A DNA stretch of 64,000 nt, taken from assembly GCA_035631875.1 (NCBI GenBank), contig DASQHX010000011.1:186001-250000 (forward strand), written 5' to 3'. Shown here one piece after another: positions 1 through 64,000 of the stretch. Within the stretch, counting starts at the first letter, position 1. Every line of letters starts with the position of its first letter. Origin of the DNA: Nitrosopumilaceae archaeon (GTDB lineage Archaea > Thermoproteota > Nitrososphaeria > Nitrososphaerales > Nitrosopumilaceae). The notes beneath the pieces are model-generated. The model was not told where the DNA came from, did not search any database, and worked only from the letters and a program-made list of their open reading frames with translations. The position numbers and the translations under genes are program-made.

Positions 1-326
1 CGAAGTTCTTTTGGATTTCTTAGTAAAAATCCGTATTTATGATGAAGGAATTCCTCTGACCCAAAATGTTTTTTATAATCCTTTTTGAGTTCTGAAATAA
101 AACTATATTTTTTCACATCATAAATTTCAACTCTACCTAAAATGACTCCAGTTCTAAGTTTTGTTTCATCGACATGCATCTTCTTACAAACATCTGTTTT
201 TATTTTAGATGGAGCATGAATTAAAAATTCTCCTCTAAATTTTGTGTTCCATGTTCTAAGCTCAATTGTTTTTTTGCCTTTAATGATAAGATCTGCGTAT
301 GGTTGTGAAACTGAAAGACATTTCAT
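1..326 (-). CDS. ASCH-domain protein, partial at left edge
   Basis: The minus strand is open from an ATG at 324-326 to the window edge (about 108 codons), so the C-terminus is missing. The N-terminus reads MKCLSVSQPYADLIIKGKK followed by TIELRTW, the hallmark start of ASCH (PUA-like) domains, which bind RNA or modified nucleotides. The start lies one base after the stop of the VWA gene, so it is the third gene of a MoxR-VWA-ASCH operon. The family is recognised from the SQPYA...G.K.IE.R motif; the substrate is unknown. Confidence 0.75.
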   Translation of the reverse strand, partial: MKCLSVSQPYADLIIKGKKTIELRTWNTKFRGEFLIHAPSKIKTDVCKKMHVDETKLRTGVILGRVEIYDVKKYSFISELKKDYKKHFGSEEFLHHKYGFLLRNPKEL

Positions 327-327
327 A

Positions 328-1893
328 CTAATTTCTTCCTAACACATTCAAGACTCTATTTGGAATATCATTTAATCTACTTACTGCAAGTGTGCTTTCA
401 TATCCTAAATGTTTTAAATTATTTGCAATTATTGTTGCAGCTGTGGTATCAGGACCTACTCCTATTGCTACCATCCTTATGCCCAAGAATTTGAATGAAG
501 TCACCATAGAACGAACTGCATCAGGATCAGATGGTTCGCCGTCTGTCAAAGTGAGGAAGATATCTGGTTTTTTTGAACGTAGTCCCGGAAACATTATTGA
601 ATAAACTTCTGCTAAAGGCGTTCCTCCGTTTGCTTTTATTTGAGCTAGTCTTTTTGCAGCCACATTATTCCATTTGATATTCTCTGGTTTCACTAACCAA
701 CAAGTAACTTGTTTTTGTTCAGTATTGAAAGCATATACAGTGAATTTTACTTTTAAAAATGAAAGTACTTCGCAAAGGGCAAGAGTTGCCTTTTTGTATT
801 GAAGTTCTTCGTTTGCTATGCTTGAAGAATGATCTAATAAAATAACAATTTTTGTTTTAATGGAAATCTTTTGATCTGTAAGAAAGGGCTTGTGTCCTTC
901 CACGTATGTTTCTTCATCAAATTCATCTCCAGCAATAACATGTTGTTCCTTCCACCCAGTTTTCCAGTCTTTGAATTTTGCTTTAAGATTACTTATTAGA
1001 TCCTCGTCATATATTCTGGTTTCATCTACATTTGTTGAAGAAGGAATACTAATTCCGATTGATTCAGGACTTAAACCTCGATTCTCATTTTTCTTGGTCT
1101 CTTGTAACAATACCTTAAATTCCTCAAAAACTGATTTTCCTTCAATAATTCGTTTTGGATCAAGTTCCCCAAAATCACTTTCACGAAATTTGGTTATCTT
1201 ACCTATGGTTTTGATAAAATCACTGTCTGATATTGCAATTCCAGAACTGATTTTTGGGATTGATATTGGGATAGTTAGTAGTGGATCAATTTCCAAAATT
1301 TTTATTATTTCAGAAATCTTTGTTTCTAGCCAATCTGTACTATAATTATTATTTACCGCTTGTTTTACTGCTTCGTTTGCAACTTCTATAGCTTTTTTAA
1401 TTTTTTCAAATGAGCTTGGTGTGATTTCACCTTTAATGTCACCAAGCAAAAAATACTGAGAGAAACCCTCAACAATCCTTGATTTCCCATATAGCGAATT
1501 CAATAAAGGTCTGTAAAGCCAAGCAAATCCGTAATTGAATATGATTTCTTCATCCATTCCACGCCATTCTTTTCTGCCTATACTTTCAATTCTTCTTGTT
1601 TCTAACGTGTTTAATAGAAAACCAAAAGCGTGATCATTACTTAGAATTTTGCTACTGTGTTTTAATCTCATGGATTCATACCATAAAGCGGTTCTAAATT
1701 GTCTATATTTTTGAAAATCAATACCATAAAAACGATCTAAAGGTAACATGATAACCTTATTTTCTTTCAATTTGGTTTGAATTTCTTGTTGGTCTGCAAT
1801 ACCTACAGTTATTTTTTGTTTTTCAGACCAACGTCTAACAAGAAATGTGGCAATTTCAAGTAGAGTGTCATTTCTGAGATGAATAGATTGCAT
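328..1893 (-). CDS. VWA-domain protein, partner of the MoxR ATPase
   Basis: A 521-residue protein whose C-terminal third is a von Willebrand factor A domain. The metal-ion-dependent adhesion site is complete: DHSSS (the DxSxS motif), the Thr of NGGTPLAE, and the Asp of LTDGEPSD. The N-terminal two thirds are helical and charged, without a known domain. Its start codon overlaps the stop of the upstream MoxR ATPase gene by one base. Such MoxR/VWA pairs (CoxD/CoxE-like) act as chaperones that insert metal cofactors or remodel complexes. No signal peptide is present, so it is cytoplasmic. The client is not evident from the neighbourhood. Confidence 0.85.
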   Translation of the reverse strand: MQSIHLRNDTLLEIATFLVRRWSEKQKITVGIADQQEIQTKLKENKVIMLPLDRFYGIDFQKYRQFRTALWYESMRLKHSSKILSNDHAFGFLLNTLETRRIESIGRKEWRGMDEEIIFNYGFAWLYRPLLNSLYGKSRIVEGFSQYFLLGDIKGEITPSSFEKIKKAIEVANEAVKQAVNNNYSTDWLETKISEIIKILEIDPLLTIPISIPKISSGIAISDSDFIKTIGKITKFRESDFGELDPKRIIEGKSVFEEFKVLLQETKKNENRGLSPESIGISIPSSTNVDETRIYDEDLISNLKAKFKDWKTGWKEQHVIAGDEFDEETYVEGHKPFLTDQKISIKTKIVILLDHSSSIANEELQYKKATLALCEVLSFLKVKFTVYAFNTEQKQVTCWLVKPENIKWNNVAAKRLAQIKANGGTPLAEVYSIMFPGLRSKKPDIFLTLTDGEPSDPDAVRSMVTSFKFLGIRMVAIGVGPDTTAATIIANNLKHLGYESTLAVSRLNDIPNRVLNVLGRN

Positions 1894-2690
1894 TAATTAC
1901 CAAACATAGATGTAATGATGTCGTTGACTTTTTGATATTCAACATTTCCCCACTGTGAATATATGTTTGCAAAGATGATCTCTGCAGCATGTCTTGGTTT
2001 TACGCCAGAGTCAAGCATTTTTCCAAAAGCTATGGTTTCTCTTAGGCTTGGGGAATAGTAGAGTTCTTCTACAGAAGCGGCTTGTCTTAAAATGTTAGCA
2101 AGTTTTATTGCTTGTAAAAGTTCTTTGTCATGTGAACCTGAAATGTATTTTTTAACAATTTGAAGTTCAATCTCTTCTGGCGGATATTCCAATCTTATTC
2201 TAATAGGAAATCTACTGAGAATCTGTGGTGGCAACTCTTTTGTTCCAACATGTGTTAATGGATTAATAGTTGCTATGACAAACCACCCTTTACTTGCTTG
2301 AATTAATTCTCCGCCTGATTCTTTTAGAACAAGCTGCCTGCGGTCATCTAACGCTTCATCTAATCTGAGTAAGACATCTGCTTCTGCAGCATTAATTTCA
2401 TCAAGATAAAGAATATCGCCTTCCTTCATGGATTTTACTAATATTCCCTCTTCAAAACCAATTGCACCACTTTCTAGAGTTTTAGCTCCTATCAAATGAC
2501 TCTCACGAGTTCGTAAACTAAAGTTAACTGATTCAAGCTTTCTGTTTGTTTTTGCAGCAAACTCTCTAACAAGAGTGGTTTTACCAGTACCTTTTGGTCC
2601 TATTATTAAAACAAACAGACCTGCATCATATGCCTTGTTTAAAACTTCAAAGGAGTTATTCCAATCTATGTATAATGACTCTGCTAACAT
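1893..2690 (-). CDS. MoxR-family AAA+ ATPase
   Basis: A 265-residue AAA+ ATPase. The Walker A motif GPKGTGKTT is at residues 31-39 and Walker B ILYLDEINAA near residue 93; the sensor segment FVIATINPLTHVG and the arginine-finger region LPPQILSRFPIRI follow. The order and spacing fit the MoxR/CoxD group. It is first in a tight operon with the VWA and ASCH genes; the next gene begins on its stop codon. It most likely drives ATP-dependent remodelling through the VWA partner. The gene has its own AT-rich upstream region (2691-2825). Confidence 0.88.
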   Translation of the reverse strand: MLAESLYIDWNNSFEVLNKAYDAGLFVLIIGPKGTGKTTLVREFAAKTNRKLESVNFSLRTRESHLIGAKTLESGAIGFEEGILVKSMKEGDILYLDEINAAEADVLLRLDEALDDRRQLVLKESGGELIQASKGWFVIATINPLTHVGTKELPPQILSRFPIRIRLEYPPEEIELQIVKKYISGSHDKELLQAIKLANILRQAASVEELYYSPSLRETIAFGKMLDSGVKPRHAAEIIFANIYSQWGNVEYQKVNDIITSMFGN

Positions 2691-2825
2691 GGTATTGAAG
2701 ACACAAGACCTTAATTTAAAATTGCCTTGTTTCTAGTTCAATATTACTAAGTATAATAATAACTAAGCAAGTTAAAATTTCAAAAATGAGTTTAACAAAA
2801 GTAACACTGAAACTTATGTGATCGT

Positions 2826-4277
2826 TTAATTTCCAAGCTTGGCATATGATTCATCTAAAATGTGATGCAAAGTATTATGCCATGCATCAAATCCATCAGG
2901 AGTTTTTGAGAAATTGTAATAATGCTCAGTTAATTTTTTATTTTGTTGTGCGGTAAATCTAAGGCCATCAGCAAGTTTTTTGTTCAAAGCACCACGGATC
3001 ATCATTCCCAGTTTACTAACTGTGCCAAAATCAGGATGTTCACCTTTACTTATAGCTTCTACATCTAGATTAGACAAAAAGTGTTTCATGCCATAGTTAA
3101 TCTGCTCATTTGTCAAAGTCTGTAATAATCTTCTGAAAATTTCAAGGCCTGCTGTTTTGTATCCATATTCATTAATGAAATCAATGTTGTACTGCCATAG
3201 TCCTTTTTCACTTACATCTCCTGCTTCTATGGACTCAACTGCATTTTTACCAATTAACGTTGCAGCAACTATGGCGGGACCTATTCCTCCAGCATCTAGT
3301 GGTTTTGGCATCCACGCCGAGTCTCCAACTAACATATATCCATTTGCAACAAGACAATCGTTCTGCCTTCTAACGGAAACCTGCCAGTTTCCAGTTGCAT
3401 TTTGAGAGTCACTTGGATCTTCTGATAATCGAGGATTTTTTATTGCCTTGTTGATTTTTACATAATCATTAATCAATTTAGTAACATCATCTCTTTTCCC
3501 CAATCTCTCATTTCGTTTTAGAAGTTCTTTTTGTTGTACTCCAAGACCAATGTTTACTTTGTTCTTGCCTTTTGGAAAGACCCATCCATATCCTCCAGGC
3601 GCAATGTCTTGATCAAGATGTATTATACAATAATCAGGATCAAAATCTATTTTGTCTTCTACTCCATGCTCAAATTTCATAATGTGTCTACCAGTAGATT
3701 CTAAATCATCACGATCAATTTTTTTCTCAATCTTAGAACTTACTGTAAGCCCATTTCGTAGCATAGATGTAACTCCAGTTGCATCAATTACGATTTTTGC
3801 AGTTTTTTTGTAAGGTTGATTTGTTGTGAGATCTGTCCCCTCTACTCCTATTACTGAACCATTTTCATATAGTAAATTCCTTAGTGCAACAGAATGCTGT
3901 ATGTTTATTCCCATTTTCTTTGCATCACGAAGCTGACGTTGGGGAAGCTCTTGTCTGTTTAGCATAAATCCATCACCATCAAAAGGTATAGACGTTTGCC
4001 TGTCTGGTGAAAATGCCATTACTCCTTTAACTGGATGCTCAATCTCTGGATTTCCCCATGCAATCTTGATTCTGTCTGTCATAAAGTCTACAGTATTTTT
4101 GCCGACTGCATCTCCGCAGATCCAACCATTTATTGTTTTTTTTCCTAATGCAGGTTCTGGATTTCTATCTAATACTAAAATTGATAATCTTTGTTTAGAA
4201 TAAAATGAAGCTGATTGTGCTGCAATCATTCCAGCTAATCCTCCACCAGCTACAATGATATCATAATCGGTTTTCAC
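2826..4277 (-). CDS. FAD-dependent geranylgeranyl reductase family protein
   Basis: About 483 residues with an N-terminal FAD-binding Rossmann motif (IIVAGGGLAGMIAAQ), a middle DATGVTSMLR segment and the C-terminal FAD motif VGDSAWMPKPLDAGGIGPA, typical of archaeal geranylgeranyl reductases that saturate the isoprenoid chains of membrane lipids. A longer frame runs to 4361, but I choose the GTG at 4275-4277: a strong TATA box lies 27 bases upstream, inside the longer reading, and FAD proteins of this family start a few residues before the GxGxxG motif. Single gene, transcribed away from the ribosomal operon. Confidence 0.8.
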   Translation of the reverse strand: MKTDYDIIVAGGGLAGMIAAQSASFYSKQRLSILVLDRNPEPALGKKTINGWICGDAVGKNTVDFMTDRIKIAWGNPEIEHPVKGVMAFSPDRQTSIPFDGDGFMLNRQELPQRQLRDAKKMGINIQHSVALRNLLYENGSVIGVEGTDLTTNQPYKKTAKIVIDATGVTSMLRNGLTVSSKIEKKIDRDDLESTGRHIMKFEHGVEDKIDFDPDYCIIHLDQDIAPGGYGWVFPKGKNKVNIGLGVQQKELLKRNERLGKRDDVTKLINDYVKINKAIKNPRLSEDPSDSQNATGNWQVSVRRQNDCLVANGYMLVGDSAWMPKPLDAGGIGPAIVAATLIGKNAVESIEAGDVSEKGLWQYNIDFINEYGYKTAGLEIFRRLLQTLTNEQINYGMKHFLSNLDVEAISKGEHPDFGTVSKLGMMIRGALNKKLADGLRFTAQQNKKLTEHYYNFSKTPDGFDAWHNTLHHILDESYAKLGN

Positions 4278-4297
4278 AGCCAAAAAAAAGGATCGAC

Positions 4298-4309
4298 TAT
4301 ATTTAAAAG
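4298..4309 (-). promoter_or_regulatory. TATA box of the geranylgeranyl reductase gene
   Basis: On the minus strand the sequence reads CTTTTAAATATAG, centred about 27 bases before the GTG at 4277. This spacing is that of leaderless archaeal genes and decides the start codon. Confidence 0.6.
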
Positions 4310-4428
4310 AACCGTATGAAAATAGATCAGGTTTTGGGTCTGTTCGTCGCGGCTTCTTCACAGCACTTGCTCAGACTGGAGCGGCAAATATCACATCATT
4401 CCCTTTTTATCTTGTCCTCGAAATACTA

Positions 4429-4638
4429 TTAAACTCTGCGCAGTGCTTTGAGAGTTCCTGAAACATTCATTATCTTACATACTTTTTCAAATTCCAAAAC
4501 TACTTGTGAAAGTTTGGCAAGTTCACACGAAATAACAGCTTGATTTTCTTCATTTGATATTACCTTGATTTCTGTGAATTTTTTAAATTCAATTGGTGTT
4601 TCTAATTGTAATAATAGATATCTTTTCTTTTTTTTCAT
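4429..4638 (-). CDS. short Pop5/Rnp2-like RNase P protein
   Basis: A 69-residue protein. It begins KKKKRYLLLQLE and ends with IMNVSGTLKALRR; the VSGT(I/L)KAL ending and the RYLLLE-type first strand are the signatures of the Pop5/Rpp14 family (archaeal RNase P subunit Rnp2). Family members usually have about 110-130 residues, so the middle of the fold is strongly shortened. It overlaps the COG1325 RNA-binding gene by 4 bases; in many archaea Pop5 and COG1325 are neighbours in the exosome/RNase P gene cluster, which supports the call. The weak point is the length: it could be a degenerate paralogue. Confidence 0.55.
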   Translation of the reverse strand: MKKKKRYLLLQLETPIEFKKFTEIKVISNEENQAVISCELAKLSQVVLEFEKVCKIMNVSGTLKALRRV

Positions 4639-5057
4639 TGTCCTAAAAGTTCCAAATATGTTTTGACAAGTTCATTCTTTTTATACACAGGAGTGGAAAT
4701 TTTGATTTTTAAGGCATCATTTTGTTGTAAACTAATAGATTTTCTTACGAGATCTTTTTTACTTATTCGTATAAACAAAGAAGAACCTTCAAAATATGTC
4801 TCAATATTTTCTAAAAACTCATTCATCTGAGATTTTGAAATCTTTGAAACTAATTTTTTGATAAATTCTTCAGCGCGTTTTTTTCCTATTTTTATACTCA
4901 TCTTTAAAATAGGATTTCCAAAGTGACCCTCTAATCTTTCTTGTATGAATTCTTCTTCTTTTATTTCAAATACTTCGTATATTGGATCAAAAATTTTTTT
5001 CTTATCTTCTGTTGCATGTATTAAGATCTCTGCAGTAACCTCTGTATGATTTACCAT
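4635..5057 (-). CDS. COG1325-type RNA-binding protein (exosome-linked)
   Basis: A 140-residue protein resembling the archaeal RNA-binding domain family PF01877/COG1325, long annotated as a predicted exosome subunit. Visible features are the GHFGNPIL segment with following basic strand (MSIKIGKKRAEEF) and a final FIRISKKDLV strand plus the KISTPVYKK segment, which match the RL5-like fold of that family. It sits between rps3ae and the Pop5-like gene, all on one strand with short gaps, as in the archaeal exosome/RNase P superoperon. Function is inferred from family and context. Confidence 0.65.
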   Translation of the reverse strand: MVNHTEVTAEILIHATEDKKKIFDPIYEVFEIKEEEFIQERLEGHFGNPILKMSIKIGKKRAEEFIKKLVSKISKSQMNEFLENIETYFEGSSLFIRISKKDLVRKSISLQQNDALKIKISTPVYKKNELVKTYLELLGQ

Positions 5058-5089
5058 ATTTTCTGATTATTACCTAAACAATAAATCTA

Positions 5090-5704
5090 TTAAGCTTGTA
5101 ATAATGCAATCTCAGCTTCTGCGGTTCTAATTATCTTTGATTTTTCTATGCCTACATGTCTTACGTGAATTATTTTTTTAACAGCAGCCATGATATCAGA
5201 GTTTATTTTTCCAAATGCAGTAGCTTGAATGAATTGTTCAATGGTCATTTCAGGAATTGTTTTTGACATAACATCTCTTGCAATTAATCTAAGTGCATGT
5301 TTACGAGATGTATTTAATTTCTTTTGTGTTAGAGCAATTATCTTTATGCGGAAAATATTTCCATCTTTTGTTTTATAGTCACCTATGAAGCTAATCAAAG
5401 AAGATCCACGTCTTACAAGACTTCTGAGAAATTCTTTTGCATATTCATATCGTTTAAAAATCGTTGTTGCAGTTTCACCATCTATTTTGCTTATCTGAAA
5501 ATACAATTTGAATTGGTGCTGTGAAGGATCACCTTTGACTATATCAAACAAAGTAACTTCTATTACTCTACCTATCGCATTTGCATCATCAGTTATGGGA
5601 ATATAGGCTATGGGCACATTGTTAAATGCAGAAGGCGCAAGTACAGTAACCCATTTTTTCTCTCTCCATTTATCCTTGACTCTGGTTGTCTTTTGACGTG
5701 CCAA
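5090..5704 (-). CDS. rps3ae: 30S ribosomal protein S3Ae (eS1)
   Basis: A 204-residue basic protein beginning MARQKTTRVKDKWREKKW, followed by VLAPSAFNNVPIAYIPITDD and the KLYFQI...RSLVRRGSSLI core that identify archaeal S3Ae/eS1. Length is normal for the family. It follows serS by 43 bases and precedes the COG1325 gene by 32 bases, so it is part of the minus-strand translation operon. It is a structural component of the small ribosomal subunit. Confidence 0.95.
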   Translation of the reverse strand: MARQKTTRVKDKWREKKWVTVLAPSAFNNVPIAYIPITDDANAIGRVIEVTLFDIVKGDPSQHQFKLYFQISKIDGETATTIFKRYEYAKEFLRSLVRRGSSLISFIGDYKTKDGNIFRIKIIALTQKKLNTSRKHALRLIARDVMSKTIPEMTIEQFIQATAFGKINSDIMAAVKKIIHVRHVGIEKSKIIRTAEAEIALLQA

Positions 5705-5747
5705 CTATAATCGACGTTTCTAGCCAAAATATAAGTTGTACGACTTT

Positions 5748-7010
5748 TTAGATCGTATTTTTGTTAATGTATTTTTGTAAAACCTTTGGTATAGAAATAT
5801 GACCATCCTTTGTTTGAAAATTTTCCATCAAGGCAACAAGAGTTCGTGTTGTAGCTACAAGTGTGCTGTTTAATGTGTGGACATATTGAGGCTGGTCGTT
5901 AGTTCTATCACGAAATCTTATCTTGAGTCTTCTTGCTTGAAAGTCCAAACAATTAGAACATGAAACTATTTCACGATAGCTGCTCTGTCCTGCCATCCAA
6001 GCTTCAAGATCATATGTTTTTGAAGAGATCTTTCCAAGATCTCCACTTGATAGTATCATTATTCTGTATGGCATCTCAAGTTTCTGGTAAAACTCTTCAA
6101 CATTAGATAACATCTGTTCATGTTCTTTCTTAGATTCTTCTGGTCTGGAAAAAATAAACTGTTCTACTTTTTCAAATTGATGTACGCGGAAAATGCCTTT
6201 TTGATCTCTTCCATGTGCACCTGCCTCTTTTCTAAAACATGGGCTTACACCTGCATATCTAAGAGGTAAAATCTTTCCTTCCAAAATTTCATCAGAATGC
6301 ATTGATGCTACCGCATGCTCTGATGTGCCAATTAGATAGAGATCATCACCTTCAATTTTGTAAATAACATCTTCAAAATCTTGTGCAATTATGGCGCCTT
6401 CCATAGATGAACGATTTATCAAATAAGGTGTTTGAATTGGAGTATAATTTTTTTCAGAAAGAAAATCTAGTGCATATTGAATTAATACCTGGCTTAATTT
6501 TACAAGATCGTTTTTCAAATAATAAAATCTTGCCCCTGCTACTTTGGCTGCTCTTTCTAAATCTACAAGATCAAGACTTTGTGATATATCTATATGATCT
6601 TTTACTTTAAAATCAAACTGAGGAATTTTTCCCCATTTTCTTATTTCCTTGTTTGCAGTATCATCTTTTCCGATTGGGACAGATTCATCAATTAAATTAG
6701 GAATGGTTAGTGCTAGTTTTGTATATCCTGATTCTATTTGGGTCTGTTCGGTTTCAAGATTTGTAAGTATTTCAGATGTTTCCTGCATTTGTTCAATGAG
6801 TAATGTTGTATCTTGATTGATTTTTTTCCTTTTTGCAATCTCTATAGAAATTTCATTTCTTTTCTTTCGTAATTCATCTGTTTTAATAATGAGATCTCTA
6901 CGTTCCTTGTCTAATTTTATCAATTCGTCTAATGGAAAATCCATATTTCTGTCATTAAGCATTTTTCTAATTTTATCAGAATTTTCTCGTAAAATTTTAG
7001 GATCAAGCAT
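5748..7010 (-). CDS. serS: seryl-tRNA synthetase
   Basis: A 420-residue class II synthetase of the common (bacterial/eukaryal-like) type. The N-terminal 110 residues form the antiparallel coiled-coil tRNA arm (DKERRDLIIKTDELRKKRNE). Motif 2 is seen as CFRKEAGAHGRDQKGIFRVHQFEKVE and motif 3 as NSTLVATTRTLVALMEN; the serine-binding TSE appears in IGTSEHAV. Start codon overlaps the pcc1 stop by one base. It charges tRNA-Ser with serine, and also feeds selenocysteine-free translation only, as no Sec machinery is visible here. Confidence 0.96.
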   Translation of the reverse strand: MLDPKILRENSDKIRKMLNDRNMDFPLDELIKLDKERRDLIIKTDELRKKRNEISIEIAKRKKINQDTTLLIEQMQETSEILTNLETEQTQIESGYTKLALTIPNLIDESVPIGKDDTANKEIRKWGKIPQFDFKVKDHIDISQSLDLVDLERAAKVAGARFYYLKNDLVKLSQVLIQYALDFLSEKNYTPIQTPYLINRSSMEGAIIAQDFEDVIYKIEGDDLYLIGTSEHAVASMHSDEILEGKILPLRYAGVSPCFRKEAGAHGRDQKGIFRVHQFEKVEQFIFSRPEESKKEHEQMLSNVEEFYQKLEMPYRIMILSSGDLGKISSKTYDLEAWMAGQSSYREIVSCSNCLDFQARRLKIRFRDRTNDQPQYVHTLNSTLVATTRTLVALMENFQTKDGHISIPKVLQKYINKNTI

Positions 7011-7252
7011 TAGCCAGTCACTCTGAGTACCACTTGGGCATGTTCAAGGACCTCATCAATAGTAGAAATTAATGTTCGTATATTTCCTTTACCTTGAAAT
7101 GTAAAGATAAGAGAATTGTTAACATTTTCAATCTCCATGGAAAGATTCTCTGGGAAGTTTATGTTGTCTGGTGCTAAGGCCTTTCGTATGGAATTAGATT
7201 TTTGCGGTGTAAGATTATTTAGAAAGACTTGAACTTTACACTCTAGTGACAT
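7010..7252 (-). CDS. pcc1: KEOPS complex subunit Pcc1
   Basis: An 80-residue protein with the Pcc1 pattern: basic helix IRKALAPDNINFPENLSM, a strand of ENVNNSLIFTFQGKG and a final helix LISTIDEVLEHAQVVLRV. Pcc1 is the dimerising and tRNA-binding subunit of KEOPS, which makes the t6A modification at tRNA position 37. It overlaps the DHH gene by 17 bases and touches serS, so the three are translationally coupled. The small size is normal for the family. Confidence 0.85.
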   Translation of the reverse strand: MSLECKVQVFLNNLTPQKSNSIRKALAPDNINFPENLSMEIENVNNSLIFTFQGKGNIRTLISTIDEVLEHAQVVLRVTG

Positions 7253-8636
7253 TTTCTTCTAAACAGCCTAAGAATTCGTCCAATTTGTCTTTAGTTATTC
7301 TAGCTCCCGCAGCTGCATTATGACCACCTCCGACTCCAGAAACTTTTGTTGCACATGATCTCATTAGTAATCCTAAATTAACCTCAGATTTACATCCTGT
7401 AGATTTTCGTGATGAAAACTTGATCGTGCCATTCTCTCCATTTGTTCTTAATATGATGATTCTACCTGTGTTTTTTTGTGAGCCACCTAGAAGCGAAGAT
7501 ACTGCACCTGTCATGTTTTCTGATACTAATCCTTCTCCATCTACCATTACATATTTGCCGTTGTCCACTACTCTCCAACGCTCACTTGAAAGTGCGTTCA
7601 TATAAGTTCGTAATAATGTGCGATATTCTAAGAGAATATTTTCTCCTTCTTCTAACATTCTTGTTCTGTCTCCCATACAAACTGCGATTCCAACTCCGGC
7701 CTTACGAATTCTTCCACAGGAGTTTAGCATAGTGGAAAATTCTCTTGCATCACGCAAAAAACTGCGTTTATCTTCACCAGAAAGAGTATATGTATATCCA
7801 ACCAGTTCATCCATTATTTCCGTAGCGTTTTTACTTGTTGTAAATTTAGAAATTGTTTGAAGCAGAATTCTTTTTTCATCTTCAGTAAGCTCTGCGGGAA
7901 CGCGCCATCTACTTCCATCTTTTAATTTAATTCCAGATGAATTCAACAGTGATAAACATGCATCCCTATTCCACGTAAGTCCTTCTATAAACGGGTGTGA
8001 TGTAAAAGCAAGTGCGTCTGGGAGTGGCCTTGTTTCCCTTCCAACTAGCAATATGTCAAGATCAATTTCAACTTGACCATTTTTTTTAGCGACAGATGCA
8101 ATATCTAAATTAATTCCAGAAAAAGATTTCTTTTCACCTTGATCTTGTCTGTCACCAAGAGCAGCTACAACAGCTATCCATGCAAGATCAGTATTCTCTC
8201 TATGTAGTGCATTTGAAACTAAATATGCCATACCACCAGCTGATACTTCTACACCGCCATCAATATCATACTTCCATGCGTTAATTACTCGTTCATTGTC
8301 GAATTCTTCTTCTGGTATTTGATGATGATCAACAACTATCCAGTTGTCATCTAATCCTGAATCAAGTTCCTTTGCAAATCCGCCACCAAGATCAGTAATT
8401 ATGTGAAATTCTCTTGAATCATTTTTCATTCTATCTATTAAATTCTTGTTGAATTCATTTACTGTCCTGACTGTACATTTAGCACCTGATCTTATGAGAG
8501 ATTTTGTTACAATACTTCCAGATGTTATTCCATCGCAATCAAGATGAGTTATTACTGAAATATTTCTACCAGATTTTATACAATCTGAAACCTTATCATG
8601 AAAATAAGAAAGTGCTGCATCAAGCTTACTTGTCAT
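7236..8636 (-). CDS. DHH/DHHA1 phosphoesterase (archaeal RecJ/GAN-like)
   Basis: A 466-residue DHH-family phosphoesterase. Motif I is ITHLDCDGITSG (residues 26-37), motif III/DHH is WIVVDHHQIP, and the C-terminal DHHA1 motif is VSGVGGGHNAAAGAR. These residues bind two Mn ions in single-strand exonucleases of the RecJ/GAN group. Placement between rps15 and pcc1 is common in archaea. It may act with the replication GINS/CMG complex or in RNA 5'-end trimming; the sequence alone does not decide between DNA and RNA substrates. Confidence 0.88.
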   Translation of the reverse strand: MTSKLDAALSYFHDKVSDCIKSGRNISVITHLDCDGITSGSIVTKSLIRSGAKCTVRTVNEFNKNLIDRMKNDSREFHIITDLGGGFAKELDSGLDDNWIVVDHHQIPEEEFDNERVINAWKYDIDGGVEVSAGGMAYLVSNALHRENTDLAWIAVVAALGDRQDQGEKKSFSGINLDIASVAKKNGQVEIDLDILLVGRETRPLPDALAFTSHPFIEGLTWNRDACLSLLNSSGIKLKDGSRWRVPAELTEDEKRILLQTISKFTTSKNATEIMDELVGYTYTLSGEDKRSFLRDAREFSTMLNSCGRIRKAGVGIAVCMGDRTRMLEEGENILLEYRTLLRTYMNALSSERWRVVDNGKYVMVDGEGLVSENMTGAVSSLLGGSQKNTGRIIILRTNGENGTIKFSSRKSTGCKSEVNLGLLMRSCATKVSGVGGGHNAAAGARITKDKLDEFLGCLEENVTRV

Positions 8637-9085
8637 TACTCCAGTTGAGCTATGACTGACTTATATTTCCAAGTTTTAGGAATGCGGCCTATTTTTTTAT
8701 AATATAAAGAAAGTCTGTGAACCTTTGCTTCCAATAACTCAAGAGATCTTACATTTCGCCTATCTGATGTATGTGTTTTAAGATGTTTTTGTAACCCTAA
8801 TGCCTTGTTTACAATATTATTTAGATCTTCAGGCATATCAGTTTTGATCCCTTTTTGAGTAAGTATTTCTGTAATAGATTTTTTCACTATTAGTTTAGTA
8901 AGTGGAATTGCATGTTGATCTCTGAGTTTTATTCCTATCTCACTTGTTTTTAGACCCTCTTTTGCATATTTCAAAATTAATTCCTCAATTTCGGCAGGAT
9001 TCTGTTTTACCCATGTTGGCGCACTAGGTGTAACTGGTCTGATCGAATGTGATTGCCCATGTCTATGTGAGTGCATTCTGCCCAT
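8636..9085 (-). CDS. rps15: 30S ribosomal protein S15 (uS15)
   Basis: A basic protein of about 149 residues. From the chosen start it reads MGRMHSHRHGQSHS, the usual archaeal/eukaryal S15 opening, and ends with the conserved LLEAKVHRLSLYYKK and PKTWKY segments. The frame is open to 9112, but the ATG there lies in the AT-rich element that is the likely TATA box (9107-9118), so 9085 (or 9094) is preferred. Stop and the next start share a base at 8636. It heads the translation operon running to 4429. Confidence 0.94.
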   Translation of the reverse strand: MGRMHSHRHGQSHSIRPVTPSAPTWVKQNPAEIEELILKYAKEGLKTSEIGIKLRDQHAIPLTKLIVKKSITEILTQKGIKTDMPEDLNNIVNKALGLQKHLKTHTSDRRNVRSLELLEAKVHRLSLYYKKIGRIPKTWKYKSVIAQLE

Positions 9086-9200
9086 ATGTCGCATGTCTGT
9101 GGAGCAAAACATAAACGTTACTTAGACTTTGCAAAAATTATTAGCATTTGACACAAAAGTTAAATATGAACTAACGCACATTTCATGGCAGGTGCTTAAT

Positions 9201-9521
9201 ATGAACAAACCTATCATAACTAGCGTGGCTCTGTTGAGCCTCTTTGCTGCATCTGCGTTTTTACCTATGGCAGCTGCACAATATAGCAGCAACCCAGCTT
9301 ACTCACAAGGTGGCGGTGGTGGTGTTACATTAGAGGAGCAGTTGAAACTAGCCCATGCTAAGGTAACTGAAGCCGCAGCAAATCCACATACTGGTTCTGG
9401 TACTCCAGTTCTTGATGCAAATGGTGTAGTCGGTGCATCAATAGTAGTCGGTGCAGTATTTGGTGGAATTTTCCTTGCCTTTGTAGTAAGAGCAAAACAA
9501 GCAAAGAAAACAGCATACTAA
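9201..9521 (+). CDS. small secreted/membrane protein, possible accessory AMO subunit
   Basis: A 106-residue protein with a clear signal peptide (NKPIITSVALLSLFAASAFL, cleavage after AAA-Q near residue 26), a Gly-rich linker, an amphipathic helix (TLEEQLKLAHAKVTEAAAN) and one C-terminal membrane helix (GASIVVGAVFGGIFLAFVV) ending in RAKQAKK. A TATA-like GTTAAATATG at 9158-9167 and a short leader with AGGTG precede the ATG. Codons are richer in C-ending forms than in neighbours, like the amo genes, which suggests high expression. With the next gene it forms a pair of small membrane proteins whose size and topology would fit the newer archaeal AMO subunits AmoY/AmoZ; that is inference only. Confidence 0.7.
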   Translation: MNKPIITSVALLSLFAASAFLPMAAAQYSSNPAYSQGGGGGVTLEEQLKLAHAKVTEAAANPHTGSGTPVLDANGVVGASIVVGAVFGGIFLAFVVRAKQAKKTAY

Positions 9522-9617
9522 CTCTTCCTTTTTATTATTTTAATTCTCTATTGTAAGATGAGTCGTTTTTCCTTTAACAGAAATGTATATATCATACATG
9601 AAATGTTTTGATTGTTG

Positions 9618-9884
9618 ATGAGCGCTGTATTTGCTATGCTCGTAGGTGTGCTGTCAAACTTTGCTGGTCAAATAGGTCCAAACTATGACCCATTGTTCTA
9701 TGATGTCATGATCTACATATTTGCGACCATGATGTTTGCAGTATTCCTCCTTGGAGTAATTGCATTCTGGCTTAGAGTACACGGTCTAGGTGGAGATACC
9801 AGAGAAAGATGGGTCTCAGAACTTGACAAGCACTTTGAGAAAGAAGGCATCGGCTTGATACCAGACAACGGAAAATACTGGTAA
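9618..9884 (+). CDS. small two-helix membrane protein, possible accessory AMO subunit
   Basis: An 88-residue protein: first helix AVFAMLVGVLSNFAG, second helix MIYIFATMMFAVFLLGVIAFWL, then a soluble tail with conserved-looking GGDTRERWVSELDKHFEKEG and a DNGKYW end. I start it at ATG 9618, 28 bases after the TATA box TGTATATATC (9583-9592); two upstream in-frame TTG codons are less likely. Codon choice (ATC, TAC, GAC) resembles the amo genes. The pair 9201-9884 is a candidate for AmoY/AmoZ, or for other redox-chain subunits; I cannot settle this by eye. Confidence 0.7.
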   Translation: MSAVFAMLVGVLSNFAGQIGPNYDPLFYDVMIYIFATMMFAVFLLGVIAFWLRVHGLGGDTRERWVSELDKHFEKEGIGLIPDNGKYW

Positions 9885-9936
9885 ATTTCCATTCTTTTTC
9901 CTTATTTTTCATTAATTAAATGATAATGAATATTGT

Positions 9937-10455
9937 CTAAGTTCCAGGTGGTGTGAAGCTTGGACTGCCACTTTCTGAAGCTTTCGAAATGAATTCTGCC
10001 TTGTAATGAGCTCCGTCTTCAAGCTGTGTATGTATAAAGTCTGGTGACTCTACTCCATTTACAAGTATTCTTGATTTAGTTTCATCCATATCACGTAAGG
10101 GAAATTTCCAAACCCATAGAAACTGTCCAATTTCAAATCTGTATTTGTTGTTCCAAGCTGCATAAATCACTCCGTCATTTGAAAGCGTATAAAGTGATTT
10201 TTGACATCCTCCCTCAAATCCTACTTTGGCTGGAATATCTGCTTTTTTTCCATCCACCGTTAATTCTAAAGTTGCAGAAATTTTGTAGTTTATGTCGCGA
10301 TTGTTTATGCATTGGTATAGTGGATCATCTTTGTGTAGGTAATTCTGAATTTCAAGACCGCCAAAATAAATCGCAAAACCTATTGCTGCAGTAATTGCTA
10401 AGAATTTGAGAGTTTTTTTGCGCTTTGTAGGATCGCCCATTCCAGGCCAAATCAT
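9937..10455 (-). CDS. membrane-anchored hypothetical protein
   Basis: A 172-residue protein with a short basic N-terminus (GDPTKRKKTLKF), one membrane helix (LAITAAIGFAIYFGGLEI) and an extracellular beta-rich domain containing two Cys (residues about 49 and 84) that could form a disulphide. The C-terminus is Ser/Pro-rich. It is convergent with the 88-residue membrane protein. I do not recognise a functional family; it looks like the conserved single-helix surface proteins common in ammonia-oxidising archaea. Confidence 0.65.
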   Translation of the reverse strand: MIWPGMGDPTKRKKTLKFLAITAAIGFAIYFGGLEIQNYLHKDDPLYQCINNRDINYKISATLELTVDGKKADIPAKVGFEGGCQKSLYTLSNDGVIYAAWNNKYRFEIGQFLWVWKFPLRDMDETKSRILVNGVESPDFIHTQLEDGAHYKAEFISKASESGSPSFTPPGT

Positions 10456-10602
10456 AGATTTAGTCTATGTATTAGAGTTATAATGATTTGTATAGTTTCT
10501 ATATTGTCTAAATAGGAACATGATCAGTTAAACAGAAAATATGTTATACCTGTTCTATGAAATGCTATTTTTAATATTTTAAAAATAATTTTTTAAAAGA
10601 AA

Positions 10603-10947
10603 TTAAAGTGTGGAATCTCCACGTTTTTTAGATCCGATATCTATAGTTTCTGCTACGTCAGTTATGAAGATTTTTCCCTCACCTGCTGCTCCTGTGCTTG
10701 CCGCAGAAAGAATCTTTTCCACAATTTTGTCGACCAGATCATCCTTAGATACTACCATGATCGTCGAATTCGCATTAAATGCAGGTCTATATGCACCAGT
10801 TCCTCTTCCGCTAGCAAACACTGGTCTTTCAAGCTGGCCTCTTCCTTTTGTATCGGAAATTGTCAAACCGCCAATTCCAGTTTCTAGTATTGCAGAAGCA
10901 ACTACTTCTACTTTCGATGCTGGGACTACTGCTTCAATTTTTTTCAT
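10603..10947 (-). CDS. PII-family nitrogen regulatory protein
   Basis: A 114-residue GlnB/GlnK-like protein. The first strand KKIEAVVPASKVEVVASAI, the B-loop TGAAGEGKIFITDV and the following ETIDIGSKKRGD are standard PII features that bind ATP and 2-oxoglutarate. The T-loop (GRGTGAYRPAF region) differs from the canonical sequence and has no Tyr at the usual uridylylation site. PII proteins plug Amt channels and tune nitrogen enzymes according to 2-oxoglutarate and ADP/ATP. Amt lies 3.5 kb away, separated by the repeat-bounded segment. It is transcribed divergently from the Cas4-like gene. Confidence 0.9.
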   Translation of the reverse strand: MKKIEAVVPASKVEVVASAILETGIGGLTISDTKGRGQLERPVFASGRGTGAYRPAFNANSTIMVVSKDDLVDKIVEKILSAASTGAAGEGKIFITDVAETIDIGSKKRGDSTL

Positions 10948-11027
10948 AATTTATAACCCAAACCACATATGAATCGCTTTTATTAAAGTATTGCTAAAAT
11001 TTATACAAAAAATTTCAATTAAAAATA

Positions 11028-11101
11028 ATATCATAAAAAAAAATTTCTAGGATAAAATACCTTTTATAGTTGCAGTACAGAATTCGAAGAGATGTCTGGA
11101 G
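11028..11101 (+). repeat. 74-bp direct repeat, copy 1 (amt promoter copy)
   Basis: Bases 11028-11101 are identical to 14433-14506. The repeat holds an A-tract, the TATA box (CTTTTATAGT, 11061-11070), a GTACAGAATTC motif (11075-11085) and the first ten coding bases (Met-Ser-Gly). It ends within codon 4 of both genes. The perfect identity in an AT-rich intergenic region means a recent copy or conversion event. Confidence 0.95.
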
Positions 11102-11841
11102 TACAGAAAGTGCAAAAAGGAAAAATTTTAGGAAAAGTTCAAGACAAAATTAAAGAAGGAATTGAAAATTATCGTGCTGCAGGTGACGCTCCAGCTAAAG
11201 TTGATGTCTATGATGTAATTGAGCAAGTATTTGCAGTTATTAATCCAAATTTAAACGATGAAAGTAAAATCTCTGTAGATGAGGTTAGTGGATGTCTAAG
11301 AAGCGCATACCTTGATCGTAAATCTCCTGCAGAACGAACACATAAACAAATGATGTCTACTTTAATGGAAAAAAGTGCTCTAAGTGTATTAGAAAGACCA
11401 TCTGAGGGAATAATTGAAATTGATTCTAAACTAAAACTAGTTGGTCGTGCAGATAGGGTAGAGGATGATGTCGTAATGATGTTTAGAACTGCAGAAGAAT
11501 TGCCAGAGATGCCACATGCTGAGCATTTTATGCAATTAAATTCATACCTACACATGTTTGAAAAACCAGAAGGTGTTATAGTGTATTTTGATAAAGATGG
11601 CAATGAAATGGAATTTATCGTTCCAAAAAGTGAGAAACTTTTTGGTGAAACTAAACGAAGAGCACGTATTCTTAATACGTTATTAAATAATAACGTGATA
11701 CCAGCTCTAGAACCATCACCTAGATGCATGGGCTGTGCACATAACGAAAAGTGTTATTATCCATCAGAAGACAAGCAAAAATGGGGATTCTGGGCTCGCG
11801 GCAAGTGGCGCGAATTAAAACCAAAAGATTCTATCTTTTAG
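11092..11841 (+). CDS. Cas4-like Fe-S PD-(D/E)XK-fold protein, active site apparently altered
   Basis: A 249-residue protein with the Cas4/RecB-type layout: Cys68 in SGCLRSAY, GRAD motif (Asp121), QLNSY (148-152), and a C-terminal CMGC...C cluster (Cys212, 215, 221). These four Cys are placed as in Cas4 proteins that hold a 4Fe-4S cluster. The expected E-x-K pair after the GxxD motif is read as Met130-Phe-Arg132, so nuclease activity is doubtful. No CRISPR array or other cas gene is present. The promoter and first codons are an exact copy of those of amt, so expression should follow the ammonium transporter. It could be a DNA-end processing protein or a DNA-binding relic of that fold. Confidence 0.65.
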   Translation: MSGVQKVQKGKILGKVQDKIKEGIENYRAAGDAPAKVDVYDVIEQVFAVINPNLNDESKISVDEVSGCLRSAYLDRKSPAERTHKQMMSTLMEKSALSVLERPSEGIIEIDSKLKLVGRADRVEDDVVMMFRTAEELPEMPHAEHFMQLNSYLHMFEKPEGVIVYFDKDGNEMEFIVPKSEKLFGETKRRARILNTLLNNNVIPALEPSPRCMGCAHNEKCYYPSEDKQKWGFWARGKWRELKPKDSIF

Positions 11842-11853
11842 ATTTTAATTTTT

Positions 11854-12615
11854 TTACCAAATATTAAATCCATCAGGAACCTTACGTATTCCAATAAGAG
11901 AACCTGTTTCTTTGTCTCTGATGATGTTAGATCCTTGTGGTATCCAATCATCAGGAGAAACAAAATAGATAGTTCCATCAATCATTAGTGTGATGTATTT
12001 GTATGTAGTAGCTAATTGTTGTTCTGCAAAATTAAGCAAACTTGAAACAGGAATTAATCTTACAGAATTTTTACATGATATTATTTTTGAATCTTTACTT
12101 TCCCAAATAGGATATGGTGAATATTTTACTCCTCTGGCTCTAAAAAATAATGGTTTGAGAGATATTATCAAACATAATGTGAGAAAAAATATTCCTGTAA
12201 CAAAATAAAGTTGAGCGTATTGGTCTATATGAAAATGACTCGCAGAAATAGTGCCATACCCTAATCTATTTGCAATTGTTGGAGGTAAATTTTGCAGATC
12301 AAAATATTTTGCTTGAATATAATACATACCTGTATACGTCATCAACGAACCAGTTAAGGAAAGAAAAGTTGGTATTGAACCTCTCCAAAAAATACTAAAT
12401 ACAAATAAAGCTAGAATCGGTAATATTAGAAAATCTGTTTCTTGTCTAGCTCTTGGGTTGATGCCACTTGCAATGGAAAAAATAATCTGTAAAATGATTA
12501 GGGAGAAAAACGAAAATAAACTAATTGAACTCCAAAATCTACTCCTTGGAAAAAACCAATCTTGAATTGTATCAATAAACGCCCATCTTTCAATATTTGA
12601 TTTTACCTTCACCAT
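11854..12615 (-). CDS. multi-pass membrane protein of unknown function
   Basis: A 253-residue protein with about four to five membrane helices in its first 170 residues (SISLFSFFSLIILQIIFSIA; LILPILALFVFSIFW; FLSLTGSLMTYTGMYYI; FVTGIFFLTLCLIISL) and a C-terminal soluble domain of about 85 residues ending GSLIGIRKVPDGFNIW. I do not recognise the family. It is convergent with the Cas4-like gene, 12 bases apart, and lies inside the 3.4-kb segment bounded by the 74-bp repeats. Confidence 0.65.
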   Translation of the reverse strand: MVKVKSNIERWAFIDTIQDWFFPRSRFWSSISLFSFFSLIILQIIFSIASGINPRARQETDFLILPILALFVFSIFWRGSIPTFLSLTGSLMTYTGMYYIQAKYFDLQNLPPTIANRLGYGTISASHFHIDQYAQLYFVTGIFFLTLCLIISLKPLFFRARGVKYSPYPIWESKDSKIISCKNSVRLIPVSSLLNFAEQQLATTYKYITLMIDGTIYFVSPDDWIPQGSNIIRDKETGSLIGIRKVPDGFNIW

Positions 12616-12658
12616 GTAATATAATGGGCATCGTCAGAATTATGTACTTCTATTTCAA

Positions 12659-12883
12659 CTACAATAGATCTGAATCTTCAACCTTGTTTAGATATGCACG
12701 AGTCTTGTATGGTTTGATCTGACCTTTGTGATAATAAAGTATCTTTGTTCCATGTTCAAAAGGAACTATTTCAATAGAATCTGTTGATTGCATGGAACTT
12801 TCAGATTCTTTTAGATATTCAAATAATTCTTTTTTACTCATCTTGAGAAGCTCATTTAGAGGTTTTATTTTAGAAACTCTCAA
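12659..12883 (-). CDS. small charged hypothetical protein
   Basis: A 74-residue soluble protein: an N-terminal helix (LNELLKMSKKELFEYLKESE) followed by a beta-rich half (IEIVPFEHGTKILYYHKG). No recognised family. It precedes the 253-residue membrane protein gene on the same strand (43-base gap), so the two may be co-transcribed. Coding status rests on an uninterrupted frame, a normal amino-acid make-up and an AT-rich upstream element; moderate certainty. Confidence 0.5.
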   Translation of the reverse strand: MRVSKIKPLNELLKMSKKELFEYLKESESSMQSTDSIEIVPFEHGTKILYYHKGQIKPYKTRAYLNKVEDSDLL

Positions 12884-13022
12884 TGATTTACAACTATGTT
12901 AATCTTATATAAAAATAACAGGTAGTCATATGATCAAAATTTTTACAAGTGATTTTAAAAAAATAAGATCTAAGATGAAATATTTAATCATTAAATATGA
13001 GCAATGACGTGCCAAGATAGGT

Positions 13023-13499
13023 TTGGCTGATTCGAAGATAAATTGGTATGATGATTTTCTTGGTGTGGGTTATCATTTCTATGATGTGAGACCCAGAATT
13101 CTTTTAATTTTTGATGAAAGGAAAAAAATTCCCACAATATGGAACAAAGTTATAAAATATTGGCCAGATGATGAGATTAAAATTAGATTTGTTGAAAAAG
13201 AGGATTCATTTGAATTTGTTCTATACTGTGAATCTCGTATTATACTTGCAACATGGGTTTTCTTAAAATCTCTCAAAATATCTGACAATTACAAGAGATT
13301 TAAAGAAGATTATGATGGAGCTGCTAACTTTGGTTTGGCATTATACAAACCAAAAGGTGATTCATACGAACTTGAGATATTCAAATACACAAAAAGAATC
13401 ACAAATCTAAAATTCTTAAATGAATCTGATACTGAACTAGATTTTATTGTCAGTAGATCTAGAAAAATTCTCCAGGATACAAAAAAAGAACAGAATTAG
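13023..13499 (+). CDS. hypothetical soluble protein
   Basis: A 158-residue protein, start TTG, 27 bases after an AT-rich TATA-like element (ATTAAATATG near 12991-13000). The sequence is mixed alpha/beta with aromatic-rich segments (NWYDDFLGVGYHFYDVRP) and a helix LATWVFLKSLKI. No family recognised. It lies inside the repeat-bounded segment and faces the PH-like gene convergently. Confidence 0.55.
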   Translation: MADSKINWYDDFLGVGYHFYDVRPRILLIFDERKKIPTIWNKVIKYWPDDEIKIRFVEKEDSFEFVLYCESRIILATWVFLKSLKISDNYKRFKEDYDGAANFGLALYKPKGDSYELEIFKYTKRITNLKFLNESDTELDFIVSRSRKILQDTKKEQN

Positions 13500-13556
13500 A
13501 TTTCAATTTTTTATATTATTTTTATAATTTTAAATCTGGGAAATTAAAATAAAATC

Positions 13557-14039
13557 TCAAATACGTGATTTTAGCAAATCCATCCATGCAGTCCAATCTA
13601 CATTATAATACAAAAGTGGTTGTCTAATAGGATAATTGGTCACACTCTTAGCTATGACAAAATCATACATTCTCTCCTTTCCGTCTTTAGAAAATTTTAT
13701 TCTCATAAAATTTACCTTTCGTAGTGTAATTTGGCTAACTTCAATAATGGCATCTAAAGGCATAATCCAGCTTTTTGTATTCTCAGAAATGTCTTCATCA
13801 AGTTGAGTTTCGGAATAGTCCCATAGTTGTGTTACTTTTACTTTATCTTCACCAAAATATTTCTCCCTTTCTTTTGGTGAAACATACAGATATCGTGGAA
13901 CAAAGATTAGATTTTTGTTTGTTATAACCAGAATCCCTTCCTTGCTTTTATTGAAAAATCCCTTTAATCCAGGTACAATTGCCCAGATTTTCGGTAATGC
14001 GGCAATCATATGCTCATCTTCTTCTAAATTTACTCTCAC
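13557..14039 (-). CDS. bacterial-PH/GRAM-like domain protein
   Basis: A 160-residue soluble protein whose core reads GILVITNKNLIFVPRYLYVS, then MPLDAIIEVSQITLRK and a strand MRIKFSKDGKERMYDFVIA. This order (strand that turns on, switch helix, strand on substrate) is typical of bacterial PH-like and GRAM-like folds, which bind lipids or proteins at membranes. The assignment is by pattern only. It lies in the 3.4-kb segment between the 74-bp repeats. Confidence 0.55.
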   Translation of the reverse strand: MRVNLEEDEHMIAALPKIWAIVPGLKGFFNKSKEGILVITNKNLIFVPRYLYVSPKEREKYFGEDKVKVTQLWDYSETQLDEDISENTKSWIMPLDAIIEVSQITLRKVNFMRIKFSKDGKERMYDFVIAKSVTNYPIRQPLLYYNVDWTAWMDLLKSRI

Positions 14040-14137
14040 TATCTTAGTAGATGTATTACTGCTTCAAATTAGTCTATCTGTGAAAAAATAATTTTTGCAT
14101 ATGTCATTACAAAAAATAGGATTTGTTGCTGTTTGTT

Positions 14138-14302
14138 CTATTCATGAGTTCCATGAGATTCAAAGTTGAATCCATATGTTCCAGCATGTTTGTTTTCCTT
14201 CACTCGTTTGTACCTATAGGCGCGTTCTGCAAAATAGATTGCGATAGTAATTGCAGTAGTAGCTGCTGTTGCGATGTATATTGCCCATCCTGCTTCTGAC
14301 AT
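14138..14302 (-). CDS. 54-residue single-helix membrane protein
   Basis: A short frame, ATG at 14300-14302: MSEAGWAIYIATAATTAITI continues as one membrane helix to IYFAERAYRY, then a polar tail with His-rich end (ESHGTHE). A TATA-like TTATTATAC lies 25-34 bases upstream on the minus strand, as for leaderless genes. It is divergent from amt, and its promoter shares the 14303-14432 region. Small one-helix proteins beside transporters often act as subunits or regulators; nothing here proves that. Confidence 0.6.
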   Translation of the reverse strand: MSEAGWAIYIATAATTAITIAIYFAERAYRYKRVKENKHAGTYGFNFESHGTHE

Positions 14303-14432
14303 AAAAACTATAACCACTTGTCTAGTATAATAATTTTTCTTAAATTTTTTATAATTTTAAGATATATGTCAATTTTCTAAAAATTAATTTCTAATATATG
14401 CACGATCAGACAATATTTTAAAATTTAACATT

Positions 14433-14506
14433 ATATCATAAAAAAAAATTTCTAGGATAAAATACCTTTTATAGTTGCAGTACAGAATTCGAAGAGATGT
14501 CTGGAG
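14433..14506 (+). repeat. 74-bp direct repeat, copy 2 (at amt)
   Basis: Identical to 11028-11101. Contains the amt TATA box (CTTTTATAG, 14466-14474), the GTACAGAATTC motif (14480-14490) and the first ten bases of amt. The distance between the two copies is 3405 bp, same orientation. Confidence 0.95.
14466..14474 (+). promoter_or_regulatory. TATA box of amt
   Basis: CTTTTATAG centred 27 bases before the amt ATG, giving a leaderless transcript. The GTACAGAATTC motif sits between the TATA box and the start, where a repressor would block transcription. Confidence 0.65.
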
Positions 14507-16002
14507 CATTAGAAGCAACATCAATTCAATTTGTCACTAAAAATAAATGGCCACTAGTATTTGCAGTGGCAGCTTTACTTGTTACAGTTGCAGGATTTAC
14601 AGCAGTTCAAGACGCACATGCCCAATTTGGCCCTCTTAACAAATTAGCAGATCCAAACAAAACATCTGAATTCCACTGCAATTCTCCAATGATGCCACCA
14701 GGTAACGGTACATTTGGAGGAAGTTCTGCACCCTGTATTGATACAGGAGACACCACTTTCATGTACGCTGCAGCATCATTCGTCATGATAATGACTCCTG
14801 GTGGTGTAGGTTTCCTATATGGTGGTATGACAAGAAGAAAGAATGCATTAACAGTTATCTTACAAAACTTTTTGGTTTATGCAATAGTTAGTATTCAATG
14901 GGTAGTATGGGGTTACGCCATAATGTTTGGTCCAAGTGCAGATCCGTATGGATTCATTGGTAATTTAGACTGGGCAGGATTGAATAATGTTCTTACAAAT
15001 GCACCTGCTGATGTGTATGCTCCAACTATTCCACATTTGGCATATGTAATGTTTCAGCTTATGTTTGCAGCAATTACTCCAGCATTAGCTATAGCAGGTT
15101 ATGCAGATAGAGTAAAGATGAGTGCATTTATGATACATGTAGTTCTATGGACCACATTTATTTACGATGTTGCAGGTCACGCCAACTGGTCATTAGGAAG
15201 TCAAGGAAGTGCACCAGGTTGGTTATTCACTTTGGGTACAGAAGACTTTGCAGGTGGTACAGTCATTCACATTACATCAGGATTTGCAGGATTAGCAACA
15301 GCGATGTTCCTAGGAAGAAGAATTGGTTATGGTAAAGCACCATTTGAACCACATTCAATTCCATTAGTTATGTTGGGTGCTACTTTACTTTGGTTTGGTT
15401 GGTTCGGTTTCAACCCAGGAAGTGCAGGCTTTGCAGGTTTCTTGGAAACAGAAGCATTCCAAAATACCAACATTGCTACAGCAGTTGCAGCAATGTGGTG
15501 GGTATTTCTCGCTTGGGCTCACACTGGAAAGACTAGTGCAATGGGTGCCTCAGCTGGTGCTGTAGCAGGTCTAGTTGCAATTACGCCGGCGTCAGGATTC
15601 ATAGGAGTCTATGCATCTATAATCGTGGGCTTTGCATGCGCGACAGTCTGCTTCTACTGTTTGATAATAAAGAATAGAAGAAGAATAGACGATGCATTGG
15701 ACACTTGGCCAGTACATGGTATGGGTGGAGTTGTTGGTGCACTATTGACTGGTGCATTTAGCGAAAAACGCATTAATCCATATGGACATGATGGTTTGTT
15801 CTTTGGAAACCCACAACAAGAACTCATCAATGCAATGGGTGCAGGATTTGCAGCAACATGGGCCTTTGGTATTACGCTCTTGATCTGGAAGATCCAAGAT
15901 GTGATTTGGCCTGGCGGTGTAAGAGTTACACCTAAAGAAGAAGAAATAGGTCTAGATATCTCACAAGTAGGAGAAAGAGCCTACAACATGAGCGAAACCT
16001 AG
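14497..16002 (+). CDS. amt: Amt-family ammonium transporter
   Basis: A 501-residue transporter. Residues 1-43 are a signal peptide ending AHAQ; the mature protein has eleven membrane helices. Key Amt residues are visible: IYDVAGHANW (conserved Asp and His), FAGGTVIHITSGFAGL (first channel His) and HGMGGVVGALLTGAF (second channel His). It imports ammonium for assimilation and supplies nitrogen near the AMO genes. Leaderless start, TATA box 27 bases upstream. Its promoter is one copy of the 74-bp repeat. The C-terminal tail (EEEIGLDISQVGERAYN) matches the regulatory tail that PII contacts. Confidence 0.96.
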   Translation: MSGALEATSIQFVTKNKWPLVFAVAALLVTVAGFTAVQDAHAQFGPLNKLADPNKTSEFHCNSPMMPPGNGTFGGSSAPCIDTGDTTFMYAAASFVMIMTPGGVGFLYGGMTRRKNALTVILQNFLVYAIVSIQWVVWGYAIMFGPSADPYGFIGNLDWAGLNNVLTNAPADVYAPTIPHLAYVMFQLMFAAITPALAIAGYADRVKMSAFMIHVVLWTTFIYDVAGHANWSLGSQGSAPGWLFTLGTEDFAGGTVIHITSGFAGLATAMFLGRRIGYGKAPFEPHSIPLVMLGATLLWFGWFGFNPGSAGFAGFLETEAFQNTNIATAVAAMWWVFLAWAHTGKTSAMGASAGAVAGLVAITPASGFIGVYASIIVGFACATVCFYCLIIKNRRRIDDALDTWPVHGMGGVVGALLTGAFSEKRINPYGHDGLFFGNPQQELINAMGAGFAATWAFGITLLIWKIQDVIWPGGVRVTPKEEEIGLDISQVGERAYNMSET

Positions 16003-16169
16003 AAAGATTTTTCTTTCTATACTTTTCATTTTACAAAATCTTAACATATTTTCAATTATACATTAGGAATTTCACCAGACAATCCTTTTCAAATTGTTTT
16101 ATGATTACTTTGTAATATTTGTACAAGCTTGGAAACGGTAAAAAGGAGTAGATTTACCTCTCTTTATCT

Positions 16170-16367
16170 ATGGTTGACAGATGGGCAGTTTTTGTAATAT
16201 TAGAATTTGTAAGTGCAGCTATTGGATTCTTTTGGGGATTTTACACAGGTAAGGCACTCTTCTTATGGATTGGAGGCTTTTTCTTCTCACTTGGAGTCTT
16301 TGCAGCAACCAGATGGGGCTTTGATAAATGGAAACAAAAACAAAAGCCAAGAAAATGGAAAAAGTAA
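16170..16367 (+). CDS. small two-helix membrane protein
   Basis: A 65-residue protein with two hydrophobic helices (AVFVILEFVSAAIGFFWGFY and FLWIGGFFFSLGVFAATRW) and a strongly basic tail (DKWKQKQKPRKWKK) that should face the cytoplasm. ATG start, with an AT-rich element upstream. No family recognised. It lies between amt and the amo genes. Confidence 0.6.
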   Translation: MVDRWAVFVILEFVSAAIGFFWGFYTGKALFLWIGGFFFSLGVFAATRWGFDKWKQKQKPRKWKK

Positions 16368-16478
16368 AAATAAATCACATATTTTATCACCAATAAAAAC
16401 ATAATTAGATTTCATTTTTAGATTTGGGGGATTGGTATGTTTATATCAATCACAAACTGGTAAAACGACAGAGAATAA

Positions 16479-17171
16479 TTGTCAAGTAGATCTGTACGCT
16501 GGGGAAGAAAAAAAAGATATGCTATTGCATCAGTCGTAGCAATAATTGGTATCACATTTGCATATTACAATGTAATACAAACTGCTCCGTATAAAACTAC
16601 TAAAGAATGGAATTTTGATTCTTACAAGAATGATACAGTGCCTGATGGTTTTTCATATCTTCAAACTGATTCACAACCTGGTTACTGGGTTGTTAAGTCT
16701 GATCCATCCGCACCATCTAAACCAAATGTACTTGCTAAATTGACAGATAATGATACTACATTTGATTATCACATTCAACTAATGCCTGACGGTGTTGAAA
16801 GTACAAATTCAGAAACAAGTGTACAGTTTAAGATCAATTCTGGAGAAAAAGAACAAGCAGCAGGTCTGATAATTAGATTTATGGACAATCAGCATTATTT
16901 TGTACTGGTAGCAGATTCTAAGAATAATCTCTTTTCACTATGTAAAGCTGATCCCGAGAAACTCTTATGCATTGAAGATAAATCAGTAAATATTCCTCTG
17001 GGTCAATGGCATATAATAACTACTGATGTATCTGCACAAGGTGTAGCTGGATATCTTGATGGTAAATTGCTTATTCAGAGATATGATCAACACTATCAAA
17101 ATGGGCAGCTTGGACTGTGGACAAAAAAAGATACAGAAGCTTATTTTGATAATCTGACAATAAAGTATTGA
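16479..17171 (+). CDS. membrane-anchored concanavalin-like (LamG/DUF1080-type) protein
   Basis: A 230-residue protein: TTG start, basic N-terminus, one membrane helix (YAIASVVAIIGITFAYYNVI), then an extracellular beta-sandwich. The pattern EWNFDSYKNDTVPDGF ... AAGLIIRFMDNQHYFVLVAD ... PLGQWHIITTDVSAQGVAGYLDGK ... GQLGLWTKKDTEAYFDNLTI is that of LamG-like/3-keto-disaccharide hydrolase-like domains, which bind carbohydrate or act as surface adhesins. Two Cys could make a disulphide. No catalytic residues can be assigned with confidence. Confidence 0.7.
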   Translation: MSSRSVRWGRKKRYAIASVVAIIGITFAYYNVIQTAPYKTTKEWNFDSYKNDTVPDGFSYLQTDSQPGYWVVKSDPSAPSKPNVLAKLTDNDTTFDYHIQLMPDGVESTNSETSVQFKINSGEKEQAAGLIIRFMDNQHYFVLVADSKNNLFSLCKADPEKLLCIEDKSVNIPLGQWHIITTDVSAQGVAGYLDGKLLIQRYDQHYQNGQLGLWTKKDTEAYFDNLTIKY

Positions 17172-17203
17172 TCTTATAATAAATAATCAAAACTATTCAA
17201 GAA

Positions 17204-17416
17204 CTATTTTTTGAATATTTTATCTATGATGAATTTAACTATTAAAAAAATTCCAGTTATGGCAAATATGTATTGAATGACTGATAATGCATTAATTATG
17301 TCAGAGTTCTGAAAAATTGATAATGCCGGAGAATTATGATCTGAAGGAACATGGAAGACTTGTATTGAGGCTGCTATTATTATTAGAATCATAGCAATTT
17401 TAAGAATAATACTCAA
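17204..17416 (-). CDS. small two-helix membrane protein
   Basis: A 70-residue protein: helix 1 ILKIAMILIIIAASIQVFHV, a short outer loop (PSDHNSPALSIFQNSD), helix 2 IQYIFAITGIFLIVKFII, basic end. The longest frame uses TTG at 17416, but the ATG at 17392 fits the TATA-like TTTTAAAAC near 17426 better. Function unknown. Located next to the AMO genes, so it belongs on any list of candidate accessory subunits, though with no direct sign. Confidence 0.5.
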   Translation of the reverse strand: MSIILKIAMILIIIAASIQVFHVPSDHNSPALSIFQNSDIINALSVIQYIFAITGIFLIVKFIIDKIFKK

Positions 17417-17495
17417 TATGTTTTAAAAGAAACGATCATCATTAAAAATTTCTATAAGACAAAACTAAAAATACATTGACTATCAATTGTAAAAA

Positions 17496-17759
17496 ATGAT
17501 TGGTATGCGTGGTCAAATGATACTGGCCATAATACCTAGTTTTGTAACTCAGCTTATAGCTTTTTACAGAATTAAAAAATTTACAAATGGGTTAATTGTA
17601 GAATTGAGTATTTTTCTAGCTGATACTTTTGTTCAAATGATCATTCCGTGGCCATTTGGAATGATTTTTGCTTTGCCACTAACTTTGGGTGTGCCTGTAT
17701 ACTTTGTAAGAAAATGGACTTTGGATTACAACCACATGCCAACTGGTATGTTTGATTAA
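17496..17759 (+). CDS. small membrane protein beside amoB
   Basis: An 87-residue protein with two hydrophobic segments (LAIIPSFVTQLIAFYRI and FLADTFVQMIIPWPFGMIFALPLTLGVPVYF) and a short polar end (RKWTLDYNHMPTGMFD). Start ATG at 17496 or the ATG three codons later. It is convergent with amoB, 105 bases away. Position and topology make it a second candidate for an accessory membrane subunit of AMO. No family recognised. Confidence 0.6.
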   Translation: MIGMRGQMILAIIPSFVTQLIAFYRIKKFTNGLIVELSIFLADTFVQMIIPWPFGMIFALPLTLGVPVYFVRKWTLDYNHMPTGMFD

Positions 17760-17864
17760 GTCAGAACTGATCAATAACATATTGACAGAATTATAACATG
17801 TATGTAATTTGAGTATATTTTCTAATACAACTTTGATAAAATGAAAAGAGAGGGGGAATTTGTT

Positions 17865-18431
17865 TTAAATCACTTGCCACGGTCTTGTTGCAAACGTTAC
17901 AACATAACCAACGGCTATTATTATCGACTGATAGGCTACATTTGTGTATGGGATTGGTTTTATGATTGGATCTCCTGTGACCACAATTGTTTGTCCTGGA
18001 CCAAGTCCTGGGCCTATACTTGCGATGTTAAGCTGTGTGTGCATGTGATATACTGCTGGTTCTAGAGCCCTGATTGTCAATGTGTAAGGAATGACAGAGT
18101 TTCCTGGAATGTCTATAACGTTACCAGGTGGGTCTCTTGCTACAATCTCCCATCTGTTACCTGCATTAGGAGAGTCACCATATACAGTATACCAGCCTCT
18201 TAGGTCTCTTTGTACGAGACTAACGAATTTGCCTGATACTGTTAGTGTGTCACCTGTGTGGACAGATTGTTTTGACCATGTTTCATCGTCTATCCTGACA
18301 AAACGACTTTGTAATTGTGCCTGTACGCCGTGTGCTTCTGCGTGCTGAAACATTTGGGCCAATGATGGTCCAATTGCTCCAAGTGCTACAATTACACCAA
18401 GTGCTGCTACGATTAATTTCTTATCTACCAT
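17865..18431 (-). CDS. amoB: ammonia monooxygenase subunit B
   Basis: A 188-residue archaeal AmoB. Signal peptide (LIVAALGVIVALGAIGPSLA) with mature start near QMFQHAEAHGVQAQLQ; the N-terminal His and the HMH motif (VYHMHTQLNI) correspond to the copper site of the periplasmic cupredoxin domain. One C-terminal membrane helix (YQSIIIAVGYVVTFA). As in all archaeal AmoB, the second cupredoxin domain and second helix of bacterial AmoB are missing. It is transcribed divergently from amoC across a 275-bp promoter region. Confidence 0.97.
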   Translation of the reverse strand: MVDKKLIVAALGVIVALGAIGPSLAQMFQHAEAHGVQAQLQSRFVRIDDETWSKQSVHTGDTLTVSGKFVSLVQRDLRGWYTVYGDSPNAGNRWEIVARDPPGNVIDIPGNSVIPYTLTIRALEPAVYHMHTQLNIASIGPGLGPGQTIVVTGDPIIKPIPYTNVAYQSIIIAVGYVVTFATRPWQVI

Positions 18432-18463
18432 ATCACGTAACTAATGCAACAGAGAAAGAACAA

Positions 18464-18472
18464 CGATATATG
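18464..18472 (-). promoter_or_regulatory. TATA box of amoB
   Basis: CATATATCG on the minus strand, centred about 37 bases before the amoB ATG, predicting a leader of about 10 bases. Confidence 0.5.
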
Positions 18473-18676
18473 TTTTACCCTTGGAATGAGAGATCCAACC
18501 GAATATGAGAAAAATAATAATAAAAATAATGATAAACGTTAATGATAAACATTGATGGTGCATTTTTTTATATGATAATTATTTCTTTTTTATAAGAAGT
18601 TTATATTATGATTTTCAATAATAACTTAAAATATTGATGTAAAATATAACAAAAACTGTTAATTAATTACTCATGC

Positions 18677-18685
18677 TTTATATAT
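18677..18685 (+). promoter_or_regulatory. TATA box of amoC
   Basis: TTTATATAT centred 26 bases before the amoC ATG at 18707, predicting a leaderless or near-leaderless transcript. Confidence 0.6.
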
Positions 18686-18706
18686 TGAAATCTCATCACA
18701 TGTTGT

Positions 18707-19270
18707 ATGGCACAAATGCCCGCACTGATTCCAAAAGAAGTCGAGATACACAGACTGAAAAAGATCTGGTTAATCGTCATCGCAATGGGATCTATCGCTG
18801 CTTCAGTGGAAGTAGACAACTTCGTTGATGGATCACTTCATCAAACATCTATCAGAGATAGTGCATTTACACCAGCACACTGGTGGTTATACAGTCACTT
18901 TATTGCTCTGCCATTAGGTTGGGCATCCGTGGCAATGTATGACAGAAAAGTACCTATCCTGAGGGGTCCAAACAACTCCATGAACACTGGTCTTAAGATG
19001 ACCATACTTGGTTATTTAGCAACAATGTTCACAATTGGTGTAAACGAAATGTGGCACTTCTGGTATGTAGAGGAAATCTTTGCAGTACCAAATCACTGGA
19101 TGTTTAACATGGGTGTCGTAGTTGCTTTCATGGGCGCACTTGCCTATGTAGTTAGAGTATATGCACGACTAGTCGAGCTTGGAGCAGAAACCCCAGGTGA
19201 GAATCCATATGTTGCAGAAATGTACAAGATGGCCCTAGAAGGCAAATTGTACAGTAGATCCATTCCATAG
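18707..19270 (+). CDS. amoC: ammonia monooxygenase subunit C
   Basis: A 187-residue archaeal AmoC with about five membrane helices. The metal-ligand segments are seen: VEVDNFVDGSLHQ (Asp/His near helix 1), TPAHWWLYSHF, and NEMWHFWYVEEIF. These residues form the copper site (CuC/CuD region) that is thought to be catalytic in Cu membrane monooxygenases. Length and sequence are typical of the group. It is followed by a hairpin/T-run terminator and then amoX. Confidence 0.97.
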   Translation: MAQMPALIPKEVEIHRLKKIWLIVIAMGSIAASVEVDNFVDGSLHQTSIRDSAFTPAHWWLYSHFIALPLGWASVAMYDRKVPILRGPNNSMNTGLKMTILGYLATMFTIGVNEMWHFWYVEEIFAVPNHWMFNMGVVVAFMGALAYVVRVYARLVELGAETPGENPYVAEMYKMALEGKLYSRSIP

Positions 19271-19276
19271 AAAAAG

Positions 19277-19302
19277 GCGCGCAAAAGCGCATTTTTTATT
19301 AT
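19277..19302 (+). terminator. hairpin and T-run after amoC
   Basis: GCGC-AAAA-GCGC hairpin (19279-19290) followed by a six-T run, 8 bases after the amoC stop. It should reduce read-through into amoX and lets the subunits differ in transcript level. Confidence 0.55.
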
Positions 19303-19381
19303 TTTTAGATCCCATCTAGTGGAAAGTATTTCCTTCTCATCTAAGAAAGACTTAAAAGCATATGGATTAATAATTACCCAA

Positions 19382-19747
19382 ATGACTTTACCAAAAGGAT
19401 TTGGTACTGGTGGCGGAGCTTCCAGTTCTGACGTAAGCAAAATGATTGGTAGACGCGCAGAAGATTATTTTGGAATAATAACTGGCATTTTCGTTGCCAG
19501 CTGGGTTGGAACATGGGGTGGTGTTGCCGTAGCAGTTACCTATTATCCATGGGCTTATCCTCCACCGAGTGCACACTTTGCTCTAACGGTGTTGACGATT
19601 ATCGAGGCCATTGGTTATTTACTATGTGTAAAGGTTGTAACCGAAGGTACTCCGAAGGCAAGAACCTATGACGGTGCATTGGCAGGAATCATTGGAGCTA
19701 TCTCGATAGCTACAATCTTGACTGACTGTTTCTTCTTCGGCGCATAG
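19382..19747 (+). CDS. amoX: AmoX, archaeal AMO subunit
   Basis: A 121-residue protein found beside amoA in ammonia-oxidising archaea and known as AmoX. Membrane helices: IITGIFVASWVGTWGGVAVAV, FALTVLTIIEAIGYLLCV and GALAGIIGAISIATIL. A longer frame begins at 19319, but the ATG at 19382 is chosen because a TATA box (CTTAAAAGC, 19351-19359) lies 27 bases before it. It has its own promoter between amoC and amoA. Confidence 0.93.
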   Translation: MTLPKGFGTGGGASSSDVSKMIGRRAEDYFGIITGIFVASWVGTWGGVAVAVTYYPWAYPPPSAHFALTVLTIIEAIGYLLCVKVVTEGTPKARTYDGALAGIIGAISIATILTDCFFFGA

Positions 19748-19850
19748 AAATATTCAATCCCCTTTTCTTTTAATTTTTGACTCTTACTTGAAAGTAAAAA
19801 ATGAACAATTATGATGTTGTATAAAACCTGATCTCAGTATCTACGTAAAA

Positions 19851-19860
19851 TTTTATATAC
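19851..19860 (+). promoter_or_regulatory. TATA box of amoA
   Basis: TTTTATATAC, centred 27 bases before the amoA ATG. amoA can therefore be transcribed alone, as a leaderless mRNA. Confidence 0.65.
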
Positions 19861-19882
19861 ACCGCATCTATCATAGTGGCTA

Positions 19883-20533
19883 ATGGTCTGGCTAAGACGA
19901 TGTACTCACTACTTGTTTATAGTAGTGGTAGCAGTCAACTCTACCTTGTTGACCATCAATGCCGGAGACTACATATTCTATACTGACTGGGCGTGGACTT
20001 CATTTGTGGTATTTTCAGTATCACAGACACTCATGCTTGCTGTCGGTGCCGCGTACTACCTTACATTCACTGGAGTTCCAGGAACTGCAACTTACTATGC
20101 ACTGATAATGACGGTGTATACGTGGATTGCAAAAGGAGCGTGGTTCTCATTAGGATATCCATATAGCTTCATAGTTGTACCAGTTTGGATTCCGTCGGCT
20201 ATGCTGATGGACTTGGTATATTGGGCAACAAAGAAGAACAAACACTCTCTCATTCTAATGGGTGGCGTGCTTTGTGGAATGTCTCTGCCAATGTTCAACA
20301 TGATAAATCTCATTACGATAGACGATCCGCTAGAGACTGCGTTCAAATACCCAAGGACTACATTGCCTCCATACATGACTCCAATAGAACCCCAAGTTGG
20401 AAAGTTCTATGATAGTCCGGTCGCGCTAGGTGCGGGTGCCGGTGCTGTCCTGTCAGTTACAATGACAGCTTTAGGCTGCAAATTGACAACGTGGACATAC
20501 AGATGGATGGCAGCTTGGAGTAAGTGGGACTAA
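19883..20533 (+). CDS. amoA: ammonia monooxygenase subunit A
   Basis: A 216-residue archaeal AmoA, starting MVWLRRCTHYLFIVVVAVNS and ending RWMAAWSKWD, both diagnostic of the group used as the marker for ammonia-oxidising archaea. Multiple membrane helices. The gene order amoC-amoX-amoA on one strand with amoB divergent is close to the order in Nitrosopumilus-type genomes. The sequence resembles group I.1a AmoA; a tree would give the lineage. Confidence 0.98.
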   Translation: MVWLRRCTHYLFIVVVAVNSTLLTINAGDYIFYTDWAWTSFVVFSVSQTLMLAVGAAYYLTFTGVPGTATYYALIMTVYTWIAKGAWFSLGYPYSFIVVPVWIPSAMLMDLVYWATKKNKHSLILMGGVLCGMSLPMFNMINLITIDDPLETAFKYPRTTLPPYMTPIEPQVGKFYDSPVALGAGAGAVLSVTMTALGCKLTTWTYRWMAAWSKWD

Positions 20534-20670
20534 CTTCCCTTTCCTTTTACTTTATTTTATTACTAACTAGGTCATCCTATAACTAATTTTAAAAAATATT
20601 ATCTGTAACAATCTGTTGATCTAGATCGTTACTCTAGAGAAATAAAATTTCAGTACATCATCTGTAAATT

Positions 20671-21534
20671 TTAATAATTTTTTATCAAGATTTCAGTATG
20701 CCCAGTTCTCTTCTTTGAATTTGAATTTATGAATCGATTGGTGTTTATTTCTATTATACTATCAGAATATTCAGAGAATAACTCTATTACTTCTTGTGAT
20801 TTTGAATTTGAAAGCATAACCTTACAACCCCTAGAATCTAGTTTTTTAAATTCAGTAAAGAGTCTTTCCTGATCTTTGTAGCCAAAGTTATCATTTGTAT
20901 AGCTAGTAAAGTTTGCAGTAGAGCTTACTGGCTGATATGGTGGATCCAAATACACAAAATCATCTTCTCGTGCTTTCTTAAGTGCAGTAGTGAAATCTTC
21001 GCATTTTATTGAAATTCCTTTTGATTGTAAAACATGACTGAGTATCAGTAAGTTTTCTTTGTTTACTATGTTTGGATTCACATACCTTCCTATCGGTACA
21101 TTGAATTTTCCTTTACTGTTTACTCTGTACAGACCATTAAAACAAGTCTTGTTTAGAAATATTAGTCTTGAAACTTGGTCAATCTGGTTTTTTGGGTTAC
21201 TGTCTCTTACTTGATAATAATATTCTTCAGTATTTTTAAAGTAATTTTCCGAGCGTTCCTCTAACGACGTTATCAATTCATCTGCTTTATCACGAATTGT
21301 AACATATGATAGAATTAATGTAGAGTTCAAATCAGATACAAAACACTTTAGTTGTGAATTTTGAGATATTAAATGAAACAAAACTGCTCCACCACCTAAA
21401 AATGGTTCAAAATACGCATCAAAATTTTTTGGGATATGTTGTGATAATATTGGTAAAAGTTGTCTTTTTCCGCCTGCCCATTTTACAAACGGTTTTGGTA
21501 CTAACGCTGTGATTTGTTTGTACTGCTGTTTCAA
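20671..21534 (-). CDS. D12-class DNA adenine N6-methyltransferase (Dam/DpnM-like)
   Basis: A 287-residue methyltransferase. FVKWAGGKRQLLPIL is the AdoMet-binding start of D12-class (Dam, DpnIIA, MboIA) enzymes, FLGGGAVLFHLI follows, and the catalytic motif is DPPYQPV. End motif HTEILIKNY is also typical. D12 enzymes mostly methylate GATC or similar sites. No restriction endonuclease is adjacent; instead, the divergent neighbour is an AbiTii-domain gene. The enzyme may be an orphan epigenetic methylase or part of an unusual defence pair. Confidence 0.9.
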   Translation of the reverse strand: MKQQYKQITALVPKPFVKWAGGKRQLLPILSQHIPKNFDAYFEPFLGGGAVLFHLISQNSQLKCFVSDLNSTLILSYVTIRDKADELITSLEERSENYFKNTEEYYYQVRDSNPKNQIDQVSRLIFLNKTCFNGLYRVNSKGKFNVPIGRYVNPNIVNKENLLILSHVLQSKGISIKCEDFTTALKKAREDDFVYLDPPYQPVSSTANFTSYTNDNFGYKDQERLFTEFKKLDSRGCKVMLSNSKSQEVIELFSEYSDSIIEINTNRFINSNSKKRTGHTEILIKNY

Positions 21535-21665
21535 TATACAACAGTTTCAAGATGTTATTTTGCGCGAGTATGACAATAAAAGATCACACACTGTATAACT
21601 TTTTTTAATCTACATATGTCTGCAAGATAAAGTAAAATCATGGTATAATACACTAGTTTGATATC

Positions 21666-22202
21666 TTGAGTCAAAATAAAAAAGATGAGGCATTAAAATT
21701 AGCAAAAACGGTAAGTGTAGAACTTTTGGATGAGAAAAAATCACTACATGAGATCTTGCAATCATGTAAAACCATCTGTAAATATCTAGGAATATCTGAT
21801 AAAAATACATGGATAGATTTAGAATTAAACGGTTATCTTGGTTTATACAAAACTAAGGATGAATTTTATGATAATCTTCCCTCGTATAGAAAAACTAATT
21901 GGTTGTTTTATGATGTTTATGGAAGTGTGGTGCCATTACCACCTGACATATTGGAATTTTTTGGGAAATCAATAATTTATCAACCTATATCTGAAATTGA
22001 AAATAATGGTCATCTTATAATCACAAGTCAGTATCTTGAGAAATTTAACGAATTCATAACAAAACATGGGATGGATCATGCATCAAAAAACTTGCGAATT
22101 CATGAGGCACGTATTACAAACAATGAACTCAAAAAAGTAATAGATGGAATAAAAACGAGGATCCAAGAATTCTTGGATAATTTGATTCTGGTTTTAGAGT
22201 GA
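21666..22202 (+). CDS. AbiTii-domain protein
   Basis: A 178-residue soluble protein, TTG start. Residues 8-60 match the AbiTii-type domain: LLDEKKSLHEILQSCKTI, then YLGISDKNTWIDLELNGYLG, where W-I-x-x-E-L-N-G-Y is the signature. AbiTii domains occur in bacterial abortive-infection/toxin loci and in phage-defence islands, often N-terminal to effector domains. The remaining 110 residues have no recognised domain. It is divergent from the adenine methyltransferase, 131 bases apart, which suggests a shared regulatory region. Confidence 0.65.
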   Translation: MSQNKKDEALKLAKTVSVELLDEKKSLHEILQSCKTICKYLGISDKNTWIDLELNGYLGLYKTKDEFYDNLPSYRKTNWLFYDVYGSVVPLPPDILEFFGKSIIYQPISEIENNGHLIITSQYLEKFNEFITKHGMDHASKNLRIHEARITNNELKKVIDGIKTRIQEFLDNLILVLE

Positions 22203-22339
22203 TTTAGATTTACAAAACCTGAAAAGTTAATCTTCTAGTTTTGCGTTTAATATCCATTGATTAGAGTTGCTATTCCAAAAATTATTTTACTTATTTCAAT
22301 ATTGGATATTGTGAAAAACAATCTTTTTTGGAGTAGAAT

Positions 22340-23677
22340 ATGAATACTTTTGGAGTTGCAGGCGGATTATTATTGGTAATTATGGGATTGGCGGTAATTG
22401 ATTATGGTTTAGATCCTACTGTTCCATATGCATATCACGCATTTTATCTTGGACTTGCTGGAATTGTTGTAGGTGGAGTTATTATGTGGGCAAACAGTAG
22501 AACTCCTAAAAATCCTCTTTTAGCACAACCGTATCAAGTTGAAACTAGAAAATCACTTTCTCCAGTAGATGGCATCAAATATAGAAATCTGTATGAAGAA
22601 TCACCAGTAATGCAACGTACTGTAAATACTGATGGTATAATTCTAGAATGCAATCAAAAATATGCAAAAAACTTTGGTTCTTCAAAAAATGAGGTCATAG
22701 GTAAATCAATTTTTGATCATGTTGCAGAGCAAAGCATTACAGAAATGCGTAATACATTCGAGTCTTGGAAAGAAACAGGACGTGCTGAGAATAGAGAAAT
22801 CTGGTTTAAACGAAAAGATGGTTCAGCATTTCCGGCATTATTAAGCGCTAATAACATGTATGATGAAAAGGGCAAGCTAATTGGTAGTAATACGGCAATT
22901 CGGGATATTTCAGATATTTATGAGGCCAGGAAGGTTATGCAAGACCACGAAAGACAAAAAACCCAACTAGAAGAATTACAAAAAATGAATTCACTTAAAG
23001 AAGAATTTTACTTCTCTCTTTCACAAGAATGTAAATTACCTTTAGAGCCAATAAAAAGATACTGTGAGTCACTTAATGATCCAGTTGCTGCAAATCTAAA
23101 CACACAACAATTGGAAGCTGTAAATGAGATTTATAATAATGCGATTAGATTAGAAAGAATGCTTGAGGATATGTCTGATGTTCAACTGCTTGTTGCCCAT
23201 AAAATGACTTTCAGCAAAGATGAATTCAAAATTAATGAATTTATGAAAAACGTTGTTGACATTAATACTCATATGATGAATGACAAAAAGATCGAATTTG
23301 TTGATACAACAAAAGAAAAATCAATTCTTCAAAGTGATAAGAACAGGTTAAAGCAAGTTTTTGATAACTTGATACAAAACGCGGTAGATTTTGTACCACA
23401 GGAAGGGGGTAAAATCGAGATTGGTGCCAAAAAAGGGGATGACGGTATTCGTTTTTTTGTCAAGGATAATGGTATAGGTATATCGGAAAAAAGAAAGGAT
23501 TCTGTTTTTAAAAAATACTACCAAGTTAACCTATCTTTAAAAAGAAGATATGGTGGGAGCGGTTTTGGATTGGTAATCTGTCGTTTAATAGTTGAAAATT
23601 TGAAAGGGAAGATCTGGTTTGAAAGCAAGGAAGGGGAAGGAACTATCTTTTATTTTACAATTCCTCTCTCTACATAA
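22340..23677 (+). CDS. membrane PAS sensor histidine-kinase homologue lacking the acceptor His
   Basis: A 445-residue protein: two membrane helices in residues 1-55, a PAS domain (about 80-195; VNTDGIILECNQKY...IGKSIFDHV), a coiled coil, a DHp-like segment and a HATPase domain (NLIQNAVDFV N-box; DNGIGISEK G1; GGSGFGLVI G2). The H-box reads SLSQECKLPLEPI where kinases have SHELRTPL: the phospho-acceptor is Gln229 (codon CAA at 23024-23026). So it can bind ATP but should not autophosphorylate there. No response regulator is adjacent. Confidence 0.88.
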   Translation: MNTFGVAGGLLLVIMGLAVIDYGLDPTVPYAYHAFYLGLAGIVVGGVIMWANSRTPKNPLLAQPYQVETRKSLSPVDGIKYRNLYEESPVMQRTVNTDGIILECNQKYAKNFGSSKNEVIGKSIFDHVAEQSITEMRNTFESWKETGRAENREIWFKRKDGSAFPALLSANNMYDEKGKLIGSNTAIRDISDIYEARKVMQDHERQKTQLEELQKMNSLKEEFYFSLSQECKLPLEPIKRYCESLNDPVAANLNTQQLEAVNEIYNNAIRLERMLEDMSDVQLLVAHKMTFSKDEFKINEFMKNVVDINTHMMNDKKIEFVDTTKEKSILQSDKNRLKQVFDNLIQNAVDFVPQEGGKIEIGAKKGDDGIRFFVKDNGIGISEKRKDSVFKKYYQVNLSLKRRYGGSGFGLVICRLIVENLKGKIWFESKEGEGTIFYFTIPLST

Positions 23678-23746
23678 AATTGAATTTAGTATTACAATAA
23701 ATTTACTTAATTCTAATCTAAAAATGATATTTTTAAAACAACAAAA

Positions 23747-23819
23747 GCTCCGAGCGGGATTCGATCCCGCGACCTTTACCTTACCAAGGTAACGCTCTAC
23801 CAGGCTGAGCTATCGAAGC
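23747..23819 (-). tRNA. tRNA-Thr (GGT)
   Basis: Folds on the minus strand as a normal tRNA without intron: acceptor GCTTCGA/TCGGAGC (one G-U pair), anticodon arm TTACC-TTGGTAA-GGTAA with anticodon GGT, T-arm GCGGG-ATCGAAT-CCCGC. The base after the acceptor is T, as in archaeal tRNA-Thr. CCA is not encoded. Confidence 0.93.
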
Positions 23820-23917
23820 ATGACATGGTCGCTTTACTGAATCCTTATTAATCTTACTTGGTCTTGACAAAATTTTTCATAAAACGTTTAATTTCCACAA
23901 CTTTATGCTAATAAAAC

Positions 23918-24036
23918 GCAGGAGTCGCCGAGCCTGGCCAAAGAAGGCCTAGCCTTTGGATGCGCGGGACTTAAGATCATAAAAATGGGTGATCCCGTCT
24001 CTTAGGGGTTCGTGGGTTCAAATCCCACCTCCTGCA
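23918..24036 (+). tRNA. tRNA-Leu (TAA) with two introns
   Basis: Acceptor GCAGGAG (23918-23924) pairs with CTCCTGC (24029-24035). The anticodon loop CTTAAGA with TAA at 23972-23974 gives Leu, and the long variable arm (TCTCTTAGGGG) fits. Removing 16 bases (23976-23991) restores the CGGGA/TCCCG anticodon stem: a canonical intron at 37/38. Removing a further 18 bases in the D-arm region (about 23944-23961, containing an AAGGC/GCCTT hairpin) restores the D-arm CCAAAGGCG. The mature length is then 85, as expected for tRNA-Leu. The exact first splice site is ambiguous by a base or two. Confidence 0.9.
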
Positions 24037-24042
24037 CTTTTT

Positions 24043-24429
24043 TTATCTTTGATGTTTAATTCCACGGGAATTTAGAACTTCATAAACATCAGGAAGAGAA
24101 AACACAAAACCGACATGGACACAATCCTTCTCTTCACAGAACATGCAGTAAAGTTCTCCATTTTGAATTGCAACTTCGGCAATTCTGTTTTTGATGTTGT
24201 CTTTTACTACTACTCTATTATCATCAACTGAAATCTTTTCAAGTTTAGGTGCATATCTAGCAAATGTGTCATCCTTTTGCATCAAGTCCTCCATCATAAA
24301 AGTGATGTATCCAGCAAAGCTATTGATGCCCTTCATTGCAAGGTCGTCTCTGTTTTTCTTGTATACATCATGGAACTTGTTGTATACCGCTTCTGAGACT
24401 GTAATTGATTTGAATCCTGCTTTTGGCAT
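24043..24429 (-). CDS. RHH-like and zinc-motif hypothetical regulator
   Basis: A 128-residue protein. The N-terminus GFKSITVSEAVYNKFHDVYK looks like a ribbon-helix-helix strand plus helix; the middle FAGYITFMMEDLMQ is helical. The C-terminal half holds CMFCEEKDCVHVGF, a possible zinc site (Cys-x2-Cys-x4-Cys-x-His). This arrangement is frequent in ammonia-oxidising archaea as a paralogous family. DNA binding is inferred. A perfect 14-bp palindrome lies in its promoter, consistent with autoregulation. Confidence 0.65.
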   Translation of the reverse strand: MPKAGFKSITVSEAVYNKFHDVYKKNRDDLAMKGINSFAGYITFMMEDLMQKDDTFARYAPKLEKISVDDNRVVVKDNIKNRIAEVAIQNGELYCMFCEEKDCVHVGFVFSLPDVYEVLNSRGIKHQR

Positions 24430-24445
24430 ATTACCTACCTATACC

Positions 24446-24459
24446 GTACTTTAAAGTAC
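24446..24459. promoter_or_regulatory. palindromic operator candidate
   Basis: GTACTTTAAAGTAC, a perfect 14-bp palindrome, 17-30 bases upstream of the ATG at 24429 on the minus strand and next to the TATA-like TTAAATA (24464-24470). This is a likely binding site for a dimeric regulator, perhaps the downstream protein itself. Confidence 0.45.
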
Positions 24460-24581
24460 AAGTATTTAACGTTTCTGAATTTGGTGCTGTTAACTTGATA
24501 GCTGGTTGTTTAACCTGTTAACTGGCGGTTGATAATTTTAGATGTGTAATTTTGTTTGTATGAAAAAGGGTTCTGTCCAAT

Positions 24582-24845
24582 CTACAACGGATCTCCTTTT
24601 AACAATTTCTTTACTGAAATAATTGCTATCACTACACCACCTATTATACATCCTATTCCAGCAATAAGAATACGTAAATGCGGATATGTTGGATATAGTG
24701 CAGTCAGAATACCGTAACCGATAAACACTAAAACTGCACCGCCTACAATTGCACTCATTCCCCAAGGATTGAACCCCATATTATCTCGATCCATTATTCC
24801 ATCAAAAACCATGAAATATCTATGAGAGATAGTGCTCTGAGACAT
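24582..24845 (-). CDS. small two-helix membrane protein
   Basis: An 87-residue protein with two hydrophobic helices (GMSAIVGGAVLVFIGYGILT and LRILIAGIGCIIGGVVIAIISV) and a basic end (KKLLKGDPL). N-terminal 30 residues are soluble (MSQSTISHRYFMVFDGIMDR). No known family. Another frame over the same bases looks cysteine-rich and is a shadow. Confidence 0.6.
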   Translation of the reverse strand: MSQSTISHRYFMVFDGIMDRDNMGFNPWGMSAIVGGAVLVFIGYGILTALYPTYPHLRILIAGIGCIIGGVVIAIISVKKLLKGDPL

Positions 24846-25247
24846 TATATTATTTGTCTATTCGGATATATCGGATGATTTACTGGTCGTTATTGATTTA
24901 ATTGTCGATTTGCATTCTGAATTAAGATGATCCATTTGTTTTGACCTTCAACTTTTACACATCCTCTAAAATTCAAAACTCGTTAAATAACAATAATTGA
25001 AAAAAATCATCTCAAAAATCCTCAAAATTTAAGATCTGGCTATTAAATATTTGGTATCATAGATGCGCGCTTTTTATTTATCAAATTTGTATTATGAATT
25101 CTAGTGCGCTCGTAAGCAATTACAGACCACACCAAAGTACTAAATACCAGACCATACCAAGTACCTTACCGCAGGAGACCTGAAATTTCAGGTTCCTGTT
25201 GGTTAATTTAGTAACGCTATATACTAGAAAATATATTTTCAAAATCA
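24846..25247. other. intergenic region, 402 bp
   Basis: No convincing gene. It holds a strong inverted repeat (25173-25198), a GCGCGC stretch followed by T-rich DNA (25063-25078), a TATA box for the next gene (near 25217-25226), and short imperfect repeats of ACCA.A.TAC type at 25129-25165. Confidence 0.5.
25178..25193. promoter_or_regulatory. 16-bp perfect palindrome upstream of the HTH regulator
   Basis: ACCTGAAATTTCAGGT; flanked by CAGGA and TCCTG, which extend the pairing by five bases across one bulged G. It lies 55 bases before the TTG start of the HTH/B12-like gene and just upstream of its TATA box, so it is either an operator or an RNA hairpin ending an unknown transcript. Confidence 0.5.
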
Positions 25248-26144
25248 TTGGTTCGTGGCTATCAGTCTGAAAAGATAAAAGAAAAATTAATTGATATTTT
25301 ACATGACTCAAAAATAGGTCTTTCAGGTATTGAGATTTCTGAAAAACTGAAGATAAATAGATTAACTATGACAAAATACCTTCAAGTCTTTGCTGCAGAG
25401 GGACTTGTAAAGCAAAAAAACATAGGAAATGTGAATCTGTGGTTTATGGAAGAGGGCGTCGAATCATTTGAATTTCCTGCAGATTTTTTTCGGCTAAAAA
25501 ACAAGTATTTGCAGTATGTGCTCTCAGGTGCTAGTAAAGAGGCTCATAATATACTCAGAAATTCACTTCACTCTGGAGCCAATCATACTAAAATAATTAC
25601 AGAAGTAATTATCCCAGCAATAGAATCTGTTCAAAATTCGTATGAATCTGGAAAGATTGGAAAATCTGAAAAAAATTATCTTGATGACATTATCTTAGGT
25701 TCAATCTATCTTGTCATTCTGATTGATCAGGAAACTGACATAAAAAAGAACATTGTTGTTTTTTCAACAGATTCTAAAAATTCACTTTTAGCACAAGCTG
25801 CATCTGCAGCTTTTCATGTTGAAGGTTGGAAAGTATCACAATTAGGAGATATGTCTAGTGCAATTGATGTTATGTTTGACATAGATCTACAACGATTTCT
25901 GAACAAAATATGGGTAAAAAAACAAGGTTTGATGATAATTGTTGTTTTTTCTTCGACAGAAAGTACAATCAAGTTCTTTTCCCAAACTGTTGCTACATCA
26001 AAAGCAAAATTTGGTAAGGCTTTACATCTTGTTTTTTGTACAAAATTGGCAAAAAGGACTAAAGAAGATGTAGATTTTGTTTCAGATGATATTGAAAAAA
26101 TATTACAGTGGTGTCAAACAGTTTATGAGAGATCACAATCTTAA
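25248..26144 (+). CDS. winged-helix regulator with B12-binding-like domains
   Basis: A 298-residue protein, TTG start, TATA box 27 bases upstream. Residues 10-66 form a winged helix-turn-helix (GLSGIEISEKLKINRLTMTK, YLQVFAAEGLVKQ). Residues 85-155 resemble the helical cap of methionine-synthase-type cobalamin proteins, and 168-295 a Rossmann domain (NIVVFSTDSKNSLLAQAASA). In cobalamin binders the loop is DxHxxG; here it is DSKNSL (Asp175, Lys177), so the lower-ligand His is missing. It resembles a CarH-like layout with another DNA-binding head. Nearby phaEC may be a target; this is inference. Confidence 0.65.
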   Translation: MVRGYQSEKIKEKLIDILHDSKIGLSGIEISEKLKINRLTMTKYLQVFAAEGLVKQKNIGNVNLWFMEEGVESFEFPADFFRLKNKYLQYVLSGASKEAHNILRNSLHSGANHTKIITEVIIPAIESVQNSYESGKIGKSEKNYLDDIILGSIYLVILIDQETDIKKNIVVFSTDSKNSLLAQAASAAFHVEGWKVSQLGDMSSAIDVMFDIDLQRFLNKIWVKKQGLMIIVVFSSTESTIKFFSQTVATSKAKFGKALHLVFCTKLAKRTKEDVDFVSDDIEKILQWCQTVYERSQS

Positions 26145-26491
26145 CGATCTAAAATCTTCAATATCTTAAAAGGAGCATTTGCATAATCAAAACCCTGTTC
26201 AGCTGAAATTAACAAAACATTTTCATCCATAGGAAAACTCATCACTATTGCTTTTTCTCTATACGACATGGCAAATTTTACTGGTCCCAAAACATGATCA
26301 AATTCACGCCTCATTTTTGTTCTTAATACTAATTCCATGTATAACATTTCATCATCTTTTGATTCTTCAAGAGATTTCAGCCCATCTCTCATCCCGCCAG
26401 CAAAAAGCCTACCTTTTTCGTTTATGACTCCTGCAAATCTTATTTTAAGATCTATTTCAAGTATTTTTTTACACAGCTTCTCAAAATCCAT
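26141..26491 (-). CDS. hypothetical protein (DUF6659-like)
   Basis: A 116-residue soluble protein: two helices (LCKKILEIDLKIRFA), a strand GVINEKGRLFAGGMRDG and a C-terminal strand pair (KAIVMSFPMDENVLLISAEQG). The strand-helix order resembles roadblock/profilin-like sensor folds, and such proteins occur in several copies in ammonia-oxidising archaea. Convergent with the HTH gene, overlapping by 4 bases. No function can be given. Confidence 0.6.
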   Translation of the reverse strand: MDFEKLCKKILEIDLKIRFAGVINEKGRLFAGGMRDGLKSLEESKDDEMLYMELVLRTKMRREFDHVLGPVKFAMSYREKAIVMSFPMDENVLLISAEQGFDYANAPFKILKILDR

Positions 26492-26596
26492 TGTTATTTC
26501 TCCTACAAAACATCATGAGACGGATTATTAAATTAAACATCAGTAATAAACGATAACAGCCGATCTATTTATTGCGATCTCTTGTACATAATTAAC

Positions 26597-27196
26597 ATGG
26601 AATCTGATGCTGAATTTAAAAATAAAGTAGACCCAAAGGAAGCTGCGGATTATTTTAAACATCTTTCATTATTCTGGACTGATATGGCATATCTAATTTC
26701 AAGCAAACCGTCTGCTTTGACATCTGCAGGACCTATGCGAAAGTTTTCACTGCAGACTAAAAAACTAGCAACCGAAATGATAGAAGCAAATGAGGATCTT
26801 ATAGAATTTAATACTAGACTTATTGAATATTATAAACAACTTTCAGATACTTGGAGTGAATCACAAAAAAGATTCAATACTAAAATGCCAGAAATTCCAA
26901 ATGATATAGAGCATATAGAATCTTCAAAACGTGTGTGGATTGACATATTTGAAAATGCATTTACACAACTTTTTGATTCTGAAAAGTTTGGAGAGAATTT
27001 TGGTAAATTAATATCAAGTGAGCTTGAACTTTCTAAACATTGGAATAACATGCTTGCTGTACTGTTAGAATCTGTAAATGTTCCAACTAAGGATGATTTG
27101 AATGAAGTATACAAAGAGTTACACTCATTACGAAAAAGGGTAAGTAAATTAGAAAAAAATGAAAGGAAATCTGGAGTAACACACAATGGAAAATGA
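26597..27196 (+). CDS. phaE: PHA synthase subunit PhaE
   Basis: About 199 residues, ATG at 26597 placed 28 bases after the TATA-like TCTATTTATT (26564-26573); an upstream in-frame TTG at 26582 is less likely. The protein is largely helical with a C-terminal coiled coil (LNEVYKELHSLRKRVSKLEK), typical of PhaE, the non-catalytic partner of class III PHA synthase. It overlaps phaC by 11 bases, so the two are translated together. Carbon storage as polyhydroxyalkanoate is thereby predicted. Confidence 0.82.
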   Translation: MESDAEFKNKVDPKEAADYFKHLSLFWTDMAYLISSKPSALTSAGPMRKFSLQTKKLATEMIEANEDLIEFNTRLIEYYKQLSDTWSESQKRFNTKMPEIPNDIEHIESSKRVWIDIFENAFTQLFDSEKFGENFGKLISSELELSKHWNNMLAVLLESVNVPTKDDLNEVYKELHSLRKRVSKLEKNERKSGVTHNGK

Positions 27197-28253
27197 ATTA
27201 AAAATTAATCCAATATTGATTGAAGAATTTTTAAAATTTAATAAAAATTTGATAGATGCTCCAAAAATGATACCTGCTATTGATGAAATTAATCTTGAGA
27301 TGACTCCTTACGATGTTGCATATTCTGAAGATAAAATGCGTCTTTTACATTTCAACTCTTCAATTCAAAAACAGAATAAAACTCCGCTCGTTATTGTGTA
27401 TGCATTGATAAATAGATACCATATTCTGGATATTCATCCGCAAAAAAGTTGGATTAAAAATCTCTTAAATCAGGGATTTGATGTCTATCTAATAGACTGG
27501 GGAAGTCCAACTAATATTGACAAATATCAAGGCTTTGATGATTACGTTAATGGTTACATCGATAATTGTGTTGATTTTGTATGTGATGAAGCAGGAGTAG
27601 AAAAAGTTACTTTACAAGGTTATTGTACGGGCGGTACACTGGCCACTGTTTATTCCGCACTCCATCCAGATAAAGTGAAAAATCTAATTGTTACTGCTCC
27701 TGTGATTGATGGTAAAAAAGACACCACAGTTGTTGGTAACCTTGCTAAACACATGGATGTAGATGAGATAGTGAAATCTATTGGTAATATGCCGCCTGAA
27801 TTCATGTATTATGTTTTTTCTATTTTGAAACCATTTGAACAAGGAGTAGAGAAATACATACATTTTTTCAAAAATATACATGACAAGAATTATGTTGACA
27901 ATTTTCTCCGTGTTGAAAAATGGTTACATGATACACCATCTATACCTGGTGAACTGTTCAGGCAATGGATAAAAGACGTTTACCAAGAAAATCTATTAAT
28001 TCAGGACAAGATGTATGTTGGAAACCAACTCGTATCTCTCAAGAATATCACAATGCCAATATTCATTCAGGTTGCAGTAGGTGATCATTTGGTTTCTCCT
28101 GAATGTAGCATGCCTCTATACTATGCAGTAGGAACTGAGGACAAAACCATGAGAATTTATCCAACTGGCCATGTTGGAATGATAGCAAGCTCATTTTCCC
28201 AAAAAAAAGTTCTTACTGAGCTTGGCCAATGGCTAAGTGAAAGATCAAAATAA
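27186..28253 (+). CDS. phaC: class III poly(3-hydroxyalkanoate) synthase PhaC
   Basis: A 355-residue alpha/beta-hydrolase-fold synthase. The lipase-like box GYCTGG carries the catalytic Cys; the Asp is in VGDHLVSPE and the His in TGHVGMI, completing the triad. VIVYALINRYHILDI and DVYLIDWGSP are conserved PhaC segments. Short length and the phaE partner mark class III. It polymerises 3-hydroxyacyl-CoA; the 3-hydroxypropionate/4-hydroxybutyrate cycle of these archaea could supply hydroxybutyryl-CoA. Confidence 0.95.
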   Translation: MENELKINPILIEEFLKFNKNLIDAPKMIPAIDEINLEMTPYDVAYSEDKMRLLHFNSSIQKQNKTPLVIVYALINRYHILDIHPQKSWIKNLLNQGFDVYLIDWGSPTNIDKYQGFDDYVNGYIDNCVDFVCDEAGVEKVTLQGYCTGGTLATVYSALHPDKVKNLIVTAPVIDGKKDTTVVGNLAKHMDVDEIVKSIGNMPPEFMYYVFSILKPFEQGVEKYIHFFKNIHDKNYVDNFLRVEKWLHDTPSIPGELFRQWIKDVYQENLLIQDKMYVGNQLVSLKNITMPIFIQVAVGDHLVSPECSMPLYYAVGTEDKTMRIYPTGHVGMIASSFSQKKVLTELGQWLSERSK

Positions 28254-28275
28254 AAAAGGAAAAGATTCCTTTATA

Positions 28276-28695
28276 CTAATTTCGTGTAGGTGTCAGTGCA
28301 GAGATCCAGAATTGGAAAAGGTTCTCATTTAATCCTGTAAATGCTTTTGCATTTTCATTGAAGGTTTTGATATTTTGTTTTGTTGAATCAATTGCAGCTA
28401 ATATTACCTTATTCTGAACCGATCTTGCCTTGATTACCTCTTCAGTTATATCATTTACAGCTTTTATTACTGCGGCTGGTACGTTTGTATTTATTCCAGC
28501 TTTTGTTGCAAATTCTTGCTGTAGTGAAATAACTGATTCTATTGTATTTTTCCATGCTGAAGTGTATTCTTGTTGAAGATTAGTTATTGATTGCAGGTAT
28601 TGTGGTGCTGCTTTTTCAATATCATCAAAAAACTTTTCGACATTCTGTTTGTATGTTGCATAGATCTCTTTTGTGTCTTGTGTTGTCTTACTCAT
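28276..28695 (-). CDS. phasin-like protein
   Basis: A 139-residue all-helical, Ala/Gln/Asn-rich protein without Cys or membrane helices (KQNVEKFFDDIEKAAPQYLQ, LQQEYTSAWKNTIESVISLQ). This matches phasins, which coat PHA granules. It lies 22 bases from the end of phaC, convergent, and follows the phasin-AbrB gene by 4 bases on the same strand. Family call rests on composition and context. Confidence 0.7.
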   Translation of the reverse strand: MSKTTQDTKEIYATYKQNVEKFFDDIEKAAPQYLQSITNLQQEYTSAWKNTIESVISLQQEFATKAGINTNVPAAVIKAVNDITEEVIKARSVQNKVILAAIDSTKQNIKTFNENAKAFTGLNENLFQFWISALTPTRN

Positions 28696-28699
28696 TATT

Positions 28700-29116
28700 T
28701 CACCCCCTCTTTTTGATTTTTTTCTCGATAGGAGTGATTACAACTTGAACCAGGTCTCCCTCTTTTAGCCCAAGTGCATCTCTCTCAGCTTCGGGAATCG
28801 AAATTCGTCCATTACTTCCAACCGATGTCTTAAATGCGCCCCATGACACAAACTGTGGCATTGTTTGTGCAAGTTTGAATGCACTGTCCATTGCTTTAGA
28901 TTGCATACTGCCAAGATTTTCAACAAAATCAGATTGAGCTTTTGATCCCTTGCTTATGAGATCTTTTAATGTATCTACAGGCTCAAAACTTTCTGCTTTG
29001 TGCTGACTCATCATGGAACCAAATGTTTTCATAAAGTCAGCTTGTGCTTTTCCACTTTTTTGTATCCATTCTTTGAACATCTCCGTTGGATCATATTGAA
29101 TATTGTTACCAGTCAT
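28700..29116 (-). CDS. phasin-like/AbrB fusion protein
   Basis: A 138-residue protein. Residues 11-37 and 48-74 are two copies of a helical unit (EWIQKSGKAQADFMKTFGSM and DLISKGSKAQSDFVENLGSM). Residues 96-127 form an AbrB/SpoVT swapped-hairpin DNA-binding domain (VGSNGRISIPEAERDALGLK, EGDLVQVVI). A granule-binding part joined to a DNA-binding part suggests a regulator that is titrated by PHA granules. In haloarchaea these roles are held by two proteins, PhaP and the AbrB-like PhaQ. Promoter has repeated ATTGGT motifs. Confidence 0.72.
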   Translation of the reverse strand: MTGNNIQYDPTEMFKEWIQKSGKAQADFMKTFGSMMSQHKAESFEPVDTLKDLISKGSKAQSDFVENLGSMQSKAMDSAFKLAQTMPQFVSWGAFKTSVGSNGRISIPEAERDALGLKEGDLVQVVITPIEKKIKKRG

Positions 29117-29184
29117 TGGTTTCTATTGGTATATATGGTATTTATATCTGTTGGTAATAATTGGATATTATAACCATCTATTGG
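29113..29184. promoter_or_regulatory. repeated ATTGGT motifs upstream of the phasin-AbrB gene
   Basis: TCTATTGGT occurs at 29121-29129 and 29176-29184 (55 bases apart), with further ATTGGT at the start codon (29114-29119) and TTGGT near 29149. On the minus strand a TATA box (ATATAAAT) lies near 29140-29148 between the copies. AbrB proteins bind repeated AT-rich sites, so this may be an autoregulatory operator. Confidence 0.35.
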
Positions 29185-29990
29185 TTTAAGAAATTAAGTA
29201 CAATTTGTGAAAACTTGGCTGGCTCCTCAATATGGGGTGTATGTCCACAGTTTTCCATAATTTCTAGATGACAGTTTTTTATTAAAGAAATAAAGTCATT
29301 AGCATATTTGACAGGAATCATGGTATCTTGCTTTCCCCATATAATCAGGGTTGGTGCAATAATATTTGGAAGCCTGTCTGTTATGGGTTGAGAATTTTTT
29401 AATGCAAGTAAAGTTGACATGAACGCCATTTTTGCATTTGGCTGAGTCATTCTTTTAATAAAACCTTCAATAGATTCTGCAGTAACATTCTTGGAGCCAG
29501 TCATCATTTCATATGCTGTTTTTACAGTATCATAACTTGGGTATAACGCAGCCATTGAATAAGCATCTAAGGTAGGAGTGGAGCTCTTCATTATTCCAGC
29601 AGGCGATGTTAGGACTATTTTTTCAATCATTTTACTTTGTGTTATTGCACATTCTGCCACAATTTGACCTCCAAGCGAAGTACCTACCATGTATGTTTTT
29701 CTTATATCCAAACCATCTAAAAAATCAAAAACAAACTTTGTGAAAAATTCAGGCGTATAATCAGTAGAAGGTTTGTCACTATATCCATAGCCAGGTAAAT
29801 CAGGGGCTATGACACGGTATTTTTTACTAAGAATAGGCATGACTGTTGACCATCTTTCGGCAAATCCTCCAAGGCCATGAATGAGAACAATATTTCCATT
29901 CGAGCCCCCTCCTCCATCAAGATATCGGATCTTGTTTTCCCCTACTTTGATGTATTCTTCAGATATCAGACAATTCGTTCGTATATTCAT
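29178..29990 (-). CDS. alpha/beta hydrolase
   Basis: About 270 residues from the ATG at 29990; a longer frame to 30044 would run into the tRNA-Ile gene and is rejected. Oxyanion-hole segment IVLIHGLGGFAERW, nucleophile elbow GTSLGG (Ser), acid in WGKQDTMIP and His in ENCGHTPHIEEP. Belongs to the esterase/C-C hydrolase type. It is the first gene on the strand with the two phasin-like genes, so it may be a PHA-oligomer hydrolase or lipase acting in storage turnover; this is context inference. Confidence 0.85.
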   Translation of the reverse strand: MNIRTNCLISEEYIKVGENKIRYLDGGGGSNGNIVLIHGLGGFAERWSTVMPILSKKYRVIAPDLPGYGYSDKPSTDYTPEFFTKFVFDFLDGLDIRKTYMVGTSLGGQIVAECAITQSKMIEKIVLTSPAGIMKSSTPTLDAYSMAALYPSYDTVKTAYEMMTGSKNVTAESIEGFIKRMTQPNAKMAFMSTLLALKNSQPITDRLPNIIAPTLIIWGKQDTMIPVKYANDFISLIKNCHLEIMENCGHTPHIEEPAKFSQIVLNFLNQ

Positions 29991-30019
29991 GATGAGATAA
30001 ATCTTTTCAAGAAGAAAAA

Positions 30020-30108
30020 TGGGCCGAATGGGATTCGAACCCACGACCTTTCGATATCTGAAAAGATATTATCAGTCGAACGCTCCAGCCAAGCTGAGCT
30101 ATCGGCCC
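30020..30108 (-). tRNA. tRNA-Ile (GAT) with intron
   Basis: Minus strand; acceptor GGGCCGA/TCGGCCC, T-arm GTGGG-TTCGAAT-CCCAT, discriminator A. Anticodon loop CTGATAA with anticodon GAT once a 14-base intron (30056-30069) at position 37/38 is removed, which restores TTCGA/TCGAA. Canonical archaeal intron. Confidence 0.92.
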
Positions 30109-30134
30109 AAGAAATTTTTCTAGTCAACGGTCAT

Positions 30135-30692
30135 TTAAGTTTGCTGGCTTTTCCATTTGATGGAACAACCCATAGATGGATCAAAATCCTTCTCTATTTT
30201 CATTCCAGAGAGCAGTTTTTCTATGTTGTTGATCATCGTTTTTTCTGTAGCAGTATCTTCTGGGCTCATAGCATTGTCAATTCTGCCATGAAAGGCGAGC
30301 TTTCTTTCTTGATCAAATAGGAAGGGATCAGGAGTACACACAGCACCGTATTTTTTCGCAATCTCTTGTGTTTCGTCAACAAGATATGTGAATTTAATTC
30401 CCTTTTCTTTTGCAAACTTTTTCATATTTTCAAAGCTATCATCAGGATAGTTTGTTGGATCGTTACTGTTTATTCCAATCATAGTTATGTCGTTTTTGAA
30501 TTTTTCATAGATCTCATTTAGCGCCTTCGTCTTTGCTTGCACATATGGACAGTGGTTGCACATAAAGACTACAAGCATGGTCTTATTTTTGAATTCAGAA
30601 AGAGTATGTTTTTTGTCATCTATTCCCAAAAGTGTAAAGTCAGGAGCCTTGTCACCTTTCTTTAAAACGACTTCTGATTTTAGTAATACCAT
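30135..30692 (-). CDS. thioredoxin-fold protein (AhpC/TSA-like)
   Basis: A 185-residue protein starting with GDKAPDFTLLGIDDKKHTLS, the usual AhpC/TSA opening, and the active-site segment VVFMCNHCPYVQAKTKAL with Cys-x-x-Cys (CNHC). The FLVDETQEIAKKYGAVCTPD part (cis-Pro loop) follows. No signal peptide. It probably reduces disulphides or peroxides in the cytoplasm; ammonia oxidisers face oxidative stress and lack classic catalase in many cases. ATG at 30692 preceded by an AT-rich promoter. Confidence 0.85.
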   Translation of the reverse strand: MVLLKSEVVLKKGDKAPDFTLLGIDDKKHTLSEFKNKTMLVVFMCNHCPYVQAKTKALNEIYEKFKNDITMIGINSNDPTNYPDDSFENMKKFAKEKGIKFTYLVDETQEIAKKYGAVCTPDPFLFDQERKLAFHGRIDNAMSPEDTATEKTMINNIEKLLSGMKIEKDFDPSMGCSIKWKSQQT

Positions 30693-30779
30693 TGAAAAAA
30701 TTGTAAGAATTATACCAATAAAATCTTTGCCTGCATAAAGGCAACAATTAAAATCTACACGATTAGCATTCCATACGAT

Positions 30780-30851
30780 GGGCTGGTAGTTCAGCGGTAG
30801 AATACCCGCCTTGCACGCGGGGGGTCAGGGGTTCAAATCCCCTCCAGTCCA
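30780..30851 (+). tRNA. tRNA-Ala (TGC)
   Basis: Acceptor GGGCTGG/CCAGTCC (one G-U pair), anticodon arm CCCGC-CTTGCAC-GCGGG with anticodon TGC, T-arm AGGGG-TTCAAAT-CCCCT, discriminator A. No intron. Confidence 0.95.
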
Positions 30852-31218
30852 TCTCCTTTATTGTTCAAACAAGTCAGTATCAAAAAAACCATACTGAACA
30901 AGCTGGGATCAAGCTAGATTTAGGACAAAATAAGATCGAAACTTTGATTAAAATGGCTACAAAGAATTGACTGAATGTTACAGAATAGTAATACATTAAT
31001 TTTATTTAACTTTCACTTAGTATATTGTTCGTGGAACTGTAGAAGTATTTGATAGATGGAGATCAATCCCAAACCCTCTTCATCTTACTACAGTTTCCAT
31101 CTGTTTATTATAAATCCAGATAAGTTAGTGGAAGTACAATCATAACAATAAAGAAGATTAACAAATTCTAAACTAAATCTTGAATCCATTTATAATGTGT
31201 CTGTAATTAATCTCCTAA
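30852..31218. other. remnant-like DNA after tRNA-Ala, 367 bp
   Basis: No complete gene. Two stretches read like protein but lack start codons: 30860-30970 (36 codons, ending GIKLDLGQNKIETLIKMATK-N) and 31021-31113 (30 codons, with VRGTVEVFDRWRSIPNPLHL). They could be decayed ends of genes from an element that once used the tRNA as a target; no element family is recognised. Confidence 0.35.
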
Positions 31219-31383
31219 ATGGTACTTGAATTTGATTCAAAAATGCTGTTATATCTTTGTATAATAACAGTGGGAATTTTTCTATTGCCAATCGAGTCAA
31301 ATCCGCCAATATACCTTATAGTTGGTATTGCTATAGCACTAATAGGAACAATTTTAGTTATTATTAAAGTAAAGAAGAAATAA
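31219..31383 (+). CDS. 54-residue two-helix membrane protein
   Basis: ATG at 31219: a short polar start (MVLEFDSK), helix MLLYLCIITVGIFLLP, turn IESNPP, helix IYLIVGIAIALIGTILVII and a basic KVKKK end. The design is that of a real small membrane protein. Function unknown. Confidence 0.55.
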   Translation: MVLEFDSKMLLYLCIITVGIFLLPIESNPPIYLIVGIAIALIGTILVIIKVKKK

Positions 31384-31402
31384 CTTTTTATTTTAATAAA
31401 AA

Positions 31403-31774
31403 CTAGGCTGATTTAAATTTAGATTGTGTTTTAAGTGTCTCGGCTAGTTTTGCAAATATCTCATTAACCCCTACATCGTTGAAATTAATAGTCACATTTT
31501 CTCTAATGATCTGTTTTTCAAATCTTTCTTTAATTGCAAAAATTACAGATCCCCAATGAAGTATTCCTTTTAATTTTTCTTGAATTATAGATTCTGTATC
31601 TGGTAACGCACCCATTGAAAATACAATACCGTTTGCCCAATTTATGGTAGGAATTCCGCCTCCCATGGCTCGATTTTGAGAAGCTACCATTTGAACAAAA
31701 TCGTCAAAGCGGTATTCTATGATTTCATGAACTACAAGCCTTTTCCATGGTTCAATTATTATCTCCAAACTCAA
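31403..31774 (-). CDS. hypothetical soluble protein
   Basis: A 123-residue protein with an N-terminal IIIEPWKRLVVHEIIEYRFD segment, a Gly-rich turn (MGGGIPTINW) and a C-terminal helix (VNEIFAKLAETLKTQ). Mixed alpha/beta, no membrane segment, no known motif. ATG at 31774 is preceded by an AT-rich region. I do not recognise it. Confidence 0.55.
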   Translation of the reverse strand: MSLEIIIEPWKRLVVHEIIEYRFDDFVQMVASQNRAMGGGIPTINWANGIVFSMGALPDTESIIQEKLKGILHWGSVIFAIKERFEKQIIRENVTINFNDVGVNEIFAKLAETLKTQSKFKSA

Positions 31775-31840
31775 CTCCTGTAATAATGAAAGATGGATTT
31801 AAATACCATATTCGTTTTTTGATGGATAGGTAATTTAAAA

Positions 31841-31945
31841 TTGCAAGATTGGGCACAAGCGGGCGTATACATTCCTTTGGCAGTAGGATTGATTCCTGGA
31901 TTTGTTTACTGGTGTGTAATTACCGCTCGTAGAAGTAAAAAGTAG
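31841..31945 (+). CDS. 34-residue single-helix membrane peptide
   Basis: TTG start, reading QDWAQAGVYIPLAVGLIPGF then VYWCVITARRSKK. One membrane helix and a basic end. An in-frame stop lies just upstream, so TTG is the only standard start. Tiny one-helix proteins of this sort often are subunits of oxidases or transporters. Low certainty. Confidence 0.4.
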   Translation: MQDWAQAGVYIPLAVGLIPGFVYWCVITARRSKK

Positions 31946-32073
31946 ATCGTAAAAATCTTCATTTTCTTTTTATGTTTATTAATCAACGCAAGTTTAGTAA
32001 AACCTTCTAATCCTCATTGTTTAGATTATGATATACAGTATATGATTAATCACTAAAGTAAGATGAATGTTGT

Positions 32074-33126
32074 ATGAAGATTGCCTTTACACTTGTCCTT
32101 CTGTTAGCATTTTCATTACTTTCATCAAATTTAGTATGGGCAGTAGGTGGTAATACTCTACCATCTGATACTAGTTTAACTGTAAAAATACCTGATACGA
32201 GCACCTATAGCTATAGGGCAGCTGATGGTACAACGGTAGTACTTGGTGAAGTTGAAAATGATAATAACTTTCCAATCACAGGTGTCACTATCGGTGTTTC
32301 ATTTTTAGATCAAAATTCTAATCCCTTGGAATACAATACTGGTTCTACTTTGCTTAAAGTTATACCTGGAAACGGAAAGGCTCCATTTTCAATTTCATCA
32401 ACAAAATCAGATCCTGCTATAGTAAACGTTCAAACCAAAATTGCAGGTTTTACTTCTTCCTCATCTAGACAACAGGTCCTAAACATTGTACCTGGACATT
32501 TACAAATTGCATCAAACCTCTCCCTTTCTGGAACTATAAAAAATACCGGAACAACTACCTCTTCTGGAACTAAAATTTATCTAATTTCATATGATGCATT
32601 TCAAAGAGTTGTATCTGTATCTAATACAGAACCAATTGATATTGGTCCTGGAACAACATCCAGCTTCAGCATAACATCTACCCCAAACTCACATGCAAAA
32701 TTATACAAACTTGTTGCAGAATCTGATAGCTATCAGTCAACTATCACTGATGTAACAGATGTCACTGCAACATTACCAATTATGATTAGTGGTACCTTAG
32801 TTACAGATCCACATGGTAACAAATATTCCACAATACCGGTTGGGGCTCCTGTAAAAATTACAAGTGAATTAAGAAATCTTGGAAGTCAGACAACCCAAGC
32901 ATATGTTTACTATGTACAAGTAAAAAATTTCGCAGGCGAAGTTGAATTTATTGGAAAATCTTCAGGTGTATTTCTTGGTGAAAGTGATAACGCAACCGTA
33001 ACTTGGAATCCAACCACTGATGGACCATTTTTTATAGAGACATATGTATGGAGTTCTGATAATATTCCTCTTGCCCCATCTGGACCTATAATAAATGTGG
33101 TACTTGTGAAGTCTCAACAGAGTTAA
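32074..33126 (+). CDS. secreted protein with repeated beta-sandwich domains
   Basis: A 350-residue protein with a clear signal peptide (IAFTLVLLLAFSLLSSNLVWA). Three Ig-like/FxLYD- or CARDB-like beta domains follow, recognisable by the alternating phrases GEVENDNNFPITGVTIGVSF, SGTIKNTGTTTSSGTKIYLI and ITSELRNLGSQTTQAYVYYV. The first two resemble domains for protein-protein contact at the cell surface. No membrane anchor at the C-terminus. Likely an extracellular or S-layer-associated protein. Confidence 0.75.
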   Translation: MKIAFTLVLLLAFSLLSSNLVWAVGGNTLPSDTSLTVKIPDTSTYSYRAADGTTVVLGEVENDNNFPITGVTIGVSFLDQNSNPLEYNTGSTLLKVIPGNGKAPFSISSTKSDPAIVNVQTKIAGFTSSSSRQQVLNIVPGHLQIASNLSLSGTIKNTGTTTSSGTKIYLISYDAFQRVVSVSNTEPIDIGPGTTSSFSITSTPNSHAKLYKLVAESDSYQSTITDVTDVTATLPIMISGTLVTDPHGNKYSTIPVGAPVKITSELRNLGSQTTQAYVYYVQVKNFAGEVEFIGKSSGVFLGESDNATVTWNPTTDGPFFIETYVWSSDNIPLAPSGPIINVVLVKSQQS

Positions 33127-33150
33127 TTTAACCCACAACAAAATGTATTC

Positions 33151-33615
33151 ATGGCAAAATTCCAGCTAGTGGCGCTTGGTGGCACATTTGATATTTTACA
33201 CAAGGGTCATCTTGCTTTATTACAAAAAGGATTCTCAATTTCGTCTAAAGTTATAATTGGTCTTACTAGTGATGACCTTGCTGCAAAAAAAGGAAAGAAT
33301 CTTTTACATAGTTATTTTGAAAGATATCATACTTTAGAATCAATAATAAAGAAAAATTTTCCAAACTCTCAATTTGAAATAAGCAAATTGGACAATGATT
33401 TTGGGCCTGCAGTACTAGAAAAAGAAGTAGAGGCTTTGGTTGTAAGTGAAGAAACCATAAGACAAGGTCATATACTAAATAAACTAAGACATGAAAGGCA
33501 ACTGCTGCCAGTAGAAATAGTGAGCGTTCCCATGGTATTAGCAACTGATGGCAAACGCATCTCAACATCACGGATCAAGGGTTCCGAAATTGATGCTGAG
33601 GGTAACTTACGCTGA
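33151..33615 (+). CDS. coaD: phosphopantetheine adenylyltransferase (archaeal type)
   Basis: A 154-residue nucleotidyltransferase. The HxGH-type motif is LGGTFDILHKGHLALL; SDDLAAKKGK and ISTSRIKGSEID (the ISSTRI-like signature) follow. It is the archaeal COG1019 form, which makes dephospho-CoA from 4'-phosphopantetheine. ATG 24 bases after the preceding gene, so co-transcription with the secreted protein is possible but likely accidental. Confidence 0.92.
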   Translation: MAKFQLVALGGTFDILHKGHLALLQKGFSISSKVIIGLTSDDLAAKKGKNLLHSYFERYHTLESIIKKNFPNSQFEISKLDNDFGPAVLEKEVEALVVSEETIRQGHILNKLRHERQLLPVEIVSVPMVLATDGKRISTSRIKGSEIDAEGNLR

Positions 33616-33680
33616 ATTGACAAACAACTTTTCGAACTTTGAGTAAGTGTGCTAAAACAGAAAATTTACAGCACTAGACA

Positions 33681-34013
33681 TTGAAAGAAATTACTGAGCA
33701 AATGTTAAGAAAAATGTCAAACGACGTCACTAATCTAAAAGAAGGCCTTAATCCTGAAAATATTGCTTTTTGGTATAAAAAAGCAATAGATGAGGCAAAA
33801 GATATGGCTCCTCCATGGCTTGTAGATAAGATAAAGGTAAAACAAGATCCTATACTTCATATGAAGTTTAACTTGGATATTTCAAAACGTGCTGTGAGAT
33901 ATCTGATGATGACAATAGAAAATCATATTGATGAAATGCCATATTCAACTAGACTGTATTTTCTGAAAGTTCAGGAAATACTTACAGATGAAATGAACAA
34001 GACATTGGTATAA
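33681..34013 (+). CDS. hypothetical helical protein
   Basis: A 110-residue protein, TTG start, almost all helical (EQMLRKMSNDVTNLKEGLNP, FWYKKAIDEAKDMAPPWLVD) with a terminal helix LYFLKVQEILTDEMNKTL. Convergent with the gene at 34015, one base apart. Family not recognised; may be specific to this archaeal lineage. Confidence 0.6.
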   Translation: MKEITEQMLRKMSNDVTNLKEGLNPENIAFWYKKAIDEAKDMAPPWLVDKIKVKQDPILHMKFNLDISKRAVRYLMMTIENHIDEMPYSTRLYFLKVQEILTDEMNKTLV

Positions 34014-34014
34014 T

Positions 34015-34308
34015 TCATTCCTTTGTTATTTCTACTATGTTTTCAATAACTTCAGTATTTGTTATCCTGTTTGATTTTTCAACAACTGACTGAATAAAAT
34101 CGGCAAAAGACTCTGCTTCTAATTTATCTCTTAAAAGAATACTATGTGCTGATTTGTCCTTTAGTGATACAATAATTTCATTATCTATAATCTCCAAAAT
34201 ACCTGAAACAAAAGTCTCTTTGTTGTCTTTTACATAAATAAGACTAGATAGTTTCTGGGCTTCATACTTGTCTTCACAAATGATTCTTTTTTTCATTTTA
34301 TCATTCAA
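34015..34308 (-). CDS. hypothetical protein coupled to trpS
   Basis: A 97-residue protein with strands at IICEDKYEAQKLSSLIYVKD and ILEIIDNEIIVSLKD and helices that follow. It overlaps the end of trpS by 8 bases, indicating translational coupling. The beta-alpha pattern (AESFADFIQSVVEKSNRI) is reminiscent of small Pcc1-like folds, but the evidence is too weak for a call. Confidence 0.55.
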   Translation of the reverse strand: MNDKMKKRIICEDKYEAQKLSSLIYVKDNKETFVSGILEIIDNEIIVSLKDKSAHSILLRDKLEAESFADFIQSVVEKSNRITNTEVIENIVEITKE

Positions 34309-35416
34309 ACAAAAATTTTTCTACTTGATCTTTTGCTTTTTCTCGTTTCTTTTTAAACTCTGTGATGAAAGGCTTTGTTGCCTCTTTGAGATCACACTTG
34401 CATTCTCCACATAAAAGATCCCCACCTTTACACTTTCTTGCCCTTTCATCAGATTCTTTCTCAGATTCAAAAAAGTATCGCAGATACCAAAAAACAGGAC
34501 AGATGCTAAAATTCGCTCCTAGTTTACGTTGCAATTCAACAGTTGGTTGTCCACCTGTAAATGAATTTGATATTTTTTTATCAATTATTTCATCACTATC
34601 TGTTGTAAAGATGGCGGTTTCTGGTATAGATGATGACATTTTTCCTTTCATACCAAGACCAGGAAGAAACTTTGAATGAATCTGAGCTGGTTTTGGATAT
34701 CCCATCTTTTCTGCAATGTCTCTAGTAACTCGCCAGTATGGATCTTGATCAATAGCAGCGGGAATTAGCACGGGCGTAGGTTTTCCCTCTAAAACTGATG
34801 GAAGAAAACACGGTGCTGCCTGAATTGGTGGAAAGCCAATCATGCCAATATTTGTAGAATTTTGAAAACCGAACACCGCCTTAACGGTCGAATATGTTAT
34901 TCTTTTTGCAATTTCAAGTGAAATAGGATATATTTTTTTGATGTCCTTAGTATCGATGAGAATTTTTGTTTTTTTAGCGTCAAAGCCTACTGCAATTATG
35001 TCTAAAATATTCTCTTTTGTATACTTTGATACATCATCAAATGATTTTTCATCACTATAGAGAAATTTTTCATCATCAGTAATTTGGAAAATTAAGTTTA
35101 CATTGAATTTATCTTGTAGATATTTTGTAAAGATCCAAGGAAGTAAATGCCCCATATGAATTAGACCTGATGGACCTCGCCCTGTATAAAGATAGAATTT
35201 GTTTCCCTTTTCATATTCAGTTAAAACCTTATCCAAATCTCTATGACTAAAAAAGTATCCTAGTTTCAACATTGGATGCAATTCACCAGTAATTTTTTCT
35301 ATCTTTCTTTGTAATTCAGGTGAAATTTTTTCAGTTCCAAATTTTTGTACAAGTTTTTCATAGTCAACGTCACCCTCAACACTCCAAGGAGTAACTGTGA
35401 ATTCGTCAACTGACAT
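34301..35416 (-). CDS. trpS: tryptophanyl-tRNA synthetase
   Basis: A 371-residue class I synthetase of archaeal/eukaryal type. HIGH-type motif PSGLIHMGHLLPW and KMSKS-type motif GKMSSSIPETAIFT are both present. AAPCFLPSVLEGKPTPVLIP and IDQDPYWRVTRDIA are conserved in TrpRS. A Cys-rich CKGGDLLCGECKC insert near the end may bind zinc. It charges tRNA-Trp; the tRNA-Trp gene with its long introns lies at 40967-41120. Divergent from pheS. Confidence 0.95.
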   Translation of the reverse strand: MSVDEFTVTPWSVEGDVDYEKLVQKFGTEKISPELQRKIEKITGELHPMLKLGYFFSHRDLDKVLTEYEKGNKFYLYTGRGPSGLIHMGHLLPWIFTKYLQDKFNVNLIFQITDDEKFLYSDEKSFDDVSKYTKENILDIIAVGFDAKKTKILIDTKDIKKIYPISLEIAKRITYSTVKAVFGFQNSTNIGMIGFPPIQAAPCFLPSVLEGKPTPVLIPAAIDQDPYWRVTRDIAEKMGYPKPAQIHSKFLPGLGMKGKMSSSIPETAIFTTDSDEIIDKKISNSFTGGQPTVELQRKLGANFSICPVFWYLRYFFESEKESDERARKCKGGDLLCGECKCDLKEATKPFITEFKKKREKAKDQVEKFLFE

Positions 35417-35468
35417 TCATCATTCAGTTAGGTTAAGGTTTAAAAAGTCTTTTTGGCTCTTTGTGATA

Positions 35469-36896
35469 ATGTCACAAGTTCTTCATCCAATAGAACAAAA
35501 GCTTCTCAAATCATTACTTGAAAAACAAAACTTAACACCAGAAGATCTTTGTGAAAAAACACAATTATCTATAGATCAAGTGAGACGCGGTATTGAGTGG
35601 CTTAAATTCAAAGAATTAGTTCAAGTTAATGAATCTGAGAAAAATTTTGTTGCTCTAGGGAAAATGGGAAATGAAGCATTTGAGAAGGGATTGCCAGAAC
35701 GACAACTTGTTAATTACCTCAAATCAATAGATGGTTTTTCTTGTGAAATGAGTCAAGCAAAAGGCCAATTAAAAAATGAATTTAGTCCTGCTATTGCAAA
35801 TGCAAAGAAAAATGGTTGGATAGAAATTTATGAAAATAGGATTTTACTTAAAGGATATCATGATACTACCCCTGAAGAAAGAATACTCAAATTAATTGCT
35901 TCAAAAAATCCTGCAGTATCTTCAATAGATGAAATAGGAGATAAGAATACACTTGACTTGCTAAAAAAAAGACCTGAATTTCTTACTTTTACTTTTACAA
36001 AATATACTACAGTAAATCTTACTGAGAAAGGAATAGAGACAGCAAAGAACGTATCAAGTGTTGCTGATGTTCTTGTAAGAGCAATTGATGTAGAATCTCT
36101 CGCGCCTACGGTTTTTGCTGCAAGATCTCATCCACTTCAAGATGTAATTAATGAAGTAAGAGAAATTTTCATTGGACTAGGATTTACAGAAATTGTTGGT
36201 AATCAAACTCAATCTAGCTTTTGGAATTTTGATGCACTTTTTACCCCACAGGATCATCCTGCAAGAGAAATGCAAGACACATTTTATCTTAAGGGACTAC
36301 ATGCAAAAAACATTGGTACTAAAAATCAAATATCAAATGTATCTCAAGTGCATAAAAAAGGATGGAGATATAACTGGAAACTAGAAGAATCTAAAAGATT
36401 AGTTTTACGTACTCATACTACATGTGTAACAATAAAAGAGTTGGCAGATAACAGACCTGAAGAAGCCAGAATATTTTCTATCGGTAGAGTTTTTAGAAAC
36501 GAAAAAGTCAGCTACAAACATCTAGTTGAGTTTAATCAAGTAGAGGGAGTGGTAGTTGGTAAGAATGTCTCATTGAGAGATTTGATGGGATTACAAAGGG
36601 AGTTTTATTTGAAGATGGGCATGAAAAAAATAAAATTTTGGCCTACTTTCTTTCCTTACACTGAACCATCTTTACAATCAATGGTGTATAATGAAAAGCT
36701 CGGAAAATGGGTAGAGCTTTTTGGTATGGGTATTTTTAGACCTGAGGTAACAATTCCACTTGGAATAAAAAATCCAGTTCTTGCTTGGGGTGGAGGAATT
36801 GAAAGAATTGCAATGCTCAAATTTGGATTGGATGATGTCCGTGAACTTTACAACAACAACCTTGGTTGGTTGAGGAATGTATCAAAATGCCAGTAG
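35469..36896 (+). CDS. pheS: phenylalanyl-tRNA synthetase alpha subunit
   Basis: About 475 residues. N-terminal winged-helix domains (LSIDQVRRGIEWLKF), then the class II catalytic core: motif 2 IGRVFRNEKVSYKHLVEFNQ with FWNFDALFTPQDHPAREMQD before it, and motif 3 AWGGGIERIAMLKFG. The frame opens at 35397, but ATG 35469 is used because a TATA-like GGTTTAAAAAG lies 27 bases upstream. It overlaps pheT by 10 bases. It forms the (alpha-beta)2 synthetase with PheT. Confidence 0.95.
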   Translation: MSQVLHPIEQKLLKSLLEKQNLTPEDLCEKTQLSIDQVRRGIEWLKFKELVQVNESEKNFVALGKMGNEAFEKGLPERQLVNYLKSIDGFSCEMSQAKGQLKNEFSPAIANAKKNGWIEIYENRILLKGYHDTTPEERILKLIASKNPAVSSIDEIGDKNTLDLLKKRPEFLTFTFTKYTTVNLTEKGIETAKNVSSVADVLVRAIDVESLAPTVFAARSHPLQDVINEVREIFIGLGFTEIVGNQTQSSFWNFDALFTPQDHPAREMQDTFYLKGLHAKNIGTKNQISNVSQVHKKGWRYNWKLEESKRLVLRTHTTCVTIKELADNRPEEARIFSIGRVFRNEKVSYKHLVEFNQVEGVVVGKNVSLRDLMGLQREFYLKMGMKKIKFWPTFFPYTEPSLQSMVYNEKLGKWVELFGMGIFRPEVTIPLGIKNPVLAWGGGIERIAMLKFGLDDVRELYNNNLGWLRNVSKCQ

Positions 36897-38518
36897 TTAC
36901 TTTATATTTTGATAGGATTACAAGCATCCTTGGCAAAAAAATCTCAAAAGAAAAAATCGTCTCAACATTGCCTTTTATTGGATTGGATATTGAAGAAGAA
37001 ACAAAAAATTATGTTAACGTGGAATACAGTCCTAATAGACCAGACTATTCAACAGATTATGGAATAGTATCTAGTCTGCAAGGTCTTCTTGGAATAAAAA
37101 CCGGCATGCCAAAACTAAAAATCAAAAAAGGAAAAGATGCCATAATAGTAAATCCATCTGTGAGAAAGATAAGACCGTTTGTAACAGCTATAGCGGCAAA
37201 AAATGGAAAGCTTGACGATGAAACAATACAGCAGATTATTGTCATGCAAGAGGATCTTCATAATGGAATTGGAAGAAGAAGAAAAAAGACATCCATAGGC
37301 ATACATGATTTAGATAAAATTTCATTTCCATTAACATATACAACAACTAGCAAGAATCACAAATTCATTCCTCTTGAATCATCACAAGAAATGACCATAA
37401 ATGAAATTCTCAAGAAAGATGAAACAGGTATAAAATATGGACATTTGGTAAAAAACTCTGAGAAAGCTCCAGTTATCTTAGATTCAAATGGTCATACGAT
37501 ATCATTCCCACCAATAATAAATTCAGAACGAACAAAGATTTCAAAAAATACTAAAAATATACTAGTAGAAATTACAGCAATTGAAAAAAATGCTGCCGAA
37601 GATACTCTTGCAGTAATAGCAAACATACTTCAGGATGCTGGTTTTGAACTCTTTTCTATAAAAATTAGTGGCGCTAATAACTCTACTCCATTACTGAAAC
37701 CCCGAATTATGATTCTTGATACGGAACTAGTAAACAAAATACTTGGCATAAAAATTTCAATATCTAAAATGGTGTCTGCACTTAGAAAAAGCAGATTAGA
37801 TGCTCAAGGAAAAGGAAAAAAAATTGTTTGTACTATTCCTCGATATAGAACAGATATTTTTGGACCAATGGACCTTATTGAAGAAGTGGCCCTTGGATAT
37901 GGTATAGAAAACTTTGAACCAACAATTCCTGAATCTATTTCTGTTGGTCAGAAAAATAAAGTTACAACTACATTAGATTCAATAAATTCAGTAATGATTG
38001 GTCTTGGATATTCTGAAGTAATGAATCTCGGTCTAGTTAGTCATCGTGTCTTGTATGATTATACAAAAAGAGATGCATCTAAGATTATCTCAGTTAGCGA
38101 TTCTAAAAGTCAGGAGCATAACATACTACGTGACGCTATATTGCCTGGTCTAATTGATACTTTATCTAGAAATATTCATGAACCATATCCTCAAATGCTA
38201 TTTGAAACTGGCACTGTATTCTTAAAAAACAATGATGAAATTAAAGAAGAAATCCATCTTGCATGTGTTAGTGCCCATAATGATGTTAGCTTTACAGAAA
38301 TAAAATCAGTTTTACAGTCTTTTCTTAAAACAACATTTGGTCTAGAATGTAAAACCATCACTTCTTCAAACTCGATGTTTATTGAAGGTAGAAGTGCGGA
38401 CATATTTGTTAACAACAAAATTGGTGAAATTGGAGAGTTTCTTCCTGAGATAACTGGTAATTTCAAGTTGAGAGTGCCAATTGCAGGTTTTGAGATAAGA
38501 CTTACTGGATTATATTAA
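36887..38518 (+). CDS. pheT: phenylalanyl-tRNA synthetase beta subunit
   Basis: About 543 residues in the archaeal form, beginning MPVVTLYFDRITSILGKKIS. B3/B4 editing segment (NGIGRRRKKTSIGIHDLDKI), B5 domain (ILGIKISISKMVSALRKSRL, then PRYRTDIFGPMDLIEEVALG) and the catalytic-like end are visible. The ATG at 36887 overlaps the pheS stop, so the frame's earlier start at 36866 is not used. Function: binding and editing partner of PheS. Confidence 0.95.
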   Translation: MPVVTLYFDRITSILGKKISKEKIVSTLPFIGLDIEEETKNYVNVEYSPNRPDYSTDYGIVSSLQGLLGIKTGMPKLKIKKGKDAIIVNPSVRKIRPFVTAIAAKNGKLDDETIQQIIVMQEDLHNGIGRRRKKTSIGIHDLDKISFPLTYTTTSKNHKFIPLESSQEMTINEILKKDETGIKYGHLVKNSEKAPVILDSNGHTISFPPIINSERTKISKNTKNILVEITAIEKNAAEDTLAVIANILQDAGFELFSIKISGANNSTPLLKPRIMILDTELVNKILGIKISISKMVSALRKSRLDAQGKGKKIVCTIPRYRTDIFGPMDLIEEVALGYGIENFEPTIPESISVGQKNKVTTTLDSINSVMIGLGYSEVMNLGLVSHRVLYDYTKRDASKIISVSDSKSQEHNILRDAILPGLIDTLSRNIHEPYPQMLFETGTVFLKNNDEIKEEIHLACVSAHNDVSFTEIKSVLQSFLKTTFGLECKTITSSNSMFIEGRSADIFVNNKIGEIGEFLPEITGNFKLRVPIAGFEIRLTGLY

Positions 38519-38545
38519 ACGAATAACAAATTATTTTTGCCCCAA

Positions 38546-38685
38546 AAGCACGCAGACGGACTGGTATGATAAAACATGATTTTTGGTCCACCCAGCCGTG
38601 CGACATGGGCACCCCGGTACAAGAACAAGATGAGGGTTGGCTAATGCTACCAATGATTTTTTGTGGGTCAGAACCGGGGAACATT
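38546..38685 (+). ncRNA. box H/ACA-like guide RNA, two hairpins
   Basis: Hairpin 1: GCACG (38548-38552) pairs with CGTGC (38597-38601), followed by G and ACA (38603-38605). Upper stem GGACTGG/TTGGTCC with two ATGAT motifs in the loop, as in K-turns that bind L7Ae. Hairpin 2: CCCCGGT (38612-38618) pairs with ACCGGGG (38673-38679), followed by A and ACA (38681-38683). Upper stem ACAAGA/TTTTTTGT encloses paired TGA...TGA and a TTGG/CCAA cap. In hairpin 2, 16 bases separate upper stem and ACA, in hairpin 1 13-14; the rule is 14-16. The island is much richer in GC than its surroundings. Role: guide for pseudouridylation. Confidence 0.7.
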
Positions 38686-38849
38686 TACTAATTTTTATTT
38701 GATAAATATTGTAAAATGATTTTCAATATTTTTCATATTTTATTGTTCAATTTTTTGTCTAATTATAAATAAAATGAAGTTTTTTGTATTTGTACTCCAT
38801 CAAAACTTCCGATAGATCTATTGATATATTTGCGTTGTATAGGTACTAT

Positions 38850-39089
38850 ATGGCAACTGCATATGTGTTAATAAATTGCGAACTTGGTTCTGAAGAAGCA
38901 ATTATCAGCCAGTTAAAAGCAATTCAGGGTGTCAAAGAAGTACATGGTACCTTTGGTGCCTATGATATTTTGGCCAAAATAGAATCGCCAACAGTAGAAG
39001 CCCTAAGAGAAGTAATAACTTGGAAAATTCGTAAAATCGAAAAGATCCGTTCTACTCTAACGTTGATGGGAATAGAAGGCCAAAGTTAA
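38850..39089 (+). CDS. stand-alone Lrp/AsnC ligand-binding (RAM) domain protein
   Basis: A 79-residue protein, all of it an Lrp/AsnC C-terminal RAM domain: AYVLINCELGSEEAIISQLK, KEVHGTFGAYDILAKIESPT, KIEKIRSTLTLMGIEG. There is no DNA-binding head. The ATG at 38850 follows a TATA box (near 38820-38833) by 26 bases; the frame runs further upstream. Such proteins bind amino acids or modulate full-length Lrp regulators by mixed assembly. Confidence 0.82.
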   Translation: MATAYVLINCELGSEEAIISQLKAIQGVKEVHGTFGAYDILAKIESPTVEALREVITWKIRKIEKIRSTLTLMGIEGQS

Positions 39090-39242
39090 CTTATTCCACT
39101 TTTTGTGGATTAAGTAATAAATAATTCATCTCATGAACTGAATTATTTTCGAATTTACTGCTAACCGTTTCTTTTTTTATTCATTATTTTATGATGCATC
39201 TTAATGCAAAGACCTTTTAATTATAATGTAATTTTTGCAAAT

Positions 39243-39809
39243 ATGTTAATACATTTTATTTTTCTTGTAAAAGAAGATGAATTGGAAAAAAGATCTTGGG
39301 AATTTGAATATATATCAAAAATGGCACAATTTTATAAAAAATGGATTGCAGAGACTTTCTCAATACAAGTAAATGTGCTTTCAGATCAAATGATAGTAAG
39401 ATCTGGACGTTCTTTTAGTTTGGTTAACATTCCGGCTCTTGTAGAAGATCATAGAAAAAGAGGAGAGGATGTTTTTCATTTTTATTTGACATATTTTAGG
39501 CCGTTGTGGACAGATTGTACATGTGAAGGATATTTTGCTGAAAACTTTGGTATGGTTTGGTGGGAAAAAAATGATAAAAAAGACGACATTTCATTTCTAA
39601 TGGATAAAAACTGTGTCAAAGTCTCGCACGAACTTGCTCATGAGTTTTTAAGACAATCTGGTTACAAAAATTACAAGGAACTTGTGCATGATGTATGGGA
39701 CAAGCACCTTTTTGCGTCACTACCTTTTGAATATTATAATGAAAATTTTGTAAAGACTAGCAAACAACCAATTTTTGCAACAATTGATGCATCAGGCTTT
39801 CGGTTATAG
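39243..39809 (+). CDS. HExxH-containing hypothetical protein
   Basis: About 188 residues from ATG 39243 (TATA-like TTTTAATTATAATG about 25 bases upstream; longer frame from 39204). The segment VSHELAHEFLRQSG carries HELAH (residues 129-133), a zincin metal site, with His149 and His155 as possible further ligands. A CTC pair lies at 92-94. No signal peptide. Could be a metallopeptidase or have a non-enzymatic metal site. Not recognised beyond the motif. Confidence 0.6.
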   Translation: MLIHFIFLVKEDELEKRSWEFEYISKMAQFYKKWIAETFSIQVNVLSDQMIVRSGRSFSLVNIPALVEDHRKRGEDVFHFYLTYFRPLWTDCTCEGYFAENFGMVWWEKNDKKDDISFLMDKNCVKVSHELAHEFLRQSGYKNYKELVHDVWDKHLFASLPFEYYNENFVKTSKQPIFATIDASGFRL

Positions 39810-39854
39810 TAGCATCACCAGTTTCTTTTAATCTCAAAACTTCCTATTGAATTA

Positions 39855-40076
39855 ATGTTAAGTTGCAGGGGGGAATGTAAAACTAAGTTTAAACCATCTC
39901 TTGGAAAAACTATCGTTCGTTATATGGATGGACAAAAAAGATGCAGTGTTTGCGGTGTGTATTTTAGGTGGGATGGTACAAAATGCCCATGCTGTAGTGC
40001 GGTATTACACGTTAGACCACGACATTCTAGGGCAAAAGAAAAGTATTATGAAAAAGATGCCATAAAATGGCTGTAA
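39855..40076 (+). CDS. small zinc-ribbon protein
   Basis: A 73-residue protein with CRGEC (Cys4, Cys8), RCSVCGVYFRW and KCPCCSAVLHVRPRH: three Cys pairs that can hold one or two zinc ions. The rest is basic. Similar small zinc-ribbons in these archaea are thought to bind nucleic acid. Starts 45 bases after the HExxH gene. Confidence 0.65.
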   Translation: MLSCRGECKTKFKPSLGKTIVRYMDGQKRCSVCGVYFRWDGTKCPCCSAVLHVRPRHSRAKEKYYEKDAIKWL

Positions 40077-40108
40077 AAGACTATAAGTAGGTCTTGGAAA
40101 TTTTTTTT

Positions 40109-40225
40109 ATGCCAGAATTCATATGCCCAGATTGTGGGCAAAAATTATTTCATGAAAATGAAACCACTTTAAGTATTGAAAAACAAGTACATACAAAATT
40201 CTGTTCAGCTAAAAAAGCTCACTAG
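40109..40225 (+). CDS. 38-residue zinc-finger-like protein
   Basis: ATG at 40109, reading MPEFICPDCGQKLFHENETT and ending HTKFCSAKKAH. Cys-x2-Cys plus a later His-x3-Cys and terminal His could form a single zinc site. Ends overlapping the opposite gene by 4 bases. Too small for a family call. Confidence 0.55.
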   Translation: MPEFICPDCGQKLFHENETTLSIEKQVHTKFCSAKKAH

Positions 40226-40854
40226 CACTTTGTTACAGAATAGATTCTGTTTTCAAAACTTGCTGTTTTAAAGTCTATTTTATTTTCTGGATCTTTTTTA
40301 CGAGATTTGCTTAGTTTCTCCAAGTTCACTAATGCTTCACCATCAAAACCTACTGAAGATCCGAAAATTCCGTCTGTTAAAAGATTTCCATGTTCACCTT
40401 TCTTTATATCATCGACAATTTCATAGAATTTTATTGCCTCTTTTTTGGATGTTGGGCCACCAGTTGATTTGTTAAAGCCAACAGCAATGTACATGCCATT
40501 ATTTTTTACAGCCACTGGTACTTTGTGAACTTTACCTGATACACCAGGAATTTTTTCATTAAGTAAAATCTCACACTTGTGGAACATGCTTGATATGTAA
40601 GCAAAAAAGCGATAATTTGCATAAAGACCAGAGGCGTCTTCAGCACAATCAACAAAAACTCTATGAAGCAATTCGAGAGCAGTGTCATTCATACTCTGCA
40701 GGCGATCTTCAATTCTGCCCTTTTTAATAAGTTCAGAATTACAATCCAGTGCCACTTTTTCTAGAATGAAATGTGGTAGATTGTAGTTTTTCAGCGTGGA
40801 AACATATGTACCAGTTTTGGATCCGCCAAAACTTGGAAAATTACTGCGACTCAA
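40222..40854 (-). CDS. hypothetical protein, 210 residues
   Basis: Soluble mixed alpha/beta protein. Helical N-terminal half (FILEKVALDCNSELIKKGRI, LLHRVFVDCAEDASGLYANY) and a C-terminal half with KVPVAVKNNGMYIAVGFNKS and a Lys-rich end. No Walker, zinc or nuclease motif is obvious. Its ATG is at 40854 and the gene faces the small zinc proteins convergently. Confidence 0.6.
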   Translation of the reverse strand: MSRSNFPSFGGSKTGTYVSTLKNYNLPHFILEKVALDCNSELIKKGRIEDRLQSMNDTALELLHRVFVDCAEDASGLYANYRFFAYISSMFHKCEILLNEKIPGVSGKVHKVPVAVKNNGMYIAVGFNKSTGGPTSKKEAIKFYEIVDDIKKGEHGNLLTDGIFGSSVGFDGEALVNLEKLSKSRKKDPENKIDFKTASFENRIYSVTKC

Positions 40855-40966
40855 TAATAGTTACCTCCAATACATTTTATATTAACTTCAAATATCCCCA
40901 CTACGATCAAAACTTCTATAGATGCTTTTAGCTTATAACTGTTATCTAAAATAAAAAATAAAATGG

Positions 40967-41120
40967 TGGGGCCGACCGGAGTTGAACCGGCGACACACGG
41001 GTCACTACAGCTCCAAACTGTACATCATCCTTTCGTCAGTGAAGCTAGTTGAACCACTGGAGCCCTTAGCGGTGATCATGTGATCTATCCTGTCGCCATG
41101 CCAGGCTAGGCTACGACCCC
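40967..41120 (-). tRNA. tRNA-Trp (CCA), with about 80 bases of introns
   Basis: Minus strand. Acceptor GGGGTCG (41120-41114) pairs with CGGCCCC (40974-40968), discriminator A, CCA apparently encoded (40964-40966). D-arm GCCTAGCCTGGCATGGCG is that of archaeal tRNA-Trp. Anticodon loop piece CTCCAG with CCA at 41060-41058. A TTTGGAG downstream pairs with the anticodon, as introns at 37/38 do. Stretches before the anticodon arm and probably in the variable region are also extra, so two or three introns are likely. Exact splice sites are unresolved. The intron has a CTGA and an ATGATG, weakly like box C/D. Confidence 0.8.
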
Positions 41121-41316
41121 ACGTAATGAACATAAAACCACTCGAATTTTAATTTACTTGACCGCCGAAGATTTATTTGTTATAAGACCGACTAATTTGT
41201 TAGTGTGATTTTGTCCAAATTTATCTTAACCATTTCAACTAATTTGCTGATAACGCTAAATTATGAAAAGAGAAAACATTAAGAAATGAACCTAATTTTG
41301 TGTAGGAAAATCTAAA

Positions 41317-41850
41317 ATGGTAAAACCAGTTATGCTTTTGCTTGGCGCCATTCCTGTGCTGGTGGCTATTTTTTTCATAATACCACAACTCATCAGACCA
41401 GAAGTTTCAACATCTGCAGTAAATTCTGACGATGTAATTTCTATAGAATATGATAAACAACATTTAAAGAAAGTATCATTTGGATTGACTGAAAGTCTAG
41501 GTGCTGATAAAACGGAGGTTCTTACCATACCAAATGACGGAGAAACAACTTATCAAGTCACAGAAAATGGATATTCTGCACCTGAAGTAAAATACCAACT
41601 AGAAAAATCAGAATTAACAAAACTGACAGCTTTGATTAAAGAAACTGGATTTACAGAAATTCCTTCCGATTCTTTTCCTGTGAAACCAGAGGTACAAGAA
41701 TATGACAAATTTGGTCTGCAAGTTACATTAAACGGTAAATCAGTTAATCTTCATTGGGCTGAACAAAATGCAAGTCAAGTCTTCATTCCTCCTATTGTAA
41801 CCCAAGTTCAATCTGAACTTGACGGAATAATTGCAGAAATAATAAAATAA
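41317..41850 (+). CDS. membrane-anchored hypothetical protein
   Basis: A 177-residue protein: N-terminal membrane helix (VMLLLGAIPVLVAIFFIIPQ) and an extracellular soluble domain with YDKQHLKKVSFGLTESLGAD, a Lys-rich middle and a C-terminal helix. Resembles the small single-pass lipoprotein-like surface proteins of this lineage. Lies upstream of pdxS, 25 bases away; co-transcription is possible. Confidence 0.65.
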   Translation: MVKPVMLLLGAIPVLVAIFFIIPQLIRPEVSTSAVNSDDVISIEYDKQHLKKVSFGLTESLGADKTEVLTIPNDGETTYQVTENGYSAPEVKYQLEKSELTKLTALIKETGFTEIPSDSFPVKPEVQEYDKFGLQVTLNGKSVNLHWAEQNASQVFIPPIVTQVQSELDGIIAEIIK

Positions 41851-41875
41851 ATAGATCTCGCAAGGATCATCTTTC

Positions 41876-42844
41876 ATGATACCGCTTTCTGGTGATATTG
41901 CAGACACAAAAGGAACTATCAAGGAAAAAATAGAGTCATATTCCATTAAACGAGGAACATCTACACTTAAACGCGGATTTGCACACATGTTGAAAAATGG
42001 AGTTGTAATGGATGTTACAACTGTTGAACAAGCGCAAATAGCTGAAGATGCAGGAGCAGTTTCTGTAATGGTTTTAGATAAACTTCCATCTGATGTAAGA
42101 AAAGCTGGAGGAGTTGCAAGAACTGCAAGTATTCGAGTTATTGAAGAAATTATGGATGCAGTAACAATTCCTGTAATGGCAAAATGTAGAATAGGACACG
42201 TTTACGAAGCTATGGTTTTACAAGAAACAGATGTTGACATGATTGATGAATCTGAAGTTTTGACTCCTGCTGATGAATTCAGGCATATTTGGAAATGGGA
42301 TTTTACCACGCCATTTGTAAATGGTGCAAGAAGTCTTGGTGAAGCTCTTAGAAGAATAGAAGAAGGTGCAGCAATGATTAGGACAAAAGGTGAACCTGGA
42401 ACAGGAAACGTGGCAGAAGCGGTAACTCATATTAAAAATGTAAACACCGAACTTCGAAAGATAAAATCAATTTATGATTCTGGTGATGAACAAGATTTGG
42501 TTAGTGCTGCAAGGGAAATGAAAGTCTCATATTCTCTAATAGAAGAAACAGCAAGTCTCGGAAGGCTGCCAGTTGTCAATTTTGCAGCTGGTGGAATATC
42601 AACACCTGCTGATGCTGCCTATCTTATGACACTTGGATGTGATGGAATTTTTGTTGGCTCTGGAATATTCAAAGCAGAAGATGCTAAAGAACGAGCACAA
42701 GCTATAGTTCTTGCAACTACGTTTTGGGAAGACCCTGATAAAGTAAAAGAAGCTCAAAAGATGATAGATGAAAGACAATCTATGCTAGGTCTTGATACCA
42801 AAAACCTAGAACTTAGGATGCAAGAGCGTGGAAGTACAGCATGA
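41876..42844 (+). CDS. pdxS: pyridoxal 5'-phosphate synthase, PdxS subunit
   Basis: A 322-residue TIM-barrel enzyme. [20 protein letters not shown], catalytic Lys in [35 protein letters not shown], and [12 protein letters not shown] (GVAR-type loop) match PdxS. It builds PLP from ribose-5-phosphate, glyceraldehyde-3-phosphate and ammonia supplied by PdxT. Overlaps pdxT by 4 bases. Confidence 0.97.
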
Positions 42845-43458
42845 ATGGGCTTAACATTGGAGTACTTGCCGTTCAAGGTGATGTTGCAGAAAATATAATG
42901 GCAACAAAAATGGCTATGGAAGAACTTGGTATTGAAGGGATCGTAAATGAAATAAAAAACCCAGAACAAATTTCTGATCTTGACGGTTTGATCATTCCAG
43001 GGGGAGAAAGTACAGTAATAGGAACACTTTCTCTAGTAAACGGGTCTCTAAAGAAGATAAAAGAAAAAATTGCTTCTGGCATGCCTGTTTTTGGAATTTG
43101 TGCTGGTCTCATACTGCTCTCAAAAAAAGCAAAAGACCGAGTAGTAGGTGAGATGGATCAACCACTCTTAGATTTGTTAGATGTAAAAATTGAACGAAAT
43201 GCATTTGGAAGACAACGTGATTCTTTTGAGTCAGAAATCTCAATGGAAAAGATAGGGGTTCCCAAATTCCAAGGGGTCTTTATCAGAGCACCTTCAATTA
43301 TGGAAATTGGACACAACGTGGAAATAATATCAAAATTTAATGAAAAAATAATTGCAGTAAAACAAGGGAAAATTCTTGGTACATCATTTCATCCCGAATT
43401 AACAGATGATCTTTCATTACACAAATATTTTGTGAATCTTGTTAACGAAAAAAACTAG
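42841..43458 (+). CDS. pdxT: pyridoxal 5'-phosphate synthase, PdxT glutaminase
   Basis: A 205-residue class I glutaminase. [13 protein letters not shown] at the start, [12 protein letters not shown], nucleophile Cys in [12 protein letters not shown], and His-Glu in SFHPELTDD are all present. Supplies ammonia to PdxS. Translation is coupled to pdxS through the ATGA overlap. Confidence 0.97.
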
Positions 43459-43544
43459 CAAAATAACTAATAGATTAAATTTTTGAAAAACAATTTTTTG
43501 ATATTGTTTGTAACTATAAATTGTAGATGATTCCAGTATATGTT

Positions 43545-45821
43545 ATGGAAATAGAAACCACACCTGAACTTGTATCACGTGTTTATAAAAAAAGTGAAGA
43601 AAATATTTCCAAATATAAAAAGAAGGTAAACAGTGCACTTACACTTACTGAGAAGATCCTTATAGGACACTTGGAAGAATTAGTAGAAGAGGACAATTTA
43701 CAGAGAGGTAAGAGTTATGTCTATTTAGGACCTGATAGAGTGGCCTTACAAGATGTAACTGGGCAGATGGTTGTTTTACAGTTTATGCAGTCAGGATTGA
43801 AAAGAACTACACTTCCAACAACAGTCCACTGCGATCATTTGATTCAAGCTAGAATTGAAGGTGTGGTTGATACCTTGGTTGCTCTTGATGAAAATAGTGA
43901 AGTGTACAAGTTTTTGGAATCGGCCTGTAGTAAATACGGGATGGGTTTCTGGAAACCTGGAGCTGGTATAATCCACCAAGTTGTTCTTGAAAATTATGCA
44001 TTTCCAGGAGGTCTTATGATTGGAACTGACTCTCATACCCCAAACGCTGGTGGTCTTGGAATGCTTGCCATAGGTGTTGGTGGGGTAGACGCAGCAGAGG
44101 TTATGGCTGGACTTCCTTGGGAACTTTTGTATCCAAAGCGAATTGGAGTTTATTTGAAAGGTGAGCTTAACGGATGGACTGCTCCAAAAGATATTATTCT
44201 ATATGTGGCAGGAAAACTTACAGTTTCTGGTGGAACTAATGCAGTCATTGAATATTTTGGACCAGGTACAAAATCAATCAGTTGCACCGGAAAAGCAACA
44301 ATAACGAACATGGGAGCTGAGATAGGTGCTACATGTTCCATCTTTCCATATGACAAAAGAATGGAAACTTATCTTAGAGTTACGAATCGTGGAAAGATTG
44401 CAGATCTTGCAAATCAGAACATGTACTTGCTTACTCCCGATCCTGAAGTAGAACAAAATCCAGAAAAATATTTTGATCAAATAATAGAGATAGATCTTTC
44501 ACAACTTGAACCTAATATTGTAGGACCGCATACTCCTGATCTTACCAGACCTATTTCTCAGTTGGCAGACGACGTCAAGAAAAATAACTATCTTGATAAT
44601 ATTTCAGTGGCTCTCATAGGAAGTTGTACTAATTCCTCTTATGAGGATATGTCAAGAGCTGCCAGCATCGCAAAGCAAGCAAAATTAAAAGGAATAAAAG
44701 CAAAAATTCCACTTCTTGTTACTCCAGGCTCAGAACAAATACGAGCAACAATAGAACGTGACGGTCAAATGGATTCTCTAAAAGCAATTGGAGCTACTGT
44801 TCTTGCAAATGCTTGTGGACCATGCATAGGACAATGGAGTAGACCAGAATTAAAAAAAGGAGAACCAAATACCATAGTCACATCCTATAACCGAAATTTC
44901 CCAGGAAGAAATGATGGAAGAAGAGAAACAATGAATTTCATTGGCAGTCCAGAGTTAGTAATTGCCTTGGCTCTTGGAGGAAAACTCTCATTTAACCCAC
45001 TAAAAGACTCGCTAATTGCATCAGATGGTTCTGAATTCAAACTTCAACCTCCATCAATAGCACCAGAAGTACCACCTAATGGATTCAAAAATACCGAAGG
45101 CATCTATGTTCCACCATCAAAAAATCCTGATAGCGTTGAAGTTATAATAAATAAAAATAGTATCAGACTACAAAAACTGGAACCTTTTACAAAATGGGAT
45201 GGAAATGATTTTCAAGATCTTCCAGTGCTGATAAAGACAAAAGGGAAAACTACTACGGATCATATTTCTCCTGCAGGTCACTGGCTTACATTTCGAGGTA
45301 ATTTGGATAAGCTTAGTGACAACATGTTTCTTGGCGCAGTCAATGCTTTTGATGACGAAGTTGGTAAAGCAAAAAACATGATCAATGGAAAAATAGAACC
45401 GATTCCACAGATAGCAAGACAGTATAAACAAAATGGCATAAAATGGATTGTAATTGGTGATGCTAATTATGGAGAAGGAAGCAGTAGAGAACATGCTGCA
45501 ATGACTCCTAGGTATCTAGGATGTGCCGTAGTTATTGCAAAAAGTTTTGCACGAATACATGAAACTAATTTGAAAAAACAAGGAATACTCGCTTTAACTT
45601 TTGAAAATCCCAATGATTATGAAAAAATAAGAGAATCTGATAAAATTAGTATTGTGGGTCTAAGCAACTTGGAACCTGGAAAACCAGTAAAATGTTATCT
45701 AAATCATGCAGACGGAACAAAAGAAGAGATAATGCTTAAACATTCTTACAATAAATTTCAAATAGACTGGTTCAAAGCAGGGTCTGCTTTGAATATTCTA
45801 AGACAAAAAGAACACCAGTAA
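43545..45821 (+). CDS. acn: aconitate hydratase
   Basis: About 758 residues. The iron-sulphur ligands are seen: Cys in GSCTNSSYEDMSRA and the pair in ANACGPCIGQW. RPE..., NRNFPGRNDGRRET and the swivel-domain NYGEGSSREHAAMTPR are typical of aconitases. The frame opens at 43527, but ATG 43545 (MEIETTPELVSRVY) follows the TATA-like AACTATAAATT (43512-43522) by 27 bases. Acts in citrate/isocitrate conversion in the incomplete or oxidative TCA route of these archaea. Confidence 0.95.
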   Translation: MEIETTPELVSRVYKKSEENISKYKKKVNSALTLTEKILIGHLEELVEEDNLQRGKSYVYLGPDRVALQDVTGQMVVLQFMQSGLKRTTLPTTVHCDHLIQARIEGVVDTLVALDENSEVYKFLESACSKYGMGFWKPGAGIIHQVVLENYAFPGGLMIGTDSHTPNAGGLGMLAIGVGGVDAAEVMAGLPWELLYPKRIGVYLKGELNGWTAPKDIILYVAGKLTVSGGTNAVIEYFGPGTKSISCTGKATITNMGAEIGATCSIFPYDKRMETYLRVTNRGKIADLANQNMYLLTPDPEVEQNPEKYFDQIIEIDLSQLEPNIVGPHTPDLTRPISQLADDVKKNNYLDNISVALIGSCTNSSYEDMSRAASIAKQAKLKGIKAKIPLLVTPGSEQIRATIERDGQMDSLKAIGATVLANACGPCIGQWSRPELKKGEPNTIVTSYNRNFPGRNDGRRETMNFIGSPELVIALALGGKLSFNPLKDSLIASDGSEFKLQPPSIAPEVPPNGFKNTEGIYVPPSKNPDSVEVIINKNSIRLQKLEPFTKWDGNDFQDLPVLIKTKGKTTTDHISPAGHWLTFRGNLDKLSDNMFLGAVNAFDDEVGKAKNMINGKIEPIPQIARQYKQNGIKWIVIGDANYGEGSSREHAAMTPRYLGCAVVIAKSFARIHETNLKKQGILALTFENPNDYEKIRESDKISIVGLSNLEPGKPVKCYLNHADGTKEEIMLKHSYNKFQIDWFKAGSALNILRQKEHQ

Positions 45822-45933
45822 ATTCAAATATTTTGAAGACATTATTGTTACATGAGGTTAATTCTCACCCTCGAGATTTATTGTAGTGCAAAATCTAGAA
45901 CAGTACAGAATTCGTTCAATTTTTGTGGTTATC

Positions 45934-46170
45934 ATGCTAGACGAAAAATTTGATCCTAATGCACTTTACAACAGAGTAGTACACTACTATATTGATAAAA
46001 AAGGATATTCAAAAGAAAAAGCAAATGCTATTGCTCAAAAAGTGGTGGAAAGAGAAAAGACACGAAGGATTTGTAAAAATATAAAATGTAAACATCCAAT
46101 GGATGATCACATCAGAACTCAGGAAACATGTCTTGTCTTAGATTGTGATTGTAGACACTTTGTTAGTTAA
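45934..46170 (+). CDS. small Cys-rich protein
   Basis: About 78 residues from ATG 45934 (the frame can begin at GTG 45886). Helical first half (NALYNRVVHYYIDKKGYSKE, ANAIAQKVVEREKTRR) and C-terminal ICKNIKCKHPMDD...TCLVLDCDCRHF with five Cys and two His for zinc. GTACAGAATTC, the motif of the amt promoter, occurs at 45903-45913, just upstream. Convergent with the oxidoreductase, overlap 4 bases. Confidence 0.65.
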   Translation: MLDEKFDPNALYNRVVHYYIDKKGYSKEKANAIAQKVVEREKTRRICKNIKCKHPMDDHIRTQETCLVLDCDCRHFVS

Positions 46171-47159
46171 ATCTTGAGAATGATCTTACCAAATTGATTG
46201 CTTTGTTCCATCTTTTCATGCGCCTGTCTTGCATCTTTCAATTTATAGATGCTATCGATTAATGGTTTTATTCTTTTTAACTTCATAAATTTATGAAGTG
46301 AAACAAGCTGGGATTTTGTTCCAAGATAAGCTCCAATAATACGTGCTTCTTTACTATAAAATTCACGTATGTTTATGGTAGCTTCTGATCCAGTTGTTGT
46401 TCCACATGCTAGCATCTTTCCATCTACTTTTAATACATTAAGACTAACTGGCCATGTCTTTGTACCTACATGATCTATTACAGCATCCACACCTTCATTT
46501 TTTGTGTATTTGAGAACCTCGCTACTGATATCTGATTTACTTCTATCTATGACATGATCTGCACCTAACTTTTTTGCTTGGTTTATTTTTTTCATATCTG
46601 ATGCAATTGTGATTACTTGAATTCCTTTTGCTTTTGCTAAAAGTATTGCTGCAGAGCCTACTCCACTATTTGCACCCCAAATTAACATGCTATCATTTTT
46701 TTTACAATTTGACTTTTCTAACATGTTCCATGCAGTTAGATAGGATACATTAAGTGCACACACTTCTTCATTTGAAAACCAAGACGGTTTTTTTACTATA
46801 TTTTGATGTGGAACTTGGATAAATTCTGCATATCCTCCTTGATGCATGCCAAATCCGCCTATAATTGAATATGAAACTCTTGGAACACCGCTTTCTACTG
46901 CAGGATATACTACTACCTTTTCATTTTTTTTGAAACTTCCAAAACCGTCTACCAAAGTACCGCAAATATCACAACCTAAAATATGTGGAAATGAAATTTT
47001 TTTCCCAGGTAGCCCATTTCTAACCCATATGTCTAGGTGATTTACTGCACAATAATCCACTTTAACAATCACATGGCCTTTTTTTGGAGTCGGATTCTTT
47101 ACCTCTTCATATGACAATACATCAGGACCACCATGTTTCCTAATGACAACTGCCTTCAA
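46167..47159 (-). CDS. MDR-family alcohol dehydrogenase/quinone oxidoreductase
   Basis: A 330-residue medium-chain dehydrogenase. LGCDICGTLVDG carries the Cys region of the substrate domain; GANSGVGSAAILLAKAKGIQ is the NAD(P) Rossmann motif. The four-Cys structural zinc loop is absent, which points to a quinone oxidoreductase or zinc-poor form. Substrate not inferable; the archaeal 3-HP/4-HB cycle uses reductases of this superfamily, but no specific residue proves that role. Confidence 0.85.
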   Translation of the reverse strand: MKAVVIRKHGGPDVLSYEEVKNPTPKKGHVIVKVDYCAVNHLDIWVRNGLPGKKISFPHILGCDICGTLVDGFGSFKKNEKVVVYPAVESGVPRVSYSIIGGFGMHQGGYAEFIQVPHQNIVKKPSWFSNEEVCALNVSYLTAWNMLEKSNCKKNDSMLIWGANSGVGSAAILLAKAKGIQVITIASDMKKINQAKKLGADHVIDRSKSDISSEVLKYTKNEGVDAVIDHVGTKTWPVSLNVLKVDGKMLACGTTTGSEATINIREFYSKEARIIGAYLGTKSQLVSLHKFMKLKRIKPLIDSIYKLKDARQAHEKMEQSNQFGKIILKI

Positions 47160-47549
47160 TGCTAATTGTTTACAAAATACCTATTTAAAGAACACATAAT
47201 ATTGTAAATTTTTATCATGTTCAATTCTTGTTATATTCCTTAACACTTGATTAGCTAATTTTACAATGATCAAATTTTATCTGTGAATATTTAATTCTGT
47301 TTTCTTGCGCGAAATTAGAATAAAGATAAGTGAAAAAGATTATCTAGATTTTCTAAAAGCATCTAATGGGCATAATCTAACAATAGAAGAAAAAGATTCT
47401 TGAAATTATCAACTATTATATAATACTAGAAAGAAAAAGAATGAAGTTAGAGAAAATGAAGATCAGATTCAAACCTCTGACATAAGAGAATGTTTAGTAT
47501 TATTTTTTTAATAAGGACATTTATTTAAAACAAAAATTGTATAAAATTA
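47160..47549. other. intergenic region, 390 bp
   Basis: Mostly AT-rich. A possible 32-residue peptide begins with TTG at 47305 (REIRIKISEKDYLDFLKASN) and ends at 47403, but has no good promoter; likely a remnant. TATA-like TTATTTAAAAC before the EamA gene lies near 47520-47530. Confidence 0.4.
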
Positions 47550-48473
47550 TTGGACATATTCAAGAAGAATGATAGATCAGTACTGTTAGGATATGGTTCT
47601 GTATTGTTAGCATCTGCACTTTTTGGCTCTGTTCCTACTATTGCAAAACCGATAACATCTGACATCAATATTTTGTTACTTTCTTCAATGGCATATCTCA
47701 TAACGGCACTTACGTTTACACCATTAGCAAAAAGAGCGAAGATACAAATTCGAAAAAAGGACTATGGATTATTGATAACAGTAGCGATTTGTGGTGCCGC
47801 AATAGCCCCGTATTTGTACTTTGTAGGGTTGAATCAAACCACTGCCTCAAATACATCGCTTTTATCAAATGCCGAGATTGTATTCACAGTACTTCTAGCA
47901 TTACTCTTCTTTAAAGAAAAACTAAAACCAATTGGTTTTATTGCAATAGGATTAGTGTTATTTGGAGTAACTATTATCACAACTAATTTTCAATTTTCAG
48001 GTTCATTATTACAGCTAAATACAGGTAATTTTCTTATTCTTGGATCAACTTTGTTGTGGTCTTTGGATAATAATTTGAGTAGAATTCTATCAACTAAAAT
48101 AGACACTGCAAAGCTTGTACAATTAAAATCTGTTATTGGTGGTGCAGTATTGCTTGGTGTAACATTTCTGTTACATGTAAACTTAGAAGTTAATCCAACA
48201 CAGATACCGTATATTGTACTCATTAGTGTTGTAGGCTTTGGTGGATCGCTTTACTTTTTCTTACAAGGTCTAAAAAGAATTGGTACTATCAGAACGATCA
48301 CAGTATTTTCTTTATCCTCGGTGTTTGGTATTGTATTTGCATTTACATTTTTACATGAGCAAATAAGCATCTACCAAATAATTGCAATTGCAATTATGTT
48401 AAGCGGTATCTACTTGATAAACAGACAAGAAAGTGTAAAGGAAAAACAAGAACATCAAAGTTTTGGTTTGTAA
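47550..48473 (+). CDS. EamA/DMT-family transporter
   Basis: A 307-residue protein with ten membrane helices in two EamA repeats (first begins LGYGSVLLASALFGSVPTIA, second LILGSTLLWSLDNNLSRILS). Such drug/metabolite transporters export amino acids, metabolites or drugs. TTG start at 47550, 25 bases after a TATA-like element. Ends with a soluble basic tail. Substrate unknown. Confidence 0.85.
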   Translation: MDIFKKNDRSVLLGYGSVLLASALFGSVPTIAKPITSDINILLLSSMAYLITALTFTPLAKRAKIQIRKKDYGLLITVAICGAAIAPYLYFVGLNQTTASNTSLLSNAEIVFTVLLALLFFKEKLKPIGFIAIGLVLFGVTIITTNFQFSGSLLQLNTGNFLILGSTLLWSLDNNLSRILSTKIDTAKLVQLKSVIGGAVLLGVTFLLHVNLEVNPTQIPYIVLISVVGFGGSLYFFLQGLKRIGTIRTITVFSLSSVFGIVFAFTFLHEQISIYQIIAIAIMLSGIYLINRQESVKEKQEHQSFGL

Positions 48474-48496
48474 AATCTTCCTAATATATTAAAATA

Positions 48497-50812
48497 TTAT
48501 TTTAGATTATGCATAGCTTGCAAATCTTTTGCAAAAGGTGCTAGGTTGGTAGGAATCGGTATGTTAATTGAATCCTTTAGGGACAAACCTGCCTCTTTTT
48601 TCTTATTCCATGTGTTTGAATTAAATTCTAGAATTTCCTTTGTGAAAGTTGTCCAATCTTCATAATCTTCTTCTTTGACAAATTTTTCATTGTGTATGGT
48701 TTTATCAGAATAGAGGTTTTGCCATAGATAATCTGTGATAAAAGGAGTAATTGGAGCAAGTAAAAGCAAAACTGTGGAAAGTACCTTGTGAAGTGTGAAT
48801 ATGGCACCATCTCGTTCTTCCTCTGAAAAACCAGTTCCGTACGCACGCCCTTTTGTCATTTCTATATAATGTGCCGCAAAAAGATTCCAAGTAAATTCTC
48901 GTATTGCAGTAGCAGGAATGAAAAAGTTGTATTCGTTATAGCCTTTTTTGCATTCTATTATTAATTTGTCCAATTCTGATAAAATCCAGCTGTCAGCAGG
49001 ACTAATCTTTCCTGATTTTAAAACTGAAAAACCAGAAAGAAATCTGGAAATATTCCAAAGTTTACTGAGAAACTTTTTAGTTGTTTCAATTTTTTGTTCT
49101 GAACATCTAAAATCATATCCCAAATTAATTTCACTTGCACTCCAAAATCTAAAAGTATCTGCTCCAAATTTTTGTATGATTGGTAATGGATCCACAACAT
49201 TTCCTTTGCTTTTACTCATTTTTGTTCCGTGCTCATCTACACCATATCCCATTATCCATGCTTCAGACCAAGGTGCCTTACCAGTAAGTTGTTCGCATCT
49301 TAGTATGGTATAGTAGAGCCAAGTTCGAACAATGTCTTTTGATTGCGGTCTTAGAGTTGCAGGATATGTTTTTTTGAAAAATTCATCATCTTGTTTATAT
49401 TTTGAAACAAAGAGTGGTGAGACACTAGAATCCATCCATGTATCAAAAGTTCTATCTTCACCAACGAAATCGCTTGAATCACATTTTGCACATTTTGGTA
49501 TTGGTGAAGGATCTTTCCATGGTTGATAATATCTTCCAGGTTCTGGTACATGAGGCTCAGAACATTTTGCACAATACCATATGGGAATCTCAGTACCATA
49601 GAATCTTCTTCTTGAAATTGGCCAGTCTATTGCGATAGAATCTAGCCAATTCATGAGAATTTGTTTATGCATGGGTGGATGAAAGATGATTTTTGAGCCT
49701 ATTTCTCGAATTTTTGGAACTGCATCCATCTGTTTGAGGTAATATTCCTCCAGGGGTATAATCTCAATAGGAATTTTGCTTCTTTCAGAAACAGGAGTAC
49801 GGTGATTGATGTTATCGATTTTTTCTACAATTCCTTGATTTTGCAAATCTTCAATTATTTTTTCTCTGGCTTGTTTTACTTTTAATCCTGCATATGGCCC
49901 TGCCACATCTGTCATTCTACCATCCTTTCCAATTGCAATTATTTCTTGTAACTTTAGCTCTCTGAAAAGCGCAACATCATTTTGGTCACCATAACTACAA
50001 ACCATAACGGTTCCAGATCCAAACTCTTTTTCTGCAGATGGATGTGTTCTAATCTCAACTTCTCTATTAAATAAAGGGATTATGACTTTCTTACCAACTA
50101 TACCTGCATATCTCTCATCTTCTGGATTAACAATTATGGTTTGACATGCACACAAAAGTTCTGGTCTTGTACTTGCAACTGGTATGGTTTCATCATCGTC
50201 TTTAATTTTAAATTTCATGTACGTTAACTTTGTTGGAATTTCTACGTACGTTATCTCCGCATCTGCAATTGTGGTGCCTGTTACCCAGTCATAATTGGTT
50301 GGTCTATTTGATAGATATATCGCCCCTTTTTTCCAAAGCTCAATGAAAGTTGTTTGTGTAAGAGTACGATATTCTTTTGAATCTGTTCTATAATAATTAG
50401 AAAAATCACCACTTAGTCCAAGGCTTGTCATTATTTCAATCATCTCTGATTCAAGATCATCTAATGCGTTTGAGCACATCTTCAAAAATTCAGCTCTATC
50501 AGTTTCTCGCATTCTGATGTTGTATTTTTTTTCAGTATACATTTCAACAGGCAAGCCGTTTCTATCTATTCCAATTGGAAAAAGGACATTCTTGCCTGTC
50601 ATTCTTGCCGTCCTTGCAATCATGTCTATCTGTGCATAATGAGCTGCAGCGCCTATATGCCATGGTCTTCCAGATGGATATGGAGGCGGTGTATCTATTA
50701 CGAAAATGTCTCCTTCTGGATGAAAATCATAAAGGTGAGAGTCTTGCCATTGTTTTAGAATATCTTTTTCAATCTCTGGATTCCATGCAGTCTCTTTAAT
50801 CTTAGGTTCCAT
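48497..50812 (-). CDS. valS: valyl-tRNA synthetase
   Basis: About 771 residues, archaeal type. HIGH motif in TPPPYPSGRPWHIGAAAHYA, KMSKS in HGTKMSKSKGNVVDPLP, valine-type segment DWPISRRRFYGTEIPIW, and a zinc-binding C-x2-C repeat in CAKCSEPHVPEP. CP1 editing domain (IPVASTRPELLC) is present. The frame begins at 50890, but MEPKIKETAWNPEIE at 50812 is the proper start, immediately after the stop of the QueD-fusion gene. No C-terminal coiled coil, as in archaea. Confidence 0.95.
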   Translation of the reverse strand: MEPKIKETAWNPEIEKDILKQWQDSHLYDFHPEGDIFVIDTPPPYPSGRPWHIGAAAHYAQIDMIARTARMTGKNVLFPIGIDRNGLPVEMYTEKKYNIRMRETDRAEFLKMCSNALDDLESEMIEIMTSLGLSGDFSNYYRTDSKEYRTLTQTTFIELWKKGAIYLSNRPTNYDWVTGTTIADAEITYVEIPTKLTYMKFKIKDDDETIPVASTRPELLCACQTIIVNPEDERYAGIVGKKVIIPLFNREVEIRTHPSAEKEFGSGTVMVCSYGDQNDVALFRELKLQEIIAIGKDGRMTDVAGPYAGLKVKQAREKIIEDLQNQGIVEKIDNINHRTPVSERSKIPIEIIPLEEYYLKQMDAVPKIREIGSKIIFHPPMHKQILMNWLDSIAIDWPISRRRFYGTEIPIWYCAKCSEPHVPEPGRYYQPWKDPSPIPKCAKCDSSDFVGEDRTFDTWMDSSVSPLFVSKYKQDDEFFKKTYPATLRPQSKDIVRTWLYYTILRCEQLTGKAPWSEAWIMGYGVDEHGTKMSKSKGNVVDPLPIIQKFGADTFRFWSASEINLGYDFRCSEQKIETTKKFLSKLWNISRFLSGFSVLKSGKISPADSWILSELDKLIIECKKGYNEYNFFIPATAIREFTWNLFAAHYIEMTKGRAYGTGFSEEERDGAIFTLHKVLSTVLLLLAPITPFITDYLWQNLYSDKTIHNEKFVKEEDYEDWTTFTKEILEFNSNTWNKKKEAGLSLKDSINIPIPTNLAPFAKDLQAMHNLK

Positions 50813-50813
50813 G

Positions 50814-51635
50814 TCAGGATTTTGATATGTGTGATAAAATATGGGCTCCTTTGTTATATCCTTCGTAGATATAGACACCCACTGCCTCAATATTTTCTGG
50901 CATTTTAGGTATTAGGAGCTTAATTATTTCTGTAGAAAGATTTTCTACTGTTGCTTCGCCTTCAAGCAGATAGGTCGTATTTTTTGGGACCTGTAAATCA
51001 AACATGCCTTTTGGACCATCAAATGTAATTTTGTAGTGTATGTTGTCCTCTTTTATGAGATATTTTTTATTTATAAAAAATTTATGATCTAAAATAGAAA
51101 TTATTTCTTTTATGATTTTTTTTGCTTCTCCAAAATCAATGAGAAGATTGTTTTTCATTTCCCCCACTAGCTCAACCATTACAGAAGATGTATGACCATG
51201 AAGTATGGAGCATTTCTCAACTAGGGGAAGAATATGTGCATAATCAAACGCAAATGAGGGATCTTCCATGAATATGGATCCTGTCTGAACTTCTTTTGTC
51301 TTGTATAGTATTACGTCATCAAGTTCTTTTATTCTTGCTGCATAATTTGGATGACCCATGGCAATTATTTTCTTATCTGGAAAATTGTTTTTCAATTCTT
51401 TGTATTTTATAATGTCTTTTTCGCTGTCTATTACTTCAATAAGACCTTTTTCAGTCTTAAAATCTACAGAAATATTTTTTCCATCTTTAAGAGATAATTT
51501 GTAATCATATTCATATTTTACATCTAAAAAGGAAAGCATCTCTGCAATAGAAAGCTCTGTCCTAGTTCTCAAAAGATTGCCTTTTCTATCAGTATATCTG
51601 AAATCAGAATCCAAAACTGCTGAACCACTTGCCAT
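50814..51635 (-). CDS. nuclease-fold/QueD (6-pyruvoyltetrahydropterin synthase) fusion
   Basis: A 273-residue fusion. Residues 20-115 look like a PD-(D/E)XK fold: TRTELSIAEMLSFLDVKYEY (Glu27), VDFK (Asp58), then GLIEVID (Glu67), where the usual E-x-K is E-V-I, so the site seems inactive. Residues 122-270 are QueD/PTPS: zinc His in FDYAHIL (134), Cys142 and the HGH motif (146-148), and LDHKFF (184). QueD makes 6-carboxytetrahydropterin on the way to archaeosine/queuosine, and PTPS makes tetrahydropterins. Followed upstream by a pterin-carbinolamine dehydratase gene (51720), which supports pterin chemistry. Confidence 0.78.
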   Translation of the reverse strand: MASGSAVLDSDFRYTDRKGNLLRTRTELSIAEMLSFLDVKYEYDYKLSLKDGKNISVDFKTEKGLIEVIDSEKDIIKYKELKNNFPDKKIIAMGHPNYAARIKELDDVILYKTKEVQTGSIFMEDPSFAFDYAHILPLVEKCSILHGHTSSVMVELVGEMKNNLLIDFGEAKKIIKEIISILDHKFFINKKYLIKEDNIHYKITFDGPKGMFDLQVPKNTTYLLEGEATVENLSTEIIKLLIPKMPENIEAVGVYIYEGYNKGAHILSHISKS

Positions 51636-51666
51636 TTTGGAAAATTTGGTATCACTCTGTATATAA

Positions 51667-51682
51667 ATTCTGTACAGAATTC
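51667..51682. promoter_or_regulatory. 16-bp palindrome in the promoter of the QueD-fusion gene
   Basis: AATTCTGTACAGAATT, a perfect palindrome directly upstream of the TATA-like AATTTATATACAG element (about 51655-51668) of the minus-strand gene starting at 51635. It contains GTACAGAATT, also found in the amt/Cas4-like leader. Typical of an operator for a dimeric regulator. Confidence 0.5.
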
Positions 51683-51719
51683 AAATAAAAAATTATGAGT
51701 TTATTCTCTGTAAGGTGTA

Positions 51720-52004
51720 CTATGACAAAGAATTGAGAGTTTTTGCGAGGTCTATGTCATTCTGGGTTATACCACCAGCATCATGAGTGACAAGATCTAC
51801 CTTCAATTTATTATAAACATTAAACCATTCTGGATGGTGATTCATCTTTTCTATATGTAATGCGGCAGTTGTCATAAAACCAAACGCTTCAATAAAACTC
51901 TTAAAAGTGAATTCTTTGTGGAGTTTCCCATTTACTACATTCCATCCAGGCAAATTTGCCAATTCATTTCTTATCTGTTCATCAGATAACTTTGCTATTG
52001 TCAT
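51720..52004 (-). CDS. pterin-4-alpha-carbinolamine dehydratase
   Basis: A 94-residue PCD/PhhB-family protein. [20 protein letters not shown] carries the conserved HHPEW signature, and [15 protein letters not shown] the end motif. It dehydrates 4a-hydroxytetrahydropterin, or moonlights as a helper in molybdopterin chemistry. Neighbour of the QueD fusion on the same strand. Length normal. Confidence 0.93.
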
Positions 52005-52083
52005 AATACCATTTAGTATAACAGTTATTTAACTATCAAAGTAACCGCAACTCACTTAGGAAGGTTTTTTCATCTGATACAAA

Positions 52084-52839
52084 ATGGCTAATCTTGTATC
52101 TGAACTTTATAATCAGATTACCAAATCCATCCAAAATACTGTTAAGGATAAAAAAATCGGTATTGCTTTTTCTGGAGGAGTAGATAGTACACTTCTTGCA
52201 AAAATGTGTGTTGATCTTGGTTATGATGTAACTCTGTTGACTATTGGATTTGAAGACTCTCACGACATTATGTTTTCACAGGAAATATCAAAAATACTTG
52301 GATATGATCATAAAATTGAAAAAATAAAATTAACAAATTTTTCCAAAGTTTCCAAAGAAATACAGAAAATAATTAAAACAGATAATTTATCTTGGATTGA
52401 AAACTGTATTGCGTTTTACTATGTATCGAATCTGGCAAAACGTTATGATATAAAAAAAGTAATTACTGCAAATGGAGTAGATGAGCTATTCTGTGGTTAC
52501 AACGCATATAGAAACGCAATAAAATCAGGAGAACCACATGTAATGAAACTTATGGAATCAAAACTTGAAAACGAAATAAAAATGATGAAAGCAATTAACT
52601 TGATTACTTCTCAATTTGGAGTTGTACTGATACAACCATTTCTTTCACAGGATTTTATTGATTTTGCAAAAAAAATCTCGCTTAAACATAAAATATATGA
52701 TTCTGATGATCTCTTGCGGAAACACATAATCCGAGAACTTGCATTAAAAATTGGGGTTCCTGAAATATCTTCAAATAAACGTAAAAAAGCTCTTCAATAC
52801 GGTTCGCTTATACATAAAACTCTGATGAAGATCAAGTAA
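52084..52839 (+). CDS. stand-alone asparagine-synthase-like PP-loop ATPase
   Basis: A 251-residue protein with PP-loop FSGGVDSTLLAKM and the Asn-synthase signature NGVDELFCGYNAY. The N-terminal glutaminase domain of AsnB is missing, so ammonia or another nucleophile would have to be used. In an ammonia-rich cell this is feasible. Could instead amidate another substrate. TATA-less upstream; overlaps purB at the 3' end by 8 bases. Confidence 0.8.
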   Translation: MANLVSELYNQITKSIQNTVKDKKIGIAFSGGVDSTLLAKMCVDLGYDVTLLTIGFEDSHDIMFSQEISKILGYDHKIEKIKLTNFSKVSKEIQKIIKTDNLSWIENCIAFYYVSNLAKRYDIKKVITANGVDELFCGYNAYRNAIKSGEPHVMKLMESKLENEIKMMKAINLITSQFGVVLIQPFLSQDFIDFAKKISLKHKIYDSDDLLRKHIIRELALKIGVPEISSNKRKKALQYGSLIHKTLMKIK

Positions 52840-54193
52840 ATTTAGAACATATCTTCAATACTTTTTTGTAAACATTGTTGATTATCTGATCTGCGGCACC
52901 CAAGTGATTCTCTGGAACAAAAATTGCTTCTATTTCTTTGGTATTAAGATGTGCTGATATTGCAGTATCTTTTTTCACTGCATCTAAAAATTCTGTTTCT
53001 GCATCAGAAGCTGCAAAAGCTATTCTTTGAATGTCTCTATACGCAATTAATCTGGGAACGCCTTTTTTTATCAAGGCATCAAGCACGAATTCAGCAAAAA
53101 TTTGTCCTTTTGTCATCTCTGTGTTTTTCCTAATCTTTTCTGTGTTTACATAAAGATCAGAAATAATTTTGGTCATTGCCTCTAACATCTCATCCAGTAA
53201 AATGGAACTAGTTGGAATGGTAAATCTTTCATTTGCTGAATTTGAAAGATCTCTTTCATGCCATAGCGGAATATTTTCAAATGCTATGTTAATCTGACTT
53301 CGTAATATTTTTGACAATGATGTAACACGTTCGCTTTTTGTAGGATTTCTTTTTACGGGAACTGCACTGCTTCCCATCTGGCCTTTTTTAAAAGGCTCTG
53401 CAACTTCTCCAATCTCTGTTCTTTGAAGATTTCGTATCTCGACAGCAATTTTTTCTAATGTCGCTCCAATCAAGGCATTACAAAATACATATTCTGCATA
53501 TTTCTCTCGCGCTATGATCTGTGTTGTGACATCAGCAGGATACAAAAAGAGTTTTTTTGCGATTCTTTTTTGAACCTCAAGTGCTTTTGAACCCATTAGA
53601 GAACCGGTGCCTACTACACCCAAAGTTTTACATACCAGTACTCTTTTTTTACATTCTTCAATCCTGTCTACATGATTTGACATTTCAGAAGCCCAATTTG
53701 CAAATTTTAAACCAAATGCTATGATGCTTGCATGCTGTCCATGAGTTCTTCCAACAGCAGGAGTATCTTTGAATTTTATTGCAAGCTTTGCTAAAATGAT
53801 AGCTAATTTTGCAACCTTTGGTTCTATTATTTTAAATGAATCTCTTACCTGCATAGAGTTACTTGTATCTACTAGGTCATTACTTGTAAGACCATAATGC
53901 ACCCATGGCTTTGCTGAAGGTTTACACAATTCACTTAGTGCTTCAACCAAAGCAGCAGTGTCATGATCACTTTTTGCCTCAAGCTCTTTTATCCTCTTGG
54001 AAGTTACCTTGCCAGAGCGTGCTATTTTTGCAATATTTTGTGCTACCTCCTTTGGAATCATGTTAATTTCTGCCTGTGATTCTGCAGCGGTTGCCTCTAT
54101 CTCAAGTTGATACTGGATTTTCTTTTCTTCGTCAAAAATTTCACGCATCTCTTTGGTGCCATATCGTCCACCGTCAATTGGTAAAATTGGCAT
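52832..54193 (-). CDS. purB: adenylosuccinate lyase
   Basis: A 453-residue fumarase/aspartase-superfamily enzyme. The signature GSSAVPVKRNPTKSE is the catalytic loop; TVGRTHGQHASII-like DTPAVGRTHGQHA and HYGLTSNDLVDTS are conserved. It acts twice in purine synthesis, releasing fumarate from SAICAR and adenylosuccinate. ATG at 54193. Convergent with the Asn-synthase-like gene. Confidence 0.96.
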   Translation of the reverse strand: MPILPIDGGRYGTKEMREIFDEEKKIQYQLEIEATAAESQAEINMIPKEVAQNIAKIARSGKVTSKRIKELEAKSDHDTAALVEALSELCKPSAKPWVHYGLTSNDLVDTSNSMQVRDSFKIIEPKVAKLAIILAKLAIKFKDTPAVGRTHGQHASIIAFGLKFANWASEMSNHVDRIEECKKRVLVCKTLGVVGTGSLMGSKALEVQKRIAKKLFLYPADVTTQIIAREKYAEYVFCNALIGATLEKIAVEIRNLQRTEIGEVAEPFKKGQMGSSAVPVKRNPTKSERVTSLSKILRSQINIAFENIPLWHERDLSNSANERFTIPTSSILLDEMLEAMTKIISDLYVNTEKIRKNTEMTKGQIFAEFVLDALIKKGVPRLIAYRDIQRIAFAASDAETEFLDAVKKDTAISAHLNTKEIEAIFVPENHLGAADQIINNVYKKVLKICSKFT

Positions 54194-54304
54194 ATAACAA
54201 ATTTAAACTAAATAAGGAAAATAAACCTACTTACGTCAACACTCTTGAGCTAATTTTTGGCAAGGTTAAGAGAAGAGAGATTATTATGATTTTGTATCTA
54301 TACC

Positions 54305-54643
54305 TTAAAATCTTACTTTTATTGACTGTGCAATTTCTATGAATTTTTGCAACTCTTGAAAAAATTGTATTCCCTTTTCTGTAACAACGAAAGTATGATT
54401 TCTATTATTACTTGCAGATTCTACCAATCCTGCATCTATTAACTTCTGACATTTCTCAATTACTGCATAATGTGATAGATTGGCTCTTCTGGCTATTGAA
54501 GAAATTATTGCTCCGCCTCTACCATTATCCATGGCTACACCTAAAATCTCTGAAATTATGCCCATCTCTGATCTGTATTGCTGTTTTGAAATGTTCTTAC
54601 AAGTTTGTAGTTCCGATTTTCTATTTAATTGCCTAACTATCAT
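54305..54643 (-). CDS. winged-helix transcriptional regulator
   Basis: A 112-residue wHTH protein of the type frequent in these archaea (HTH_45/ArnR1-like). YRSEMGIISEILGVAM precedes the helix-turn-helix IARRANLSHYAVIEKCQKLI and the wing NHTFVVTEKGIQFFQELQKF. A paralogue is at 61588. Target unknown. Divergent from no clear gene; the PEFG-CTERM pseudogene lies upstream on the same strand. Confidence 0.75.
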   Translation of the reverse strand: MIVRQLNRKSELQTCKNISKQQYRSEMGIISEILGVAMDNGRGGAIISSIARRANLSHYAVIEKCQKLIDAGLVESASNNRNHTFVVTEKGIQFFQELQKFIEIAQSIKVRF

Positions 54644-54701
54644 ATCTCATCAATGAGGATGATATAACTAATTTTATTTTAGATTTCGGTAACAAAGTTC
54701 A

Positions 54702-55273
54702 CTAACATGGTTTGCTAATTGTTTTATATCGTCTCGAAAATACTACAACTCCAATAATTGATATTGTAATAACAAAGCTTGTCAATGATCCAAATTCTGG
54801 TGTTGATTGATTGTTGATTTTATCTTGTGTCGAACCTATCAAAGTAGCAATAATTGTTCTATCTTTTGCATAGGTAAATGAAACTGTTAAGCCATCATCT
54901 CCTGACGCAGTCAAGAGTCCGTCTGTTGACCACAAACTGGTGAACAAGTTGATGTGGTTCCTGATAAAATTACATAGCCTGCAAAAACGCCTGTGTTCAT
55001 TCCTGTTTCAACCAGTCTGTAAGGTATGCTGCTCTCTCTGGTAGATATGATTATTTTGTTCTCAGGATCATCTCCTATTGTATCTATTGCATATGGATTT
55101 GAATTAAAATCAGGTGCGTTAATAACAATATGAATCACTGAAGTTGGTGAATACGAGTCTCGGTAAATAAGAATCGGGGATCCGTTATCACTAACGATAG
55201 TGTTTTGAGTAAAAATAGAAGAATATGCTTGGGCGTCTGATTCTACTGATGACAAAATTATGATTAATGCCAA
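54702..55273 (-). pseudogene. PEFG-CTERM surface protein, frameshifted
   Basis: Two overlapping frames make one protein. The first (55273-54911) has a signal-like start and ends SGTTSTCSPVCGQQTDS-stop; the second (54947-54702) continues as TDGLLTASGDDGLTVSFTYA and ends with STPEFGSLTSFVITISIIGV and basic RRYK, a PEFG-CTERM sorting tail. In intact relatives the CGxQTDG-type segment is continuous. The break lies near 54916-54926 and one base is involved. The gene would otherwise give an exported surface protein of about 185 residues. Sequencing error is possible. Confidence 0.7.
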
Positions 55274-55417
55274 TATAATAAAATAATCTACTTTGTTTGA
55301 GTCTATATTCGTATGTGAAAGATCCTTCTGAAATAATATGAAGTATTATTGATTCTGTGAAAATCAATCTGCTTATGATTTAAATTGTGCAGAAATCCGC
55401 TTTTCTCACTGAGCTAG

Positions 55418-56869
55418 ATGGCATCATTAATTCCAAAAAAAATTGGGAACATGGAATATAGAATTGAAGCTGATTCAAACCGAGGAATGAAAGTCCCTGT
55501 TACGATATATGCAGATGAGGCATTAATGCAAAAAATGATGACTGATAGAACAATTACACAGGCAATAAACGTCTCAACTTTGCCTGGTGTACAAAAACAT
55601 ATTGTAGTTTTACCAGATGGACATGAAGGATACGGATTTCCAGTAGGAGGTGTTGCTGCAATGGACGCAGAAGAAGGAATGATTAGTCCAGGAGGTGTAG
55701 GTTACGATATTAACTGTGGTGTCAGACTAATACGAACAAATCTTACTGAAAAAGATGTAAGACCAAAACTTAAAGACCTTGTAACAGAACTTTTCAATTC
55801 AATTCCATCTGGAGTTGGATCAAAAGGATCTGTCAAATTGAATTTTTCAGAACTTGATGAAGTATTGGTAAAAGGAGTACGCTGGGCTATCGATCACGGT
55901 TATGGTTCAAATGATGATGCAGATGTCTGTGAAGAAAATGGTCAGATAAAAAATGCTGATCCAAATAAGATATCTCCAACAGCACGAAAACGCGGAGCTC
56001 CACAACTTGGAAGCCTTGGTTCAGGTAACCATTTTCTTGAAGTTCAAAAAGTACAAGAAATCCATGACAAAGAAGCTGCAAAAAGAATGGGCATCTATAA
56101 CGAAGGACAAATTACTATTTTGATTCATTGTGGTTCTAGAGGTTTTGGTCATCAAGTATGTAGTGACTATCTTAGAGTTTCAGAACAAGCACTACAAAAA
56201 TACAATATAACATTAGCTGATAGAGAATTAGCATGTGTGCCAAATTCATCTGAAGAAGGAGAATCATACAGAAAAGCAATGTTTGCTGCCTTAAACTATG
56301 CTTGGAGTAATAGGCAAATGATCACACACTGGACAAGAAAGGCCTTTGAACGAGTCTTCAAACAATCAGAAGCAGATTTGGATATGAAATTAATCTATGA
56401 TGTTGCCCATAATATTGCCAAGGTAGAAAAGCATAAAATCGATGGCAAGCTGAAATCGGTAGTCGTACATAGAAAGGGTGCAACCAGAGCATTTCCAGCA
56501 GGAAGAGATGAAATTCCGCAAAAATACAGAGACTTGGGTCAACCGGTCTTTATTCCTGGTTCTATGGGTACTGGTAGCTGGATTCTTTTGGGTCAACCTA
56601 ATTCCATGGAACTAAGCTTTGGTTCAACAGCACATGGTGCAGGAAGAATGATGTCAAGATCTGCAGCTAGACGCAACTTTACTGAGGTACAAGTACAAAA
56701 ATCACTTGTAGATAAAGGAATTTTCATCAAAGCTCTTACAAGAGAAGGAGTAGTGGAAGAAACACCAGAGGCTTACAAAGACGTGGATGCTGTCGCTAAT
56801 GTATCACATGAACTTGGAATCGCAACCAAAGTTGCAAAACTTGTTCCAATTGGAGTAATTAAGGGATGA
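55418..56869 (+). CDS. rtcB: RNA-splicing ligase RtcB
   Basis: A 483-residue RtcB without intein. VLPDGHEGYGFPVGGVAAMD, SPGGVGYDINCGVRLIRTNL (metal Cys), GSGNHFLEVQ, and GTAHGAGR-like GSTAHGAGRMMSRSAA (catalytic His) are present. RtcB joins tRNA exons after intron cutting, which fits the intron-bearing tRNAs in this window. It overlaps the PDCD5 gene by 4 bases. Confidence 0.97.
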   Translation: MASLIPKKIGNMEYRIEADSNRGMKVPVTIYADEALMQKMMTDRTITQAINVSTLPGVQKHIVVLPDGHEGYGFPVGGVAAMDAEEGMISPGGVGYDINCGVRLIRTNLTEKDVRPKLKDLVTELFNSIPSGVGSKGSVKLNFSELDEVLVKGVRWAIDHGYGSNDDADVCEENGQIKNADPNKISPTARKRGAPQLGSLGSGNHFLEVQKVQEIHDKEAAKRMGIYNEGQITILIHCGSRGFGHQVCSDYLRVSEQALQKYNITLADRELACVPNSSEEGESYRKAMFAALNYAWSNRQMITHWTRKAFERVFKQSEADLDMKLIYDVAHNIAKVEKHKIDGKLKSVVVHRKGATRAFPAGRDEIPQKYRDLGQPVFIPGSMGTGSWILLGQPNSMELSFGSTAHGAGRMMSRSAARRNFTEVQVQKSLVDKGIFIKALTREGVVEETPEAYKDVDAVANVSHELGIATKVAKLVPIGVIKG

Positions 56870-57318
56870 GCGAGGAAGATAAAGAACTAGAACTTTTAAA
56901 AGCAAAAAGATTGCGCGAGATGCAAAAAAATATTACAGAACAACAAAAACAAGAGGAACTAAAGACGCAGAAACCTTCTACACCAAACGCTCCTTCTCCA
57001 AGAGAAATTCTTGTAAAACAACTAGGTTATCGTGGTCTGGAAATTCTTCAAAATGCAGAAAGTCAATTTCCAAATGAAACTAAAATGGTTGTAGACAAGC
57101 TTGCTGAGCTTATCCAGTCAGGAGAAGTCACAGAAATAATTGACGGTGGAAAACTACTTGCTCTTTTTCGCTCTATTGGAATTCGTGTTAGAGTAGAAAC
57201 TACTATTCATGTAGAAGAAGATGGAAAGCTTGTTTCATGGTCTGATAAATTGAAAGAGCGTACAATGGAATCTAAAGAAAACACTTCACAAGAAACTTCT
57301 GAACAAAATACTCTGTAA
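56866..57318 (+). CDS. PDCD5-family DNA-binding protein
   Basis: A 150-residue protein of the DUF122/PDCD5 (MTH1615) family: basic helix LLKAKRLREMQKNITEQQKQ, and the core LFRSIGIRVRVETTIHVEED. Archaeal members bind nucleic acid. Ser/Gln/Thr-rich tail. Translationally coupled to rtcB by the ATGA overlap. Length is a little above the usual 110-120 residues because of the tail. Confidence 0.85.
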   Translation: MSEEDKELELLKAKRLREMQKNITEQQKQEELKTQKPSTPNAPSPREILVKQLGYRGLEILQNAESQFPNETKMVVDKLAELIQSGEVTEIIDGGKLLALFRSIGIRVRVETTIHVEEDGKLVSWSDKLKERTMESKENTSQETSEQNTL

Positions 57319-57346
57319 CCTTAAACCTAATCAACAATGAATAAAA

Positions 57347-57802
57347 CTAGTTCTGAGTTTTGAACTTTCTTAATCGGTAAAATGCATATATGAGCACAAA
57401 AGGTATCGTGCCAACTAAGAATGAGAAAACAATATTTCCTACCAAAAAGCTCATGGCAAGTTGTAAACCCAAGAATAGTGTGATCATTGCGGGAATTAAA
57501 CCAAATAATGTGAAACGATGACTCCGTTGCTTGAATTTCTCAAAATCAATATACGGGTACTCTAAATGGTGATAAATTATAGGCATTATAAAAAGTGAAA
57601 CTGATGTAGTTATTGAAAGTAAAGATATCAAAATTATGATTTTATCTATAAGAATAAAGCTGGCAGAGGAACTTATAGAGATATTTAACAAAAATCCAAA
57701 CAGAAAACCTGAAAAAGATGTTAAAATCGCACTTTCTCTTAATACTGCTCCGTAGTCTTTGACCAAATCATCTTTTTTTTCTTCATCATCTTTGTCAACC
57801 AA
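57347..57802 (-). CDS. DUF6328-like four-helix membrane protein
   Basis: A 151-residue protein with four membrane helices (ILTSFSGFLFGFLLNISISS; FILIDKIIILISLLSITTSV; HRFTLFGLIPAMITLFLGLQ; FLVGNIVFSFLVGTIPFVLI), an N-terminal acidic tail (DKDDEEKKDD) and basic C-terminus. The ESAILTSFSGFLFGFLL opening is typical of DUF6328. Function unknown. Confidence 0.7.
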   Translation of the reverse strand: MVDKDDEEKKDDLVKDYGAVLRESAILTSFSGFLFGFLLNISISSSASFILIDKIIILISLLSITTSVSLFIMPIIYHHLEYPYIDFEKFKQRSHRFTLFGLIPAMITLFLGLQLAMSFLVGNIVFSFLVGTIPFVLIYAFYRLRKFKTQN

Positions 57803-57899
57803 TTTTTCTATCTAAAACATGCATAACTTTGATCACAAATGAGGCTTTCCATTTCCACGATTTAGTTAAAGACAAAAGTGGGTAAAAAACTGATATACC

Positions 57900-58223
57900 A
57901 TGAGCTACAAGGCAGTAATTGTTGAAATTGCTACAACAAAATACGAAACTGATAGGGAACTTATTTCTGCAGCAATGGAACGACTTCAATTATCTTGTGG
58001 AATAAAAGATGGCTTTTTGATAAGTGATCCAATGGAAAGATTTGGATGGGCTTTTTTTAAAATATTATTCAAAGTAGAATTACTTCTTGCTATGCAACAA
58101 AAGCTAGCGGATCAAATTGCAATCTCGAAAGGTAAAAAACACGAAGATAAATTTGTCAATTTTCTAATAAATTATTTTGAATATAATAATTGTAAAGTAA
58201 AAGTAAAACTATTGGAATCTTAA
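57900..58223 (+). CDS. hypothetical protein
   Basis: A 107-residue soluble protein. [20 protein letters not shown], a middle with [20 protein letters not shown] (amphipathic) and [20 protein letters not shown]. No family recognised. It ends overlapping the rps11 end by 4 bases (convergent). Confidence 0.55.
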
Positions 58224-58624
58224 ACTCTTCTTCCTCTTTTACCGCCTTTTTTGCGGGTTGTGTCATGTGGTATTGGAGTTACATCGTCTATTCTTCCAAT
58301 CTTAAAGCCACCTCTTGCTAGTGCTCTTATTGCTGCTTGTGCTCCGGGACCTGGAACTCTAGCTCCTACTCCGCCTACTGCTCTTACTCTAATGTGAAGA
58401 CCAGTAAAGCCTCTGTCATGTGCAACTTCAACAACAGCGCCTGTGGATTTCATGGCTGCATATGGAGAGGATTCGTATCTGTCTGCATTTACATGTCTTC
58501 CTCCAGAACTAATTGCAACAGTTTCGGCACCAGAGAGATCTGTGATGTGAACAATTGTATTGTTATAACTACTATAGATATGGGCAATTCCCCATTTTTC
58601 TTTAGCTTCTTGTTCCGACAACAT
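58220..58624 (-). CDS. rps11: 30S ribosomal protein S11 (uS11)
   Basis: About 134 residues. [40 protein letters not shown] and [20 protein letters not shown] are standard archaeal uS11, ending with [16 protein letters not shown] at 58636 gives four more residues, but ATG 58624 lies 24-27 bases after a TATA box (TTTTTTAAAC, 58641-58652), so it is preferred. Unlike in many archaea, it is apart from rps13/rps4 here. Confidence 0.95.
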
Positions 58625-58654
58625 TTCAAAAGCCACTTATGGGTTTAAAAAACA

Positions 58655-59611
58655 TTAGGATTTGAAATGAAGCCAGCCGCACTTTTTCACAGGAATTAGT
58701 TTGTTTCCTTGACAGTAAACAACATTTCGACCATTTATAACATATCCAATTTCAAATAAGGGCGTTTTGTACATCTTTGCTATTTGTCTAACTTTGTCTA
58801 AATTATGTACTGATACGGTAGCTACGATTTCATATTCTTCACCACCACAAAAAATAAGATCTGCTAATTTGATTTTATTTGTATTTGCAAACTTTTCTAC
58901 ATCTGGTTTGGTAGGAAGTTTTGTAATTACAAATTTTTTTCTACTTTGTCTGCTCATCTCGTTTAAAGTAGCAGATAATCCATCACTTGAATCCATTGAC
59001 GATGAAATATAGTCTGAAATTCCTAAACCAAATTCTAATCTTGGGGTTGGTTTGTTTACATGTTGTTTACATTTTTTAATAAACTTTGCATCTGCTTTAA
59101 GATGAGCTAAAATAATTTTCAATCCAGCAGAACAATAACCAAATGGGCCAGATGTAATAATAACATCATTTATCCTAGCACCGCTTCGTTTGACTATTTT
59201 TTTTGAAATGCCAAACATGGATATGTCAATTACTAATTCCTTTCCCTCATTTAGATCTCCGCCAACAATTTTGATGCCATATTCTTTTGATGCCATGGAA
59301 AAACCAGCAGCCAACTTCTTTATTTTGGATCTAGAAAATCCTTTTGGAATTGCAAGAGAAACAGTAGCATATTGCGGCTTTATCCCCTTACAGGCAAAGT
59401 CACTCACACATGCAACCATACTTTTTCTAGCGATCTCATTATTTTTCATGCCTGGAGGCACATCTGTGCTTTCAACTAACATATCTGATTTGGCTATAAC
59501 GATATCTTTGTTCATTCTCAGAATTTCTACATCCTCAGGTACGAATTTTGACTTTCTTCTAAAACTTTGCTGAAATATTTTAATTATTTCTATTTCGTCT
59601 GGCTTGTTCAT
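58655..59611 (-). CDS. thiL: thiamine-monophosphate kinase
   Basis: A 318-residue enzyme of the PurM-like superfamily. VIAKSDMLVESTDVPPGMKN, VSDFACKGIKPQYATVSLAI, VGGDLNEGKELVIDISMFG, MDSSDGLSATL and FCGGEEYEIVATV are ThiL landmarks (Mg-ATP site and substrate site). It makes thiamine diphosphate from TMP. The start overlaps the preceding gene by 32 bases, an unusual overlap, so the start may be somewhat later. Confidence 0.92.
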   Translation of the reverse strand: MNKPDEIEIIKIFQQSFRRKSKFVPEDVEILRMNKDIVIAKSDMLVESTDVPPGMKNNEIARKSMVACVSDFACKGIKPQYATVSLAIPKGFSRSKIKKLAAGFSMASKEYGIKIVGGDLNEGKELVIDISMFGISKKIVKRSGARINDVIITSGPFGYCSAGLKIILAHLKADAKFIKKCKQHVNKPTPRLEFGLGISDYISSSMDSSDGLSATLNEMSRQSRKKFVITKLPTKPDVEKFANTNKIKLADLIFCGGEEYEIVATVSVHNLDKVRQIAKMYKTPLFEIGYVINGRNVVYCQGNKLIPVKKCGWLHFKS

Positions 59612-60935
59612 AGCTTTGATTAACTAACTCTGTAACTTGTTTCTGAATAGATCTTGCTTTTTTCAAATTATTTGATTCAGTGGATATTCTTATGATATGT
59701 TCAGTATTTGATTGTCTTACTAGTGACCAACTATCTTCATCAATGATTAATTTTATTCCGTCAAGTGTAATTATTTCACTGTATTGTTTTTTCATTTTGT
59801 TTAATAAAATTTGTAATGTTTTTTTATGAAATACCGATCCTACTTCAACTTTAGTTCTGAATTGGAAATACTGCTCCATGAATTTCATGACATCAGTAAA
59901 GGTTTTGGTTCCAAGCATGCCAGCTATTAATCCACTAGTCAATATTCCATCTCTGCACATGTTGAATTCTGGCAAGATAAATCCTGCACTACTTCCTTCG
60001 CCTCCTGCATGTGACTTGGTTTTTATCATTAAATCTACTACATTCGCTTCTCCTACTTTTGATCTTTGAACTTGACCTCCATGTGTTTTGATAAATTTCT
60101 CAATAGAAACACTAGAATCTATACTCAAAACAAAGCGCTTATATCCTATCTCAAGTGCTTTTGCAATGCCTAAACCAAGAGTTATGTCTGGTGCTTGTTT
60201 TTTTCCATTTTTTACAACTACTAATCTATCTCCATCAAGATCAAACGCAAATCCTATGTCACACTTTTTTGTTGCTAAACATAGCTCTGTAAGGTTCTCA
60301 TATGTGGGATCAGGACCATGTGAAGAAATTCCAGGCTTTCCGTTGATTTTCTGTATCTTGCAACCAAGAGTTTCAAGCATTTTTGGTGCAACTTCAAATG
60401 CTGCCCCGCCACCAACATCTATTGCAACTTTTGGTGATCCTTTTACCTTGCCAACTAATTTTATGGCATCTGATATGTATTTAGAATTTGTCTCGAATTC
60501 TAAACCAATTTTTTCTTTTGAAAACTTGTTTTCCCGAGTAATCCATTCTAATTCCTTTTCATTTATACCTCTTCCATTTATGATGAATTTTAGGCCATTC
60601 CACTGCAGGGGGTTGTGTGACGAAGTGATTATGATACCACTTCCATATTTTCGTGATTCTCTAAAAGCCACAGGTGTTGGTGCAATTCCTAAATTGTATA
60701 CAGCGAGTCCTCTTTCCATCAAAGAAGCAATGGCAACCTCACTTACAATTTTACTTGAGGGTCTTGTATCTTGAGCAACAACACATTTTTTTGATTTTAC
60801 TAACAAAGAAAAATTCTGACAAAATTTTATTATGTCAGTAAGGTTTAGATCACGACCAAAAATTCCTCTTACCCCAGAGATGGATACTTTCAATGAATCC
60901 AAAGCACAAAGGCTTTTTATAAACTCTGATGACAT
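59580..60935 (-). CDS. phosphohexomutase (phosphoglucosamine/phosphomannomutase)
   Basis: A 451-residue alpha-D-phosphohexomutase. Catalytic Ser in IIITSSHNPLQWNGLKF, Mg site FDLDGDRLVVV, sugar-binding GGEGSSAGFI and phosphate-binding ST(E)SNN near the end. The short HPTYENLTEL-like DPTYENL and GGAAFEVAP parts are typical of archaeal GlmM/ManB. Specificity for glucosamine-6-phosphate or mannose-6-phosphate cannot be read directly. It is 11 bases from tRNA-Thr, divergent. Confidence 0.9.
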   Translation of the reverse strand: MSSEFIKSLCALDSLKVSISGVRGIFGRDLNLTDIIKFCQNFSLLVKSKKCVVAQDTRPSSKIVSEVAIASLMERGLAVYNLGIAPTPVAFRESRKYGSGIIITSSHNPLQWNGLKFIINGRGINEKELEWITRENKFSKEKIGLEFETNSKYISDAIKLVGKVKGSPKVAIDVGGGAAFEVAPKMLETLGCKIQKINGKPGISSHGPDPTYENLTELCLATKKCDIGFAFDLDGDRLVVVKNGKKQAPDITLGLGIAKALEIGYKRFVLSIDSSVSIEKFIKTHGGQVQRSKVGEANVVDLMIKTKSHAGGEGSSAGFILPEFNMCRDGILTSGLIAGMLGTKTFTDVMKFMEQYFQFRTKVEVGSVFHKKTLQILLNKMKKQYSEIITLDGIKLIIDEDSWSLVRQSNTEHIIRISTESNNLKKARSIQKQVTELVNQSYEQARRNRNN

Positions 60936-60946
60936 TGCGAACCATT

Positions 60947-61020
60947 GCCTCGATAGCTCAGCCTGGTAGAGCGAACGCCTCGTAAGCGTTAGGCCGTGGG
61001 ATCGAATCCCACTCGAGGCT
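60947..61020 (+). tRNA. tRNA-Thr (CGT)
   Basis: Acceptor GCCTCGA/TCGAGGC, anticodon arm AACGC-CTCGTAA-GCGTT with anticodon CGT, T-arm GTGGG-ATCGAAT-CCCAC, discriminator T as in the other tRNA-Thr here. No intron. Confidence 0.95.
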
Positions 61021-61099
61021 TTATCATTAAAATTGAGTTTTATTATTTTCCTGTTACAATAACTGTCTAATTTGGAAAGTTTTATTATTAAAATTAAAT

Positions 61100-61198
61100 C
61101 TATAAACTATGACTCTTTTTTTTGAATTCCTCAAGACTCTCTATATCTATTTCTAGTTCCTTACCCAATCCTTTCCACCAATCTGAAATATCTGCCAC
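61100..61198 (-). CDS. possible 32-residue acidic peptide
   Basis: GTG at 61196-61198, reading MADISDWWKGLGKELEIDIE then SLEEFKKKSHSL. TATA-like CTATAAAG (61231-61239) lies about 36 bases upstream. Strong amphipathic helix with WW. Real small protein is possible, but no homologue is known to me. Confidence 0.35.
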   Translation of the reverse strand: MADISDWWKGLGKELEIDIESLEEFKKKSHSL

Positions 61199-61331
61199 GT
61201 CTTTCCTCTTTTCTTACACCAAGATCCACCTTTATAGATCTGTCTATTTTCTTCTACTTGATTAATTTAAATGAAAAATTCGTTTATATAAATAAAAAGA
61301 AACAGCGATCAAAAGATTCACTCAAAAATTT

Positions 61332-61508
61332 TCAAACATTTTTCTCTTTAGCTTTTTTCTTTTTTGCTCTGTACATGACAACTCCTAGAGTACCAACAGC
61401 ACAAAGCCAAAAAAGCGTCATGTTAGGACCACTTGATCCTCCGCCAAACATGGCATAAATCATGCCTCCTATCAAAGCAAAACCAATGGCTTCTAGTGTT
61501 TTACTCAT
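61332..61508 (-). CDS. 58-residue two-helix membrane protein
   Basis: ATG at 61506-61508: KTLEAIGFALIGGMIYAMFG, a GGGSSGPN turn, TLFWLCAVGTLGVVMY and a basic tail RAKKKKAKEKNV. The Gly-rich helices and basic end mark a genuine membrane protein. A frame on the other strand over these bases is a shadow. Confidence 0.6.
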   Translation of the reverse strand: MSKTLEAIGFALIGGMIYAMFGGGSSGPNMTLFWLCAVGTLGVVMYRAKKKKAKEKNV

Positions 61509-61587
61509 AAATTTCTAAAATCTGCGTATTATATTAAAGATCAAAAATAGATTAGTTTTAAAACATTCACTATGGCTTGTTTTGGAT

Positions 61588-61869
61588 TTAAAGATCTAAA
61601 CCAAAAGTATCTGCAAGGGTTTGGAAGTTCTTGTATGATTCCAAGTATTGTTTGCCCTTTGGGGTTATGACAAAGGCATTTTTGCCATCAAATTCGATTT
61701 TGTTTATTAGATTTGCGCCAGTAAGATTATCGATAAATTTGCTTAGTCTAGAATGTGAAAGATTAGCTTTTGTTAAAAGCGAGGTTACGTTTATGCCGTT
61801 TGCTCCACTCTCTTCAGTAACTGTAAGCAAATCACTTACTATCTGCATACTAGTTCTATAGGTGACCAT
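61588..61869 (-). CDS. winged-helix transcriptional regulator
   Basis: About 93 residues from ATG 61869 (MVTYRTSMQIVSDLLTVTEE); the frame extends to 61920. HTH segment LLTKANLSHSRLSKFIDNLT, wing NAFVITPKGKQYLESYKNF. Same small wHTH family as the gene at 54305. TATA-like CTTATATCACC upstream. Target unknown. Confidence 0.75.
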   Translation of the reverse strand: MVTYRTSMQIVSDLLTVTEESGANGINVTSLLTKANLSHSRLSKFIDNLTGANLINKIEFDGKNAFVITPKGKQYLESYKNFQTLADTFGLDL

Positions 61870-62003
61870 ATTTAGTGAACATATGATTTGGTGATATAAG
61901 GGTATTACGCTGATCTTCAACTATTGTACGAAGAATATTATCTAATCCTCATCTAGAAAGACCTGAATGCAAGAGTTTTATCCATTTTTAACGCAATAAT
62001 AAT

Positions 62004-62567
62004 GTGAATTTTGAATGTATCCAAGATTGTTCAAACTGTTGTATTGAAAGAGAATATTATCCTACAATAAAGTTTGGTAAAATAGGCGTTCTAATTTTAC
62101 CTGAAGAAAAGGAAAAAATAGAATCATATGCAAAAACCCACAATCTAGAAATTTCAATTCTTCCACGTATTGGTATTTCGCATGAAAAATCTGATGGGCC
62201 AACAGAAATTATTGCATATCAGTTAATGGGAAAAGACTCTAACGGTAATACATGTCCTTTTTTGGATACTGAAAGTAATGAAAAGTCTCCACACGGTGGA
62301 TATAAGTGTAAAATATATCAAAACAGACCCCTTGCTTGCAAAGCATATCCTGTAATTGAATCATCACCTGTAGTTTTGGATTCAAAGTGCAAATTTTGTG
62401 AAAAATGTGGGATTACTGCTACAAATGTAAATCAAGAAATGGAATCACTTGTTAATATTAAAAATAAAATGAAAACAACTGCTCCTTTTGTATGGAGATA
62501 CGCTACTGGTATATGTGATGAACACAATAAAAATAAAATTGCAACTGGTTGGTTTTTAGAAATTTAA
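62004..62567 (+). CDS. YkgJ-type Cys-cluster protein
   Basis: A 187-residue protein, GTG start. CIQDCSNCCIEREYY at the N-terminus, NTCPFLDTESNEKS, and YKCKIYQNRPLACKAYP are the cysteine clusters of the YkgJ/UPF0153 zinc- or iron-chelating family; KCKFCEKCG gives further Cys. Possible oxygenase or metal-site protein; function unknown. Overlaps the 53-residue gene by 4 bases. Confidence 0.78.
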   Translation: MNFECIQDCSNCCIEREYYPTIKFGKIGVLILPEEKEKIESYAKTHNLEISILPRIGISHEKSDGPTEIIAYQLMGKDSNGNTCPFLDTESNEKSPHGGYKCKIYQNRPLACKAYPVIESSPVVLDSKCKFCEKCGITATNVNQEMESLVNIKNKMKTTAPFVWRYATGICDEHNKNKIATGWFLEI

Positions 62568-62725
62568 GATTTGTTTACTCTTTCATGAGTTCCTGGATAA
62601 GTTTCAAAGATTTTTTGTGAATAACATTTACTACACAAAAATCCTTTGATATTCCATTTTTCCATTGGATGATAGACATGATCCAATGGTCCATTACATA
62701 GGGAACATTTTTGATTTTCTTCCAA
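62564..62725 (-). CDS. 53-residue zinc-ribbon protein
   Basis: TTG at 62723-62725, then EENQKCSLCNGPLDHVYHPM, EKWNIKGFLCSKCYSQKIFE and a short end. Two Cys pairs (CSLC, CSKC) form a classic four-Cys zinc ribbon. TATA-like TTTTTATAACG lies about 27 bases upstream, as for leaderless genes. Convergent with the YkgJ-type gene. Confidence 0.7.
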   Translation of the reverse strand: MEENQKCSLCNGPLDHVYHPMEKWNIKGFLCSKCYSQKIFETYPGTHERVNKS

Positions 62726-62789
62726 CGTGATAACATTTCTTAATTTTCGTTATAAAAATCATGTTAAATACTACTATTTTATAGAATAA

Positions 62790-62865
62790 AACTGCGGTAG
62801 ATTGGATGGCTAGATGCGGACCTCCTGCAAGAGACCTTATCGGTCACCCGTCTGCCGCTATTTGT
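62790..62865 (+). ncRNA. possible structured small RNA
   Basis: A GC-rich island in AT-rich DNA. GCGGTAG (62794-62800) pairs with CTGCCGC, near the other end, and inside are GACC/GGTC and GCGGAC/GTCTGC helices. A TATA-like ATTTTATAGAATA lies just before, and T-rich DNA follows. No box C/D or H/ACA signature. Either strand could be transcribed. A tiny reading frame (23 codons) is less likely. Low certainty. Confidence 0.35.
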
Positions 62866-62873
62866 TTTAAAAC

Positions 62874-64000
62874 TTAGAAAAGATCTTGTACTATCTTTTT
62901 TATACTGCCTATCTCGTCTTCTTCTTGTTTTATTTTCTTCTCAATTACTCGTATCATGGCATCTTGCCATACGTGATGAGAAAAGAAATTATGATACGTA
63001 TTTGCAGCAGTCATCTCATCATCTACAACGGTATCCTCTAGAAATTTTGTTACGATGATATCTGTGAGTTTTAAAATTCGTTGATTTAGTTTCAAACTCT
63101 TGAAAATGGGTTCAAGCTTAGCTATATCTTCCTTGAAATCCCCTTTTGTGAGTAGAATTTTTTCATGTAGAATTTTAAAGTATACTGCTACAAAAAAGAG
63201 TGTTGCATATCTCTTTGTCTTATGACCACCTTTCTTTCCATAATTTAGTATTCTCTTGGCATATTCTTTTACAATGTATGGATACAAAAGTAATCTTAAA
63301 TCGTCTTTGAGTCTCTCATTGAAAACTTCATCATATTTGCTACCGCGTGGCAAAAATTGTGCAGGAGAGCTGTATGACTCTGTAGGGCGTTGTTCTATTC
63401 CAGCTACAAATGCCTGTATAGCATCTTTTGCAACAATTACTTTTTTGTGATTTTCAGGAAGATACTTGTTATATGTTGGATCTCCACCAAATTCGCTTTG
63501 CTGTGATTTTGTCTTGGAATCAAAAGAACCAGCTTGAATCTCATAGAAATATCCAAAGTTTTCCATTTGTGATTTAATTGATTTGTGGAAGTCCATAAGG
63601 GAAACCAAATCTTTTCCTCTCACTGCATTTTGGGAATTTCTATATTTTGTAATGTTATTTTGATCTTGTTCATCAGCAGCTTTGATAATTGTTACCGTTA
63701 TGCTACCCTCTAGATTATGGGTACGTTTTGCATGATCTAAAATCGAATTTGATGTCTGAGCACCGTTTACTATTTGTGGTGCATGTAAAAGTATGGCATT
63801 TTCCTCCAATTCTTCAAAGTCACTTACCACAATGGTGATTCCATTGTTATAATAGAAAAATTTGTTAGGTGATTCCTGAAGGGTCTCTCTCAGACCTTTA
63901 TTCACCGTTGTTTTGAATTGCATCCATTGTCTAATATTAGATTCAAAAACATAATCGCGGTTTTTTGTAACAAAGTTTGTTAATTCTCTTAGTTTTAAAA
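62874..64000 (-). CDS. AIPR-family (abortive phage resistance) protein, partial
   Basis: The frame stays open to the right edge (last 25 codons before ATG 63923 also read as protein: LRELTNFVTKNRDYVFESNI), so the N-terminus is outside. Visible are PNKFFYYNNGITIVVSDF and QIVNGAQTSNSI, the hallmarks of AIPR (PF10592), a family of phage-abortive-infection proteins, here more than 370 residues. The C-terminal 150 residues are helical (Lys-rich). A nuclease or DNA modification gene may lie further right. The adenine methylase and AbiTii gene are 42 kb away. Confidence 0.8.
   Translation of the reverse strand, partial: LKLRELTNFVTKNRDYVFESNIRQWMQFKTTVNKGLRETLQESPNKFFYYNNGITIVVSDFEELEENAILLHAPQIVNGAQTSNSILDHAKRTHNLEGSITVTIIKAADEQDQNNITKYRNSQNAVRGKDLVSLMDFHKSIKSQMENFGYFYEIQAGSFDSKTKSQQSEFGGDPTYNKYLPENHKKVIVAKDAIQAFVAGIEQRPTESYSSPAQFLPRGSKYDEVFNERLKDDLRLLLYPYIVKEYAKRILNYGKKGGHKTKRYATLFFVAVYFKILHEKILLTKGDFKEDIAKLEPIFKSLKLNQRILKLTDIIVTKFLEDTVVDDEMTAANTYHNFFSHHVWQDAMIRVIEKKIKQEEDEIGSIKKIVQDLF

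Follow-up and report, generated by a model that had tools for sequence, protein, structure and literature searches.

A promoter core common to an ammonium transporter gene and a Cas4-like gene in Nitrosotalea-type archaea, and probable gene conversion between its two copies

Genes of the locus and their order in relatives

The window (the whole stretch of 64,000 nucleotides that was analysed) carries a PII gene and an ammonium transporter gene, amt, with six genes between them. The starts of amt and of the first of these six genes lie in two copies of a 74-bp sequence. The features are:

10603..10947, minus strand: PII signalling protein, 114 aa, divergent from the Cas4-like gene (PF00543, E 1.6e-18)
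11028..11101, plus strand: promoter copy 1 (Cas4-like gene), a probably homogenised 74-bp tract identical to copy 2, with its 3' end 10 nt into the coding sequence
11092..11841, plus strand: Cas4-fold-like protein, 249 aa, profile matches below cut-offs, Fe-S cysteines kept
11854..12615, minus strand: membrane protein, 253 aa, truncated in L081
12659..12883, minus strand: hypothetical protein, 74 aa, conserved beside the Cas4-like gene
13023..13499, plus strand: hypothetical protein, 158 aa, conserved
13557..14039, minus strand: 160 aa protein, conserved ('PH-like' is the name given in the original prediction only)
14138..14317, minus strand: one-helix protein, 59 aa, conserved beside amt
14433..14506, plus strand: promoter copy 2 (amt), a 74-bp tract identical to copy 1, with its 3' end 10 nt into the coding sequence
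14497..16002, plus strand: amt, ammonium transporter, 501 aa, ortholog (by synteny) of the high-affinity Amt2 of Nitrosotalea devanaterra

The original prediction had named PII and amt correctly from the sequence and had placed the same six genes between them. The amt product scores above the family cut-off (TIGR00836, 394.6 bits vs. 343.3; PF00909, E 7.5e-106), and the 160 aa 'PH-like' protein had no match in Pfam or NCBIfam. AmoB is encoded nearby, with partial scores to bacterial AmoB profiles. Since AmoB, PII and Amt are neighbours here and the close relatives of the window comprise Nitrosotalea and Thaumarchaeota MAGs from soil and groundwater, the host was taken to be an ammonia-oxidizing archaeon. 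Because the window amt lies beside amo and PII, it was assigned to Amt2 of N. devanaterra, which passages of a report on that organism describe as a transporter of the high-affinity type with transcripts >10-fold above those of Amt1 (PMC4836417).

In the window, PII, amt and the block between them are flanked (9129-18431) by amoB and by two small genes for conserved membrane proteins (130 and 90 aa, near 9129-9884). In Nitrosotalea, amoYZ lie 11-12 genes away from amoABCX (PMC10030591), and the two small genes may be amoY and amoZ. In three relatives (L093, L106 and L107) amt reads in overlapping frames; these are probably sequencing errors of the assemblies and not pseudogenes.

The order PII (minus), Cas4-like (plus), membrane protein (minus, variable), 74 aa (minus), 158 aa (plus), 'PH-like' (minus), one-helix (minus) and amt (plus) was found in the window genus, in Nitrosotalea and in relatives, and again in further stretches retrieved by their promoter site. 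The block with both promoters occurs in about 35 genomes, N. devanaterra included, and the Cas4-like gene and amt are spaced about 1.8-3.4 kb apart in Nitrosotalea-type ammonia-oxidizing archaea. The membrane-protein gene is the sole unstable member of the block, being decayed in L081 (7845-7967) and, in many Nitrosotalea, not detected. In Nitrosocaldus the block is rearranged. In L092, a MAG labelled Nitrososphaeraceae and so assigned to a different family, the block from the Cas4-like gene to the one-helix gene is inverted between amt and PII (5157-10959), unlike in all others. Its amt is 80% identical to the window amt, and either lateral transfer or a contaminating contig is possible.

The 74-bp repeat and the promoter core

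Sequence comparison confirmed that 11028-11101 and 14433-14506 are a perfect 74-bp repeat in the same orientation, with a spacing of 3405 bp, and the match continues at 92% across 97 nt. Each copy takes in AT-rich upstream sequence, a TATA box and the opening ten bases of the reading frame, ATGTCTGGAG, start codon included. As the original prediction had claimed, the repeat contains the TATA box, GTACAGAATTC and ATGTCTGGAG. That prediction had also assigned the ten coding bases to amt (14497), which is correct; they begin the unrelated Cas4-like gene (11092) as well.

The repeat is the sole exact direct repeat of at least 25 nt in the 64-kb window, in which no inverted exact repeat of at least 25 nt was found. 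Across the whole genome (1,756,488 bp), matches to the repeat beyond chance fall in these two places only, the next best being short and AT-rich (E = 0.02). The 23-nt GCAGTACAGAATTCGAAGAGATG occurs 2 times, with 0.00 expected in shuffles. In thirteen other 20-kb samples, which define the repeat background of the genome, exact repeats of at least 25 nt are few, and those found are confined to contig ends and to stretches of short tandem repeats or repeated domains; the single one inspected (L160) is a coding repeat within a repeated-domain protein.

Each 74-bp copy contains a conserved core:

11029..11069, plus strand: conserved core of copy 1, a TATCATAAAA box followed by GGATAAAATACCTTTTATAG; dyad at 11052-11067; TATA box TTTTATAG at 11062-11069
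14434..14474, plus strand: conserved core of copy 2, laid out as in copy 1; dyad at 14457-14472; TATA box at 14467-14474

The core thus consists of a TATCAT box and an AT-rich dyad over the TATA box, followed by a nearly leaderless start. The dyad ATAAAA-TACC-TTTTAT overlaps TTTTATAG, and TTTATAG starts 29 nt 5' of the ATG. A dyad in this position would suit a dimeric regulator that competes with TBP.

In Nitrosotalea-type genomes, TATCATAAAA...TTTTAGGATAAAATRCCTTTTATAG stands at both the Cas4-like gene and amt. With at most one mismatch, the 20-nt core GGATAAAATRCCTTTTATAG occurs in 31 of the 250 Nitrosopumilaceae genomes searched, in nearly every case at two sites, while a reversed control pattern was found in none of the 250. 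Each site that was read proved to be the start of the Cas4-like gene or of amt. Two different element patterns both returned exactly the two promoters in the window genome, where a looser search added one site with three mismatches; neither there nor in the 250 family genomes was a wider regulon with the element found. An alignment of 28 Cas4-like and 21 amt promoters has nearly invariant core columns and variable flanks. In Nitrosotalea the core alone is common to the two promoters, the leaders having diverged (6-12 of 20 identical). The promoter pair was not seen at the amt gene and Cas4-like paralog of Nitrosopumilus. In L050 and L096, unrelated MAG contigs break at the identical base of the promoter core, the contig starting with TACCTTTTATAG.

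With promoter sequence in common, the Cas4-like gene and amt are likely to be under common control. The original prediction had put a 'nuclease-like' gene under amt control. Its regulatory part agrees with a core that about 31 genomes keep at precisely this pair of genes, but the word 'nuclease-like' is doubtful in view of the residues described below.

The Cas4-like protein

The 249 aa protein is related to Cas4 and falls below the family threshold. It scored 34.1 bits against TIGR00372 (cut-off 65) and 16.7 against PF01930 (cut-off 22.7), and matched the PADLOC Cas4 with E 6e-10 and PDB 4IC1 with E = 2e-5. The Fe-S cysteines C68, C212, C215 and C221 are present in all 30 homologues. The E-x-K of 4IC1 aligns with M130-F131-R132, so that the (D/E)xK motif is degenerate: the position of the catalytic acid (130) is M, L, V or I in 30/30 homologues and the motif lysine is R in 21/30, while position 121 is D or E. 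The PD-(D/E)xK catalytic residues that mark a Cas4 nuclease were accordingly not found, and neither Cas1 nor Cas2 was present among the neighbours tested. The predicted structure has a mean pLDDT of 52, too low for the model to be of use. Since the catalytic acid is lost in all 30 homologues compared, the protein is probably not a nuclease.

The catalytic acid is likewise absent from a distant paralog group of Nitrosopumilus-type genomes, whose genes lie by the atp operon and a different amt. A widespread 217-aa Cas4-like paralog of Nitrosopumilaceae (L011-L030) also keeps the four cysteines but not the acid, and Cas4-fold Fe-S proteins without activity may therefore be general in ammonia-oxidizing archaea.

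A stand-alone Cas4 has been described in other ammonia-oxidizing archaea beside the atp operon and a high-affinity Amt (PMC6863869). It is a distant relative of the protein studied here (33-41% identity), with the four cysteines, no catalytic acid and an amt within a few kb, but it differs in its atp-gene neighbourhood and has no matching promoter pair. The protein also resembles the solo-Cas4 family (PMC5704561) in its Cas4 profile match, its four cysteines and the lack of Cas1 and Cas2 among the neighbours tested here. Since that 2017 survey described the Cas4 catalytic motifs as conserved throughout (PMC5704561), the acid-less proteins are exceptions. The nucleocapsid protein of TTV1, an inactivated Cas4 derivative (PMC4625639), is likewise a Cas4 fold that lost its activity and was put to another use; it is a viral structural protein with no link to ammonium transport. 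The Amt2/PII cluster beside amo in N. devanaterra has the same amt, PII and amo neighbourhood, and the passages of PMC4836417 that describe it do not mention the Cas4-like gene or a shared promoter. A search by guessed locus tags found no literature on the Cas4-like locus of N. devanaterra.

Origin and meaning of the promoter identity

A species tree built from thirteen neighbouring proteins (2523 amino-acid columns) placed L079 as basal, followed by the window and L078 as sister to L080 and L081 (support 100/99); DNA support for this fork was 91/95. In L079, L080 and L081, the Cas4-like and amt promoters differ from each other at identical sites, and these differences were therefore taken as ancestral to the genus. 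At nine of those sites, from -50 to -10, the Cas4-like copies of the window and of L078 have the base of the amt copy instead; the amt state at four of the nine rests on L080 and L081 (the upstream half of the L079 amt promoter is missing at a contig end). Both copies in these two genomes also have a new A at -5, and positions -68, -65, +11 and +13, outside the tract, still differ between the copies. Under a uniform model, the probability that nine independent substitutions would land so is about 5e-16. Sites -13 and +6 are of the Cas4 type in both focal copies, so that a small transfer from the Cas4-like copy to the amt copy, or two chance substitutions, is needed as well. The sequence 5' of copy 1 is orthologous to the Cas4-like upstream region of the sister species. 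An internal tract has thus taken the bases of the other copy with copy number and flanks unchanged, the pattern expected of gene conversion.

The promoter tree placed the Cas4-like copies of the window and L078 among amt copies, and the two promoters of L082 grouped together, as did those of L092. Copies within a genome proved closer than orthologs on a supported species tree, and over all copies the AU test rejected a single clade of the Cas4-like promoters (p = 0.0004). For the focal genus alone (66 columns), separate ancestry was not rejected (p = 0.18); the case for conversion is drawn from the site table, with its nine switched sites and kept flanks. L092 has an independent identical promoter pair of 84 nt, with the genes divergent in its inverted arrangement. 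Elsewhere in the clade the likeness is limited to the core and the leaders differ, so that wholesale homogenisation is occasional, not constant.

Taken together, we consider it quite probable that the two genes share an old and private promoter pair, the copies of which gene conversion has recently made uniform in the window lineage. In Nitrosotalea-type archaea, amt2 and the gene for the Cas4-fold Fe-S protein each have the same core promoter, which was found at no other gene. One regulator or promoter type would drive both, so that production of the Fe-S protein would follow that of the transporter. Conversion would have taken place in the ancestor of the window genome and its nearest relative, L078, mostly with the amt copy as donor and the Cas4-like copy as recipient, over a tract of about 56-75 bp, leaving the promoters identical through the start codon. 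The comparison directly shows the repeat, its age, its restriction to two genes, the conversion-type site pattern, the kept cysteines and the loss of the catalytic acid; from these we infer that conversion was the mechanism, that amt and the Cas4-like gene are expressed together, and that the product of the latter has a role other than that of a nuclease. A bolder proposal would make the Cas4-fold Fe-S protein, catalytically dead, a partner or sensor dedicated to Amt2 in Nitrosotalea-type soil ammonia oxidizers, with the two expressed at a fixed ratio through a private promoter pair that conversion renews; this is rather doubtful.

Purifying or parallel selection on two promoters that bind the same factor might also keep them identical with no recombination between the copies. 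The core is strongly constrained in all genomes and the same bases would be favoured at both genes by a factor that binds both, but the identity passes beyond the core into the leader and ten coding bases, which differ between the copies of the sister species. Nine sites now match amt and one novel base is present in both copies, whereas leaders elsewhere in the clade are merely 6-12 of 20 identical, and we regard selection without recombination as improbable. An assembly artefact in which one promoter was copied over the other is less probable still: repeats longer than the k-mer can collapse, and the L050 and L096 MAGs break exactly at the promoter, yet the independent MAG L078, 94.9% identical to the window over 14.9 kb, has the same 74-bp identity together with flank differences of its own.

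The original prediction had read the repeats, as one of two options, as traces of an insertion that duplicated the amt promoter between two genes that are normally neighbours. PII and amt are commonly adjacent in other prokaryotes, and the segment is indeed bounded by perfect direct repeats. However, the six-gene block is the standard order in the clade, and both promoters accompany it in about 35 genomes, among them N. devanaterra. The region 5' of copy 1 is that of the Cas4-like gene in sister species, both genes had their promoter before the copies became identical, and no integrase or transposase was found among the six block genes, nor an empty site in the relatives' loci. The synteny comparison, which that prediction had set beforehand as able to refute it, gave the same gene order in many relatives, with a repeat that diverges unevenly among them, and this unevenness indicates gene conversion. 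A recent insertion or duplication of the segment is hardly credible and is refuted for the genus by synteny and by the pre-existing paired promoters; an insertion could at most be ancestral and older than the whole clade. The same prediction had allowed that the 3.4-kb segment might be lost by recombination between the repeats, and such excision in part of the population (phase variation) would join PII to amt. Perfect direct repeats of 74 bp are long enough for homologous recombination. Nevertheless, PII directly joined to amt was not found in any relative among the loci examined, and a search of all single-site genomes for the deleted form found none, the single sites being contig ends or cases with a diverged second copy. 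The block has no recombinase among its six genes and relatives with shorter identity retain the segment, which leaves excision very improbable.

Gene conversion between the two promoters would resemble the concerted evolution of prokaryotic rRNA operons (PMC8022953) and conversion in haloarchaea (PMC8223754), in that copies within a genome are closer than orthologs, the tract is bounded and copy number is unchanged. It differs from them in that the promoters and first codons alone are homologous here, the genes being unrelated, and the tract is about 56-75 bp.

Long promoter repeats, then, need not mean insertions. Where the promoters of two unrelated genes evolve in concert, they would offer a clean natural test of how regulatory sequences stay alike. 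Ammonium uptake is central to ammonia-oxidizing archaea, and their regulators and operators are little known. The core described here is a conserved candidate operator used at two genes only, and it names an uncharacterised Cas4-fold Fe-S protein as the likely co-expressed partner of the ammonium transporter.
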